A stretch of DNA of 53,411 nt, taken from assembly GCA_947089855.1 (NCBI GenBank), contig CAMUML010000027.1:1-53411 (forward strand). The letters run 5' to 3'. Below the pieces are notes generated by a model. The model had not been told where the DNA came from and made no database searches. It was given only the letters and a program-made list of their open reading frames with translations. Positions within the stretch are counted from its first letter, which is position 1. Each line of letters begins with the position of its first letter. Source of the DNA: an uncultured Eubacterium sp. (GTDB taxonomy: Bacteria > Bacillota > Clostridia > Lachnospirales > Lachnospiraceae). This document shows, one piece after another, positions 1 to 53,411 of the stretch. The position numbers and the translations under genes were made by a program.

Positions 1-181
1 AACAGCTAGTTAAGAAACAGGGGTATCATTTATAAAGTTGTAAAGTCGTGTTATTACAGGCAGAAAAGGAAAATAGCATTATGCTTGAATCATGGCAGAG
101 CCGCCTTTTGGAAGATTCCATGCTGTGCGGATTTTTGATGTCGGGAAATTTCCTAAGAAAATAAAAGATGGAGGAAAAAAG

Positions 182-430
182 ATGCCAGGATATTTAATAA
201 AAGATACAACAAAAGAAGAACGGGAACGGATTGTATCAGATTCGCTTGGAAATATTTCAGCGTCTTGTGACGGATGTATGCCGGGCCTGGCGGAGATGTA
301 CCAGGAATATATTGACGGGAAGAAGGAAATCCGGGAAATCAACATGCTGTTCCAGGCGCGGTATGTGTCAGGGGAAGACGGGCCGGGATATGGGAAAGGA
401 GGCTGTGGGTTCCTAAAGAAAAATGTGTAA
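182..430 (+). CDS. Small conserved-type hypothetical protein with CxxC motif
   Basis: An 82-residue soluble, highly charged protein. I do not recognise a function. The ATG at 182 is chosen because GGAGG lies about 8 bases upstream; an in-frame ATG at 92 would add 30 residues but has no such site. Visible features are an acidic/basic helical N-terminal half (KEERERIV), a CDGC motif around residues 29-32 and a glycine-rich tail with a further cysteine (GKGGCGF). The CxxC could bind a metal, but with only one such pair this is a guess. The gene stands alone and is followed about 100 bp later by a strong terminator. The general look, with a short CxxC protein beside a site-specific recombinase, suits an accessory or formerly mobile region. 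Confidence 0.6.
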   Translation: MPGYLIKDTTKEERERIVSDSLGNISASCDGCMPGLAEMYQEYIDGKKEIREINMLFQARYVSGEDGPGYGKGGCGFLKKNV

Positions 431-529
431 AATCATGGCTGCAAAGCGGCATCTTTTGGGACGCTGTTTTTGTTCAGAAAGATTAGGGCAGGAATGAAGA
501 AAAGAATTTATTGATAGGTGAAATCAGGT

Positions 530-578
530 AAAAAGGCAGGCTGTATTATTCGCAAGATGTAATACAGCCTGCCTTTTT
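530..578. terminator. Bidirectional Rho-independent terminator
   Basis: A perfect 19-bp stem runs from AAAAAGGCAGG at the left to CCTGCCTTTTT at the right, with an 11-base loop at 549-559. The T run on the right serves the + strand and the A run on the left serves the - strand. Confidence 0.9.
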
Positions 579-1575
<997 letters not shown>

Positions 1576-1601
1576 CTGTCAAAAAGTGTACTTTTTGACA
1601 G
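1576..1601 (+). repeat. Serine-invertase-type crossover site, left copy (core GT)
   Basis: A 26-bp palindrome with arms TGTCAAAAAGT (1577-1587) and ACTTTTTGACA (1590-1600) around the unpaired dinucleotide GT at 1588-1589; one more pair (C1576/G1601) extends it. Two ~12-bp half sites around a 2-bp asymmetric core is the layout of hix/gix sites used by serine invertases, which cut with a 2-base stagger at the core. It starts at the base after the recombinase stop codon. Each half also contains TTGACA pointing outward. Confidence 0.85.
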
Positions 1602-1743
1602 TTAAATGACACAAGATTAGTTTAACATATTTGTCTGTGTAAGTCTATATTTTTTGTAGTTTTTCATGAAAAATTTTTCATGTACAAGTAATTTTTCAAT
1701 AATGACTGCTCTGAAAATATAAATTGACTTAGAATATAGACCT
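1602..1743. promoter_or_regulatory. Putative invertible promoter segment
   Basis: About 142 A+T-rich bases between the two inverted sites. The best promoter on the + strand is TTAACA (1622-1627), an 18-base spacer and TATATT (1646-1651), facing the LRR gene, so the sequenced orientation would be the on state. On the - strand weaker boxes exist, for example TTTCAT with a 16-base spacer and TATAGA (1671 to 1644). The segment centre holds an 18-bp perfect palindrome (1665-1682), and a 9-base element GTCTATATT (1643-1651) recurs inverted at 1733-1741. The sites and symmetry are seen directly; promoter activity and inversion are inferred. Confidence 0.6.
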
Positions 1744-1769
1744 ATGTCAAAAAGTACACTTTTTGACAT
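1744..1769 (-). repeat. Serine-invertase-type crossover site, right copy (core AC)
   Basis: Exact reverse complement of the left site over 24 bp: arms TGTCAAAAAGT (1745-1755) and ACTTTTTGACA (1758-1768) around AC at 1756-1757. The palindrome extends by pairs A1744/T1769 and T1743/A1770. Because the core reads AC here and GT in the left copy, correct pairing of the staggered ends requires inversion, not deletion, of the segment between them. Confidence 0.85.
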
Positions 1770-1824
1770 AAAGTGTATAGAGCGAAGTAAGAGCGGACAA
1801 GGAAAAACATTGAAATTTGTTTTT

Positions 1825-1854
1825 TACTTAACAAAAACGAACAGTGCATATACT
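1825..1854 (+). promoter_or_regulatory. Possible fixed promoter downstream of the invertible segment
   Basis: TTACTT (1825-1830), an 18-base spacer and TATACT (1849-1854). An ACAGT/ACTGT inverted repeat (1841-1845 and 1852-1856) overlaps the -10 box. If active, it would give a basal level of LRR gene transcription in both orientations. The -35 match is poor, so this is tentative. Confidence 0.25.
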
Positions 1855-1921
1855 GTTTGAGAATGTATGGTATGTCAATGCTGTTTGATTACAAAATTTT
1901 AAGGAGAAAGGGGAATGGAAC

Positions 1922-4900
1922 ATGAAATCAATCGTTAAGAGGTGTATGGCATTTATGATGGCGCTGCTTCTTGCAGTTGGAATCGTACTGGATTCTTCCG
2001 GTATCGTCTTCGCAGCGGAAAATGGTACGTTTGGGGATTACAGTTATCATATTATAGATGGTACATACATAGAAATCGTTGACTATTATGGATCAGCTCA
2101 GAGTGTGAATATTCCTTGCGAACTGATTGTTGAGGGTGTTAGTTATCCGATTAAAAGGATAGGAAGTTATGCATTTCATGACTGCAGCAGCCTAGCGAGC
2201 ATCAACATCCCGGAAGGCGTGACGAGCATAGAAAATGGTGCATTTTGTAACTGCAGCAGCCTAGCGAGCATCAACATCCCGGAAGGCGTGACAAGCATAG
2301 AAGCTGATGCATTTCGTGACTGCAGCAGCCTGACGAGCATCGACATCCCGGGTAGCGTGACGAGTATAGGAGTTAGTGCATTTGGTAACTGCAGCAGCCT
2401 GACGAGCATCGACATCCCGGGTAGCGTGACGAGCATAGGAGGTGGTGCATTTGGTGGTTGCTTAAGCCTGACGAGTATCAACATCCCAGGTAGCGTAACG
2501 AGTATAGAAGGGTGGGCATTTAGTAGATGCAGAAGCCTGACGAGTATCAACATCCCGGATAGCGTGACGAACATAGGAGATAGTGTAATTGTAGGCTGTG
2601 GTAGATTAAGCAACATAGAGGTTAATGCAAATAATACAAAGTATGACAGCAGAAATAATTGTAATGCAATTATAGAAACATTATCTGGTTGTCTCCTTGC
2701 AGGCTGTAAAAACACTATCATCCCGGATAGCGTAACGAGCATAGGAGATAATGCATTTTGCGACTGCGGCAGCCTGACGAGCATCCACATCCCGGATAGC
2801 GTAACGAGCATAGGAGATTATGCATTTCACGACTGCAGCAGCCTGACGAGCATCCACATTCCGGATAGCGTGACGAGCATAGGAGGTGGTGCATTTGGCG
2901 GCTGCAGCAGCCTGACGAGCATTCACATCCCGGATAGCGTGACGAGCATAGGAACTGCATTTGGCGGCTGCAGCAGCCTGACGAGCATCCACATCCCGGA
3001 AGGTGTGACGAGCATAGGAAATCATGCATTTAGTAGTTGCAGAAGCCTGACGAGCATTTACATTCCGGATAGCGTGACGAGCATAGGAGACGGGGCATTT
3101 TGGAACTGTAGCAGCTTCACGATTTATGGCAGCAAGAATTCCTATGCCGAGACATTCGCAAAGGATCATAACATACCTTTCAAAATTGTTAGCGAGGGGG
3201 ATGGTGAGACCCCAGGCAGCGTCGGAAGAAAAAGTGTGTGTTACGTTAATTCTGTAGATTCTAACCATATAATTCTGGATGCATTGCCATATGGCGTTGA
3301 TGAGTCGAAGGTGTCCATAGAATCTTTAAAACCTTATGTTGGCAGGTATGCTTATGTTGAATTTGACACATCTATTAGCCCGAAGGTTATTGGCTTCCAA
3401 GGAGTGGAGTCTTCCATTGGAACGATCACGGAATATGTGGAGTTAAATAGTTCGGGAGAGCATGATTTGGTTGAGATCGATCATAAAGAGTATCAGGTGG
3501 GCAATAAGGGTATTTCTATTATTGACGGAAGAAATAGAAGGATTTTGTATCATACAATCAATGATAAAATTGTCGGAATAGAGTTTTTAGAGACGGCCAT
3601 TGGATATTACAATGGAACAACGGAAAATGGAGAAGGAAACAGCGTTACCGTTTCAAACAAGGAATATGATATAAACAGTGCGTCTTGTATTTCGGATAAA
3701 ATTGAAAATGGAAAACCAGTTGTTTTCAGTGTTGGGGCAAAGAATAATAGTGATAAAATCTGTCCGTTTTTATTTGAGATGCAAGAGTTGCAGGGAACCC
3801 CTTCTGTATGGGTATATGTTTCTGATGATACGTTCTCCACAGAAATAGGGCAGGAGTTGGATTTGTATTGTGCTTTACATATTGACGACTATGTGATACC
3901 GAATTGGGAGAAGCCGTCTTTCGCGATAGGAAATGAGAAGCTTGTTTCATTATCGAATTATGAACAAACGGACTTGGGATACCACTGTAAAATAACGGGA
4001 GTCTCTGTTGGGCAGACAACTCTTACGATCACGGATACGGAGACGGGGGTACACCAAAGTTTTCCGATTACGGTAAAGGAAAAATCGGAAACAGTGTCAT
4101 ATACATGCCGCATAAATGAAGTTCCGGATTATACAATCGAAAGTGGATGGGATAAGGGGCTGCAGACGAATATTTATAATGTAAACGGTCTTTATGCCAA
4201 TAAATATAAATATGAAAAAAATGAAGCGGGTGGATATGAAGTTTCATTTAATGTTTACAATACGTTATATATGCATGGCTCTGTAGATGTGTATGACAAA
4301 GATGGACGCTGGATACAAAGTGTAAAAATCAACAAACGGACGGGAGCCACAAGTTTATATGCAACAGAAGAATCGTTGCTATATTTGATTGATGATGCAT
4401 TGCAGAAGAAAACGTTTACCTATGAGGCAACCACGTATACAAAGAAAACAGGGGTCAAGATTTCGGTGCCGGAAGATGGTTATTTTGTGATTTCTACGAA
4501 TTATGCTGATTCGCCCGGAGTGATGCTGTATAACAGCATAGATATGATTATGCTGGGGTTGGATGCAGTTGGTTCTGCCATAGACAAGGTGGATTATAAC
4601 CTCAACCTGGAGAAATATCTGAGTGATGCAAAAGAGAAGGAATTACATGAAGTGCTGCAAAAGTCAATTGAATCCAAAACTAAAAAATTCCTCTCAGATC
4701 AATTGAAAGAAGGAATAACAGCAGGATACGGAGATGCGGCGAATGCAATTGTTTTGCAGGGGAATGAGATTTTAACTGCGGAAAAACTGGGTGAAAATTT
4801 TTATAAGGATGTTATAGGTGCAGGATGGGATGTTATTCAGAATTATATGGGGCCGGCTGGTGCGGCGTTGAAGGTGATGTTTGGAATACAAAAATATACA

Positions 4901-6409
4901 GATTATATCACTCAGATTGGGCAAATCTGTAAAGGAATTTCAAAATCGGAAATTGTTATAAGTACAACATCAGCGCCTACCATACATGGAATTACTGTAA
5001 AGCCAGAGAATCCGGCAGCAGTTGGAGAAGCTGTTTTACAGGTATTCCGCGTATCGGAGAAGGAGGATATAGCGTCCTCTTTAGAAAACGCTGTTGCAGC
5101 ACAAACAGGCCAATATGAAATTTATAATATTTGTTTTACGAAAGATAATGTAGAACAAGAAATAAATACAAATGTAACAGTACGGATACCAATACCGAAA
5201 ACGTTTGATAAGAACAAATCATCTGTTTACCGGCAGGACAAAGATGGATCATGGACAAAGATGGATTCCAGAATTGACGGCAATTATTTGGTTTTTGAAA
5301 CCAATCATTTTAGTTTATATGCAATAGTTAATAATTCTGTGGGGGATGAGGCCACAACCGTTTTGGTTTCGTCAATCACTCTTAATCTGAAAAATGGCGC
5401 GGTAACAGAAAGTGGTTACTTGAAGCTGAATGCTGCAATCGCCCCTTCAAACGCTGCTAATCAAACGCTTCTCTGGTCATCCGACAATCCTTCTGTTGCA
5501 ACTGTTGACCAGACGGGGCTTGTTACAGCGGTTCGCGCGGGCAAGGCAACGATTACCGTCAAGGCACAGGATGGCAGTGGAGTGGAGGCGTCATGTGTTG
5601 TTGAGGTAACTGCCCCTTCAAATGGCGATGGTGACAATTCAGGCGGAGGAAGTTCATCCGGCAGTGGAAATACTTCCACTGGGGGAAGTTCGTCCGGCAG
5701 CGGAAATGCTTCTACCGGAGGAAGTTCATCTGGCAGTGGAAATACTTCCGCTGGGGGAAGTTCGTCTGGCAGTGGGAATGCTTCCGCCGGAGGAAATAGT
5801 TCAAGTGGCGGAGGAAATGGCGCGAATACAGGAGACAGCACTACAGCGCCTGAAACTGGAAATACTTCGATGACTGGCAAGCCAGCTATCAAGATCCTCT
5901 ATTACATTGTGAATTTTGATAAGAATGGTGGTAAGAATCTGAGCCGTCAGAAAATGACATTGTTACAAGATGATTCTTTAGGTATTTTGCCAAAGGTTGA
6001 AAGAAAGAATTACAAATTCCTTGGCTGGTACATGCAGCCGGTTAATGGTAAAAAGGTAAGTCAGAAGACGGTTTTAAATGTTTCAACGACTTTGTATGCA
6101 CGTTGGCGAAAAATCGCAAAACTTTCGAAGGAACAAATCACTTCGTTGAAATCAGAAAAAGCCGGAACTATGGTTGTGAAATATAAAAAATATTCTGACA
6201 TTAAGGGATACGAGATTGTTTATTCTACAAGTAAAAAATTTACAACCGCATCCACGAATCGGGTTGTTGCTGGTTCTGCAGAGAAGACATTAAAGAAGTT
6301 GAAGACAGGTAAAACGTATTATGTTAAAGTGCGTGCTTATAGCGTTGATTCTACAGGCAGGAAGATTTACGGAGACTATAGTAAAGTTCGCAATGTGCAG
6401 GTAAAATAG
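1922..6409 (+). CDS. Large secreted BspA/TpLRR-type leucine-rich repeat protein with Big_2 and InlB-type repeats
   Basis: 1495 residues. A signal peptide (about 1-32, cleaved after FAA) precedes an LRR_5/TpLRR array (about 80-403) of 23-residue repeats such as SLTSIHIPDSVTSIGGGAF, with one irregular repeat near 220-265. A long A+T-rich middle region (about 410-1145) resembles nothing I can name. It is followed by a Big_2 Ig-like domain (about 1147-1232), a Gly/Ser linker of 12-residue repeats (about 1233-1303), an InlB B-repeat (Listeria-Bacteroides) domain (about 1325-1398, ending LYARW) and an Fn3-like end. BspA-type proteins are surface adhesins in other bacteria. No LPXTG or C-terminal membrane anchor is visible, so attachment is unclear. 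AAGGAG lies 5' of the ATG. The gene sits directly behind the invertible segment, so phase-variable expression is likely. Confidence 0.85.
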   Translation: MKSIVKRCMAFMMALLLAVGIVLDSSGIVFAAENGTFGDYSYHIIDGTYIEIVDYYGSAQSVNIPCELIVEGVSYPIKRIGSYAFHDCSSLASINIPEGVTSIENGAFCNCSSLASINIPEGVTSIEADAFRDCSSLTSIDIPGSVTSIGVSAFGNCSSLTSIDIPGSVTSIGGGAFGGCLSLTSINIPGSVTSIEGWAFSRCRSLTSINIPDSVTNIGDSVIVGCGRLSNIEVNANNTKYDSRNNCNAIIETLSGCLLAGCKNTIIPDSVTSIGDNAFCDCGSLTSIHIPDSVTSIGDYAFHDCSSLTSIHIPDSVTSIGGGAFGGCSSLTSIHIPDSVTSIGTAFGGCSSLTSIHIPEGVTSIGNHAFSSCRSLTSIYIPDSVTSIGDGAFWNCSSFTIYGSKNSYAETFAKDHNIPFKIVSEGDGETPGSVGRKSVCYVNSVDSNHIILDALPYGVDESKVSIESLKPYVGRYAYVEFDTSISPKVIGFQGVESSIGTITEYVELNSSGEHDLVEIDHKEYQVGNKGISIIDGRNRRILYHTINDKIVGIEFLETAIGYYNGTTENGEGNSVTVSNKEYDINSASCISDKIENGKPVVFSVGAKNNSDKICPFLFEMQELQGTPSVWVYVSDDTFSTEIGQELDLYCALHIDDYVIPNWEKPSFAIGNEKLVSLSNYEQTDLGYHCKITGVSVGQTTLTITDTETGVHQSFPITVKEKSETVSYTCRINEVPDYTIESGWDKGLQTNIYNVNGLYANKYKYEKNEAGGYEVSFNVYNTLYMHGSVDVYDKDGRWIQSVKINKRTGATSLYATEESLLYLIDDALQKKTFTYEATTYTKKTGVKISVPEDGYFVISTNYADSPGVMLYNSIDMIMLGLDAVGSAIDKVDYNLNLEKYLSDAKEKELHEVLQKSIESKTKKFLSDQLKEGITAGYGDAANAIVLQGNEILTAEKLGENFYKDVIGAGWDVIQNYMGPAGAALKVMFGIQKYTDYITQIGQICKGISKSEIVISTTSAPTIHGITVKPENPAAVGEAVLQVFRVSEKEDIASSLENAVAAQTGQYEIYNICFTKDNVEQEINTNVTVRIPIPKTFDKNKSSVYRQDKDGSWTKMDSRIDGNYLVFETNHFSLYAIVNNSVGDEATTVLVSSITLNLKNGAVTESGYLKLNAAIAPSNAANQTLLWSSDNPSVATVDQTGLVTAVRAGKATITVKAQDGSGVEASCVVEVTAPSNGDGDNSGGGSSSGSGNTSTGGSSSGSGNASTGGSSSGSGNTSAGGSSSGSGNASAGGNSSSGGGNGANTGDSTTAPETGNTSMTGKPAIKILYYIVNFDKNGGKNLSRQKMTLLQDDSLGILPKVERKNYKFLGWYMQPVNGKKVSQKTVLNVSTTLYARWRKIAKLSKEQITSLKSEKAGTMVVKYKKYSDIKGYEIVYSTSKKFTTASTNRVVAGSAEKTLKKLKTGKTYYVKVRAYSVDSTGRKIYGDYSKVRNVQVK
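2160..3118 (+). repeat. Tandem ~69-bp DNA repeats encoding the LRR array
   Basis: About a dozen near-identical units of roughly 69 bp, each encoding one 23-residue LRR. Blocks such as AGCATCCACATCCCGG recur almost unchanged. One irregular unit lies at about 2575-2735. The high identity at DNA level would allow unequal recombination or slippage to change repeat number. Confidence 0.85.
5640..5815 (+). repeat. 36-bp tandem repeats encoding a Gly/Ser linker
   Basis: Four full units and a degenerate fifth encode GGSSSGSGN(T/A)S(T/A) in the LRR protein. Differences between units are mostly silent or T/A swaps. This is a flexible spacer between the Big_2 domain and the C-terminal domains, and a likely site of length variation. 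Confidence 0.8.
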
Positions 6410-6635
6410 TGTAGGTAATGGAGGAAACAGGGTGAAAAGCGTACAAAAAATTACAGCACAGCAGTCATGCCGTAGGAGATTGAAGCATCGGCATGGCTGT
6501 GGTTACGGATGATACAGCGGGTGAAAAAGTTGTCCGGACCGGTTAATGTCTGTGGATATATACAGCAGGCCACTTAGGGTACTACAGTAACCCGGGCAGA
6601 TTATTGTATTCATGAGTATAAGAAAGGAATTGGAT
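6410..6635 (+). other. Leader region with hairpin and possible 26-codon ORF
   Basis: Between the LRR gene and the cohesin gene is an 11-bp hairpin, CAGTCATGCCG (6462-6472) with CGGCATGGCTG (6489-6499), allowing one G-T pair. It has no T run. A GTG at 6432 preceded by GGAGG opens a 26-codon frame (stop at 6510-6512) rich in Arg, His and Cys and spanning the hairpin. It could be a leader peptide or chance; nothing else is visible. Confidence 0.25.
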
Positions 6636-7541
6636 ATGAAAGACATAAGGAAATACTTACCATGCCTGTTCATAGCCATGCTGTTTGCCTGCATAATGCA
6701 GGCATATCCAGCAAATGCGGCAGCATCCCCATCCCTGTCCGCTTCGGCAGATGCAGCGGGCGTGTCAGAGGGCGGTTATGTAAATGTAAGCGTAAACCTG
6801 AGCGGCAACCCATCGGTCAGTACGCTTGGGGCGGCGCTGGCTTATGACAGCAGTGTTTTAAGCTACGAGAGCGCTTCCTGGAATAGCGGTTTTTCCGGGA
6901 ATGATATGAAGATGGCGTCTGACACAGGCAGTGAGGTGAACCTGTCCGTAGTCTGTGACAGCAGCTATTCCGCGGATGGCACAGTCGTAACGGTGCGGTT
7001 CCAGGCTGTTTCGGATACATCCTCTATCCCGGTCACGCTTTCGCTGAGGGATATGGCGGATGCAGACCTGGCTGCGGTTACGGATTGTAAAGTCTCAGGC
7101 CGGGTGCATGTGCCGGAAACAGCGGATGTCAGGGATAATGATGCAGATAAAAAAGACGACGCAGAGGGTTCAAAAACACAGGAAGCGGGAAATGCTGAAA
7201 ATAAAAATAATTCAGAAAATAATGATCATGCAGAAGGAAAAAGCGGTTCTTTGCAGCAGCAGGCGGTGGATACCGCCAACGCAGATACCGGAGAGGCGCA
7301 GGGCATTTCCCATACAGTAGCAGCCAGTACGCAGGTGGCTGTCGCAGACAGCGGCGTACAGCATACATCTGTACAAAACGCACAGTTAGCGCCAGCATCA
7401 GGCAGCGGGGGAGCAAAGCCGGACCAGAATTATAAAACAGGCGCAGGGCTTGGCAATGATATTTTCCTGATAATCGCTGCAGCATGCGGCATCTTGGCGC
7501 TGGTGCTTGCGGTAAGGAGACACGGGGAGGAAAAGAAGTGA
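6636..7541 (+). CDS. Membrane-anchored cohesin-domain protein
   Basis: 301 residues. The ATG at 6636 is preferred over the in-frame ATG at 6612 because AGAAAGGA sits 7 bases before it and the signal peptide then starts normally (MKDIRKYLP, cleavage near ANA). Residues about 30-160 have the pattern of a cohesin module: SEGGYVNVSVNLSG, then LGAALAYDSSVL, then DGTVVTVRFQA. A long charged, Asn/Glu-rich linker follows (about 165-265), then a single C-terminal transmembrane helix (IFLIIAAACGILALVLAV) with a basic tail (RRHGEEKK). It would display a cohesin on the outer face of the membrane. The stop overlaps the start of the next gene by 4 bases (GTGA), so the two are translationally coupled. A dockerin is present in that partner. 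Cohesin subtype cannot be judged by eye. Confidence 0.75.
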   Translation: MKDIRKYLPCLFIAMLFACIMQAYPANAAASPSLSASADAAGVSEGGYVNVSVNLSGNPSVSTLGAALAYDSSVLSYESASWNSGFSGNDMKMASDTGSEVNLSVVCDSSYSADGTVVTVRFQAVSDTSSIPVTLSLRDMADADLAAVTDCKVSGRVHVPETADVRDNDADKKDDAEGSKTQEAGNAENKNNSENNDHAEGKSGSLQQQAVDTANADTGEAQGISHTVAASTQVAVADSGVQHTSVQNAQLAPASGSGGAKPDQNYKTGAGLGNDIFLIIAAACGILALVLAVRRHGEEKK

Positions 7542-8260
7542 AAAGGATCGGGAAAGCAGCGGCGGTAATCATCAGCCTGGCAATGGTTATCTGCGGGTTT
7601 GCAATGGATGCATACGCAGACGGGTCTGTATGGGATATAGAAAACACACTGGACGTATCAGAATGCAGGCAGGGCGATACCATTACAATGTCGGTAAATT
7701 TAAAGGGCAGCGGCGCGTCTTCCCCGCAGGAAATAGTTTCTATAGAAGGCACACTGGAATATGACAGCAGCCTGTTCACAGTAGAAAAGGCGGACATCCT
7801 TCCTGCACAAGATGGTAAAGCGCAGTCCTGTTCGTTTGACCCGTCCACAGGGATTTTTTCTGTGCAGTATTCTTCCGGCATTGCGGTACAGGATGGCGGG
7901 CAGATGCTGCAGATACGGCTGCATACAGCGGGGAATGCTTCTACTGGCAAGACAACGCTTTGTGTCACGCATATGAAATGGAATGACGCCGCAGGCCAGC
8001 AGGCAGTGGAAATAGAACACCGTGTGCCTGCGCGTATTGCAATAACCGAAGCGGAAGCACCTGCTGTAGCAGGGGACGTCAACCAGGATGGGAAAGTAAA
8101 CCTGACAGACGCAAAGCTGGTTATGCAGCATTACAACGGTGCAAAGACGCTGGACAGCAGGCAGAAAGCGAATGCGGATGTAAATGGCGACGGGAAAGTG
8201 AACCTGACAGACGCAAAGCTGATCATGAAATATTATAACGGGGAGATCACAGGGTTTTAA
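7538..8260 (+). CDS. Secreted cohesin-type plus dockerin protein
   Basis: 240 residues, starting with GTG at 7538 after GGGAGG; the longer frame from 7484 lies inside the upstream gene. A signal peptide (about 1-27, ending AYA) precedes a cohesin-like beta-sandwich (about 30-170: VSECRQGDTITMSVNLKG, GTLEYDSSLF, GGQMLQIRLHTAG). A complete type I dockerin (about 177-240) follows, with two duplicated Ca-binding segments, DVNQDGKVNLTDAKLVM and DVNGDGKVNLTDAKLIM. The dockerin could dock to the cohesin of the upstream protein, giving a minimal two-part scaffold, or to other cohesins. The upstream LRR gene may belong to the same surface system. A terminator follows at once. Confidence 0.8.
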   Translation: MKRIGKAAAVIISLAMVICGFAMDAYADGSVWDIENTLDVSECRQGDTITMSVNLKGSGASSPQEIVSIEGTLEYDSSLFTVEKADILPAQDGKAQSCSFDPSTGIFSVQYSSGIAVQDGGQMLQIRLHTAGNASTGKTTLCVTHMKWNDAAGQQAVEIEHRVPARIAITEAEAPAVAGDVNQDGKVNLTDAKLVMQHYNGAKTLDSRQKANADVNGDGKVNLTDAKLIMKYYNGEITGF

Positions 8261-8314
8261 GAAAATTTCCCCAAAAAGAATTTGATTTTAGAAATTTTGA
8301 GTTTCATACTGGAT

Positions 8315-8351
8315 AAAACAAAACGGAGCCAATCTGGTTCCGTTTTGTTTT
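8315..8351. terminator. Rho-independent terminator
   Basis: The stem ACAAAACGGAGCC pairs with GGTTCCGTTTTGT (one G-T pair) around the loop at 8331-8335. A T-rich run follows on the + strand and an A run precedes, so it may work both ways. It ends the cohesin transcript. Confidence 0.85.
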
Positions 8352-8528
8352 GAGGAATATCCGCAGCTTTATGTCTGGCTGCAGATTCCGGACACACAGA
8401 TGGATGTGGAAAGTAGCGCCTGACCGCTTCCGCTTGGATACCGCATGTGGCAGAAAAAAATCCAAACTGGAACTGGCCGCGGGGCTTTTTTGCTGTTAAA
8501 AATCATGTACTGCCACTGTTATTTGTGC

Positions 8529-8548
8529 TATAATTCAAGTTGAATTAT
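8529..8548 (+). promoter_or_regulatory. -10 box overlapping a 19-bp palindromic operator
   Basis: TATAAT at 8529-8534 overlaps a perfect palindrome, ATAATTCAA (8530-8538) and TTGAATTAT (8540-8548) around G8539. It lies about 50 bases before the DUF262 gene. No good -35 is visible. The overlap suggests that a repressor controls this defence-type gene. The rest of 8352-8587 holds nothing I can identify. Confidence 0.5.
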
Positions 8549-8599
8549 TATAGCTATATTGGTTTTACAGAAAGAAATTGAAGAAGGGTGGATCAGAGC

Positions 8600-10975
8600 A
8601 TGGATGCCAAAGAAATATCAATGTTCCGTTTCTTGGATGGAGCGGATAAAAAATTTGTTATCCCCGTGTATCAAAGAGCATACAGTTGGAAACGTGAAAA
8701 TTGTGAGTCTTTGCTTAAAGACTTGATGAGTGTTTATGAACACAATTATGTTTCCCATTTCTTCGGCAGCATTGTATATGTTTCCAATGATGTTGGCGGC
8801 TGTAATGAACATATTATAATTGATGGCCAGCAGAGGATTACCACTGTTTCACTGCTCCTTCTGGCAATCAGGAATTATATTATCGAGCATCCTGATATTG
8901 ATACAGGGGTGAATCCAAGGAAAATTACAGATGCGTACTTGACAGATGTATATGCAGACAGTGAAAAAAAGCTGAAGCTTAAGCTGATTCAGGGCGATGA
9001 TGAGGCATATGGCCGTTTAATAGAAAATGGTGAGCCGATTGCCAATAACAATATTACAGCAAATTACAATTATCTATTTAATGAAATATCTAAACGAAAT
9101 GCCCAGGAGATTAAAGGGCTTTATGATGCGATTATGAAGCTGATCATTGTTAATATCAGCCTAAAACCGCAAGATGGTGATGATCCGCAGCTTATTTTTG
9201 AAAGTTTAAATTCCACTGGTTTAGGATTGGACGAGTCAGATAAGATTAGAAATTATGTTCTTATGGGAATGCCTGCGGCAAAGCAGGAGTCTTTTTATAA
9301 AAAATATTGGGAATCATTAGAGGAGCTGGTACCCCATAATGACATGAAAATATTTATTCGGTATTATTTGGCGGTGAAGACAAGGGATTTATTTAGGGAA
9401 GACAGATTGTATTTCGGCTTTAAAAACTTTTGTATACATCAGGTCTGTACAATAGAAGAGACTTTCGAAGATATTCTTCTATATGCGGGCTTTTACAAAA
9501 CTATCCGCCAGCCTATGAAAAAGAGGAATCATTATGAAGCTGTTTTGGCCAGGATTAATAAATTGGAAATCAATAGTTGTACTCCCATTTTATTGGAGTT
9601 ATTTATTGCCCATGAGCAGAAACAATTAAGTGATGCTGAACTAACGGAAGCGTTCTGTACTTTGGAAAGCTATATGGCTCGAAGAATCATATGCGGATTG
9701 GGAACGCAATATTATAATAAATTATTTGTAAGCCTGGGAGCAGAGATTGAAAAATTGCTAGAGAAAGATGGTACGGCATACATTGACGCTTTTAAATTTT
9801 CTCTGTTGAACAAAATGGGAAAAAGCCGCTTTCCAAATGATCATGATTTTGCGGATAAATTTATGTCTTTTGAGCTTTATAACGCAAAGGCATCTGTTAG
9901 AAAATACTTTTTTGAACGGTTGGAAAATTTTGAAAACCGAGAATTGGTAGCGGTTGAAGAACAGATAAACGATGGGACTTTAACGATAGAGCATGTCATG
10001 CCTCAGACTTTAACGGAAGAATGGAAGGGCGAGTTAGGGGAACAATGGGAATTGGTGCATTCCAAATATATTGATACAGTTGGAAATTTGACATTAACAG
10101 CATACAACAGCGATTACAGCAACCTCAGTTTTACAAAAAAGAAAACTTTGCCGGAGAAAGGGTTTGAAGTGAGTAAGCTGCGGCTGAATGATTATATCAA
10201 AAATTGTGTGGTTTGGGGAGAACAGGAAATCCTTGAGCGCGCCAGGCAATTATATAAATTGGCGGAGCGTATCTGGCCTATGGCCGAGACCGATTATGAT
10301 TCGCAGGAAGAGGATAAATGGATTTGCTGGGATGATGAAGACTATGATTTTACCAATAAGACCATTCTGAAAATGATTCTTCTCGGTGACGAGCTGCAGA
10401 CTGAAAATATTACAGATGCTTACCGGAAAATCAATGTGACTGTTTATAATATGGATCCGGCTGGGTATGTAGCAATGGAAAATTCATGGAGCGGGACTGA
10501 TGCGGGCAGGCTTCGTAGCCCTTATGAGATAGGGCCGTCAGTTTATATTACTACAAATCTCAGCTCCCAATCTAAGACGGCGGCCATAAGAGAGTTATGT
10601 GAATATTTCAAATTTGACTCATCTGATCTGCGCTATTTGGTTAAGGCGACATTTGATATTAATAATGAAGCAACTTATAACGCAATAACAGCAGGGCAAT
10701 TGGCGTATCGGCTTGTTGAAAAACTACTATCAGAGGGGAAATTGACGGAAGAAGAAGTTGAGTTACTGAAAGAAAAACAATTTTCCAGGAAGACTTTTTG
10801 TAAGGTTGTGTATCCGGTTTTGGCCAATAATAGGGAGGATAATAAGGGGAAAGGCAGAAAATGCAGATATTATAGCAAGCCTGTTCAATTTAATGGAAAG
10901 AACGTGTACATATCGACTGAATGGTTTGATGAAAGCAGAAAAGATTTAATTAAATGGTATAAGCGGCATTTGTAA
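8600..10975 (+). CDS. DUF262 / DUF1524 protein, GmrSD-like putative type IV restriction nuclease
   Basis: 791 residues from ATG 8600 (AAGGGTGG about 8 bases upstream); a GTG at 8588 is an alternative. The N-terminal DUF262 (ParB/Srx-like fold) has VIPVYQRAYSW and the signature I-D-G-Q-Q-R (about 74-79), the proposed NTPase motif of GmrS. Near residue 464, IEHVMPQTL followed by NLTLTAYNSDYSN matches the HNH-type DUF1524 of GmrD. An extra C-terminal region (about 590-791) probably contributes substrate recognition. GmrSD enzymes, and relatives such as SspE and BrxU, restrict DNA with modified bases and so defend against phage. The palindromic operator upstream and the truncated ATPase downstream fit a defence island. 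The gene is A+T-richer than the sugar genes, consistent with transfer. Actual target modification is unknown. Confidence 0.75.
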   Translation: MDAKEISMFRFLDGADKKFVIPVYQRAYSWKRENCESLLKDLMSVYEHNYVSHFFGSIVYVSNDVGGCNEHIIIDGQQRITTVSLLLLAIRNYIIEHPDIDTGVNPRKITDAYLTDVYADSEKKLKLKLIQGDDEAYGRLIENGEPIANNNITANYNYLFNEISKRNAQEIKGLYDAIMKLIIVNISLKPQDGDDPQLIFESLNSTGLGLDESDKIRNYVLMGMPAAKQESFYKKYWESLEELVPHNDMKIFIRYYLAVKTRDLFREDRLYFGFKNFCIHQVCTIEETFEDILLYAGFYKTIRQPMKKRNHYEAVLARINKLEINSCTPILLELFIAHEQKQLSDAELTEAFCTLESYMARRIICGLGTQYYNKLFVSLGAEIEKLLEKDGTAYIDAFKFSLLNKMGKSRFPNDHDFADKFMSFELYNAKASVRKYFFERLENFENRELVAVEEQINDGTLTIEHVMPQTLTEEWKGELGEQWELVHSKYIDTVGNLTLTAYNSDYSNLSFTKKKTLPEKGFEVSKLRLNDYIKNCVVWGEQEILERARQLYKLAERIWPMAETDYDSQEEDKWICWDDEDYDFTNKTILKMILLGDELQTENITDAYRKINVTVYNMDPAGYVAMENSWSGTDAGRLRSPYEIGPSVYITTNLSSQSKTAAIRELCEYFKFDSSDLRYLVKATFDINNEATYNAITAGQLAYRLVEKLLSEGKLTEEEVELLKEKQFSRKTFCKVVYPVLANNREDNKGKGRKCRYYSKPVQFNGKNVYISTEWFDESRKDLIKWYKRHL

Positions 10976-11006
10976 ATATACCTTAAAACGATGCACCTTT
11001 TTTCGC

Positions 11007-11615
11007 ATGAAGTTGATTTTGGGCCTTTGTACACAAGGTTTGATGAAATCAGGGAGGATATTCATTTTAGCATCATTGCCGGAAACTAAGGAAATTCCGA
11101 TTGCCATGAATGGTATTTTGGAGAAAATAAGTGATGTGATCGATGGTACGGTCATCCAGGAAGATGATTCATTTTATGTGATGAAAAAAGACGGGCACAG
11201 GGTGGTCTTTTCACTTGAAGCGGAAGGGCTGCGTAAGCTGGGATTAATTTGGAAACTGATTCGGAATGGACTTTTGGAAGAAGGTACAGTTCTTTTGTGG
11301 GACGAACCGGAGGCAAATTTAAATCCAGAGTTATTTCCAACTGTAGCCGAAATCCTGCTGGAATTACAAAAGAATGGCGTCCAGATTTTTGTGGCAACAC
11401 ATAGTTATAATTTTGCAAAGTATTTGGAAATTAGGCGCACAGATAAAGAGCAGGTAATATTCCACAACCTTTATAAGGGAAATCCCAAGATGCCGGATAA
11501 TATGCAGGATGAGTTTCCAACGTTAAATGAGCAGAAAGATGATATATATAGCAAATCCGCATACACAATGGAAGCGCTTGGCCAGAATCATATTATGATA
11601 GCTGATAACTTATGA
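11007..11615 (+). pseudogene. 5'-truncated AAA/ABC-type ATPase (C-terminal half)
   Basis: The frame encodes the C-terminal part of an OLD/AAA_21-type ATPase. It has the Walker B stretch VLLWDEPEANLNP, the H-loop-like VATHSYNFAKYL and an SLEAEGLRKLGLIWKL helix before it, which corresponds to the signature region. The Walker A (P-loop) half is missing. The bases just before 11007 belong to the end of the DUF262 gene, so the deletion joint lies at about 10976-11010. The frame opens with an ATG (11007) but no good ribosome binding site. Such ATPases often partner nucleases in phage defence, so this is probably a relic of a multi-gene defence system. A functional P-loop-less regulator is possible but less likely. 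Confidence 0.65.
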
Positions 11616-11867
11616 CTCACTACATTATTTGAGGCTGCTGGATAAGACGAAACCTGTGCAGGATGTTTATATACTTGAATATCCAAATGGGGATGAAACA
11701 ACCTGCAAAAGGCTGTTTAGGGTATGATAAGATAGTTGGAATAAGTATTAGACATTCAGAAGTGGTAAAGGCCGCATATTCTAAGATTCCTGCCCTGTAC
11801 TTTCCCACTTCAATGGGCATGCTATGGCGGGATTTGGCGGCACAGTCAAGATAAGGGGATAGATACA
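11616..11867 (+). other. Probable gene remnants between ATPase fragment and LysR gene
   Basis: No intact gene. Two short open stretches in different frames look protein-like but lack ribosome binding sites: one at about 11617-11729 (ending KRLFRV) and one at about 11663-11854 (ending WRDLAAQSR). I cannot assign them. They are consistent with decayed accessory DNA. Confidence 0.3.
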
Positions 11868-12728
11868 ATGGATACAAAGGATCTTAGGTGTTTTTGCCGT
11901 GTATATGAAGAACGGGGAATCAATCAGGCAGCAAAGCAGCTTTTTATTTCACCCCAAGGACTCAGCAGAATTATTACAAGGCTGGAGGCAGAACTGCAGG
12001 TAACCCTTTTCAAACGTTCCGTAAGAGGGCTGTGCCCGACGGCAAGCGGAGCGTACCTGTATGAAAATAGCCGGGAATTATTAGACAGGCTGGAGGATCT
12101 AGAGATTGGGATACGCCGAATTGAGCGGATGGACCGGGAGCTTCAGCTTGGATTTTCGTGCGGTGTATTAAATGTGTTTCCATTTCAAAAGCTGGACCAA
12201 TTTAGATCAGAAAATCCTGATATACAGCTGCAGTGGGAAGAACTGGAAAATCAGGGGGTGGTTGACCGGATATTTCAGCGGGTGATTGATGTTGGGTTTG
12301 TCATCGGCAGTATTGGGCAGGACGGATTATATGCAAGAGAAGTGTATCAAATCGGGATGGATGCTTTAGTATATGAAGGGCATCCGCTATATGATAGGGA
12401 GCAGCTTTCCGTTGGCGACCTGAGGGATGAGCCGCTGATTATACTGAATGAAAGGTATTCCTGCTACCACAGCTTTTTAAGCCGATGCAAAGATTTTGGA
12501 TTTATACCTCTCATTCACATTAAGTTAATGGAAAGCCAGTTGATTTATCGTTTCTGCAGGGAAAGGATGGGGATTGGGATTGATACAAATATACATAAAC
12601 AGGATATAAGCATGGATCATTTGCATAGGATTAAATTGCAGGATGCTTTTTCATGGAGAATATCTATCGTGTGCAGGGAAGACCGTAAAAAAGAAAAGGT
12701 GATACGTAAGCTTTTGGATATGTTCTAA
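11868..12728 (+). CDS. LysR-family transcriptional regulator
   Basis: 286 residues. The N-terminal winged helix-turn-helix (about 1-60) is typical: LRCFCRVYEERGINQAAK, then SPQGLSRIITRLEAELQVTLFKR. The effector-binding domain follows (about 88-286) with the usual two-lobe pattern, including FRSENPDIQLQWEELEN. Start at 11868 after AAGGGGATAG. It is followed by a terminator and then, on the same strand, by the ene-reductase and OFA transporter genes. It most likely controls these in response to the transporter's substrate. LysR genes are more often divergent from their targets; the same-strand order here is less usual but the terminator between keeps the units separate. Confidence 0.88.
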   Translation: MDTKDLRCFCRVYEERGINQAAKQLFISPQGLSRIITRLEAELQVTLFKRSVRGLCPTASGAYLYENSRELLDRLEDLEIGIRRIERMDRELQLGFSCGVLNVFPFQKLDQFRSENPDIQLQWEELENQGVVDRIFQRVIDVGFVIGSIGQDGLYAREVYQIGMDALVYEGHPLYDREQLSVGDLRDEPLIILNERYSCYHSFLSRCKDFGFIPLIHIKLMESQLIYRFCRERMGIGIDTNIHKQDISMDHLHRIKLQDAFSWRISIVCREDRKKEKVIRKLLDMF

Positions 12729-12759
12729 AATGGGAAGCGTGTATCAATTATTTGTTGAC

Positions 12760-12797
12760 AGCTGTTATCTTTTTGTTGATAGATAACAGCTTTTTTT
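12760..12797 (+). terminator. Rho-independent terminator of the LysR gene
   Basis: The stem AGCTGTTATCT (12760-12770) pairs with AGATAACAGCT (12781-12791) around a 10-base loop, followed by TTTTTTT. Confidence 0.9.
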
Positions 12798-12802
12798 GAT
12801 GT

Positions 12803-12840
12803 TATCCTTATATTGTTAAGAAAATAACAATATAAGGATA
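12803..12840 (+). promoter_or_regulatory. Perfect 16-bp inverted repeat before the ene-reductase
   Basis: TATCCTTATATTGTTA (12803-12818) and its exact complement (12825-12840) flank a 6-base loop and end one base before the GAGGAGG ribosome binding site. It could be the LysR operator (TATTGTTA...TAACAATA core) or, in RNA, a hairpin next to the ribosome binding site. There is no T run, so it is not a terminator. Confidence 0.6.
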
Positions 12841-12854
12841 GAGGAGGAAAATCA

Positions 12855-14801
12855 ATGGAACGTAAATTTCCACACCTGTCAAGCCCTATTACGATCGGAA
12901 GGGTGACATTTCGAAACCGTATGTTTTCTGCTCCGATGGGAGGTACAGACATTACAAATGACGGCTGCATAGGACCAAAATCAACTGCGTTTTATGAATT
13001 AAGGGGGAAAGGCGGTGCGGCTGCTGTTACCGTCAGTGAATGTATGGTGCATCCAAAGACGGACGGTTCGCATGCGTACCATTTGGATACGGCAGTGTTG
13101 AATTCTCTTGCGGCAGCTACCTATACTGCGGATGCGATACGCCGCCATGGAGCTATGCCGAGCTTAGAATTATCGCATTCTGGTATGTATGCAGGGACTT
13201 ATATGACAGATAAAACGAAACAGAAATCGATGAACCAGTGGGGAGCAAGTGATGTCACCCGTCCGGATGGTGTAGAAGTAAAAGCCCTCACAAAAGAGAT
13301 GATTGCAGAAATTGTAGAATCCTATGGTAAAGTAGCTGGCCTGGCAAAACGGGCAGGCTTTGAAATGATTATGGTACATGGCGGCCACGGCTGGCTGCTG
13401 AATCAGTTCTTTTCTCCATATTTTAATAAGCGGACGGATGAATACGGCGGAAGCCTTGAAAACCGCTGCCGTCTAGCAGTAGAAGTACTAAAGTCAGTGA
13501 GAAAGGCCGTTGGATATGGATTCCCGATTGAATTCCGACTAAGCGGCTCCGAGCTGTTTGAAGGGGGCTATGACCTTGCAGAAGGCTGCAGGATCGCACA
13601 GCAGATCGAGCCTTATATTGACCTGCTCCACGTATCTGCCGGTACGTACCAGAGAGGATTTGGGGATACGCATCCTTCTATGTTTAAAGAACATGGGTGT
13701 AATGTATATCTGGCGGCGGAAATCAAAAAACATGTATCTGTGCCGGTAGCCACATTAGGAGGCTTAAATGATCCTCATCAAATGGAGGAAATTATTGCCA
13801 GCGGTAAAGCAGATGTGGTATATATGGCCAGAGCGCTTCTGGCTGATCCGTTCCTGCCAAGGAAGGTTGTAGAAAACCGTGAGGATGAAATTGTAAAATG
13901 CCTCCGCTGCTTTACCTGTATGGCAGAAAGGGCGGCTACCTCTACTAGAAGGTGTACGGTGAATCCGCTGATTGGACGTGAAATGGAAGGCACGGATATA
14001 ATCCCGGCTGTGGAGAAGAAAAAAGTGCTTGTTGCAGGCGGTGGCCCGGGTGGGCTGTATGCGGCATATACAGCAGCCAGGAAGGGGCATCAGGTTATCC
14101 TGTGTGAAAAAGAGTCAGAAGTGGGTGGTATCTTAAAGAGTGAGCAGGCGCTTCCTTTTAAACATGAAATGTACGAGCTGGCTGGTACATACAAGCTACT
14201 GGCCCAAAAAGCAGGTGTGGAAATCCGTCTGAACACAGAGGCTACGAAAGAATACGTGGAGAATGAGAATGTAGACGCATTGATTATCGCAGTCGGCTCC
14301 ACGCCGCTGGTACCGCCGATTCCTGGGCTGGACGGGGACAATGTGGTAATCGTCAATAACTATTATCTGGAAAAAGAAAAGGTCAGTGATGAAGTAGCCG
14401 TATTTGGCGGCGGCCTTGCCGGATGCGAGTGTGCAATTCATCTGGGCATGGAAGGAAAAAAAGTCAGTCTGGTAGAAATGCGCGATGAGCTTGCTCCAGA
14501 TGCAAATGTGCGTCATCGTCCGCTGCTTTTAAAAGAAATCGAGAAATATGTAACCGTATATACCGGATACAAAGGTTTGGAAGTTACAGCGGATGGAATT
14601 CTTTGTGAAGATAAGAATGGCGGCAAGCAGCTTGTTCCTGGTAAATCGGTAATCTGTGCCCTGGGACAGCGTCCGCGCACAGATATGGTGGAAAAACTGC
14701 GGGATGCGGCGCCTTTTGTAAGAGTAATCGGTGATGCGGCAAAAGTATCGACGATTACAAATGCCGTCTACTGGGGCTACCATGCTGCGCTGGATATTTA
14801 A
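12855..14801 (+). CDS. Old Yellow Enzyme-family NADH:flavin oxidoreductase (ene-reductase, FadH/BaiCD-like)
   Basis: 648 residues, the normal length for the fused FadH/BaiCD/enoate reductase class. The N-terminal FMN TIM barrel (about 1-370) has FRNRMFSAPMG and the active-site stretch HGGHGWLLNQFFSP, followed by NKRTDEYGGSLENR. The linker has a [4Fe-4S] motif, C-x2-C-x2-C-x11-C (CLRCFTC...C). The C-terminal FAD/NAD(P)H part has GGGPGGLYAA near 395 and a second GGGLAGCE. Such enzymes reduce activated C=C bonds with NAD(P)H; relatives act on dienoyl-CoA, bile-acid or steroid enones and aryl enoates. The usual Tyr after HG is Trp here. A very strong ribosome binding site supports the start. With the OFA transporter 20 bases downstream it probably reduces an imported organic acid; the substrate is unknown. 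Confidence 0.85.
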   Translation: MERKFPHLSSPITIGRVTFRNRMFSAPMGGTDITNDGCIGPKSTAFYELRGKGGAAAVTVSECMVHPKTDGSHAYHLDTAVLNSLAAATYTADAIRRHGAMPSLELSHSGMYAGTYMTDKTKQKSMNQWGASDVTRPDGVEVKALTKEMIAEIVESYGKVAGLAKRAGFEMIMVHGGHGWLLNQFFSPYFNKRTDEYGGSLENRCRLAVEVLKSVRKAVGYGFPIEFRLSGSELFEGGYDLAEGCRIAQQIEPYIDLLHVSAGTYQRGFGDTHPSMFKEHGCNVYLAAEIKKHVSVPVATLGGLNDPHQMEEIIASGKADVVYMARALLADPFLPRKVVENREDEIVKCLRCFTCMAERAATSTRRCTVNPLIGREMEGTDIIPAVEKKKVLVAGGGPGGLYAAYTAARKGHQVILCEKESEVGGILKSEQALPFKHEMYELAGTYKLLAQKAGVEIRLNTEATKEYVENENVDALIIAVGSTPLVPPIPGLDGDNVVIVNNYYLEKEKVSDEVAVFGGGLAGCECAIHLGMEGKKVSLVEMRDELAPDANVRHRPLLLKEIEKYVTVYTGYKGLEVTADGILCEDKNGGKQLVPGKSVICALGQRPRTDMVEKLRDAAPFVRVIGDAAKVSTITNAVYWGYHAALDI

Positions 14802-14821
14802 AAGAAAGCGGGAAAAGGATC

Positions 14822-16042
14822 ATGGATTTAGATAAAAAAAGATGGGTTATACTAGCAGCAGCATGTTTGGTAAATTTGTGTTTAGGTTCGATTTATGCAT
14901 GGAGTGTGTTTGCGGCTTCGATGGCAGAGCATTTTAACAATGCTTTTGGGCTGGATGTAACGTCGGGTGATCTGGCCATTGTATATACAATAGCAAATGC
15001 GGTAGGGCCTATCACGATGATTTCTGGCGGAGCGGCCAATGACAAGCTGGGGCCGAAAAAGGTGATTGCACTGGGCGGTATTATGTTTGGCGGCGGCATG
15101 GTGGTTTCTGGTTTCGCAACCAGCGTTTCTTTTCTGGTTGTCAGCTATGGATTGATAGCCGGGCTGGGGCTTGGGATGGCCTATGGGGCAACTATCTCTA
15201 CGAGCGTGAAATATTTTCCGGATAAGCGGGGGCTGATTGGTGGGATTACGACCGCTGTATATGGAATGAGTTCCGTAATACTGCCTCCTGTTGTTACTGT
15301 TATTGTAAGCCGTTTTAGTGCTACCACTGCGTTTAAAGCGGTTGGAGCGGTTTTTCTGGTTATCATTTTAATCAGTACGCAGTTTTTGGAGCAGTGTCCT
15401 CAGGGGTATGCCCCGGCAGGGTACAAGCCGCCTGCAGCTCAAAAAGGCACGGCAGACATGGACTGGAAAGAGATGATAAAGACACCGGTATTTTATGTTA
15501 TGCTGCTTCTGCTTACCAGCGGAGCTTTCAGCGGCATGATGATTATTTCCCAGGCATCAGCGATGGCACAGGGAATGATCGGGATGACAGCGATTGCGGC
15601 GAGCGCGGCAGTATCGATCCTTGCCCTTTTTAATGCGTTAGGGCGAATTGCGGCGGGATACATATCGGATAAAATTGGCCGGATCAATACGCTGATGACA
15701 GCATGTATTTTGTGCATTGCCGGAATGCTGTGCCTGTTCTTTTCCGCAGATGGACAGCAGATGTTATTTTATATTGGAATTTGTATTGTCGGAGTCAGCT
15801 TTGGCTCTTTTATGGGAGTGTATCCGGGCTTTACGGCAGACCAGTTCGGGGCGCGCAATAACAGTGTAAATTATGGAATTATGTTCATTGGTTTTGCACT
15901 GGCGGGATATTTTGGGCCGCAGATTATGCGCAGCGTTTATGAGTCGACTGGAGTTTATCAGAATGCTTTTTTGATTGCCTGTGGGTTGAATATAGTGGGG
16001 ATTATTCTAACCGTTTTTTACCGGATCATCAGAAAGAAGTAA
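14822..16042 (+). CDS. MFS transporter, oxalate/formate antiporter (OFA) family
   Basis: 406 residues with about 12 hydrophobic segments. The start MDLDKKRWVILAAACLVNLCLGSIYAWSVF is characteristic of the OFA family; cytoplasmic-loop motifs such as NDKLGPKKV (loop 2-3) and SDKIGRINT (loop 8-9) match major facilitator motif A. OFA proteins exchange or import small mono- and dicarboxylates. The gene begins 20 bases after the ene-reductase stop, so they form one transcript. It probably supplies the reductase with an unsaturated acid or exports the product. A hairpin terminator follows at 16104. Confidence 0.85.
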   Translation: MDLDKKRWVILAAACLVNLCLGSIYAWSVFAASMAEHFNNAFGLDVTSGDLAIVYTIANAVGPITMISGGAANDKLGPKKVIALGGIMFGGGMVVSGFATSVSFLVVSYGLIAGLGLGMAYGATISTSVKYFPDKRGLIGGITTAVYGMSSVILPPVVTVIVSRFSATTAFKAVGAVFLVIILISTQFLEQCPQGYAPAGYKPPAAQKGTADMDWKEMIKTPVFYVMLLLLTSGAFSGMMIISQASAMAQGMIGMTAIAASAAVSILALFNALGRIAAGYISDKIGRINTLMTACILCIAGMLCLFFSADGQQMLFYIGICIVGVSFGSFMGVYPGFTADQFGARNNSVNYGIMFIGFALAGYFGPQIMRSVYESTGVYQNAFLIACGLNIVGIILTVFYRIIRKK

Positions 16043-16103
16043 AATTGGCTATCGGACTGTCTGACGGGCTGCCGCAGGCCAGGTAAAGATGAATGAAAGA
16101 AGG

Positions 16104-16145
16104 CTGGAGCAGATCTGTATTTACATATAGGTTTGCTCCAGTTTT
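16104..16145 (+). terminator. Probable terminator after the OFA transporter
   Basis: The stem CTGGAGCA (16104-16111) pairs with TGCTCCAG (16134-16141) and is followed by TTTT. The loop is long (22 bases). Confidence 0.6.
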
Positions 16146-16152
16146 GCGGCTA

Positions 16153-16200
16153 TTATACTGCAGCCTGGTTATACTGTAAATTTAACTGGTGTGCAGTATA
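16153..16200 (+). repeat. Dispersed repeat, copy C (internally deleted)
   Basis: TTATACTGCAG followed by GGTTATACTGTAAATTTAAC and ending GTGCAGTATA. It matches the two ends of the 104-bp copies at 31693 and 43218 but lacks their central ~55-base hairpin part. Another imperfect stem lies just after it (GGAACTG 16210-16216 with CAGTTCC 16243-16249). Confidence 0.75.
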
Positions 16201-16273
16201 CATAGCATAGGAACTGTCAGAAAATAACTTGTTATTTTTTGGCAGTTCCATAGTAAAAAGGATGGAAGCAGAG

Positions 16274-16321
16274 GTAAATAAAAACTCCCCAGCCCTTCAA
16301 AGATTGAGGGGCTAAGGAGTT
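16274..16321 (-). terminator. Terminator of the GH85 gene (minus strand)
   Basis: Read on the minus strand: AACTCC, inner stem AGCCCCTC, loop, inner stem GAAGGGCT, GGAGTT, then TTTTATTT. It lies about 55 bases past the GH85 stop. Confidence 0.8.
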
Positions 16322-16375
16322 GATGTCCGTAAGCCGTTTTTATAAAACAGCTAAGATTGGATGAAATTTATAGCT

Positions 16376-19300
16376 TTATTTTGCAGTTTCTTCCAATTCC
16401 ACTTTGACAGTAGTGCCTGCCCATACAGAAGCATCATCTGCCAAGCAGCATTTAACCGTTATGGATTTTGCAGTTTCGTCGGAGCCTATGGTAAGAAGCC
16501 CAGCGGCATCTATTGTGGTTCCGGTAGATTTTGCACGTTCTATGCTCCATGCAACTGGCTTGCCTGTGCCGGTTCCGCGTGCTTCGGCCGTAAACTGCTG
16601 TGTCGCACCAGGCTTAATGGAAGCATCGGTAGGGGTGACGCTGATTGGGGCATCGTTGTGGATAGTGGTTTCGGTGGAACGGTTTCCTTGATAGTCTTCT
16701 AATACGACAAGGATGTCGTCTGCACCTGCGACATTCGGCATCTCGCTTTCATAGCGGGTAATGGTTTTTTCTTCGGAAGTAACTCCGTTTGTAACCGTCT
16801 TATAAATAAGCTTATACCAGTCTTTGGACAGTGGGGCGGTCAGCGTGCCGTTTTTCACTGCGCCGGAATATGGCAGGCAGAAGCTATCATCCATGCGGCC
16901 GTCATATGTAGTTACAGTGCCGTTGGAAGCTTTTATTTTCATTGTGTACCTTGCGCCGTCTGCCTGTGCACCGGTAGGTACGGTGACTACGGCGTGCCTG
17001 GTGCCGGAAGCCTTCCAGGATTGGGTATCGGTGCAGTATGTTTTCTTTACCGTTACATCGGCTTTTCCGCCTGTCCAGGAAACCATCAGCTTGCCGTCTT
17101 CTGCTGTTACGGAAACGTCTTTGGCTGCTTTGCTGTAGTCATAGGATACTTTTGCAGCGCTGCTTTCTGTGCCGTCTTTGGAAACGGCTTTCAGGCGGAT
17201 CTGCACTTTGCCGCTGGTATCATAGCCGTCTTTGATATAGAAAACTTCGTCGTAGGTACCGCCCATATAGCGTTCTTTACCGTTTACAACTGTGTAGACA
17301 TTGTACTGTTTGACCTCGCTGTAAGGGGCCATATTCCAGGAAATAACCATTTCACCGGTATCATATGCCTTTTCAATTTTTAGGCCGGTTGGGGCAGACG
17401 GTTTTTGGGCTTTCGCACTTTTGTAAGCCATCTGGCCGATATTTACCTGGTAATTGTTGGCTTTGGAAGCAACTGCAAGGCCGAATGCTGCGATTTTCTT
17501 TCCTTTGTATTTGGATAGGTCAACGGTTGCGGTTGTCCAGCCGTTTGTTGCTTTTTCCGAATTTTTGATATTTAGTTTTACAACTTTATCTGGGTTGTCT
17601 GCAAAGACCACGCCAAGCTGGAGCTTTGCTTTGTCTTTGGAAACTTTTTGGAACGTAATATCCATAGCGGAGCTGGCTTTTACCGTTAAGTCTGTCTTAT
17701 ACAGGTGCAGGAAATCGCCTGCGCTGGCATCGCCGTATAGGACGAGCGATGATCCGCCATTGTACGCGCCTTTTTGCTGGAAGTCAAAACTTCCGGTTTT
17801 GCCGAGGACATCTTCTTTGCCATTGTCGTAGTTTTTGGTATATTTTTTGCCATAATCAAAATCTGCATGGAGTTTTCCATTTTTGGATTCGATCCACCAC
17901 TGCCAGGTTGGGAGGATGTCTTGGATATTGATATTTGACCACTCATTGGAGTTGGAAACGGTTCCATTTTGGCAGTATTCCAGCCCATGCCCTGTGTTAA
18001 AATTTGTAACAAAGGTGTCCCCGTTGATCACAGACCGTTCTGCAATATAAGCGGCCACGCCGTCAAACGTCTGTTTTTCCTGCGTACCAATGCCGATTTC
18101 CGGTGCATCTTTATAGGTACCGCGGTCTGCCGTTACGCTTGCTTTGGAAGGGTCGCCGGCCGGGCCTGACCACCAGCGGCGTTCGCGTTCAAATGCCATC
18201 CACTGGAATTCATCTTTTTCACGGCGCATAGCAAGGTTGTCGTTTCCACCGTCAAAATCTTCGTCTAGGCCGCTGTGTACGAAATCAGTCCCCAAGGAAG
18301 CAATCGCATTCAAAGGCTGCCCGTTAGCGTCCAGGTTATCGCGCAGGTCATATTTTTGTTCCCAGCGGTCGCCGCCTGCTTCGATACCGGTAAATACGGT
18401 GGTAAGCGGGTCAAGCCCAAGCGATTTTGCATGTGCGGCAGAATTTTTCATTTTATCTGCATCCCACCAGTAATTTAGGAAAATGGAATCACTGTATTGG
18501 GTATCATTTTCTTTTACAAATGGTGAGTTAACAATGTTAAATTCGTTTTCATAAGTAATGGCGCCTGTTTCATTATGGATGGAATCATACCACTGTACGT
18601 AAACGCCGTCTTCGCGCAGCTGTTTCATAAACAGTTTATAAAGCGGGATGTCAGCAGCCGGGATCTTTTCTTCCTGGTTGATAAACCATCCGTCAAAACC
18701 GTAATATTTGCACATTTCTGCGAGTTTGGACGCATATGGGAATTTCCCGTCCGCATCCCTTGTCAGTAGTGCAGAATGCTTTAAGCCGGTACGCGGCAGG
18801 AAAATACAGCCAATGGAAAGGACCCCATTTTTATGCGCCGCATTTGTATAAGCGGCATTTGGCGCATTGACCAGGCCGAATTCAAATTTGCGGTATTTCC
18901 AGGAATCTTCAACGCCGCGTTCGTTAAGGTACAATTCCTCTGGTACCTCTTGCGTCGGAAGCCCATGCCAAGAACCATAATAATCGGCATACTGCCAGAA
19001 ATTAAACAAATACTGGCTGAATTCATTGGTATAAGGATATGCGTCAAAAAAGGCGTTGCCGTAGTCGCCGGTCAATGTAAAATATTCTGTTTCGCTGTTC
19101 AGATTTGGATTCGCCTGTGTTGCTGCAAGCGGCGCATTCCGTTTCTGCAGCGGTACCCTGGCACGCATCAGATCCCCATAAGGATCCGTTTCCGGCGTCC
19201 AGTCCAGCAGGTCTTCCGCACGGTATCCGTGTGCATAAGCCTGGTTTTCCCCCTTTGCACTTTTGCCGAGGTACGGCAGCGTATCACTGGCATGTACTGG

Positions 19301-19378
19301 TACGGCGCTGCCGGCAACAGTAACGGCAGCGGCAAGAGCGGCAGCCCTTGACAGGGCTTTGCGTGTTGTTTTTTTCAT
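16376..19378 (-). CDS. Secreted endo-beta-N-acetylglucosaminidase, GH85
   Basis: 1000 residues. A signal peptide (about 1-30, ending VHA) precedes a GH85 catalytic domain (about 45-440). The active-site segment is GFDGWFINQEE, giving N234 and the acid/base E236 in the N-x-E motif of GH85. FNFWQYADYYGSWHG and NYWWDADKMK are also GH85-like. A beta-sandwich (about 490-650), Fn3-like modules (about 655-750) and a C-terminal Big_2-type domain (about 905-1000) follow. GH85 cuts the chitobiose core of N-glycans, releasing Man(n)GlcNAc from glycoproteins. AGGAGG precedes the ATG on the minus strand. No sortase motif is visible. The LacI gene is upstream on the same strand and the ABC importer, GH130 and GH38 genes are divergent; together they form an N-glycan locus. 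Confidence 0.9.
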   Translation of the reverse strand: MKKTTRKALSRAAALAAAVTVAGSAVPVHASDTLPYLGKSAKGENQAYAHGYRAEDLLDWTPETDPYGDLMRARVPLQKRNAPLAATQANPNLNSETEYFTLTGDYGNAFFDAYPYTNEFSQYLFNFWQYADYYGSWHGLPTQEVPEELYLNERGVEDSWKYRKFEFGLVNAPNAAYTNAAHKNGVLSIGCIFLPRTGLKHSALLTRDADGKFPYASKLAEMCKYYGFDGWFINQEEKIPAADIPLYKLFMKQLREDGVYVQWYDSIHNETGAITYENEFNIVNSPFVKENDTQYSDSIFLNYWWDADKMKNSAAHAKSLGLDPLTTVFTGIEAGGDRWEQKYDLRDNLDANGQPLNAIASLGTDFVHSGLDEDFDGGNDNLAMRREKDEFQWMAFERERRWWSGPAGDPSKASVTADRGTYKDAPEIGIGTQEKQTFDGVAAYIAERSVINGDTFVTNFNTGHGLEYCQNGTVSNSNEWSNINIQDILPTWQWWIESKNGKLHADFDYGKKYTKNYDNGKEDVLGKTGSFDFQQKGAYNGGSSLVLYGDASAGDFLHLYKTDLTVKASSAMDITFQKVSKDKAKLQLGVVFADNPDKVVKLNIKNSEKATNGWTTATVDLSKYKGKKIAAFGLAVASKANNYQVNIGQMAYKSAKAQKPSAPTGLKIEKAYDTGEMVISWNMAPYSEVKQYNVYTVVNGKERYMGGTYDEVFYIKDGYDTSGKVQIRLKAVSKDGTESSAAKVSYDYSKAAKDVSVTAEDGKLMVSWTGGKADVTVKKTYCTDTQSWKASGTRHAVVTVPTGAQADGARYTMKIKASNGTVTTYDGRMDDSFCLPYSGAVKNGTLTAPLSKDWYKLIYKTVTNGVTSEEKTITRYESEMPNVAGADDILVVLEDYQGNRSTETTIHNDAPISVTPTDASIKPGATQQFTAEARGTGTGKPVAWSIERAKSTGTTIDAAGLLTIGSDETAKSITVKCCLADDASVWAGTTVKVELEETAK

Positions 19379-19560
19379 ATTGCAAAATACCTCCTGTATC
19401 TATACCTTCTAAAGTTTCTGTTTATTTTTCAGAAAATTTAAAAAATTTGCGGTTACGTCCTCATCAAATGCGCATTTTGTCTGAGCTAAGGTTACAGTAA
19501 CATACTTTACATATTTTGGCAACATTATTTTACTTTTTATTTATTTTGTTGTTAATATCA
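19379..19560. other. GH85 upstream region
   Basis: A+T-rich. On the minus strand a weak promoter may be TTGCCA (19522-19517), a 17-base spacer and TACTGT (19499-19494), partly inside a GTTACAGTAAC palindrome. No gene is seen. Confidence 0.3.
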
Positions 19561-19845
19561 GAGTTACTATTTACGGGCAGGAATGCGCATAAACTGCGCA
19601 TTCCGTGGGAACATGATTCAGGAGTGAGGGGCGATTTTGCGAAGCAAACTTCCAATATCGCCCCGAATGGTTACTGTGAGCGGCCCCCAGGCCGTGAATA
19701 GTAACATATCAGGTAACAGTCCAGATCGGCCTGCGCATTTACTGCGCTGGCCGTATGAAACTGTAGTGGCTGCAGGTATCCGGCCTCCACTCCGTTTCGG
19801 CCGTTGCTGAACAAACGCCGCTGGCGTTTAGCAACCCATCCCGAA
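19561..19845. repeat. Highly structured intergenic element with several hairpins
   Basis: Consecutive perfect stems: GAATGCGCA/TGCGCATTC (19581-19603); GGGGCGAT/ATCGCCCC (19628-19664) enclosing TTTGC/GCAAA; GTTACT/AGTAAC (19670-19705) enclosing CGGCC/GGCCG; GTTGCT..AAACGCC/GGCGTTTAGCAAC (19803-19835). The short word TGCGCATT recurs. It is much more G+C-rich than its flanks. It looks like a composite of REP-like repeats or a structured RNA; I cannot name it. No protein-coding frame is convincing. Confidence 0.6.
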
Positions 19846-19891
19846 GCGGTTTGCAATGGCTGGATACGTAACAGTTCAATGGGTTCGCCGT

Positions 19892-20905
19892 TCACCTCAG
19901 CACCGAATCCCGGTAAACTACCTCCGGGTTAATATAAGTCACCTCATAAGGCGCATCCGCATGTTCCATCCGGTAAATAATCTGCATCGACAGCCGCTTC
20001 CCCAAAAGCCCAGTATGTACATTTGCCGTTGTGATCAGCTTATCTACATTTGGATACTCACGGCTCCCATCATACCCGGTAACCAAAATCCCATCCGGGA
20101 TCCGGTCCGTATGCTCCACAAAATAAAACCGCAGGAAATGCGCAATATAATCGCTGGCGCAGATAAACGCCTGCGGCAGTGTTTCCAAGGAATCAAGGAA
20201 AGCGCACAGCTCCTGGTGGTAGGAGAAAATACCAATGCTGTGCGTCAGGCACACCTGCTGGTCTATGGCCAGTTTATGGTCTTCCATGCAGTGGCAAAAC
20301 CCTTCATACCGGTCTAAGTTTGTACGGGCATAATGAATATCGCCAATAAATCCAAGGTGCGTCAGGCCACGGGAAAGGACGGACGCAGTGATCTGATAGA
20401 TGGTGGAATGGCCTTCCAGGAGTATCAGGTCGCCATGCAGTTCCTGCGTGCGGATCTGGGGCACGGTATCAAGGTAGACTTTTGGCAGTTCCAGTTCGTC
20501 GGTTAGGCGGACCAGGGTTTCATCATAAACATTTAGCACAATGACGCCCTGTACGTCTCCGCTGCTTAAAATGGCTGGCATGGAAAAACCTTCCGTGTAG
20601 GCAGACGGCATATAGGTGTACATCATGTTTACATTATGGCAGGATAGCTCCTGCGCCATCCGGTGGATGATGTTCGTCCAGAAGGTGGAGGAGTCCGGCC
20701 TTGAAATGATTAGGGAAACGGTTTTTTCTTCTTCATAAGGGGTATAAGGGAGGCTGGTTTTTGTATAGCCGAGTTCCTTTGCCTTATTGATTACGCTTTC
20801 CCGCAGTGCAGAAGACACACCGCTTTGGTTTTTAAATACTTTCCAGACTGTGACCCGCGAAATCCCAAGGGAATCCGCGATGTCTTGCATTGTTACTTTA
20901 CTCAT
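19892..20905 (-). CDS. LacI-family transcriptional regulator
   Basis: 337 residues. The N-terminal HTH (about 1-55) reads VTMQDIADSLGISRVTVWKVFKNQSGVSSALRE, the LacI/PurR pattern, followed by the hinge helix region (INKAKELGY) and a periplasmic-binding-protein-like sensor domain (about 65-337). AAGGGG precedes the ATG at the right distance. It is transcribed away from the ABC importer genes, and GH85 lies downstream on the same strand across the structured region. It most likely represses both arms of the N-glycan locus and responds to an imported oligosaccharide or mannose product. The effector is not deducible from sequence. Confidence 0.88.
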   Translation of the reverse strand: MSKVTMQDIADSLGISRVTVWKVFKNQSGVSSALRESVINKAKELGYTKTSLPYTPYEEEKTVSLIISRPDSSTFWTNIIHRMAQELSCHNVNMMYTYMPSAYTEGFSMPAILSSGDVQGVIVLNVYDETLVRLTDELELPKVYLDTVPQIRTQELHGDLILLEGHSTIYQITASVLSRGLTHLGFIGDIHYARTNLDRYEGFCHCMEDHKLAIDQQVCLTHSIGIFSYHQELCAFLDSLETLPQAFICASDYIAHFLRFYFVEHTDRIPDGILVTGYDGSREYPNVDKLITTANVHTGLLGKRLSMQIIYRMEHADAPYEVTYINPEVVYRDSVLR

Positions 20906-21233
20906 TGGTTCCCCTTTTCTGATTGGTATAGTTTTCCTATCTTTCCTTCATTTGCAATATATACTAGTATATCATGCGGCAGCGTGAAAAGCAAAGGAAA
21001 TTTTTTAACAAAAGTTAACATTTTAAAAACAAAGGACAAAATGCGGCAAAACTTGACCTTTGGTCAAATTGAAATAAATGGGATAATACAGTGGCTCAAA
21101 TTTGTCGTTTTTAACAATAGATAAAAGATATTTAAATTCGATACAAAACACTATTGACAAAACTTGGCGAAAATGTTAATCTTTACTCACGACAAATGTT
21201 AACAACTTTTAGTTAACAAGAAAGGAGGAAAAC
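20906..21233 (+). promoter_or_regulatory. Divergent control region of the glycan locus, importer promoter
   Basis: A candidate promoter for the importer operon is TTGACA (21154-21159), a 17-base spacer and TAATCT (21177-21182). Possible operators are the inverted pair ATTTGTCGT (21100-21108) and ACGACAAAT (21189-21197), and the inverted pair TGTTAAC / GTTAACA just before the first permease gene. GTTAAC occurs three times in the region. The arrangement fits LacI-type control, but which element is bound is unknown. Confidence 0.45.
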
Positions 21234-22187
21234 ATGGGAAATGAGAAAAAGAAGTACAAAAAGCGTGCTTGGTCAAGGAATGATACGGAACTTGCGCTGT
21301 TAGCACTGCCAGGGAGCATTTGGTACCTGCTGTTTTGTTTTATGCCGATGTTTGGGCTGATTATAGCGTTTAAGAACTATAAGGCGATTCCGGGCAAAGG
21401 GTTTATCTACAATGTGCTGCACAGTGACTGGGCTGGGTTTAAGAACTTTGAGTTCCTGATCAAGTCCAATGACCTGTTTGTCATTTTGCGGAATACGATT
21501 TTGTATAATGTCGTATTTATTGTGCTGGGCCTGGTATTGTCGGTTGGGTTTGCCATTATGATCAGCCTTTTGCACAGCAAGCGCAAATCCAAAGTGTACC
21601 AGACATTGATGTTCTTCCCGTATTTTATGTCCTGGGTTGTAGTAGCCTATTTCGTGGATGCATTTTTAAACGTAGACAGCGGTATGCTCAATAATATGCT
21701 GCGGGGTTCTGGGCGTGAAGCAGTACAGTGGTACATGAAGCCGGAAGTATGGCCGTTTATCCTTGTTTTTATGCAGATTTGGAAAAACACAGGCTATAAT
21801 ATGGTCATATATTTATCCAGCATTACCGGGATTGACAGTACGCTGTACGAAGCGGCGGTTATGGATGGGGCGAATAAGCGCCAGCAGATTTGGCATATTA
21901 CACTGCCATGCTTAAAAAATGTCATAATCATGATGTTTATCCTGAATGTCGGCAAGATCTTCAATTCCGATTTTGGATTGTTCTACCAAGTTTCGCAGGG
22001 TGCGTCAGGGTCTATCTTTAATACGACAGCGACCATAGATACCTATGTATTTAACGCCCTGAAGTCGTCTACGCCAATTGGCATGACATCTGCTGCCACA
22101 TTCTTCCAGTCGGTGTCCTGCTGTATTACGATACTGCTGGCAAATGCGATAGTCAAGAAAATTGACGAAGACAGTGCGATTATATAG
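21234..22187 (+). CDS. Sugar ABC transporter permease, LplB/YtcO type
   Basis: 317 residues with about six transmembrane segments (for example YLLFCFMPMFGLIIAF). The cytoplasmic EAA loop reads EAAVMDGANKRQQIWHITLP, where the ATPase docks. It is the first gene of the importer operon, preceded by AAAGGAGG and divergent from the LacI gene. The next permease starts 10 bases after its stop. Members of this group (with a DUF3502 lipoprotein) import oligosaccharides and normally share a common MsmK/MalK-type ATPase encoded elsewhere; none is in this window. In context the cargo is probably Man(n)GlcNAc released by the GH85 enzyme. Confidence 0.88.
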   Translation: MGNEKKKYKKRAWSRNDTELALLALPGSIWYLLFCFMPMFGLIIAFKNYKAIPGKGFIYNVLHSDWAGFKNFEFLIKSNDLFVILRNTILYNVVFIVLGLVLSVGFAIMISLLHSKRKSKVYQTLMFFPYFMSWVVVAYFVDAFLNVDSGMLNNMLRGSGREAVQWYMKPEVWPFILVFMQIWKNTGYNMVIYLSSITGIDSTLYEAAVMDGANKRQQIWHITLPCLKNVIIMMFILNVGKIFNSDFGLFYQVSQGASGSIFNTTATIDTYVFNALKSSTPIGMTSAATFFQSVSCCITILLANAIVKKIDEDSAII

Positions 22188-22196
22188 GAGGTTGCT

Positions 22197-23123
22197 ATGG
22201 CTAAAACAAGAGAAAACGAGGATGCGGTATCGAGGCTGAACAGGATAAAGCCGCAGACCAATCTGGCGTTCAATATTATTTTCTGTGTGCTTGCGGCAAT
22301 CTGTATTATACCGGTATTTTTTGTATTTATGATTTCCATTACCTCTGAGAAATCCATACAGATGAACGGCTACCAGTTCATACCGGAAAGCTTTTCGCTG
22401 GAGGCATACAAGTTCCTGTTTGATGAAGGGGCCATGATCTTGCGTGCCCTTGGGGTTTCCATCTTTGTAGCAGTTGTCGGCACCGTGCTGGGGCTTGCTT
22501 TGACAAGTACAATGGGCTATGTGCTTTCCAGAAGCAATTTTAAACTGAATGGTCTGCTGACGATGATTGTATTTATCCCAATGATCTTCAGCGGTGGTAT
22601 GATTGCTTCGTATGTTGTGAATACACAGATGCTGCAATTGAAGGACTCAGTATGGGCGTTGATCCTGCCGTTGTGTTTATCATCGTTTAATGTCACGGTG
22701 TGCCGGACGTTTTTTAAGACGAATATTCCGGATTCCGTCATTGAATCGGCGCAAATAGACGGTGCAAGCCAGCTTACGATCTTTTCTAAGATCGCGCTGC
22801 CGTTGTCAAAGCCGATGCTGGCAACGATCGCGCTGTTTTTGACATTCGGCTACTGGAATGACTGGTTCCAGGCATCTTTGTATATTACCGATACATCGCT
22901 GTATTCATTGCAGGCGCTGTTAAATTACATACAAAGGAACATTGAGGTTATGGCAAATAACCCGTCGATGGGCTTAACGATGCAGCAGTATGCGAATGCA
23001 ATGCCAAAGGAAGGCGCAAGGATGGCTATGGCGGTTATCATTATCATACCGATTGCATGTACTTATCCGTTTTTCCAGAGGTACTTCATTTCCGGGCTTA
23101 CCGTTGGGGCTGTAAAAGGTTAA
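22197..23123 (+). CDS. Sugar ABC transporter permease, LplC/YtcP (CUT1) type
   Basis: 308 residues and six predicted membrane spans. The N-terminal FNIIFCVLAAICIIPVFFVFMISIT and the EAA motif ESAQIDGASQLTIFSKIALP, with the end RYFISGLTVGAVKG, are typical of CUT1 permeases. It is the partner of the preceding permease (10-base gap, AGGAGG before the ATG) and is followed 50 bases later by the binding protein. These form the membrane channel of the oligosaccharide importer. Confidence 0.9.
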   Translation: MAKTRENEDAVSRLNRIKPQTNLAFNIIFCVLAAICIIPVFFVFMISITSEKSIQMNGYQFIPESFSLEAYKFLFDEGAMILRALGVSIFVAVVGTVLGLALTSTMGYVLSRSNFKLNGLLTMIVFIPMIFSGGMIASYVVNTQMLQLKDSVWALILPLCLSSFNVTVCRTFFKTNIPDSVIESAQIDGASQLTIFSKIALPLSKPMLATIALFLTFGYWNDWFQASLYITDTSLYSLQALLNYIQRNIEVMANNPSMGLTMQQYANAMPKEGARMAMAVIIIIPIACTYPFFQRYFISGLTVGAVKG

Positions 23124-23172
23124 TCGAAAAGGTGTACGTAGATCATATATATATTAAGGAAGGGAGAAAAGT

Positions 23173-24696
23173 ATGAAGAGGAAAAAATTGATGGCAATGT
23201 TACTTACCTGTGTATTGGGTGCAGGCGCATTGGCTGGCTGCGGAAGTGATGCGGGAGAGGGTACAAATTCAGGCTCCGATAATCAATCCGATGCAAACGG
23301 CGGGGATGATGCCAATGCAGGCGGCGGGGACGATGCCAATGCAGGCGGCGGAGATGATTCCGGGGAAACCGTTACCCTCAAATGGATTACCGTAGGCAAT
23401 GGCAAACCGGACAACTATGATGCATGGCTGGAACAGATTAATCCATATCTGGAAGAAAAGATCGGCGTAAATGTAGATATGGAAATCGTCCCTTGGGCTG
23501 ACTGGGACAACCGCAGGAGTATTATTGCGAACTCTGGCGAAGAATTTGACATCCTGTTTACTGACCAGGGCCGTTACAACGCAGAAGTATCGACCGGGAT
23601 TTTTATGGATATTTCAGAGCTTTTAAAATCAGAAGCGCCGGATTTATATGCAATGATCCCGGAAAATTACTGGACAGCGGCATCTGTTGGCGGCAAAATC
23701 TATGCAGTCCCGTCTTATAAAGACAGCTCGATTACAAACTATTTTATCTGGGATACGGACATTGCGAAAAAATATGATATTGACTATGAAAATATAAACA
23801 CCCTCAAAGACCTGGTACCTGCATTGACAAAGGTTAAGGAAGGGGAAGGCGGTTCTCCATTTTATATGTCAAAGAACGGCGCGGAATGGCTGCTTTCTTA
23901 TTTTGACCAGCTGGGCACAGGGCTTCCGGCAATTGGCGTCAAATATGACGATGAGTCAAAGAAAGTAGTAAATCCGCTGGATGATAAAGATATTCAGGAA
24001 TCGTTGGACGCTGTCCATGAGATGTACAAAGCGAACATTATCAATGGCGACGCGCCAACCGCGGATGATTCCAATGGATACCGGAATTTCTTCGTTGCAC
24101 AGGGCTGGAGCGGCGCAGCAAAATCAAACTGGGGGCCGCGTAACGGCATTGAAAACTGCGAAGCGATTAAGTATGGGGAAACCGTTGTTTCGAATACTTC
24201 CGTACGTGGTTCCTTAAATGGCATTTATGTAAACTGCAAGTACCCGGAAAAAGCATTGAAACTGTTGCAGTTAGTCAATACGGATACCAAAGTGCGTGAT
24301 TTGTTCTATTATGGTGTAGAAGGTGAAAACTTTGAATATACCAGCGAGAAGAAAGTAAAGAAATTGAACGAAGACTGGAAAATGGCCGGCTATACACAAG
24401 GGACCTTTTTCAACGTATCTTTGCTGGATGGGGAAGCAGATGAGTGGGAAGAAGTAAAAGAGCTGAATGCAAATGCGATCCCTTCCGTTATGCTTGGTTT
24501 CGATATGGATATGAGTGAAGTAGAGACAGAGCTTGCAAACTGCCGTTCCGTATATGAGAAGTACAAAATGGAACTGTGGACAGGCGCGCGGGATCCGAAA
24601 GAATTGATTGAAACGATCAAGTCTGAACTGGATGCAGCCGGTTGGGAAACGATCCGTGCGGCAGCGCAGGAACAGGTTGACGCCTGGAACAACTAA
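23173..24696 (+). CDS. Extracellular oligosaccharide-binding lipoprotein (LplA-like, DUF3502)
   Basis: 507 residues. It has a lipoprotein signal peptide with lipobox LAGC (Cys23 lipidated), then an acidic Asp/Gly/Ala linker (about 30-65) built of near-repeats of GGDDANAG. The solute-binding fold (about 68-507) includes WADWDNRRSIIANSGEEFDI, and the end (ELIETIKSELDAAGWE) resembles the DUF3502 domain of LplA proteins. It captures the sugar outside the membrane for the two upstream permeases. AAGGAAGGGAG precedes the ATG. A stem-loop terminator after the gene probably raises its level relative to downstream genes. The ligand is inferred from the locus (N-glycan fragment), not from binding residues. 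Confidence 0.9.
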   Translation: MKRKKLMAMLLTCVLGAGALAGCGSDAGEGTNSGSDNQSDANGGDDANAGGGDDANAGGGDDSGETVTLKWITVGNGKPDNYDAWLEQINPYLEEKIGVNVDMEIVPWADWDNRRSIIANSGEEFDILFTDQGRYNAEVSTGIFMDISELLKSEAPDLYAMIPENYWTAASVGGKIYAVPSYKDSSITNYFIWDTDIAKKYDIDYENINTLKDLVPALTKVKEGEGGSPFYMSKNGAEWLLSYFDQLGTGLPAIGVKYDDESKKVVNPLDDKDIQESLDAVHEMYKANIINGDAPTADDSNGYRNFFVAQGWSGAAKSNWGPRNGIENCEAIKYGETVVSNTSVRGSLNGIYVNCKYPEKALKLLQLVNTDTKVRDLFYYGVEGENFEYTSEKKVKKLNEDWKMAGYTQGTFFNVSLLDGEADEWEEVKELNANAIPSVMLGFDMDMSEVETELANCRSVYEKYKMELWTGARDPKELIETIKSELDAAGWETIRAAAQEQVDAWNN

Positions 24697-24732
24697 GAAA
24701 AAGGCAGCAAAAAATAAATAGCAATACAATCC

Positions 24733-24765
24733 GATAGGGAATCTCAATGCGGATTCCCTATCTTT
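24733..24765 (+). terminator. Terminator or attenuator after the binding protein
   Basis: The stem GATAGGGAATC (24733-24743) pairs with GATTCCCTATC (24752-24762) around an 8-base loop, followed only by TTTG. The short T run suggests partial read-through into the GH130 gene. Confidence 0.65.
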
Positions 24766-24820
24766 GCCTAAAAAAATAAAAGAAGCGAAGATAGAAATTA
24801 AGTAAGGAAAGTAGGAAAAT

Positions 24821-25810
24821 ATGAGCAAAATTATAGGACAGCCGCTTGCGGGCATTCCGTGGGAAGAAAAACCGGAAGGATATACCATGCCCCTGTGGCG
24901 TTACAGCCGCAACCCGATTATTGGCAGGAATGGGAATAAAGTATCCAACAGTGTATTTAACAGTGCGGTAGTCCCATTTGAAGATGGGTATGCAGGCGTG
25001 TTCCGCTGTGACAGCAAGGCCATCAGTATGGATATATATGTAGGGAAGAGCAAAGACGGGCTGCATTGGGAGATTGAAGACGAGCCGGTCCAGATGGAAG
25101 GGGCGGACGGCGAGATTTTAAAATGGGAATACCGGTATGACCCGCGTGTCTGCTATTTGGATGGCCGGTATTATATTACCTGGTGCAATGGCTATCATGG
25201 GCCTACTATTGGCGTGGCCTACACATATGATTTCCGCAAATTTGTGCAGCTGGAAAATGCTTTCCTGCCATGCAACCGTAATGGGGTGCTGTTTCCAAGG
25301 AAAATAAACGGTATGTATATGATGTTGAGCAGGCCGAGCGATAATGGGCATACGCCGTTTGGCGATATTTTTATCAGCCAGAGCCGGGATATGGAGTTTT
25401 GGGGGCGCCACCGCCATTTGATGAGCCCAGTCCAGGGGAACGAATCCGCCTGGCAGATTACAAAGATTGGGCCGGGCCCTACGCCAATTGAAACGGATGA
25501 AGGCTGGCTGTTAATTTACCACGGCGTTATTACGACATGCAATGGTTTTGTATACCGGATGGGGGCGGCCCTGCTGGATTTGGAGCAGCCTTGGAAAATG
25601 CTGCTGCGTTCCAAAGATTATATCCTGGCGCCGCAGGAATTTTATGAATGCGTGGGGGATGTCCCGAATGTAGTATTCCCATGTGCGGCTTTGTCTGATG
25701 CAGATACGGGCAGGATTGCCATTTATTATGGATGTGCGGATACGGTAACCGGGCTGGTATTTACCACGGTAGATGATATATTATCTTATTTGAAAGAGCA
25801 TCCTATGTAA
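24821..25810 (+). CDS. GH130 glycoside phosphorylase, probable beta-1,4-mannosyl-N-acetylglucosamine phosphorylase
   Basis: 329 residues, no signal peptide, so cytoplasmic. A five-bladed beta-propeller of GH130 is indicated by [25 protein letters not shown], the segment [18 protein letters not shown] with the likely catalytic Asp107, [21 protein letters not shown] and [12 protein letters not shown]130 enzymes use phosphate to split beta-1,4-mannosides to mannose-1-phosphate. The family-2 type acts on Man-beta-1,4-GlcNAc, the N-glycan core. That fits its place between a GH85-linked importer and a GH38 alpha-mannosidase. Mannose-(1,4)-glucose or mannooligosaccharide activity cannot be excluded. 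The start follows a weak AAGGAAAG site at 24821. Confidence 0.85.
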
Positions 25811-26158
25811 TTTTGGAATTTCATAACGGATACTTTTGCCGGATACGGATAGGCAGCATGGATTTTTGGATAGAGGTAGGAAAACGGCGGTATATTATTC
25901 TATAGGTTATGGTATAATCAAGGCATAGCCGCCGTTGGGAAGGTTTGCAGTACAAATGGGAATACTTGTGGAGAAAGCCAGGATAGCGCCTGTAAAATTT
26001 TGCCATTTTGTGCAAGAAATGAATGGGGAGGCCTGGCCTGGATAACTTGGATCCGATGCAAAACTGCGGCAGAAAATCAAACAGGCCCAGGCAGGGGCGC
26101 CGAAGCAATGTGTTCCGCCCTGGGCCAAATTATTTTATAGATTCAGGAGGCAGCAAAC
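25811..26158 (+). promoter_or_regulatory. Promoter and ~235-base leader of the GH38 gene
   Basis: An extended -10 box, TGGTATAAT (25910-25918), is enclosed by the inverted pair AACGGCGG (25883-25890) and CCGCCGTT (25929-25936). Transcription from here gives a leader of about 235 bases before the GH38 start. A stem, GGCCCAGG (26084-26091) with CCTGGGCC (26119-26126), followed by AAATTATTTT, could act as an attenuator. No short gene is evident. Confidence 0.45.
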
Positions 26159-29100
26159 ATGGATTTTTTGGACAAGAGGGTAAAAGGGATCTGTTCAGAA
26201 CTGGAAAAGCTGAAAGTAAAACAGCGCTTCCCGGTTAAAAAGTGGCAGTACAAAGAAGGTTTTTTTATTACACCGCAGGATGCGCAGGCGTCTGCGGATG
26301 CATGGCGGACGTTTGACTGCGATACGATGCACTGGTATGGGCCAGACCGCCATTGGTGGTTCCAGGCGGCTTATACGGTGCCGCAGGAATTGGATGGAAA
26401 GCATATGTGGATGAAGGTGCGTACCCAGATTGACGAAGCAGACGACGGCAGGAATCCGCAGTTCCTTTTATTTATTAATGGGAAACCGCTGCAAGGGATG
26501 GATATGAACCACAGGGAAGTGCTGCTGTCACAGGACGCATGCGCCGGGGATGTGGTAGACATCCAGATCCAGGCATATACGGGTACGCTGCACAGCGAAT
26601 TTGGGCTGTTCATTGATATATGTGAAGTGGATGCGGAGATTGAAAAACTGTATTATGATTTATGGGTTCCGCTGGAAGCATTCCCGCGGATGGAGGCAGA
26701 AGACCAGGACCGGATTGCACTGACGTACTTGTTAAATGAAACGGTAAACCTGCTGGATTTAAGGACGCCGTATTCACAGGGGTTTTACGAGTCCTTAAAA
26801 GCAGCGTCGGATTATATTGATACAAACCTGTATGGAATCCAGCCAGGGCAGGAAAGCGCCGGTATCGATGCAGCGGCAGGCGGACGGAAAAGTAAAATGC
26901 ATGATGCCGTTTCCCGGTGCAGAAGGGGGATAACGGCATCCTGTATCGGGCATACGCATATCGATGTGGCCTGGTGGTGGACGGTTGCGCAGACAAGGGA
27001 GAAGGTGGCACGCAGTTTTGCGACAGTGCTAAAGCTGATGGAGGAATATCCAAATTACCGTTTTATGTCCAGCCAGCCGCAGCTGTACCAGTTTTTAAAG
27101 GAACGTTATCCAAGCCTTTATGAAAAGGTAAAGCAGCGCGTCAAAGAAAAACGGTGGGAACCGGAAGGCGGCATGTGGGTAGAAGCCGACTGCAACCTGA
27201 CGTCTGGGGAATCGCTGGTACGCCAGTTTATGCATGGAAAACGGTTTTTTAAAGAAGAGTTTGGCGTAGATAACCGCATCCTCTGGCTGCCGGATGTATT
27301 TGGCTACAGCGGTGCGCTGCCGCAGATTATGAAAAAATGTGGTATTGATTATTTTATGACCACAAAGCTGGCATGGAACCAGTTTAATAAAGTGCCTTAT
27401 GATACGATGCGCTGGCGTGGCATTGACGGGTCGGAAGTGCTGACCTACCTCGTTACGACGCTGGAAATCGGCCAGCCGGTAGAGAACTTCTTTACCACAT
27501 ACAATGGAAAGCTGCATCCGGATTCAATCATGGGCGGGTGGAAACGCTACCAAAATAAAGACATCAACGATGATATTTTAGTATGCTACGGCTATGGCGA
27601 TGGAGGCGGTGGCCCGGACAGGCGGATGTTAGAAACTTCCAAGCGTATGGAAAAAGGGATCCGCGGCATTCCGAAAGTACGCCAGGTGTTTGCACGCACG
27701 TTTTTTGAAGAGCTAGAAGAGCGCGTCGAAGGGAACAGGCGGCTTCCGGTATGGGAAGGGGAACTGTATTTTGAGTACCACCGGGGGACGTATACGTCAA
27801 TGGCCAGGAATAAGCGCGCCAACCGCAAAGCCGAGTTTGGGCTAATGGACCTGGAACTGCTATCGGTGCTGGCACAGGGGGCAGGGCTTTTGGAGTATCC
27901 GGCGAAAGAACTGGATGCGATGTGGAAAACGGTCCTGCTAAACCAGTTCCATGATATTTTGCCTGGTTCCAGCATCCATGAAGTGTATGAAGTCACCAAA
28001 CAGGAATACGAAGCGGTAGAAGCACAGCGTACTAGCCTGGCAAATGGACGGCTGGCTGCACTGGCAGGGGATGGTGACGGCCTAACCGTCTTTAATACAA
28101 CAGGCAGCAGGCGAAACGGTATCGTAGCGCTGCCGCAGGCGAAGTCGCAGTCGCTGGTGGACAGTGATGGCGTCCAGTATCCGGTGCAGGCAACCGAAGG
28201 CGGGGCAGTCGTATATTTAAAAGATCTGCCGCCGAAAGGGTATAGGACCTATGCATGGGGCAGCAGCCAGCCAGAAAGCAGTACAGGCAATGGCGGCGGG
28301 CTGGAAAACGGTGCGCCAGGCAGGTTTGTACTGGAAGGCAACAGCCGCCTGGAGACGCCGTTTTATACGGTCTGCCTGGATGAAAACGGCCTGTTTACCA
28401 GCATTTACGATAAGGAAAATGACCGTGAAGTGCTGCAAAAGGGTATGCGTGCGAACCTTATGCGGATGTATGAGGACAAGCCGATTTATTATGATAACTG
28501 GGACATTGATATTTATTATACGGAAAAATATTGGGATGTGGATGGGCTGGAACATATGGAATGGACAGAACTGGGTCCAGTACGCGCCACACTTTCCTTG
28601 ACGCGTAAGGCCAGCAGCTCCCTAATCCGGCAAAACATTTATTTTTATGCAGACAGCAGGCGGATTGATTTTGAAACGTATGTGGACTGGAAAGAGCACC
28701 AGCACCTGCTAAAAGTGCATTTCCCGGTAGATGTGCATACCGATGAAGCGACGTTTGACATCCAGTTTGGAAACCTGACGCGCAAAACCCATCAGAATAC
28801 AAGCTGGGATAAAGCCCGTTTTGAAAGCTGCGGCCAAAAATGGATTGATTTGTCCGAGGGGCATTATGGGGTCAGCTTGTTAAACGACTGCAAATACGGC
28901 CATTCCGTAAGGGATGGGAATATGGCGCTGACGCTGATCAAATCCGGCATTGAGCCAAACCCGGTTACCGACCAGGAAGAGCATTATTTTACGTACGCCA
29001 TCTATCCGCATGCCGGCGGCTGGCGGGAAGCAGGGACGGTACAAGAAGCTTACTGTTTGAATCAGCCTGCACTTGTAGTAAACGGCGGGCAGCCAGGGCA

Positions 29101-29365
29101 GTCTTTTAGCCTGGCAGCAGTAGACAAAGCAAATGTTGTGATAGAAACCGTAAAGGCTTCGGAAGACGGCAAAGGGATCGTCCTACGCTTGTATGAATCG
29201 GAAAATGCGAAAACAAAAACTAAGCTGACGGTGAACCGGCCATTTTCCAAAGCCTATATCTGCAACTTGCTGGAAGAAGAAGAGCAGCCTGCACAGGCGC
29301 TGGGGAATGAGGTTTTGGTAGCGTTAAAGCCGTATGAAGTAGTAACGGTCAAGGTAGTGCCGTAA
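26159..29365 (+). CDS. Alpha-mannosidase, GH38
   Basis: 1068 residues, without signal peptide, so cytoplasmic. The GH38 catalytic domain (about 255-530) has the zinc-binding H267-x-D269 in THIDVAWWW, the nucleophile D379 in WLPDVFGYSGALPQ and the downstream FHDILPGSSIHEVYE. The N-terminal jelly-roll (DTMHWYGPDRHWWFQ region) and C-terminal beta-domains (about 690-1068) match the bacterial class of about 1000-1070 residues. It hydrolyses alpha-linked mannose from imported high-mannose N-glycan fragments, leaving Man-beta-1,4-GlcNAc for the GH130 enzyme. CAGGAGG lies 9 bases before the ATG. The linkage preference (1,2/1,3/1,6) cannot be read from sequence. Confidence 0.92.
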   Translation: MDFLDKRVKGICSELEKLKVKQRFPVKKWQYKEGFFITPQDAQASADAWRTFDCDTMHWYGPDRHWWFQAAYTVPQELDGKHMWMKVRTQIDEADDGRNPQFLLFINGKPLQGMDMNHREVLLSQDACAGDVVDIQIQAYTGTLHSEFGLFIDICEVDAEIEKLYYDLWVPLEAFPRMEAEDQDRIALTYLLNETVNLLDLRTPYSQGFYESLKAASDYIDTNLYGIQPGQESAGIDAAAGGRKSKMHDAVSRCRRGITASCIGHTHIDVAWWWTVAQTREKVARSFATVLKLMEEYPNYRFMSSQPQLYQFLKERYPSLYEKVKQRVKEKRWEPEGGMWVEADCNLTSGESLVRQFMHGKRFFKEEFGVDNRILWLPDVFGYSGALPQIMKKCGIDYFMTTKLAWNQFNKVPYDTMRWRGIDGSEVLTYLVTTLEIGQPVENFFTTYNGKLHPDSIMGGWKRYQNKDINDDILVCYGYGDGGGGPDRRMLETSKRMEKGIRGIPKVRQVFARTFFEELEERVEGNRRLPVWEGELYFEYHRGTYTSMARNKRANRKAEFGLMDLELLSVLAQGAGLLEYPAKELDAMWKTVLLNQFHDILPGSSIHEVYEVTKQEYEAVEAQRTSLANGRLAALAGDGDGLTVFNTTGSRRNGIVALPQAKSQSLVDSDGVQYPVQATEGGAVVYLKDLPPKGYRTYAWGSSQPESSTGNGGGLENGAPGRFVLEGNSRLETPFYTVCLDENGLFTSIYDKENDREVLQKGMRANLMRMYEDKPIYYDNWDIDIYYTEKYWDVDGLEHMEWTELGPVRATLSLTRKASSSLIRQNIYFYADSRRIDFETYVDWKEHQHLLKVHFPVDVHTDEATFDIQFGNLTRKTHQNTSWDKARFESCGQKWIDLSEGHYGVSLLNDCKYGHSVRDGNMALTLIKSGIEPNPVTDQEEHYFTYAIYPHAGGWREAGTVQEAYCLNQPALVVNGGQPGQSFSLAAVDKANVVIETVKASEDGKGIVLRLYESENAKTKTKLTVNRPFSKAYICNLLEEEEQPAQALGNEVLVALKPYEVVTVKVVP

Positions 29366-29422
29366 AAAGCAGTACCAGGCAAAAAGCCGGTTAGATAAAG
29401 CAGGATAGCAGGAGGAAGATGG

Positions 29423-31723
29423 ATGCATACAAAGGGTACCCAGGCGCCAGAGGCCCGTGCCAGGGCATTGCTGGAGAAAATGACAAGGAAGGAGAAGATC
29501 GGGCAGCTGCGCCAGCGGTTATATGGATTCCATTGTTATCAGATTAAAGATGGGCGGATTTCTTTTACAAAAACGTTCGAACAGGAAGTCGCAGACTGCG
29601 GCGGGCTTGGCACGTTGTATGGGCTGTTCCGTGCAGATCCGTGGTCAGGCAGGCATTATGGGAATGGGCTGTGCGGGGAGCAGGCTGTGAAGGCATATAA
29701 CCAAGTGCAAAATTATGTATTGGAGCATTCCCGCCTGCGGATTCCGGTTATGGTCAGCAGTGAATGCCCGCATGGCCACCAGGCGCTGGATGGCTACCTG
29801 CTGCCGGTGAACTTGGCGGTGGGGGCAGCATTTTCCCCGCAGCTGGCCAAAGAAGCGGCGGCAGTCTGTGCAAAGCAGTTAAAAGGGATGGGCGTCGCAC
29901 TTGCGCTGGTATCGCTTCTGGACATCCTGCGCGACCCAAGATGGGGAAGGTGCGAGGAATGTTTTTCCGAAGACCCTTATCTGGCTTCCTGCCTGGCGGG
30001 GGCAGTTGTAGAAAGTATGCAGGCGCAGGGGTGTGCAGTAGTAGCAAAGCATTTTTGCGGCCAGGGCGAAACAACTGGGGGCGTCAATGCCAGTGCAGCC
30101 AGGATCGGGGAACGCGAGCTGCATGAAATCCACCTGCCAGCAGCCAAGGCCTGCTGTGAGGCTGGTGTTTTGGGCATTATGGCTGCTTATAATGAGATTG
30201 ACGGCGTATACTGCCATGCAAACAGGCAGCTTTTGGAAGGCATCCTGCGCGGGGCTTTTGGTTTTTCAGGCGTGGTTATGGCGGACGGCCTGGCCATTGA
30301 CCAGCTGGATGCCATGACTGGGGATAATGTAGCGTCCGCTGCCGCGGCATTAAAGGCAGGCGTAGATATTGGGCTATGGGACGACGCTTATGCAAAATTG
30401 GACGAAGCGGTGGAGCAGGGGTATGTTTCCGAAAAGGAGATTGACAGGGCCGTGCTGCGTGTGCTTAAATTAAAGTATGCGCTTGGGCTGTTTGACCAGC
30501 CGTTTATCGGCCCAGATGGAAGCCGTAGCGCATACGCTGCACAAAAGGGCTATTTCCAGGCATACGCGTACCAGGACTACCCGCAGTCTCAAAAGCTGGC
30601 GGAAGAATCCGCAGTCCTATTGAAAAATAAGGGCGGGGTACTGCCATTGCTGGATAAAACACTTAAAATTGCAGTGATAGGGCCGGGCGCGGACGATATT
30701 TACAGGCAGATTGGCGATTATTCTCCGCCGCTGAAAAACAGGCAGGCCAGGCCAGAAGCAGGGGATACAAGCAACTGGCAGGAAAACGGTTCAGAAGGCA
30801 GGACTTTATGGGAGGGGCTGTTGGAAGCGTCAGAAGGCAGGACGCTGCGGCTTTGTGATGGGAAAAACCTGGAAGAAGCACAGCATCTGGCGAAATGGAG
30901 CGACGTAGCGGTGCTGGCGCTTGGCGGGTCTTCCAGCCGTTTTGAAGGTGCTGTCTTTGATAAAAACGGGGCGGCCCTAAAAAGCGGGCAGATGGGTATG
31001 GATTGCGGGGAAGGCGTGGATTCTGCGGATATACGGCTGCCGGACGGGCAGGAGCAGTTATTTTCCTGCGTCAAACGAAACGGTAAGAAGATTGTTACCG
31101 TAGTCATTGCCGGGCGTCCATACGCCATCCCGCAGATCAGCCAGGATACGGACGCCCTGCTGTACGTATTTTACCCGGGGCCAATGGGCGGTGCTGCGGT
31201 TGCAAATTTGCTTTATGGAAAGAAATCCCCGTCTGGGCGCCTGTCGGCTTCTTTGCCAAGGAGCGTAGGGCAGCTTCCGGTTTTTTACAATTACCGCAAC
31301 TCGTACCAGGCGATGCATTATTATAATGAGGAAGACGGTGCACTGTATGCGTTTGGGGAAGGGTTTGGCTATTCCTCTTTCCAGGTTACGCAGGTAGAAT
31401 GGGATGGCATCCACCTTAGCTGTATGGTAGAAAACACTGGCAGTTACGAAGATGCTATCGTCCTGCAATGCTACCGCAGGGTTTCCGGTTCTACCACCGT
31501 GCCGCGGGTGCGGGAATTGAAGGCTTTCCAGAAACTATGGCTAAGGAGCGGTGAACGCAAAAAGGCAGCCATTTCGATCGGAAAGGAATTTTTTCAGGTT
31601 TATGGCGCGCAGGGGCAATGGGAAGAAGAACAGGGCCATTGTGAACTGCTGCTCATGGACAGCGGCAAAATCCTCTGGCGTGGGCAAGTTGGTTATACTG
31701 CAAACCGCCAGAATGTACAGTAA
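29423..31723 (+). CDS. Glycoside hydrolase family 3 protein
   Basis: 766 residues, no signal peptide. The GH3 N-terminal barrel (about 20-350) contains VSSECPHGHQALDGYLLPVN, DPRWGRCEECFSEDPYL, VAKHFCGQGETTGGVNA and the nucleophile segment GVVMADGLAID with D288. The C-terminal alpha/beta-sandwich (about 390-630) has the KIAVIGPGADD start, and an Fn3-like end follows. The overall type is that of bacterial beta-glucosidase/beta-xylosidase-like GH3 rather than the short NagZ class. Its substrate is uncertain; in this locus it may act on a beta-linked N-glycan sugar. AGGAGG precedes the ATG. The last ~10 codons and the stop (TANRQNVQ) lie inside the dispersed repeat, so the native C-terminus has been replaced. 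Confidence 0.85.
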   Translation: MHTKGTQAPEARARALLEKMTRKEKIGQLRQRLYGFHCYQIKDGRISFTKTFEQEVADCGGLGTLYGLFRADPWSGRHYGNGLCGEQAVKAYNQVQNYVLEHSRLRIPVMVSSECPHGHQALDGYLLPVNLAVGAAFSPQLAKEAAAVCAKQLKGMGVALALVSLLDILRDPRWGRCEECFSEDPYLASCLAGAVVESMQAQGCAVVAKHFCGQGETTGGVNASAARIGERELHEIHLPAAKACCEAGVLGIMAAYNEIDGVYCHANRQLLEGILRGAFGFSGVVMADGLAIDQLDAMTGDNVASAAAALKAGVDIGLWDDAYAKLDEAVEQGYVSEKEIDRAVLRVLKLKYALGLFDQPFIGPDGSRSAYAAQKGYFQAYAYQDYPQSQKLAEESAVLLKNKGGVLPLLDKTLKIAVIGPGADDIYRQIGDYSPPLKNRQARPEAGDTSNWQENGSEGRTLWEGLLEASEGRTLRLCDGKNLEEAQHLAKWSDVAVLALGGSSSRFEGAVFDKNGAALKSGQMGMDCGEGVDSADIRLPDGQEQLFSCVKRNGKKIVTVVIAGRPYAIPQISQDTDALLYVFYPGPMGGAAVANLLYGKKSPSGRLSASLPRSVGQLPVFYNYRNSYQAMHYYNEEDGALYAFGEGFGYSSFQVTQVEWDGIHLSCMVENTGSYEDAIVLQCYRRVSGSTTVPRVRELKAFQKLWLRSGERKKAAISIGKEFFQVYGAQGQWEEEQGHCELLLMDSGKILWRGQVGYTANRQNVQ

Positions 31724-31796
31724 TGTTAGCCAAGAGAGTGCCTGGCTGGCGGTCTGCAGTCAGGTTATACTGTAAATTTAACTGGTGTGTAGTATA
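31693..31796 (+). repeat. Dispersed hairpin repeat, copy A
   Basis: A 104-bp element that is the same as 43218-43321 apart from four single-base differences. The first part forms a long hairpin (ACTGCAAACCGCCAG with CTGGCGGTCTGCAGT, one mismatch) and the last ~30 bases have ends TATACTG and AGTATA. It overlaps the last 31 bases of the GH3 gene. I see no coding capacity. Confidence 0.85.
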
Positions 31797-31857
31797 AATA
31801 GGCATAGCGGACGCCGGCACTGGGCGGGGTATTTTCAAGAAAGGAACAGGAATAGGC

Positions 31858-32850
31858 ATGTCAGAGAAAACAGGCAAGGTGGCCCTTGGGATTGACCTTG
31901 GCGGAACGGGGATAAAAATAGGGCTGGTGGACGGGTCGTATGAAATTCTTGCGCAGGTTTCCCTGCCGACAGGTGCGCAAAGGCCCTATGGGCAAATTAT
32001 TGCAGATATGGGAGGCGCGGCGGCAAAGCTGCTAAAAGAAAACGGCTATAGCTTTGCACATTGTATCGGGGCCGGAGTAGGAAGCCCAGGGACAGTGGAC
32101 AGTAAAAGCGGTACCGTGCTGTACTCTAACAATATCCGGTGGGAACAGGTACCGCTGGCACGGGAACTGCAAAAATACCTGCCGCTGCCAGTCTTTGTAA
32201 GCAATGATGCAAATTGCGCTGCACTTGGCGAGGTGTTAAAAGGCGCTGCAAAGGGCTGTAAAAACGCAGCATTTTTTACGCTTGGAACTGGGGTAGGCGG
32301 AGGGATTGTCATCGATGGAAAGGTGTTTGAAGGCGGGCATCCTGGCGGAGTAGAGATCGGACATATGAAAATTGGCTCGAAAGGGAGGCGCTGCACCTGC
32401 GGGCGTTTGGACTGCCTGGAAGCATATGCGTCGGCGACCGCCCTTATCCAAGATGCAAAAGATATGGCGGCGCAGCATCCAGAATCTATGCTTTGGGAGC
32501 TATGCGGCCAGGATTTGGAACAAATGGATGCCAAAATGCCGTTTGATGCGGCACAGGCTGGGGATGCCTGCGGCATGGCGCTGGTAAAAGATTATATCGG
32601 GTACCTTGCAGACGGCGTTACCGATATTGCAAATATTTTCCGTCCAGACGTCATTGTGCTTGGCGGAGGCGTAAGTGCGCAAGGCGAAAAGCTGACGGGG
32701 CCTTTAAACGAATATCTGAAAGAAAATTGTTTTGGGGCTGCGGTGGCTTATGTCCCGAAGGTGGTGGTTGCAGAAAATGGAAACCAGGCTGGGATCATTG
32801 GCGCGGCGGGGCTTGTAATGACGTCGGCCACTACGCCAGTATGCCGTTAA
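31858..32850 (+). CDS. ROK-family sugar kinase (glucokinase / GlcNAc or mannose kinase type)
   Basis: 330 residues. The ATP-binding phosphate loop near residues 11-24 is LGIDLGGTGIKIGL, the sugar-binding part has SNDANCAALGE, and the ROK zinc motif GHMKIGSKGRRCTCGRLDCLEAY has the expected His and three Cys. No DNA-binding domain is present, so it is a kinase, not a repressor. It would phosphorylate GlcNAc, glucose or mannose formed by the glycosidases, feeding nagB just downstream (20-base gap). Specificity is inferred from the neighbours only. AGAAAGGAACAGG precedes the ATG. Confidence 0.88.
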   Translation: MSEKTGKVALGIDLGGTGIKIGLVDGSYEILAQVSLPTGAQRPYGQIIADMGGAAAKLLKENGYSFAHCIGAGVGSPGTVDSKSGTVLYSNNIRWEQVPLARELQKYLPLPVFVSNDANCAALGEVLKGAAKGCKNAAFFTLGTGVGGGIVIDGKVFEGGHPGGVEIGHMKIGSKGRRCTCGRLDCLEAYASATALIQDAKDMAAQHPESMLWELCGQDLEQMDAKMPFDAAQAGDACGMALVKDYIGYLADGVTDIANIFRPDVIVLGGGVSAQGEKLTGPLNEYLKENCFGAAVAYVPKVVVAENGNQAGIIGAAGLVMTSATTPVCR

Positions 32851-32870
32851 AAAAATCAGGAGGTTTTGCA

Positions 32871-33599
32871 ATGGAGCTGATCATAGCAGAAAATTACGAT
32901 GAAATGAGCCGGAAAGCTGCCCATATCCTGGCAGCCCAGGTAACTTTAAAACCAGCCAGCGTACTTGGGCTGGCCACAGGTTCTACTCCGCTTGGGATAT
33001 ATGAATACCTGGCGGAGTGGTACCGGGAAGGGGATTTGGATTTCTCACAGGTTACAACGGTCAATTTGGATGAATACTATGGGCTTTCGCCAGAAAATGA
33101 ACAAAGCTACCATTATTTTATGGAAACGAATTTATTTTCCAAAGTAAACCTGCCCGCAGGGAAGCATTACCTGCCGGATGGGAAAAATACCGACAGCCAG
33201 GCGGAATGCAGGCGGTACGAAGATGTAGTGGATTCTTTGGGCGGCATGGACTTGCAGCTGCTTGGCCTGGGGCACAACGGGCATATTGGATTTAATGAGC
33301 CAGCCAGCTGCTTTGAAAAAGAGGTCCATCTGGTCAACCTTTCCGGGCAGACGATCGAAGCAAATAAACGGTTTTTTGCATCGGCCGACGAAGTGCCAAA
33401 GCAGGCATATACAATGGGGATCGGGACGATCTTAAAGGCCCGTAAGATCTTGCTTGTGGTAAGCGGGGAGCAAAAGGCGCAGGCACTGCGCAGTGTGGTG
33501 CAGGGGAAAGTATCCCCACAGGTGCCGGGAAGTATCCTGCAGTTCCATCCGGATGTGGTAGTTGTAGCAGACCGTGCGGCTACGGCAGCACTTGAATAA
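32871..33599 (+). CDS. nagB: Glucosamine-6-phosphate deaminase
   Basis: 242 residues, standard length. The start at 32871 is set by CAGGAGG 8 bases upstream; the open frame extends to 32727 inside the kinase gene. Family motifs are LGLATGSTPLGIYEYL, VNLDEYYGL, LGLGHNGHIGFNEP (active-site region) and ANKRFF. It converts glucosamine-6-P to fructose-6-P and ammonia, the last step of amino-sugar use. In this locus it handles the GlcNAc end of N-glycans. The deacetylase NagA needed before it is not in the window. A strong terminator ends the operon. Confidence 0.95.
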   Translation: MELIIAENYDEMSRKAAHILAAQVTLKPASVLGLATGSTPLGIYEYLAEWYREGDLDFSQVTTVNLDEYYGLSPENEQSYHYFMETNLFSKVNLPAGKHYLPDGKNTDSQAECRRYEDVVDSLGGMDLQLLGLGHNGHIGFNEPASCFEKEVHLVNLSGQTIEANKRFFASADEVPKQAYTMGIGTILKARKILLVVSGEQKAQALRSVVQGKVSPQVPGSILQFHPDVVVVADRAATAALE

Positions 33600-33611
33600 A
33601 GGATTGACGAA

Positions 33612-33649
33612 GCCCCGCAGGCGTGCTGCGGGGCATTCCCTATTTTTTT
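33612..33649. terminator. Rho-independent terminator between nagB and the convergent operon
   Basis: The stem GCCCCGCAG (33612-33620) pairs with CTGCGGGGC (33626-33634), then ATTCCCTA and a 7-T run. On the minus strand the same hairpin follows the 59-residue ORF, so it may serve both. Confidence 0.88.
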
Positions 33650-33650
33650 G

Positions 33651-33830
33651 TCAGGATGTCTTTTGGATATGCTTGCCCTGTGGTACGGGGTATCCGTTGC
33701 CTTGGGAATCGGTGGTGATGGTGTTCGGATCCCTGTGGACGGGCGTATCGCTTTTCAAATGGATCATGCCAGCCTCCCAGGCCCCTTCCGGGATTGTGTG
33801 GACGGGCTTATCTTTTTCTGTTGGCTTCAT
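33651..33830 (-). CDS. Small hydrophilic protein (59 residues), last gene of the ABC operon
   Basis: A short ORF with an excellent ribosome binding site: AAAGGAGG ends 6 bases before the ATG on the minus strand. It overlaps the 3' end of the ABC-2 permease gene by 23 bases in another frame. The product has no signal peptide or membrane segment. It is rich in Pro, His, Thr and charged residues. It has two loosely similar stretches, DKPVHTIPEG and DTPVHRDPNT. I do not recognise it. The convergent terminator begins right after its stop. Position at the end of an ABC export-type operon allows a role as a regulator, substrate or accessory peptide, but no function can be assigned. Confidence 0.65.
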   Translation of the reverse strand: MKPTEKDKPVHTIPEGAWEAGMIHLKSDTPVHRDPNTITTDSQGNGYPVPQGKHIQKTS

Positions 33831-34668
33831 AGATTTCCTCCTTTACAAAAGTGTGGGCAGTTGTTGGACTGCTGTTGGACCCTGATTTAGTGTGTGCAGA
33901 ATATGGGGAAATATGCGGGATTGAGATTGCCATAGCCATATGCGTACTGGCCAGTACAATGGCACATACAGCCGCGGCCCCAAAATCTGCCGGGACGCCT
34001 GCGCCTGCCAGCAAGCCGCCCGCATCCATTAGGTGTACCGGCGAATAATATGTTAGCCCGGCAAACAGGCTAAGGATATAGGCGCCAAGGTAAGCAGCGC
34101 CGGCTGCAAGCAGGACAGCTGTCCCAGAACGCAGGTATACGGAAGCGGGCAGGATGATAGATATAAGCCATAACCCAGACAGATAAAAGCAGCAGGCTGC
34201 AAACAGCAAGTGGGCAGCTACGCGGTTATCCCAAAAGTATGCGTTGTAAGCATAAGTGATGGCAAAACTGGCCCAATACCCTGCCGTCCAAAGTGTAGCC
34301 ATCATACACGCTTTTGCCGCCAGGATTTTCCAGCGGGCCAGCCCTTTTGTTACCATATGGACCAGTGTGCCTTTCTGGAATTCTGCAGTTAGGGTGTTGC
34401 TAAATAGGAGAAGGAAAGTTAGCAGTACAAGCGGCATATTTTTAAAAAACTGCGCCCAGGAAGTTAGGGCATCGATATGGATTTCTTGAAACTGGATACC
34501 GGTTTGGGCAAGCTGGCTGGACATTTGCTCCATTAGCCATGGGGTCAGCTTTGCAACTGCAGGGTTCATAATGCCAAACAGGCAGGAAATTATCATAAGC
34601 AGGGCCAGCTTTCCAGTCCGGGCCTGTTCGGTAAATTCTTTTTTTAGAAATGCTAGAAATGGTGCCAT
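33808..34668 (-). CDS. ABC-2 type transporter permease (YxlG-like)
   Basis: 286 residues from the ATG at 34668; GGAGG precedes it and the ATG shares a base with the stop of the ATPase gene (TAATG). The longer frame upstream lies inside the ATPase gene. About six hydrophobic segments are visible, with an N-terminal cytoplasmic helix FLAFLKKEFTEQARTGKLALLM and motif EFQKGTLVHMVTKGL typical of ABC-2 permeases. It forms the membrane part of the exporter with the upstream ATPase. Substrate is unknown; relatives deal with drugs, peptides or envelope stress. Confidence 0.85.
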   Translation of the reverse strand: MAPFLAFLKKEFTEQARTGKLALLMIISCLFGIMNPAVAKLTPWLMEQMSSQLAQTGIQFQEIHIDALTSWAQFFKNMPLVLLTFLLLFSNTLTAEFQKGTLVHMVTKGLARWKILAAKACMMATLWTAGYWASFAITYAYNAYFWDNRVAAHLLFAACCFYLSGLWLISIILPASVYLRSGTAVLLAAGAAYLGAYILSLFAGLTYYSPVHLMDAGGLLAGAGVPADFGAAAVCAIVLASTHMAMAISIPHISPYSAHTKSGSNSSPTTAHTFVKEEIYEANRKR

Positions 34669-35582
34669 TAGCCTTGTACCTCCGTAGTTTGTGTGTATTC
34701 CAGAAATAATTCTTCCAGTGCCGGTTCTGACAGTTCCAAACGCCGGACTGGGATATTTGCCTGGGCAAGCTGTTTTTGGACCTCTAAGATACGGCGTTCG
34801 TCCCCGGCAGCAAAACGCAGGCTGGCAGGGCCGGTGTGTGTGCCGCCATAGGCTGTGCAAAAGGAATCCGCGGCGCTGGCGTGGAAAAATTCGATTTCCA
34901 GGTTGCGGCCGCTTCCATGCCTGCGCAGCCCTTCCAAGCTGCTATTGAGGGCTATGCGGCCGTCTTGCAGGAAGGCTACGTGGCTGCAGATGCGTTCTAC
35001 GTCGGAAAGGATATGGGTAGAAAAAAGGACTGTGGCCTGTTCCTTTACAGAACATAGGATGTCTAGCACCTCTTTGCGCCCAATAGGGTCGAGGGCGGAT
35101 GTCGGTTCGTCGCAGATCAGCAGTTTGGGGCTGTTTAAGAGCGCCTGGGCAATGCCGAGGCGCTGCTTCATGCCGCGGGAAAATGTATGGATGCGTTTTC
35201 GATTGCCTGGAAGGCCGACGAGTGACAGCAGCCGTGCGGTTTGTTTGCGGATTTGGCCAATATCCATGCCGGAAATCCTGCCGCACAGCGTTAAATATTC
35301 GGCCGCATCCATATATCCGTAGAATTCTGGTACATCTGGCAGGTATCCGGTCCATACGTTGGTCCGGTTTTGCCCGAAGGCTACTTTTTGGCCATTGACG
35401 AAGATTTCTCCGCTGTCGGCTTTTAAAAGGCCGAGTATCAGTTTCATTGTTGTAGTCTTACCAGCGCCGTTTTGCCCGATAAAGCCAAATATGGAATGCT
35501 CCGGTACAGATAAACACAGGTCATTTAAAACGGTGTGGCCGCCAAATGATTTTGTTAAATGTGAAATTGATAAAATGTCCAT
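34668..35582 (-). CDS. ABC transporter ATP-binding protein (YxlF / CcmA-like)
   Basis: 304 residues. Walker A is GQNGAGKTTT (about 36-45), the signature FSRGMKQRLGIAQAL, Walker B LLICDEPTSALDP and an H-loop at LFSTHILSD. The C-terminal ~80 residues form the variable regulatory part seen in this ABC-2 class. It is translationally coupled to the permease. The ribosome binding site is weak (AGAAAGAG). Together with the PLDc_N protein and permease it has the gene order of B. subtilis yxlE-yxlF-yxlG. Confidence 0.92.
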   Translation of the reverse strand: MDILSISHLTKSFGGHTVLNDLCLSVPEHSIFGFIGQNGAGKTTTMKLILGLLKADSGEIFVNGQKVAFGQNRTNVWTGYLPDVPEFYGYMDAAEYLTLCGRISGMDIGQIRKQTARLLSLVGLPGNRKRIHTFSRGMKQRLGIAQALLNSPKLLICDEPTSALDPIGRKEVLDILCSVKEQATVLFSTHILSDVERICSHVAFLQDGRIALNSSLEGLRRHGSGRNLEIEFFHASAADSFCTAYGGTHTGPASLRFAAGDERRILEVQKQLAQANIPVRRLELSEPALEELFLEYTQTTEVQG

Positions 35583-35609
35583 AGCAGTACTCTTTCTAAA
35601 AATTCTGGT

Positions 35610-35816
35610 TTATGCATCTTCTTTGCCTAAAAGGAAGTAGAGGGCCGGGCCGATAAACTGCATTCCAATAATGGCAATAGCCAGCCATAGGCCGCGGCTG
35701 CCCCGTTTGTAGTCCGTATGGGCAAGGATATGCCATATGGTATAGCCAAGCAGTGCAAATTGTGCGGCTGCAAGCGGGATGGCAAAAGGCAATATTTCAT
35801 TCATATTCAGATCCAT
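35610..35816 (-). CDS. PLDc_N-type small membrane protein (YxlE-like)
   Basis: 68 residues with two transmembrane helices (about 8-28 and 43-63). The pattern is that of the PLDc_N domain: hydrophobic, YTIWHILAHTDY, then GLWLAIAIIGMQFIGPALYFLLG. In B. subtilis the similar YxlE sits before an ABC ATPase/permease pair and takes part in restraining the SigY regulon. Here no sigma factor is adjacent and an XRE regulator takes its place. AAAGGGGAAA precedes the ATG. Confidence 0.8.
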   Translation of the reverse strand: MDLNMNEILPFAIPLAAAQFALLGYTIWHILAHTDYKRGSRGLWLAIAIIGMQFIGPALYFLLGKEDA

Positions 35817-35833
35817 ATTGGTTTCCCCTTTCT

Positions 35834-36952
35834 TTATTTTAGGTGATTGAGTGCTTCTTTTAGCTTTTCAAAACCGCTTTCCCCTTCTAAAAATGAAAAA
35901 GCCGGATGTGACAGCGTTTGTTTGGCATCGTTTAAAATAACGTTCCGGTTGCGGGGTGCGTGTACACCGCTGCCTAATTCTTCAAACCATTCGTTGATAC
36001 GGGTAAAATAGGCGTCCCCATGCAGGGCCAGGCAGCCGGGGGAAAATAGTGCCTCAAGGCATGAAAGGTAAGTCCGCAGGTGCCGGAGCGTTTGTTGTTT
36101 TTCTTTATGTGCGGCATAGCACAGGGCAGCCTGGTATTCAAATGTGGCCATACTGTTTGGGTGCAGCTGTTCCAATGCAAATATGCCGCATAGCTGCTCG
36201 ATGCGTGCAATGGTGGTTTCGCACACGCCCAGGCTGCCGGTATGGATGGCTAGATAGGTCCTGGCACCGGCAACGAGGCCCAGGAGGTGGTTATACATGC
36301 AGATTTGGGTCAAACGGTCGGCTTTATCAGTATCTGCGGCTGCAAGGTATGCCTGGGTCAATACCATGTCGCTTTGGCGGGCCAGGTTCGTAGGGCAAAA
36401 AGTTTCTTCCAGGGCGTCGATGGCTTCCAGCGGTTTTCCAAGCGCGAGCTTGCCCATTGCCTGTATGGCAAGGACATCGTTGCATAGTTCCAACGAGCGG
36501 CTGCCTTGCAGGATATGCCCGCACAGCTGGTCTAAGTCTTCCAGTACATGGGACTGGTTGGCTTCCCCTTGCGCCAGCGTGTAATGGTTTAGCCACAGGA
36601 TGCAGATCTGGACAAGGAATGGGTAGCAGGAATAATACCGCTTTACATAAGCATGTGTTTTGTCCATAACGGCTTCAAAGGGCTGTGCAGCAAAATCTTC
36701 GGTAAATTCCAGATAGAGTTTTTGTATCTGTTCTTTTGACAGCTGTGGGTTGTAACCGACCAGCTCGTCAATGGTTACGTCAAAAAATGCGGCAAGCTGC
36801 GGCAGGAGGGTAACGTCTGGTACGCTCTGCCCGGTTTCCCATTTGGAAACAGAGGCTTTGGTAACGCCCATAAAAGAAGCTAGCTGTTCCTGTGTAATTT
36901 TGCGGCTGTGCCTAAATTTGGATATATTTCCGGCAATCGTTAAAGTATGCAT
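35834..36952 (-). CDS. XRE-family transcriptional regulator with TPR-like C-terminal domain
   Basis: 372 residues. The HTH_3 domain (about 8-65) contains RKITQEQLASFMGVTKASVSKWETGQSVPDVTLLPQLAAFF. The remaining ~300 residues are alpha-helical with repeated helical pairs and look like TPR-type repeats (for example AIDALEETF, LTQAYLAAADTDKAD). Such regulators often sense a peptide or small ligand. AAGGAGG precedes the ATG. It is the first gene of the minus-strand operon, 17 bases before the PLDc_N gene, and probably controls the exporter. Confidence 0.85.
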   Translation of the reverse strand: MHTLTIAGNISKFRHSRKITQEQLASFMGVTKASVSKWETGQSVPDVTLLPQLAAFFDVTIDELVGYNPQLSKEQIQKLYLEFTEDFAAQPFEAVMDKTHAYVKRYYSCYPFLVQICILWLNHYTLAQGEANQSHVLEDLDQLCGHILQGSRSLELCNDVLAIQAMGKLALGKPLEAIDALEETFCPTNLARQSDMVLTQAYLAAADTDKADRLTQICMYNHLLGLVAGARTYLAIHTGSLGVCETTIARIEQLCGIFALEQLHPNSMATFEYQAALCYAAHKEKQQTLRHLRTYLSCLEALFSPGCLALHGDAYFTRINEWFEELGSGVHAPRNRNVILNDAKQTLSHPAFSFLEGESGFEKLKEALNHLK

Positions 36953-37253
36953 ATCCGGCCTCCTTACTAATTAAGGTTAATGTTTGATGTTGCCTTGCTT
37001 TGCAGTGGTTTGGGAATATCATACCTGCATCCAGTGGGAATTACAATGGATTGGTGCGATACTTTCCTCCGGAAAATCAACCGGTAGGAAACTGCGGCAG
37101 AATTCGTGCTTTTTTATTTGAAAGCCGGGCTGCCTTGTGTTATCTTAGTATAAGGAACCGCCCCGGAATCATTTGCTGGAAAGTTGTTTTGGGGCAGTTT
37201 TTGAGGGGCAGCGGGCTGTGGGGTACCGGCAGAGGAAAAATGGAGGATTGGAT
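36953..37253. other. Divergent intergenic region, XRE operon / DUF815 gene
   Basis: No gene seen. A TATAAG at 37149-37154 could be a -10 box for the DUF815 gene but has no clear -35. CTTACTAATTAAGG just before the XRE gene could be part of its promoter or operator. Confidence 0.25.
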
Positions 37254-38585
37254 ATGGACCATATTGTATCGAAGTTAATTTTGTATTCTGATATGCCGCA
37301 GGATTCCATTTTAATGGAATTGTGCAGTATCTGTACAGATGTGCGGGAACAGGGCCAGGCAGCGGATGTGCTTGTCCAAAGGGTGTTCCGGCAGGTCAAA
37401 CGGCTGTTGATCCAGGCCACGGATTATGGGTTTGACCACAATTTATGGCATAATTACCTGACGTTTTTATTAATTACCGATGAAAACCCGTTTAGCATCA
37501 CCTGTGAAAAGGTAGGCGCCAGTGAGGGGAGCGTCAATTATTTTGCAAAAAACGATTTTAAGGCATTTAAAGAGCTGTTTGACTATGATTTTAGCTGGCT
37601 GGAGCAGGCGTTGGGCATCGACTGTTTTACCAGGCTGTCCCATTACCAGGCAATCGGCAAGCCGGAGCTGATGTACAATAAAAATGTAAGCGAAAAAGTG
37701 CAGGCTTTGAGCAGGAAGCTGGCAGCAGCGCCGGATGAAGAAGCGTTTTTTGAATATGTAACCGATTTTTACAAAGCCTATGGGGTAGGGATGTTTGGGC
37801 TAAATAAAGCATTCCGGATTTCCACAGCCGGGCCTGGAGGTGTTGGCGGTATCCGGTTCCATCCGATCAATAATATGGACAAGGCAATGCTGGACGATCT
37901 GATCGGTTATGAGATCCAAAAGAAAAAACTGGTGGATAATACCCGTGCGTTTGTTGAAGGGCGCAAGGCAAATAATGTGCTGCTGTTTGGGGACAGCGGG
38001 ACTGGGAAATCGACAAGCATTAAGGCGATCGTCAATGAATTTTATGACCAGGGCCTGCGTATGATCGAGATTTACAAGCATCAGTTCCAAGATTTGTCAA
38101 ATGTGATCGCGCAGATTAAAAACAGGAATTACCGGTTTATTATTTATATGGATGATTTGTCGTTTGAAGAATTTGAAATAGAATATAAATTTTTAAAGGC
38201 GGTCATTGAAGGCGGTGTAGAGACAAAGCCAGAGAATATCCTAATCTATGCGACGTCCAACCGGCGCCATATTATCCGTGAGACATGGAACGACCGGGAT
38301 GATATAAAAGTGCAGAATGGATTGCACCAGTCGGATACGATGGAGGAAAAGCTTTCCCTTGTCAACCGTTTCGGTGTGACGATCAGCTTTTCAAAACCAA
38401 GCCAGAAGGAATATTTTGCAATTGTAGCGGGTCTTGCACGCAGGGCTGGCCTAACCATTGACGATGAAACGCTGCGTGCGGAAGCCAACAAGTGGGAATT
38501 AAGCCACGGCGGCATTTCCGGGCGGACGGCACAGCAGTTTGTCAATTACCTGCTGGGGCAGGGGATTAAAACAGGACAGCCATAG
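37254..38585 (+). CDS. DUF815-family AAA+ ATPase
   Basis: 443 residues. GGAGG lies 7 bases before the ATG at 37254; the open frame upstream to 37173 has none. The N-terminal ~190 residues are helical and unassigned. The ATPase core has Walker [10 protein letters not shown] (about 245-253), Walker [15 protein letters not shown] and a sensor-like YATSNRRHI, followed by [18 protein letters not shown], all as in DUF815. The family is common in Firmicutes and of unknown function; its core resembles DnaA/DnaC-type AAA proteins. It is followed after 36 bases by mgtE, which may be cotranscribed. Confidence 0.85.
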
Positions 38586-38621
38586 GCAGTGGCCTGCTGC
38601 AAAAAGAAAGCGGGGTGTGGT

Positions 38622-40055
38622 ATGGGCGAATTAGAAAACAGGGGCAATCATTTCCAGGAAACAGATTTTCCGGAAAAGAGGGATTATGAAAAAGAATTGA
38701 TCCAGATTATAAAAAGCGGCAGCCCGCCACAGGCGATCCGCAAAAAACTGGAAGACTACCATGAAAATGACCTGGCGTCGGTGTGGGAAGAACTGACAAA
38801 AGAGGAACGGATCAAGCTTTATAAACTCCTGGGCAATGATACGGTATCGGAAATCTTTTCCTATATGGAAGCCGACATCAGCACCTACCTGGAAGAGCTG
38901 GGTTTGGAAAATGCCGCTGATATTTTGGAATCTATGGATGCGGACGATGCGGTCGATATTTTGGATGAAATGGAAGATGAAAAGTCCGACCAGCTTATCC
39001 GCTTGATGGATGCAGAATCCAGGCATGACATCGGCTTGATCCAGTCCTATGAAGACGATGAGATCGGAAGCAAAATGACGACCAACTTTATCCTGATCAA
39101 ACGTGGGCTGGCCATACCGGAAGCGATGAAAGAACTGGTTGCGCAGGCAGCGGAAAATGACAATATATCTACGATTTATGTAGAAGACCAGGATGGCAGT
39201 TTTTACGGGGCACTGGACCTAAAAGATTTGATCATTGCGCGCAGATATGTGGCATTGGAAGATTTGGTAACAACCTCTTATCCGTATGTCTACGCAAAAG
39301 AAACCATTGATGAATGTATCGAAGATTTAAAGGATTATTCGGAAGATTCGATTCCGGTGCTGGACAATGATAAAAAAATATTAGGCGTTATCACCGCACA
39401 GGATATTGTAGAGGTGGTAGACGACGAGATGGGCGAAGACTATGCAAAACTGGCCGGCCTGACTGCGGAAGAGGATTTAAACGAACCGCTTTTGGAAAGC
39501 ATGAAAAAGCGGATCCCTTGGCTGGTTGTGCTGCTAGTGCTGGGGCTGGTTGTCTCCAGTGTAGTCGGCATTTTTGAACAGATTGTCTCACAACTTACAA
39601 TAGTCGTCTGCTTCCAATCGCTTATCCTGGGGATGGCCGGGAATGCAGGGACACAGTCGCTGGCGGTGACGATCCGTGTACTGATGGATGAAAATGTAGA
39701 AGGCGGCCAGCAGCTGCGCCTGATGTTTAAGGAAATGCGGGTCGGTATGGTGAATGGGTGTTTGATCGGCATTATTTCCGTTGTATTTATCGGCATTTAT
39801 ATTTGCCTGATGCGGGGGAAACCACTGGGGTTTGCATTTGCGGTCAGCGGGTGCATTGGATTTTCACTGATGTCGGCAATGGTCATATCCAGCATTATGG
39901 GTACGGTGATCCCGATGTTCTTCCATAAGATCAAAATAGACCCGGCAGTTGCTTCCGGGCCGTTGATCACAACGGTCAATGACCTGACTGCCGTGCTTAT
40001 TTATTATGGGATGACCTGGCTGTTGCTGATCAACCTGATGCATTTGGCGGAATGA
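38622..40055 (+). CDS. mgtE: Magnesium transporter MgtE
   Basis: 477 residues. The domain order is as in MgtE: N-terminal helical superhelix (about 20-145: EILESMDADDAVDILDEMEDE), two CBS domains (about 150-270) that sense Mg2+, a connecting helix, and a five-helix membrane domain (about 300-475) with AGNAGTQSLAVTIR, the conserved pore region. It is a Mg2+ channel gated by intracellular Mg2+. Start at ATG 38622 (weak GGGGTGTG upstream); a GTG at 38589 would add 11 Cys/Lys-rich residues. No M-box riboswitch is seen upstream. Its stop overlaps a possible start of the next frame by 4 bases. Confidence 0.93.
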   Translation: MGELENRGNHFQETDFPEKRDYEKELIQIIKSGSPPQAIRKKLEDYHENDLASVWEELTKEERIKLYKLLGNDTVSEIFSYMEADISTYLEELGLENAADILESMDADDAVDILDEMEDEKSDQLIRLMDAESRHDIGLIQSYEDDEIGSKMTTNFILIKRGLAIPEAMKELVAQAAENDNISTIYVEDQDGSFYGALDLKDLIIARRYVALEDLVTTSYPYVYAKETIDECIEDLKDYSEDSIPVLDNDKKILGVITAQDIVEVVDDEMGEDYAKLAGLTAEEDLNEPLLESMKKRIPWLVVLLVLGLVVSSVVGIFEQIVSQLTIVVCFQSLILGMAGNAGTQSLAVTIRVLMDENVEGGQQLRLMFKEMRVGMVNGCLIGIISVVFIGIYICLMRGKPLGFAFAVSGCIGFSLMSAMVISSIMGTVIPMFFHKIKIDPAVASGPLITTVNDLTAVLIYYGMTWLLLINLMHLAE

Positions 40056-40108
40056 CCGGGCCACAGGCTGCGAATAGTAAGACAAATTGGGATATAGGAG
40101 GAAAAACA

Positions 40109-40900
40109 GTGGGATTGACAAAGGGACAACGGGAACGTTATGCCCGCAACGTCGCGTTAAAGGAGATCAACCAGGAGGGCCAGCGAAAGCTGCTGCAGTC
40201 TAGAGTGCTTGTAATAGGGGCGGGTGGATTGGGTTCCCCAGCCATTTTGTATTTAGCTGCGGCAGGTGTTGGGACGATTGGTATTGTAGATGGGGATGCC
40301 GTGGACCTGTCCAATTTGCAGCGCCAGATCTTGCATGGCACGCAGGATATTGGGGTGGAAAAGGTAAGGTCTGCACGTCGGGCAGCCCTTAACATCGACC
40401 CGGATATTTGTGTCCATACGTACCATACGGCCATTTCAGAGGGCAACATTATGGATATGATAACGGATTATGATTTTGTGGTGGATGCAACGGATAATTT
40501 TGAGGCCAAGTTTTTGATCAACGATGCCTGTGTACTGGCGGAAAAGCCATTTGTCCATGCAGGCGTTATACGGTTCCAGGGCCAGCTTATGACCTATGTG
40601 CCAGGCTGCGGGCCATGCTACCGGTGTATCTTTAAAAACCCGCCGCCAGAAACTGCGGTTCCGTCTGCGCAGGAAGAAGGGGTGATTGGTGCGGTATGCG
40701 GTATCATCGGAAGCATGCAGGCACTGGAAGCGATCAAGTATTTAACCGGGGTTGGGCAGCTTTTAACTGGATACCTGCTTACCTGCGATGCCCTGACAAT
40801 GGAACTGCGGAAAGTAAAACTGCCAAAGCGGACACTGGATTGCGCAGTGTGCGGGGAGGATCCAAAGATAACGAAGATTGGTGCATTCGAGAAAAAATAG
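40109..40900 (+). CDS. ThiF/MoeB/HesA-family adenylyltransferase (E1-like)
   Basis: 263 residues from GTG 40109, chosen for the AGGAGG 7 bases before it; the frame runs back to an ATG at 40052 that overlaps the mgtE stop. The family hallmarks are the nucleotide loop LVIGAGGLGSPAILYLAAAGVG, IVDGDAVDLSNLQRQILH, VDATDNFEAK and a structural zinc site made of CGPCYRC and CAVC. Such enzymes adenylate the C-terminal Gly-Gly of small sulfur carriers (ThiS, MoaD) for thiamine, molybdopterin or related synthesis. No carrier or pathway gene is next to it, so its target is unknown. It lacks a rhodanese domain. Confidence 0.85.
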   Translation: MGLTKGQRERYARNVALKEINQEGQRKLLQSRVLVIGAGGLGSPAILYLAAAGVGTIGIVDGDAVDLSNLQRQILHGTQDIGVEKVRSARRAALNIDPDICVHTYHTAISEGNIMDMITDYDFVVDATDNFEAKFLINDACVLAEKPFVHAGVIRFQGQLMTYVPGCGPCYRCIFKNPPPETAVPSAQEEGVIGAVCGIIGSMQALEAIKYLTGVGQLLTGYLLTCDALTMELRKVKLPKRTLDCAVCGEDPKITKIGAFEKK

Positions 40901-41018
40901 ATGTCCATATTTCCTAAATCCAGATGTCATTTGCATAAGCCATAAGGGGCTGGCACAGGGAGGATTTTGTAAATCTTGTTTTTAGATTAGGTAATAATTA
41001 TGGTGGGAAGCGGGAAAA

Positions 41019-41075
41019 ATGGATTATAAAATGGAAGAACTGTTGCCGGTAGCTGCAAAGCTGATAAACGTATAA
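41019..41075 (+). pseudogene. Short N-terminal gene remnant
   Basis: ATG GAT TAT AAA ATG GAA begins an 18-codon frame (ending AAKLINV) after GGTGGGAAGCGGG. It looks like the start of a small Lachnospiraceae protein (EELLPVAAKL, DUF6323-like from memory) cut short by TAA. The rest of 40901-41233 has no gene; GTTAG/CTAAC (about 41183-41199) is a weak inverted repeat. Confidence 0.3.
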
Positions 41076-41233
41076 TTGCAGTACTATTTGGCGGATCCAA
41101 TAGAAAATAGGGGCAAGCCGCCCGCATATATAGTATAGGGTTATCGGTATCGGTTGAAGTGCGTTAGAAAATAGAAAGTTGTAGTTAGCAGCCACTAACG
41201 GGATAGGAAATGAAAGTAAAGGATGGGATCAAT

Positions 41234-42145
41234 ATGGGCAATGAAAAATTATGGGATGTACTTATTATTGGAAGCGGCCCGGCAGGGCTAAGTGCAGCCG
41301 TATATGCAAAACGTGCAAACTTAGAAGTACTTGTTGCGGAAAAAGAATACCACGGTACCGGCCAGATTGCAGAGAGCGATTGTGTAGACAACTACCTGGG
41401 TTTTCCAAGCATCAATGGGTACGATTTGGGCGAAGCGTTTAGGAACCATGCCGTACAGCTGGGCGTTCCGTTTTTCGACGGTATGGCGCAGCGTTTTGTG
41501 CCGGAAGGGCAATGCTGGCGGATATATTTTGCAGATAGCAGTTCCATACAGGCAAAAACCGTGATCTATTGTGCCGGTGCAGCACACCGCCATCTTGGTG
41601 TGGAAGGGGAAGAAGCGTTTATTGGAAAAGGGGTTTCTTACTGTGCCGTGTGCGACGGGGCATTTTACCGTGGAAAAGAGGCGGCAGTGATTGGCGGCGG
41701 CGATACGGCTTTGGGCGACGCCTTGTATTTGGCGGATTTGTGTGAAAAAGTGTATCTGGTACACCGGCGCGACGAATTCCGCGGGTCGGCGTTAACGGTG
41801 CAGCAGTTAAAGGATAAAGAAAATGTAGAGATCATTACAGGCACAACGCCTGAAAAAATAACCGGCGGGCAGAATGTAACGGCATTAGAGTTAAAAAGCG
41901 GGCGGAAGCTTCCGGTTAATGGCGCCTTTATTGCCGTTGGGATGGTTCCGCAGACCCAGTGCCTGCAGGGCGTTGTAGACTTGGATAAAACGGGGTATAT
42001 TATTGCAGATGAAACCGGTATTACATCGGCCCCAGGATTTTTTGCAGCGGGCGACGTGCGTACCAAGGCCTTGCGCCAGGTAGTGACCGCCGTATCCGAT
42101 GGGGCAAATGCAGCGGTGGCGGCGGCAGAGTATTTAAAACACTAA
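41234..42145 (+). CDS. trxB: Thioredoxin reductase-like FAD/NAD(P)-dependent disulfide oxidoreductase
   Basis: 303 residues. The FAD loop is VLIIGSGPAGLSAAVYAKRA, the redox motif CAVC lies in GVSYCAVCDGAFYRGK, the NAD(P)H loop is AAVIGGGDTALGDALYLADL with HRRDEFRGS, and FFAAGDVRTKALRQVVTAVSDGANAAVAA ends the protein as in TrxB. It transfers electrons from NAD(P)H to a thioredoxin-like partner, which is not adjacent. AAAGGATGG precedes ATG 41234; an in-frame ATG at 41210 is the alternative. The DNYLGFP flavin loop is conserved. It may be a ferredoxin- or NADH-linked variant, as seen in other clostridia. Confidence 0.85.
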   Translation: MGNEKLWDVLIIGSGPAGLSAAVYAKRANLEVLVAEKEYHGTGQIAESDCVDNYLGFPSINGYDLGEAFRNHAVQLGVPFFDGMAQRFVPEGQCWRIYFADSSSIQAKTVIYCAGAAHRHLGVEGEEAFIGKGVSYCAVCDGAFYRGKEAAVIGGGDTALGDALYLADLCEKVYLVHRRDEFRGSALTVQQLKDKENVEIITGTTPEKITGGQNVTALELKSGRKLPVNGAFIAVGMVPQTQCLQGVVDLDKTGYIIADETGITSAPGFFAAGDVRTKALRQVVTAVSDGANAAVAAAEYLKH

Positions 42146-42168
42146 AGTATGTATAGGTAATCGGATAA

Positions 42169-42999
42169 ATGAAAAATAAGTTTGAAAAATTAAAACAGGA
42201 CTTAAAAAATTTGGAAAGCGTTGCCATTGCATTTTCTGGTGGGGTGGATTCTGCATTTTTATTGCAGGTTGCGTATGATGTGCTTGGGGAGCGTGCAGTG
42301 GCTGTTACCGTACAGTCCTGCCTTTTTCCAAAACGCGAGGCTGTGCAGGCGGAAGCGTTTTGCAAGCAGCGGGGGATCCGCCAGGTTGTGGTTCCGGTCG
42401 ATGTGTGGGAAATTGAAGGGTTTAGCCGCAATCCGCAGGACCGTTGCTATTTGTGTAAATACAAAATGTTTACCGAAGTTCAAAAAGTGGCCAGACAGGA
42501 ATGCCTGAATGCGGTAGTAGAAGGTTCCAATATGGACGACGAAGGGGATTACCGGCCAGGGCACCGGGCAATTGATGAATTGGGAGTATACAGCCCGTTG
42601 CGCAAAGCCGGTTTGGCAAAAGCGGAAATCCGGGCCCTTTCCAAAGAGCTGGGGCTTGCGACCTGGGAAAAACAGGCGTTTGCCTGCTTGGCGTCACGTT
42701 TCGTATATGGAGAACCGATTACACCGGAAAAACTGGCTATGGTAGATAAGGCGGAGCAGAAACTGCTGGATATGGGGTTCCACCAGCTGCGTGTGCGTAT
42801 GCATAGCAATATGGCGCGGATTGAAGTGCTGCCGGAAGCATTTGGGCAACTGGTACAGCCAGGAGTAAGAGAGCAGGTGGTAGGCTGTCTGCAGGCTTAT
42901 GGTTTTACTTATGTAACGATGGATTTACAAGGGTACCGGACTGGGAGTATGAACGAAGGAGTGGGCAATATAGCATCAATAGAAACAAAACGGATTTAA
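42169..42999 (+). CDS. larE: ATP-dependent sacrificial sulfur transferase LarE
   Basis: 276 residues. The PP-loop SVAIAFSGGVDSAFLLQVAYDVLG starts at about 17, and QDRCYLCKYKMF, EGSNMDDEGDYRPGHRA, SPLRKAGLAKAEIRALSKELGL and FACLASRF are family blocks. LarE adenylates the carboxylates of the lactate racemase cofactor precursor and donates sulfur, making the nickel-pincer nucleotide. LarB and LarC, which complete the cofactor, are not in the window, so either they lie elsewhere or the enzyme serves another NPN-dependent racemase. It starts 23 bases after the TrxB-like gene and may be cotranscribed. Confidence 0.88.
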   Translation: MKNKFEKLKQDLKNLESVAIAFSGGVDSAFLLQVAYDVLGERAVAVTVQSCLFPKREAVQAEAFCKQRGIRQVVVPVDVWEIEGFSRNPQDRCYLCKYKMFTEVQKVARQECLNAVVEGSNMDDEGDYRPGHRAIDELGVYSPLRKAGLAKAEIRALSKELGLATWEKQAFACLASRFVYGEPITPEKLAMVDKAEQKLLDMGFHQLRVRMHSNMARIEVLPEAFGQLVQPGVREQVVGCLQAYGFTYVTMDLQGYRTGSMNEGVGNIASIETKRI

Positions 43000-43217
43000 A
43001 ATATGAAAGATGATTATTAATTTTAAATATAATTTGATAAGTTGTGGGGAAAACATATTTTTGCGGATTAATATATTTTATGGAAAAACAGCAGCTTCTA
43101 TGGTAATATATACTAGCGTGCAGTAAACTTTACCAATTAACGCTGGCTCACAGGCGTTACTGCCTCAAGCTATATGGAAAACTTTATCGCTCGTGAGTGT
43201 AACCATATCGAAACCAG
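43000..43217 (+). other. A+T-rich intergenic region before the repeat
   Basis: No gene. It contains a TAACGC/GCGTTA stem (about 43138-43159). A degenerate relative of the dispersed repeat end (ACTAGCGTGCAGTAAA at about 43109) also lies here. Confidence 0.35.
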
Positions 43218-43349
43218 TTATACTGCAAACCGCCAGAATGTACAGTAATGTTAACCAAGAAAGTGCCTGGCTGGCGGTCTGCAGTCAGGTGATACTGTAA
43301 ATTTAACTGGTGTGCAGTATATACTGTAAATTTAACTGGTGTGCAGTAT
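43218..43349 (+). repeat. Dispersed hairpin repeat, copy B, with 29-bp tandem duplication
   Basis: Bases 43218-43321 match copy A with four differences, including the hairpin pair ACTGCAAACCGCCAG / CTGGCGGTCTGCAGT. The terminal 29 bases (43292-43320) are then repeated exactly at 43321-43349. It lies about 37 bases upstream of lacZ, so it may affect its promoter or leader. Confidence 0.85.
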
Positions 43350-43386
43350 AAAATAATTTGCGTGAAAAATTATAAGGAGAAAGAAA

Positions 43387-46300
43387 ATGTCAAATTTCAA
43401 TTACGCCCAGGTAAAAAATCCGCAGTATTTTGCGGAAGGGAAGCTTCCGGCGCATTCGGACCATGTATGTTATGCCAGCCGTGAACAGGCGGAAGCTGGG
43501 ACGGGCAGCCTGCGCTACTCTTTGGATGGGATTTGGAAATTCCATTATGCCAGGAATTATGGGCAGGTTATCCCTGGATTTGAAAAGGAAGGCTATGACT
43601 GCAGGCCATGGGAAGACATCCGTGTGCCGGCGCATATCCAGATGGAAGGCTATGGGATCCCACGGTATGTGAATACGCAGTATCCTTGGGATGGATGCGA
43701 AGAAATCTGGGCCGACGAGATTCCGTCTGAATTTAATCCTACTGCAAGTTATGTAAAATATTTTACGTTGCCGCAGGAGTTTATAGGAAATCAAGTCTGC
43801 ATTTCATTCCAAGGAGCGGAAAGCGGTATGGCGATTTGGCTGAATGGGCAATTTGTCGGATATAGTGAAGACAGTTTTACGCCGGCAGAATTTGACCTGA
43901 CGCCTTATTTGAAAGAAGGGGAAAATAAGCTTGCGGTCAATGTGTTCCAGTGGACGTCCGGAAGCTGGTGCGAAGACCAGGATTTTTACCGTTTTAGCGG
44001 GCTTTTCCGCAGCGTATACCTGTATATGGTGCCAAAAGCACATGTATGGGACATCAAAACGGAACCGGCCGTTATGGAAGATTTATTGAATGCTGATTTG
44101 AAATTAAGGATAAAAACTCAGGGTGAAGGCAAGCTGTGCATAAAAGTGTTTGACAAAGATGGCACGGCATTGGAGGATATGGCAGAGTTTCATCCGCAAG
44201 GGGCGCCGTTGGAGCTTTCTTACCATATAGGTGGCCCACAATTATGGAGTGCCGAAACGCCGTATTTATATGAAATGGAACTTTCGGTATTTGACAGTGC
44301 AGGAAACCTGACAGAGTTTATCCCGCAAAAAGTAGGCTTCCGCCGTTTTGAAATAAAAGATGGGCTGATGTGCCTAAACGGAAAGCGCATTGTATTTAAA
44401 GGTGTAAACCGCCACGAGTTTTCTTCCAAAACAGGGCGTGTGGTTTCCGAAGAAGAACTGGTAAAAGATTTGGTAACGATGAAACGCAATAATATCAATG
44501 CAATACGTACCTGCCATTATCCAGATGATTCTAGGATTTACCAGCTTTGCGATGAATATGGTTTTTATTTGATTGCGGAAAACAATATGGAGTCGCATGG
44601 ATCCTGGGATCCGGTCAGCCGCGGGGAGGCAGGGCCGGAAATTGTCGTACCAGGCGACCGTGAGGAATGGCTGGCAGCGATGCTTGACCGGGTAGACTCC
44701 TGTTACGAGCGGGATAAAAACCACCCGTCGATATTGATCTGGTCATGCGGAAACGAGTCTTACGGCGGCAAGGTTATTTATGAAATGTCACGCCGGTTCA
44801 AGGAGCTTGACCCATACCGCCTTGTGCATTACGAAGGGATATTCCATGACCGCCGCTACAACGGTACGAGCGATATGGAAAGCCAAATGTACCCGTCGGT
44901 AGCGGCAATCCAGGAATTTTTGGCACAGCATAGGGACAAGCCGTTTATCTGCTGTGAATATACCCATGCAATGGGCAATTCCTGCGGGGCCATGCATAAA
45001 TATACGGACCTTGCCGATACAGAGCCGCTGTACCAGGGTGGGTTTATCTGGGATTATATTGACCAGTCGATTGAAAAGAAAGACCGCTACGGAAACACAT
45101 TTCAGGCATACGGCGGTGATTTCAAAGAACGGCCGACCGATTATAGCTTTAGCGGGAACGGCATTGTATATGGCGGGGAACGCGACGAATCCCCAAAAAT
45201 GCAGGATGTAAAATATAATTATCAAAATATATCGGTAACTTTCGGTACTGGTACCTTTACCGTTGCCAACAAGAACCTGTTTGTCAATACGGATGAGTTC
45301 CAGTGCGTAGCGCAGCTATTAAAAGACGGTATAACAATAGAGGAAATAAAGCTGGAAACAGCAGTGCCTCCGCTTGAAAGCGCCCAATATAAGATGCCGT
45401 TTCAAGGCCAGGTAGAAAAGCCGGACGGGGAATATGCGGTTACGGTTTCCTTTTTATTAAAGGAAGATACGTTATGGGCCAAAGCCGGATATGAGGTTGC
45501 ATTTGGCCAAAAAATCTTCAAAAAACCATTTGTTTGGCCAAAAAGCAGCAAGCCGTTGCGCGTAATCCACGGCAGGATGAATATAGGGGTAAAAGGCGAT
45601 GGGTTTGAAGCCTTATTTTCGAAATTGAATGGTGGGCTTGTATCATACCGTTATGCCGGTGTAGAAATGATAGAAAAAATACCAATGCCAAATTTCTGGA
45701 GGGCACCTGTCGACAATGACCTGGGCAATAACGGCCCTGCAAGGTATGCACAGTGGAAAATAGCCAGTATGTACGTTAGCCACAAAGAGCTGGACGGAAA
45801 AGCAGGTTTATTTAGCTCCGCACCAATGAAGGTAGAAGAAACAGGCAATACTGTGACTGTAAGTTTCCGCTACTATATGCCGACTACGCCATGCAGCTTT
45901 TGCGATGTAGCATATACTGTATATGGGGATGGGGCAGTAGAAACCGCACTTACGTATGACCCGGTAGAGGGGTTAGGCGATATGCCGGAATTTGGCATGC
46001 TGTTTAAACTGAACGCAGATTACGACCATGTAGCATGGTATGGCCTGGGGCCTGCAGAGACCTATGCCGACCGCAAGGAAGGCGCAAAACTGGGCGTTTA
46101 CCACAATAAAGTCAAAGACAATCTGGCAAAATACCTTGTTCCGCAGGAATGCGGCAATAAAATGGGCGTGCGTTATGCACAGGTTACCGATGCCAGGGGC
46201 AGGGGGATGCTCTTTGCCGGGGATGAGATTAATTTTTCGGCGTTGCCATTTACTCCGCATGAAATGGAAAATGCTATGCATAGCTACGAACTTCCAAACG

Positions 46301-46440
46301 TCCATTATACCGTTGTGCGTGCTGCAAAAGCACAGCTGGGGGTAGGCGGCGACGACAGCTGGGGGGCGCCAGTGCATCCAGAGTACCATATACCGGTGGA
46401 GGGCAGGATGGAGTTCCGGTTTGTGTTTAAAGGGATATAG
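43387..46440 (+). CDS. lacZ: Beta-galactosidase, GH2 (LacZ type)
   Basis: 1017 residues, the LacZ length, no signal peptide. The domain order is the sugar-binding jelly roll (about 40-215), two Ig-like domains flanking the TIM barrel (about 325-610), and the C-terminal beta-galactosidase small-chain domain (about 740-1015). Catalytic residues are the acid/base E457 in WSCGNES and the nucleophile E524 in CCEYTHAMGNS. NNINAIRTCHYP and FWRAPVDNDLG are further LacZ signatures. It hydrolyses terminal beta-galactosides such as lactose. It is preceded by AAGGAGAAAG and by the dispersed repeat. No transporter is adjacent. It might also trim galactose of complex glycans, but this is not shown. Confidence 0.95.
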   Translation: MSNFNYAQVKNPQYFAEGKLPAHSDHVCYASREQAEAGTGSLRYSLDGIWKFHYARNYGQVIPGFEKEGYDCRPWEDIRVPAHIQMEGYGIPRYVNTQYPWDGCEEIWADEIPSEFNPTASYVKYFTLPQEFIGNQVCISFQGAESGMAIWLNGQFVGYSEDSFTPAEFDLTPYLKEGENKLAVNVFQWTSGSWCEDQDFYRFSGLFRSVYLYMVPKAHVWDIKTEPAVMEDLLNADLKLRIKTQGEGKLCIKVFDKDGTALEDMAEFHPQGAPLELSYHIGGPQLWSAETPYLYEMELSVFDSAGNLTEFIPQKVGFRRFEIKDGLMCLNGKRIVFKGVNRHEFSSKTGRVVSEEELVKDLVTMKRNNINAIRTCHYPDDSRIYQLCDEYGFYLIAENNMESHGSWDPVSRGEAGPEIVVPGDREEWLAAMLDRVDSCYERDKNHPSILIWSCGNESYGGKVIYEMSRRFKELDPYRLVHYEGIFHDRRYNGTSDMESQMYPSVAAIQEFLAQHRDKPFICCEYTHAMGNSCGAMHKYTDLADTEPLYQGGFIWDYIDQSIEKKDRYGNTFQAYGGDFKERPTDYSFSGNGIVYGGERDESPKMQDVKYNYQNISVTFGTGTFTVANKNLFVNTDEFQCVAQLLKDGITIEEIKLETAVPPLESAQYKMPFQGQVEKPDGEYAVTVSFLLKEDTLWAKAGYEVAFGQKIFKKPFVWPKSSKPLRVIHGRMNIGVKGDGFEALFSKLNGGLVSYRYAGVEMIEKIPMPNFWRAPVDNDLGNNGPARYAQWKIASMYVSHKELDGKAGLFSSAPMKVEETGNTVTVSFRYYMPTTPCSFCDVAYTVYGDGAVETALTYDPVEGLGDMPEFGMLFKLNADYDHVAWYGLGPAETYADRKEGAKLGVYHNKVKDNLAKYLVPQECGNKMGVRYAQVTDARGRGMLFAGDEINFSALPFTPHEMENAMHSYELPNVHYTVVRAAKAQLGVGGDDSWGAPVHPEYHIPVEGRMEFRFVFKGI

Positions 46441-46468
46441 GGTTGACTAAAAAATATGCAATAGCCAC

Positions 46469-46497
46469 TTGCCATGCTGCCAAATTTGCTGTAATAT
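46469..46497 (+). promoter_or_regulatory. Candidate promoter of the C39-like/LRR gene
   Basis: TTGCCA (46469-46474), a 17-base spacer and TAATAT (46492-46497), about 47 bases before the start codon. A GGGAGG ribosome binding site follows. Confidence 0.4.
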
Positions 46498-46543
46498 AGT
46501 GATTAGGTTGGGAAAAGAATTGCATTTCACTAAGGGAGGCAAC

Positions 46544-47878
46544 ATGGAAGAAAAGCATATATTTGGGAAAGCCGCAGGTACAGCAGGGATCAGGCGTAGC
46601 GCCTGCCTGCTGTCCTGCTGCTGCCTGTTATTCCAGGCAGTATCCGGCGCGGGCCCAGTCCGGGCAGCGAAAGCAGACAGCAAGGCAACCGGCAAAATGG
46701 CCGTAGCAACACAATCCAGTCCAGCCGCAGGGACGGAAGGGCAAGATACGGTAGTCAGCGCCGATACAGCAGGGCAAAGCGCCACAGGGGATGATGCAGC
46801 ACAAGTTCCTGGAAAAGGGCAGCCTGTGGCTTTCTCACAATTAAATGATGATACCGTCTTTATCAAACAGTCGCAGTCGAAATTATGTACATTGGCGGCA
46901 GCCGCGATGATGGTGCGCAGGGCAGCGATGCTTTCCGGTAATGAGCAGTGGGCGCAGATCACGGAGCAGTCTATGCGCAAAGATGCGTGGATAGAAAAAA
47001 CGGGTTTGAAATGGAGCTTTCAGACATCTGGCATATCGGTTGCGCATAAAGCGCTCGCTTCCAAAGATGAATTGGCCAAACTGTTGGACAAGCATCCAGA
47101 GGGGATTGTAATCTATAATTCGCGTAAGCCGCATGCAATTTTAATTACAGATTATATAAATGGGACATTTTATTGTTCGGATCCTGCAAAAAATAGCCCA
47201 GCTGGCAGGTATCCGGTTTCCGCTGCATCGATCACAGTGGAATCGGCAGACTGGTACTGGTATGTGAAATATCCGGAAGGCTTAACGGTCGATATGGATG
47301 GGTACCAGGAACAGGAGGATCCTCAAAACCCAGATGGACTGGGAAATAACCAGGCAGGCAGTACATCGGAAAAACCACAAAGCCCGGCGCCCGCAGCAGA
47401 CGGGGCAGCATCGGATGAAATAGCAGGCGGGCAGGAATATCAGATAGGCGGGCTTACATATCAAATATTAAATGAAGATAAAAAAACAGTCGTTTGTACC
47501 GGCCAGGTAAAAAACACTACTTCAGTTACTGTGCCGGATGAGGTGGAACTGGAAGAAGAAGCATACACAGTCGTTGGGATTGCACAGGAAGCATTTGCAA
47601 ATGCGGCAAAGTTAAAAACGGTTACGGTTGGGGAAAATGTGGTATCGATCGCAAAGAAAGCTTTTTACCAGTGCAAAAAATTAAAAAAAGTAGTAATACG
47701 CGCTTTGGAACTGCAAGAAATCGGCGCAGATGCTTTTGCAAAAATTAACAAAAAGGCGCAGATCTTAATTACGTCTGACCAGGCAGATCCAGTGAACCAG
47801 TTAAGGCAGATTGAATCTTTTGCAAACCTGCTTACCGGGACATCCATTCCAGGTACCGTCAGGATCGGGGTTGATTAA
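46544..47878 (+). CDS. Secreted C39-like cysteine peptidase-fold protein with C-terminal LRR_5 domain
   Basis: 444 residues from ATG 46544 (GGGAGG 7 bases before); the frame from TTG 46469 is not needed. A signal peptide-like start with a Cys-rich hydrophobic core (about 18-38) is followed by a low-complexity linker. A papain-like C39-type domain comes next (about 103-245) with a likely nucleophile Cys115 in QSKLCTLAAAAMM and His197 in RKPHAILITDY. After a Pro/Gly/Asn linker (about 250-300) comes a BspA-type LRR_5 domain (about 330-420: AFANAAKLKTVTVGENV). It would act outside the cell, either as a peptidase or as an adhesin. Target unknown. The pairing with the SLT enzyme downstream (70 bases) suggests a wall-related role. 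Confidence 0.7.
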   Translation: MEEKHIFGKAAGTAGIRRSACLLSCCCLLFQAVSGAGPVRAAKADSKATGKMAVATQSSPAAGTEGQDTVVSADTAGQSATGDDAAQVPGKGQPVAFSQLNDDTVFIKQSQSKLCTLAAAAMMVRRAAMLSGNEQWAQITEQSMRKDAWIEKTGLKWSFQTSGISVAHKALASKDELAKLLDKHPEGIVIYNSRKPHAILITDYINGTFYCSDPAKNSPAGRYPVSAASITVESADWYWYVKYPEGLTVDMDGYQEQEDPQNPDGLGNNQAGSTSEKPQSPAPAADGAASDEIAGGQEYQIGGLTYQILNEDKKTVVCTGQVKNTTSVTVPDEVELEEEAYTVVGIAQEAFANAAKLKTVTVGENVVSIAKKAFYQCKKLKKVVIRALELQEIGADAFAKINKKAQILITSDQADPVNQLRQIESFANLLTGTSIPGTVRIGVD

Positions 47879-47948
47879 AGCGCTCCGCCTGATGACGGCA
47901 TACGCGTGGAGTATGCCTAAAGCGGCATTTCAGAAAGGAAACGTGGAT

Positions 47949-48965
47949 ATGAAGATAAATGCATTGTCAGGCGCTGACGGCACTTTAGTGGCCCAGTCGG
48001 CGGAGAACGATACAAGTACGTCAGGGGCATATTTTTCCAATTATATGGATCGGGCGTCGGAAAGTTCCGGGGATTATCTGGAGCGTATTTTTGATAAAGC
48101 TTCCAATATTTATAATGTTTCCAAGGATTTGTTAAAAGCAATGGCAAAGGCGGAGTCCAATTTTAACGCAAATGCAACGTCCCACTGCGGGGCGATGGGC
48201 ATTATGCAGCTGATGCCGGGGACAGCGTCGTCTTTAGGCGTTACGGACGCCTATGATCCGGAACAAAACATTATGGGCGGTGCAAAGTATATCAGCCGCT
48301 TGTTGGAAAAATATAATAATAATGTCTCTTATGCGGTTGCCGCTTATAATGCAGGCAGCGGCAATGTTGATAAATACGGCGGCATTCCGCCGTTTCAAGA
48401 AACACAGAATTATGTAGTAAAAGTAATGAAGTATATGCAGGAAGGCGTAACGGTCCCAAACAGCTCGGGGCAGACAGCATCTTTGATGGGCCTTGGCCAG
48501 ACGTCAGGCAGCCTGTATCCAATCCAGCCGGAAGGCTATGCTTCGCAGGGTTCTGCGTCTATCAGCCAAAATAGCAGCCAAACGGTGCTTCAGGATATTA
48601 TGGATGAGTATTTTGACTATGACGATTACCTTCAGTTCTTACAGCTTTTTACAAAGTTGCTTTATGAGAAACTGGCTGGCACCGAACAGGCAGTAAAACT
48701 TGCGCAGTCAGGGGAAGACGAACAAAAAAGCCAGGCGGCCCAGGCGCAGGCAGGAGCACAAAATACAGAAGTACAAAAGGCGGAGGCCCAGGCAGCGAAG
48801 CCGGAAAAGATACTGGCTATGAAGGTAAAAGGTGCGGACGGTATTGTTAGTACGTTTAAACAGGATACGGCGGACCGTACCGATGCGGTAAAGGCATTCC
48901 AATATATGACAGCAGGCGGGCAGAACCGGCTGAAAGTATTTTTAAATAAGGCGGCAGAAGTATAA
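47949..48965 (+). CDS. Lytic transglycosylase, SLT domain
   Basis: 338 residues from ATG 47949 (AGAAAGGAA upstream); the frame reaches back to 47811 inside the previous gene. The SLT domain (about 50-165) has the catalytic Glu69 in AMAKAESNFNANA, then CGAMGIMQLMPGTASSLG, NIMGGAKYISRLLEKY and YAVAAYNAGSGNV, the full set of soluble lytic transglycosylase motifs. It cleaves peptidoglycan between MurNAc and GlcNAc. No signal peptide is visible, so export may be non-classical. The C-terminal half is Gln/Ala-rich and probably disordered (about 265-300). A terminator follows. Confidence 0.88.
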   Translation: MKINALSGADGTLVAQSAENDTSTSGAYFSNYMDRASESSGDYLERIFDKASNIYNVSKDLLKAMAKAESNFNANATSHCGAMGIMQLMPGTASSLGVTDAYDPEQNIMGGAKYISRLLEKYNNNVSYAVAAYNAGSGNVDKYGGIPPFQETQNYVVKVMKYMQEGVTVPNSSGQTASLMGLGQTSGSLYPIQPEGYASQGSASISQNSSQTVLQDIMDEYFDYDDYLQFLQLFTKLLYEKLAGTEQAVKLAQSGEDEQKSQAAQAQAGAQNTEVQKAEAQAAKPEKILAMKVKGADGIVSTFKQDTADRTDAVKAFQYMTAGGQNRLKVFLNKAAEV

Positions 48966-48986
48966 GGTATAAAGGAAAGCAACGAG

Positions 48987-49022
48987 GCAGGAAAAATACG
49001 AGGGGTATTTTTTCTGCTTTTT
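48987..49022 (+). terminator. Rho-independent terminator
   Basis: The stem GCAGGAAAAATAC (48987-48999) pairs with GTATTTTTTCTGC (49005-49017), one G-T pair, then TTTTTG. It follows the transglycosylase gene. Confidence 0.8.
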
Positions 49023-49071
49023 GCTTTGTCCTTATATTTGGATTTTATTTCGTATGTATAGGAGGGGAAAC

Positions 49072-49698
49072 GTGAGAACGAGGGAAGAAGCATTAAGTTA
49101 TGGCTTGTCATTTCCAGATACCTACCAGGAAGCCCCATTCCATGACCCAAACTGGCAGCTGGTGCGTGTTAAGGGGAGTAAAAAAGCGTTTTTGTGGACA
49201 TATGAGCGCAACGGGTATATGAACTTAAACGTAAAAGTGCTGCCGGAATGGCGGGATTTCTGGCGCAATGCCTACTCAGCGGTAACGGCTGGCTGGCACC
49301 AGAATAAGGAACACTGGAATACGGTTATTTTAGACGGGACGGTTCCGGATCAGGATATTAAGCGCATGATCGCAGAAAGCTATGACCTTGTAACAGATAG
49401 CCCGTCCAAAAGGATTTACGAAGCAGTCAAGAAAATCCCAAAGGGCAAAGTGGCTACTTATGGCCAGGTTGCACAGCTTGCCGGGGATAAAAAGATGGCA
49501 AGGGCAGTAGGCAATGCGCTGCATAAAAACCCAGACCCGGATGCCATTCCCTGTTACCGGGTAGTCGATGCAAAAGGCAGGCTTGCCGGGGCATTTGCGT
49601 TTGGCGGGGATGGGGTGCAGGCAGCACTATTGGAAGCAGACGGTATTGAAGTAGTAGATGGCAAAGTAGATTTGGGGAAATATGGAATTGAACTATAG
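49072..49698 (+). CDS. MmcQ/YjbR-like plus MGMT-family fusion protein
   Basis: 208 residues from GTG 49072, which has AGGAGGGG 6 bases before it; the ATG at 49021 lies in the terminator. The N-terminal part (about 1-105) is of the MmcQ/YjbR type (SFPDTYQEAPFHDPNWQLVRVKGSKKAFLW). The C-terminal part (about 115-205) is the DNA-binding/active-site domain of O6-alkylguanine-DNA alkyltransferase: IYEAVKKIPKGKVATYGQVAQLAG, RAVGNALHKNP, IPCYRVV. The active-site Cys161 is kept but the next His of the usual PCHRV is Tyr162. It may be an alkyltransferase with altered chemistry or an alkyltransferase-like damage-binding protein. A terminator follows. Confidence 0.8.
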   Translation: MRTREEALSYGLSFPDTYQEAPFHDPNWQLVRVKGSKKAFLWTYERNGYMNLNVKVLPEWRDFWRNAYSAVTAGWHQNKEHWNTVILDGTVPDQDIKRMIAESYDLVTDSPSKRIYEAVKKIPKGKVATYGQVAQLAGDKKMARAVGNALHKNPDPDAIPCYRVVDAKGRLAGAFAFGGDGVQAALLEADGIEVVDGKVDLGKYGIEL

Positions 49699-49759
49699 AA
49701 ATTTTTGAATGGGGGTGGGATAACGGATTGACGGCTGATGAAGATCCTATCGTAATGGG

Positions 49760-49798
49760 AAAAATCCCTTGAAAACCTTATGTTTTCAAGGGATTTTT
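49760..49798. terminator. Bidirectional Rho-independent terminator
   Basis: A perfect 17-bp stem: AAAAATCCCTTGAAAAC (49760-49776) with its complement at 49782-49798 around a 5-base loop. It separates the convergent MGMT-like and spore protein genes. Confidence 0.93.
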
Positions 49799-49838
49799 CT
49801 TTTCTTGTTTTCTTGCCCTTCTATGCAGCCGGTGTCTT

Positions 49839-50105
49839 TTACTGCTGTTTCATCTGTTCTTCCTGGCGCATGATCATTTTTTTTACCATCTCACCGCCGA
49901 TGGAACCTGCTTCGCGGGATGTTAGGTCGCCGTTATAGCCGTCTTTTAAGTTTACGCCCAATTCAGAAGCAACTTCTTCTTTAAACTGCTTCATTGCCTG
50001 CCTTGCCTCTGGTACAGCCATTCCTGAATTTGAACTGTTAGAATTGCTGGAACTGCTGGAACTGCTGGAACTGTTTGAATCAATTGAACTTGAACTGTTT
50101 GGCAT
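49839..50105 (-). CDS. Alpha/beta-type small acid-soluble spore protein
   Basis: 88 residues from the ATG at 50105 (GGAGG about 8 bases upstream on the minus strand); the frame continues upstream to 50141 without a site. The C-terminal ~60 residues match alpha/beta SASPs: EARQAMKQFKEEVASELG, then the LTSREAGSIGGEMVKKMI block that includes the conserved EAG region cut by the GPR protease in relatives. SASPs coat DNA in dormant spores. The first ~28 residues are an unusual Ser/Asn tract (PNSSSSIDSNSSSS...), encoded by repeats near 50040-50100. It indicates a spore-forming host. Confidence 0.92.
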   Translation of the reverse strand: MPNSSSSIDSNSSSSSSSSSNSNSSNSGMAVPEARQAMKQFKEEVASELGVNLKDGYNGDLTSREAGSIGGEMVKKMIMRQEEQMKQQ

Positions 50106-50339
50106 TTGTTTTACCTCCATATAATTTGTTTTCCATTTCATAATAAGGATCAGGTTCCCTGCCGTTTGTTTCGGGCAAAGGCCAGATCCTTTGCCATTTG
50201 CAAAATAACAAAGATGGATTCCCTGTTTCCTGTTTCCATCAGGCCAATCAAAGGGTTGTTTCTCTGTTATCTGTTGTTAGTATGGATTAAGATGGGCAAA
50301 ATATGAATGGTAAGTATTGGAAGCTTGCCGGAACTGCAT

Positions 50340-51452
50340 TTATAGCTCTTCAATAAATTCATGGATATAATGTGCTGCAGCGCCAACGGCGGATGCTTCT
50401 GTCCGGTAATGGCAGCTTTTAATGTAGTCCCCGCTTTTTTCAAAAGGGTTTAGTGCAATTGCTTTTCGGCGGAATTGTTTGAGGTAGCCAGCCATATGGG
50501 AGCCGACGGTGCCGCCCAATATAACGTCGCAGTCATAGCACATGCGTAGGTTGTTTACTGCAAGAGCTAGGTAATCCGTGTATTCTGAAAATACCCTGCG
50601 GTAGCCAGGGTTGCCGGAGGAGAGTTTTTCAAAAAACGCTTCTAGGTTCCCGTTGGTAAAATCGGACAGGTTTTTGGCGGAACAATAAGCATCCAGGCAT
50701 CCATAGCAGCCGCAATAGCAGCGTTTTCCATGCGGTACGATGCACATATGGCCGAATTCGGAAGCACGCCAGTTTACGCCGGTAAAAATCTTGCCGTCTA
50801 CGGTTAGGGAACCGCCTACGCTGTTGCTTAAAAGCAAGTATACAGTTGGTTTATCGGATTTGGAAAACCAGCTTTCCGCCAGCCCGGCGGAATTTGCGTC
50901 GTTAAACAGCAGGAATGGATAGGGCAGGTAAGCTTTTATATGGTCGTAGATGCTGCCCGAAATTTGGATGACTGTTAAATAGGTAATGGTTGCCTGGTCT
51001 TCTTCTACAATGGCAGGCAGTGAGATCCCAATCCCAAGCAGCTTGCGGATGTCCAAGCTGTGCCCGTTTAACAATGCATTTACTTCTGCCGCCATATTCT
51101 GGTAATAGCTGCCGGTATCTTCAAATGCACAGCGCATCCGCTTGCTGTCGATAATATCCAGGTTCAGGTTGATCAGCACGATGGAAAGGTGGTTTTGGGT
51201 TATATCAATCCCCAGTGCATATTTGGCGTCCGGGACAAGCTGGTACATATTTGCTTTCCGCCCCCCGGTTGAACGGAACGCGCCGCTTTTGCAAATCAGG
51301 CCGCTTTCGTTCAGCAAGTTTAGGTTATGGGTTACGGTTGGAAGGCTGATGCCAAGTTTGTCTGCTATCTGTTGGCGGGAGCTTTGTTTTTCCTGGTAAA
51401 ACATCCGGTAGATATTTCCAAAATCACGTGTCATGTATTTTTTATCTTGCAA
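50340..51452 (-). CDS. ROK-family transcriptional repressor (NagC/XylR type)
   Basis: 370 residues from TTG 51452. GGGAGG on the minus strand lies 7 bases before it; the open frame to 51635 would add 61 residues with no site. The N-terminal winged helix (about 5-65: YQEKQSSRQQIADKLGISLPTVTHNLNLLNESGLI) is followed by a ROK domain with LGIDITQNHLSIVLI and the zinc motif GHMCIVPHGKRCYCGCYGCLDAY. It is divergent from an RbsA/MglA-like ATPase, so it probably represses that sugar transporter and is released by the imported sugar. NagC/XylR/Mlc-type binding sites are A+T-rich palindromes; the A+T-rich region 51600-51790 would hold them. Confidence 0.88.
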   Translation of the reverse strand: MQDKKYMTRDFGNIYRMFYQEKQSSRQQIADKLGISLPTVTHNLNLLNESGLICKSGAFRSTGGRKANMYQLVPDAKYALGIDITQNHLSIVLINLNLDIIDSKRMRCAFEDTGSYYQNMAAEVNALLNGHSLDIRKLLGIGISLPAIVEEDQATITYLTVIQISGSIYDHIKAYLPYPFLLFNDANSAGLAESWFSKSDKPTVYLLLSNSVGGSLTVDGKIFTGVNWRASEFGHMCIVPHGKRCYCGCYGCLDAYCSAKNLSDFTNGNLEAFFEKLSSGNPGYRRVFSEYTDYLALAVNNLRMCYDCDVILGGTVGSHMAGYLKQFRRKAIALNPFEKSGDYIKSCHYRTEASAVGAAAHYIHEFIEEL

Positions 51453-51789
51453 TTTGTGGCCTCCCTTCTTTCGTGTGGCAACGTACGTTAGCTTGTGGCC
51501 TATGTGTGATACCCATGGGCAGTGGATTTTCCCATATAGCTTTCGGCTTGGATGCCCGTGGGACGTTGTTGCCAGCAAATGTTTATGCATGCTGGTATAC
51601 ATTACTAAGATAAAGCATTTGATAAAAGAAGTCAATTATGAAACCGAAAAATCAAGGATTTTATAAAATGTTTTACAAAAGAAATTGTTAAAAATTACAC
51701 AATTTGCGGAAAAATAACGAAATTTTAGTAATATTTGCTAATTTTTTATAGCGAAACTTGTGAATATCAAACGAAGTTAAATAAAACAA

Positions 51790-51819
51790 TTGACAAAACT
51801 GGAAGAAGTATAGTAAACT
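51790..51819 (+). promoter_or_regulatory. Promoter of the RbsA-like transporter operon
   Basis: TTGACA (51790-51795), an 18-base spacer and TAAACT (51814-51819), about 33 bases before the start codon, with AAAGGAGG between. The preceding ~130 bases (51660-51790) are very A+T-rich with repeated AATTTT/AAAATT words. This is a likely operator area for the divergent ROK repressor; nothing else is seen in 51453-51851. Confidence 0.5.
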
Positions 51820-51851
51820 TACCTTACATTCAAGAAAGGAGGAGAACGAGT

Positions 51852-53351
51852 ATGGAAGAGATTAAAATGAGGGTGTCTGGCGTTGAAAAGTCATTTCCAG
51901 GAGTAAAAGCATTGAGCAATATAGACTTTGCTGTACGCAAAGGTACTGTCCATGCATTATGCGGGGAAAATGGCGCTGGGAAATCAACGCTAATGAAAAT
52001 CATTATGGGTTTGTATAAAGCGGATAAAGGGCAGATCTATATTGACGAGAAGCCCGTTGAGATCAAAAATCCGATACAGGCTATGGATCTAGGGATTTCC
52101 ATGATTGCACAGGAATTAAATTATGTCCCGGAATTGTCGGTAGAAGAGAATTTATTTTTGGGGCGGCTGCCAGTCAATAAATTTGGAAAGGTAGACTGGA
52201 AAAAGGTGCGTAGGGATGCGGTCAAGTTTTTGGAAGATGAGGGGCTTAGTTATGCGCCTACCCAAAAGTTAAAGACGCTTACCGTATCGGATATTCAGAT
52301 GCTGGAAATTATTAAGGCGATTACGAATAATGCGCAGATTGTTATTATGGATGAACCAACCTCTTCGATTACTGACCGCGAGGTGGCAAGGCTTTTTGAT
52401 AAGATTGCACAGTTAAAAGCAAAAGGCGTATCTATCATCTATATTTCCCATAAAATGGAGGAAGTCTTTAAGATTGCGGACGACATTTCTGTACTGCGGG
52501 ATGGCAGTGTAGTATCTACGGACCGGGCTTCGGATTTGGATTTGGATACTGTGATTTCCAGAATGGTTGGACGCAAGATCGAAAATGTATATCCGAAAGA
52601 AAAAGTCAAAATTGGCGAAAAAGTGTTGGAAGTAGAGCACTTTACCCAGGAAGGCATGTTTGAGGATGTGAATTTTTATGCCTGCAAGGGGGAAATTGTA
52701 GGCTTTGCCGGCCTGGTCGGTGCGGGGCGTACAGAGACGATGCGGGCTATTTTTGGCCTGGACCATCATGATTCCGGGACGCTGAAGATCCACGGGCAGC
52801 AAACGGAAATTAAAAGTTCGCAGGACAGCATCCAAAAAGGGCTCGTAATGCTGTCGGAAAGCCGCAGGGACGATGGGATCGTGCCGGTACGCGGCATCCG
52901 TGAAAATGCAAGCCTGGCGTCTTTAAAAAACTATATTTTTGGCGGATATACCCACCGGAAAAAAGAGGTCAGCGAAGTGCAGGCGATGTTTAAAAAGATG
53001 AATGTGAAGGCGCCTTCGCTGGAAACCGAGATTTCCAAGCTTTCGGGCGGGAACCAGCAGAAAGTGCTTTTGACCCGTTGGATGCTTTGCAGCCCGGAGG
53101 TTATGATATTGGACGAGCCGACCAGGGGGATTGACATCGGCGCAAAATTTGAGATTTACAAACTAATGATGGATATTGTAAAAGAACAAAAAGCTGTGAT
53201 CATGGTATCGTCCGAGCTGCCGGAGCTGATTGGCATGTGCGACCGGATCTATATTATGTGCCAGGGCAGGATCACCGGATGTATTGGGCCAAAAGATTTT
53301 TCGCAGGAAACGATCATGCGGTATGCTACCGGTGTTGCAACACAGGGTTAG
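51852..53351 (+). CDS. Sugar ABC transporter ATP-binding protein, RbsA/MglA type
   Basis: 499 residues with two ABC domains, as in CUT2 importers. The first domain has a full Walker A (CGENGAGKSTLMK, about 41-53), ISMIAQELNYVPELSVEENLFLG, and Walker B VIMDEPTSSIT. The second (about 258-499) has the degenerate LVGAGRTETMRAIFG typical of these proteins, LSGGNQQKVLLTRW and MILDEPTRGIDIGAK. It energises uptake of a monosaccharide such as ribose, galactose or xylose; the substrate cannot be told from this subunit. AAAGGAGG precedes ATG 51852. Permease and binding-protein genes should follow beyond the window. The divergent ROK gene is the probable regulator. Confidence 0.93.
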   Translation: MEEIKMRVSGVEKSFPGVKALSNIDFAVRKGTVHALCGENGAGKSTLMKIIMGLYKADKGQIYIDEKPVEIKNPIQAMDLGISMIAQELNYVPELSVEENLFLGRLPVNKFGKVDWKKVRRDAVKFLEDEGLSYAPTQKLKTLTVSDIQMLEIIKAITNNAQIVIMDEPTSSITDREVARLFDKIAQLKAKGVSIIYISHKMEEVFKIADDISVLRDGSVVSTDRASDLDLDTVISRMVGRKIENVYPKEKVKIGEKVLEVEHFTQEGMFEDVNFYACKGEIVGFAGLVGAGRTETMRAIFGLDHHDSGTLKIHGQQTEIKSSQDSIQKGLVMLSESRRDDGIVPVRGIRENASLASLKNYIFGGYTHRKKEVSEVQAMFKKMNVKAPSLETEISKLSGGNQQKVLLTRWMLCSPEVMILDEPTRGIDIGAKFEIYKLMMDIVKEQKAVIMVSSELPELIGMCDRIYIMCQGRITGCIGPKDFSQETIMRYATGVATQG

Positions 53352-53411
53352 CCAGATAAAGTCCAGCTAAGAAATGTCAATGGGTAAAATGAAAAATGTT
53401 TAAAAAGTTTT
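53352..53411 (+). other. Window end, possible start of next gene
   Basis: An ATG at 53396 opens a frame (MFKKF) running off the window. No clear ribosome binding site, so the start of the expected permease or binding-protein gene cannot be placed. Confidence 0.25.

What the first reader, a model, noticed from the sequence alone, without database searches (positions are those of the whole stretch)
1576..1769. Compact serine-invertase switch (invertible promoter) in front of a surface LRR protein
Seen: two exact inverted copies of a palindromic site, each with 11-bp arms (TGTCAAAAAGT / ACTTTTTGACA) around a 2-bp asymmetric core (GT at 1588, AC at 1756), 168 bp apart. The left copy begins at the base after the stop codon of a Hin-type serine recombinase with intact S10, D67, R68 and R71. 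Known: hix/gix sites have the same half site-dinucleotide-half site design, and core polarity dictates inversion. Inferred: the ~142-bp segment flips a promoter for the 1495-residue adhesin-like gene. The segment is much shorter than the Hin or Gin segments.
Basis: partly seen in the sequence, partly recalled or inferred. Interest (0 to 1): 0.9.

Follow-up and report, generated by a model that had tools for sequence, protein, structure and literature searches.

The report
Compact flipping promoter switch, apparently OFF
A gut bacterium carries a tiny piece of DNA that can probably be flipped by the enzyme encoded next to it, turning a promoter towards or away from the gene of a large surface protein; in related switches the two ends tend to lie whole turns of the DNA helix apart, which hints at how the enzyme works.

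Summary
In detail: two exact 24-bp inverted sites (1577-1600, core GT; 1745-1768, core AC), 168 bp apart, lie between a small serine recombinase and a 1495-aa BspA-type LRR surface protein; no shuffle gave one. They belong to a family: 84 distinct inverted pairs from several phyla; with the core left free, partners were 83 inverted to 1 direct. In 37 of 84 pairs a related recombinase lies within 1.5 kb, always reading toward the segment. Four loci lie opposite to their relatives, so the family inverts; for the window itself inversion is inferred. A promoter kept in all five members of its homology cluster (1619-1647, minus strand) points away from the LRR gene: probably OFF. Site spacing is phased at about 10.5 bp (R 0.65 over 45 clusters; 8 held-out pairs, simulated p 0.00015); site-to-gene distance is not. 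This suggests short-loop synapsis on one helix face. The recombinase does not group with Gin (long branches). Verdict: real, a new variant of a known kind (invertible promoter); the helical ruler is the surprising part.

The parts
961..1575 (+). small serine recombinase, 204 aa from ATG 961 (ORF open from GTG 931)
   Evidence: Pfam Resolvase E 2e-27; S10, D67, R68, R71 present; in 37 of 37 cassettes with a related recombinase within 1.5 kb it reads toward the segment, the window included
1577..1600 (+). left recombination site, 11-bp arms around core GT (1588-1589)
1601..1744 (.). 144-bp invertible segment (inversion inferred)
   Evidence: relatives in both orientations
1619..1647 (-). conserved promoter-like TAGACT-17-TAAACT with extended -10 (TG); points left, away from the LRR gene; 18 nt between its -10 and the left site
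   Evidence: present in all five members of the window's homology cluster (window, L052, L059, L089, L091) and in L092 and L099; 16-20 nt is the modal distance in the family
1745..1768 (+). right recombination site, core AC (1756-1757)
1769..1921 (+). 153-nt leader between right site and LRR start codon; holds a weak promoter-like TTAACA-15-TATACT at 1828-1854
   Evidence: read by eye; the scan (spacers 16-18) does not list it
1922..6409 (+). 1495-aa surface protein: BspA-type LRR_5, Big_2, Flg_new; presumed target
1572..1605 (.). left site extended to a longer imperfect stem by bases on both sides; no T-tract follows, so not a canonical terminator here
   Evidence: (I5)
1622..1651 (+). rival promoter-like TTAACA-18-TATATT pointing right (would make the present state ON)
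   Evidence: in the seven loci its -10 reads TATATT in 3, TACAGT or TACATT in 2, CACATA or CATATA in 2

Best explanation
A local phase-variation switch. The recombinase binds the two 24-bp sites as dimers, brings them together over a 168-bp loop (16 helical turns), cuts both at the 2-bp core with S10, and rejoins so that the 144-bp segment is inverted; the core GT/AC lets only the inverted product pair. The segment carries an outward promoter about 18 bp from the left site. As assembled it fires away from the LRR gene, across the end of the recombinase gene (OFF). After inversion it would lie about 18 bp from the right site and transcribe the LRR gene through a 153-nt leader (ON). Shown here: sites, conserved promoter-like element, gene order, and inverted orientation in relatives. 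Inferred: the biochemical steps (from what is known of serine recombinases), that this segment inverts, that this recombinase does it, and the effect on expression.
For: Exact inverted sites, none expected by chance. Same site family in 84 distinct inverted pairs; with the core free, partner cores were AC 83, GT 1, no other. 37 of 84 pairs have a related recombinase within 1.5 kb, all 37 reading toward the segment. Of 51 comparisons between cassettes with similar segment and flank, 13 have the segment opposite to the flank, traced to 4 loci (L087, L150, L162, L209); L087 against 4 relatives with flank scores of 6,752-10,460 bits. The promoter element is present in all five members of the window's homology cluster and in two more loci; over the family the best promoter lies near the site it points to in 60 of 67 segments with a score at least 1 sd above shuffles. 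Site spacing is phased at about 10.5 bp.
Against: No locus of the window's own class was found in the other orientation: the window, L052 and L059 agree. No reads, so no mixed population is shown. By score alone the opposite-strand TTAACA-18-TATATT wins in the window, so in the count (best promoter toward the recombinase in 32 of 37) the window is one of the five exceptions. The G004 locus with a 91% recombinase has lost the cassette; only a half-site remains. Several related recombinases of the genome could share the sites.
Confidence: 0.85

Rival explanations
1. The segment inverts, but the neighbouring recombinase is not the (only) enzyme: a related recombinase acts in trans on several loci, as Mpi does in Bacteroides fragilis.
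For: The genome has an orphan 76% relative on C36 in whose 11-kb stretch no site was found, and 4 to 5 loci with TCTC-type sites without adjacent recombinase. 47 of 84 pairs have no recombinase within 1.5 kb, some perhaps because the contig ends there. Arm position 2, which separates the classes of this genome, is free across the family (A 144, G 96, C 63, T 33 of 336).
Against: In this genome the three outer-base classes (TGTC, TATC, TCTC) are not mixed within a pair, and the window's site abuts its own recombinase gene.
Confidence: 0.25
2. The present orientation is ON: the plus-strand element TTAACA-18-TATATT (1622-1651) drives the LRR gene now.
For: 10 of 12 consensus matches and the best promoter score in the window segment. 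Its -10 is kept as TATATT in L089 and L091.
Against: 3 promoter-like sites found against 3.4 expected in shuffles of the region. Its -10 is weaker in L052 and L059 and lost in L092 and L099, while the minus-strand -10 TAAACT with TG before it is identical in all seven and lies at the family's modal distance from the site.
Confidence: 0.15
3. The repeats are not recombined in this strain: they serve as operator or hairpin at the recombinase gene end, or the switch is locked.
For: The left site lies one base after the recombinase stop codon and extends to a longer stem; the G004 relative has only a remnant.
Against: Both sites are perfect with opposite cores; decay would be expected without use. 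Related cassettes are found inverted. No T-tract follows the left stem.
Confidence: 0.07

Closest known systems
Invertible promoters (invertons) of gut bacteria
   Same: short promoter segment between inverted repeats, often near surface genes; Clostridia-like genomes were reported with a median of 3 invertons (PMC11892184, passages read)
   Different: here a serine recombinase gene often abuts the segment, one site motif runs through several phyla, and spacing is helically phased; the word 'serine' does not occur in the main text of PMC11892184
Mpi and the capsule promoters of Bacteroides fragilis
   Same: serine-type invertase (model name), short invertible promoters, several capsule loci; one global invertase for seven loci (PMC12632263, passages read)
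   Different: P0001 scores 43.8 bits against the 272-bit cut-off of the Mpi model; here a recombinase next to the cassette is common (37 of 84)
Hin/hix of Salmonella and Gin/gix of Mu
   Same: half-site, 2-bp core, half-site; the 26 bp at L234:513-538, at the annotated G-segment boundary of Mu (gix, name recalled), have the right half TTATCCAAAACC, which matches 7 of the 10 fixed positions of TNTCAAAAAGT by my alignment
   Different: much shorter segment (recalled for Hin and Gin); Hin uses a 65-bp Fis enhancer about 100 bp from a hix site (PMC3798978, passages read), for which a 102- to 144-bp segment with a promoter has little room; different clade
Sin / Tn552-type resolvases
   Same: best solved relatives of P0001, on the same side of the tree
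   Different: resolvases delete between direct sites (recalled); here the sites are inverted

Membership tests
invertible promoter (inverton) | inverted repeats that flank a short segment | tested here: met
invertible promoter (inverton) | promoter inside the segment that points outward | tested here: met
   sequence evidence only; two candidate promoters on opposite strands in the window
invertible promoter (inverton) | both orientations exist | tested here: inconclusive
   met for relatives (4 loci); the window's own class only in one orientation
invertible promoter (inverton) | orientation changes expression | not testable with these tools
   needs RNA from locked orientations
Hin/Gin DNA invertases | catalytic S10, R68, R71 of the serine recombinase domain | tested here: met
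Hin/Gin DNA invertases | groups with Gin/phage invertases in a tree | tested here: not met
   apart from Gin and one phage invertase (37-row clade 99/97); only 5 outside rows, long-branch warning
Hin/Gin DNA invertases | Fis-bound recombinational enhancer | not tested
   no search for Fis or its sites was made; room is small in a 144-bp segment
Mpi family (NCBIfam PRK13413) | score above the curated cut-off | tested here: not met
   43.8 against 272 bits
Sin-type resolvases | acts between directly repeated sites | tested here: not met
   the window's sites are inverted, as in 83 of 84 of the family

The most novel reading that the evidence does not exclude
These small recombinases form an enhancer-free class of DNA invertases with a helical ruler: the two sites must lie on the same face of the DNA, whole turns apart (mostly about 11 to 18 turns), so that a tight loop closes synapsis directly, and insertions or deletions in the segment are tolerated mainly in steps of one turn, which also carries the promoter along in 10-bp steps (-10 to site mostly 16-20, else 28-29, 38 or 8). 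The check on geometry that Fis and an enhancer give to Hin would here be given by the loop itself.
Probability: 0.5. Interest if true: 0.75.

Novelty: new variant of a known kind. Interest (0 to 1): 0.62.

Why it matters
Phase-variable surface proteins of gut Clostridia are poorly mapped. A motif this sharp (TNTCAAAAAGT-GT-ACTTTTTGANA with an inverted partner whole turns away) lets one find such switches, and often a candidate enzyme, from sequence alone. The helical ruler makes a mechanistic question testable: whether a serine invertase can work on a loop of 100 to 190 bp without an enhancer, with spacing as the control. Such minimal, directional, short switches would also be useful tools.

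Tried and rejected
Different site specificity of the three outer-base classes in this genome (TGTC, TATC, TCTC): attractive, but arm position 2 is mixed in many pairs elsewhere (37 of 84 pairs have one letter in all four arms), so I do not claim it. A terminator formed only in the OFF state: stems between outer flank and segment end are longer in the observed than in the swapped configuration in 54 loci against 15 (of 83), and a T-tract is plain to the eye at C8 and C23, but in the window no T-tract follows, so it is left out of the window's mechanism. Against the gene-direction call, the stem rule fits 31 OFF and 3 ON loci, fails for 4 OFF and 4 ON, and says nothing for 12 OFF. The gene-direction call itself is rough (longest-ORF rule): OFF 47, ON 7, undecided 30 of 84; there I set the window's promoter by hand to the conserved minus-strand one. 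Phage relatives: four unannotated faecal phage scaffolds with 47-59% recombinases showed no such inverted pair near the gene; of 8 IMG/VR contigs with the site, 2 have a pair. Guide targets for the RNA beside the TnpB-like genes: matches of 15 nt at most in the stretches I held, none compelling. Rfam: no hit at gathering score. Literature: no paper held prints the site core. The two searches on helical phasing listed 10 of 40 and 2 of 2 papers; none of the 10 listed papers holds the phrase 'helical phasing', and I read passages of only one of the 12 (PMC5903667). These searches cover open-licence PMC only. In one search the rows L102 (3 aa as extracted) and L152 (130 aa) were dropped, so 35 of the 37 adjacent recombinases, the window's included, stand in the tree, with those of C36 and C1.

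Full report
What is in the window. The window is the whole contig C27 of a 4.08-Mb, 101-contig genome. A serine recombinase gene (ATG 961, stop 1573-1575) is followed after one base by a 24-bp site, 144 bp of AT-rich DNA, the inverted copy of the site, a 153-nt leader and a 1495-aa protein with BspA-type LRRs, Big_2 and Flg_new domains. Both sites are exact; none of 100 shuffles gave one.

The same site elsewhere in the genome. Ten other places carry the site with two changed outer bases: a pair on C8 (TATC arms, 126 bp apart) beside a 73% recombinase, a short secreted-looking protein without Pfam hit and a protein kinase gene; two pairs on C23 and one on C56 (TCTC arms, 128 bp) in front of a TnpB-like gene; and single sites at the very end of contigs C3 and C64. 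Both C23 loci have glycosyltransferase genes downstream; for C56 the match is below cut-off, and for C3 three scanned proteins gave a thiolase and two without family. Of five recombinase matches, the 76% one on C36 has no site in its fetched 11 kb; the 57% one on C1 lies before a flagellin with two related sites whose core, AT, is self-complementary.

A family across phyla. In the genus, 12 of 13 genomes hold the site with up to one mismatch, in a family sample 24 of 397 (one mismatch; reversed control in 1). In a class sample 36 of 391 match with two mismatches, but the reversed control matches in 20 by my count, so single matches there mean little. From all fetched loci 84 distinct pairs with opposite cores were drawn; that rule already demanded a GT or AC core, and found 2 same-core pairs. 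In a test with the core left free, anchored on an exact site, partners within 300 bp had core AC 83 times, GT once, no other. The arms read TNTCAAAAAGT; positions 3 to 11 are largely set by the search, but position 1 (T in 324 of 336) and the free position 2 are not.

Gene order. 37 of 84 pairs have a relative of the recombinase within 1.5 kb and all 37 read toward the segment; in 32 of the 37 the best-scoring promoter points to the recombinase side. The five exceptions are L067, L119, L150, L162 and the window itself, where the plus-strand element scores higher; L150 and L162 are also two of the four loci found flipped. Of 30 proteins next to or downstream of such sites, chosen by hand, hits include glycosyltransferases, MBOAT, Wzz, a pilin-like VWA protein, Big_2, cohesin and lectin proteins, PGA_cap, but also glutamate dehydrogenase and a sugar-binding protein; 4 had no family.

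Inversion. Segments and flanks were compared between cassettes: 51 comparisons had both, 38 agree and 13 are opposite, and the 13 trace to four loci (L087, L150, L162, L209). L087 is best: its kinase operon matches four others at 6,752-10,460 bits while the segment lies the other way round and its promoter faces the gene. For L150 the matching flank is little more than the recombinase (1,117-1,216 bits). The window agrees with its two comparable relatives L052 and L059, all with the conserved element toward the recombinase.

Which promoter. A minus-strand element, T[AG]GACT-17-TAAACT with TG before the -10, is found in all five members of the window's homology cluster (window, L052, L059, L089, L091) and in L092 and L099. 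Over 84 segments the best sigma-A score, by weights I set myself, exceeds shuffles by 2.05 sd on average; of 67 at least 1 sd above, 60 lie near the site they point to. Distances from -10 to site, for the 63 of the 67 under 60 nt, are 8 (2), 16-20 (47), 28-29 (9), 38 (2), 47, 51, 56; the window counts there with its plus-strand element (93). Its minus-strand element has 18. So the OFF call rests on conservation and geometry, against the score.

The ruler. Spacings cluster near 115, 126, 136, 146, 157, 167, 177 and 188. For 77 pairs up to 200 bp the best period is 10.25 (R 0.65); with one per homology cluster (45) it is 10.55 (R 0.66; Rayleigh at 10.5 about 5e-9); a jitter null reached neither in 5,000. 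Over 500 redraws of one per cluster the R at 10.5 averages 0.65, at least 0.58. With 83 pairs up to 260 bp R peaks at 10.5 (0.58) among the 13 periods tried; one pair of 453 bp is left out. Held out: eight pairs in which neither site is exact, so that they are not expected from the scan, have 137, 137, 178, 148, 136, 209, 135, 136; all lie within 1.5 bp of whole turns of 10.5 (simulated p 0.00015; six distinct values, 0.0037). In making this set I counted one of two identical 209-bp pairs of one genome, left out a 497-bp pair, and set aside five pairs with one exact site (170, 138, 176, 136, 135), which lie 0.5 to 2.5 bp off whole turns. Control: distances from site to start codon show no 10.5 period (44 copied values, R 0.095, p 0.67; 67 recomputed, R 0.03, p 0.94, highest R from 9 to 12 is 0.22). 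Common descent could keep a length but hardly a ladder of lengths. The promoter ladder may simply follow from one-turn indels inside the segment.

What the enzyme is. Pfam Resolvase; closest solved structures the Sin entries and gamma-delta and Tn3 resolvases ahead of the DNA-invertase entries; Mpi and XisF models far below cut-off; PHROG 'DNA invertase' E 3.5e-52, a broad phage family that fits the opposite view. In a tree 35 site-associated recombinases and those of C36 and C1 form one clade (99/97), apart from Gin, a phage invertase and Tn21 TnpR, on the side of two resolvase-like phage-record proteins (98/96), with a long-branch warning. The half-site nevertheless resembles that of Mu; a resemblance to hix is recalled, and the search for its letters found no paper on it.

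Judgement. Works like an invertible promoter: likely. Is Hin-type: not by this tree. Novel: the kind is known; the cross-phylum motif with a local enzyme and the helical ruler were not found in the literature searched (listings; passages only of PMC11892184, PMC3798978, PMC12632263 and PMC5903667).

Noticed in passing
L005:92-1420, L007:4304-5671, L008:6088-7386, L009:5063-6385 (own genome, C3, C23, C23, C56): TnpB-like proteins sit directly behind the TCTC invertible sites (4 of 4 matches in the genome), ahead of glycosyltransferase genes at least on C23. The TnpB zinc ribbon is kept, but the three RuvC acidic positions read A, P or Q, and K in these four (my reading), so they look nuclease-dead, like TldR regulators (recalled). 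A phase-variable RNA-guided regulator of surface glycan loci is possible.
   Followed up: partly
L005:1430-1690, L007:5680-6000, L008:7396-7660, L009:4800-5060: Downstream of each TnpB-like gene lies a conserved stretch (around GGCATTAGAAGGCAG and GGGAGCGAAGC); 11 of 48 predicted pairs show a change on both sides in at least one of 4 sequences; no Rfam hit. It may be a guide RNA scaffold. No target was found.
   Followed up: partly
L017:5062-5209 (C1:106062-106209): A recombinase and two related sites before a flagellin gene; the core AT is self-complementary, so core polarity could not dictate inversion there.
   Followed up: no
G000:C3:3-26 and G000:C64:22478-22501: Two contigs end at a TCTC site; they may be the two sides of one cassette broken in assembly by mixed orientations, or by near-identical paralogous segments.
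   Followed up: no
L048 around 3900-3920 (G004, E. plexicaudatum): Behind a 91% recombinase only a half-site (TGTCAAAAAGT) remains before unrelated sequence: the cassette was lost.
   Followed up: no
84 cassettes: Assemblies seem biased to OFF (47 OFF, 7 ON, 30 undecided by a rough rule).
   Followed up: partly
window 530-578: Perfect 19-bp inverted repeat with 11-bp loop, A-run and T-run at its ends, upstream of the recombinase; terminator-like to the eye (not in the list, whose loop limit is 8).
   Followed up: no
L224:7935-8093 and L229: Two of 8 IMG/VR contigs with the site carry inverted pairs 139 and 138 bp apart; the switch may ride on phages or prophages.
   Followed up: no
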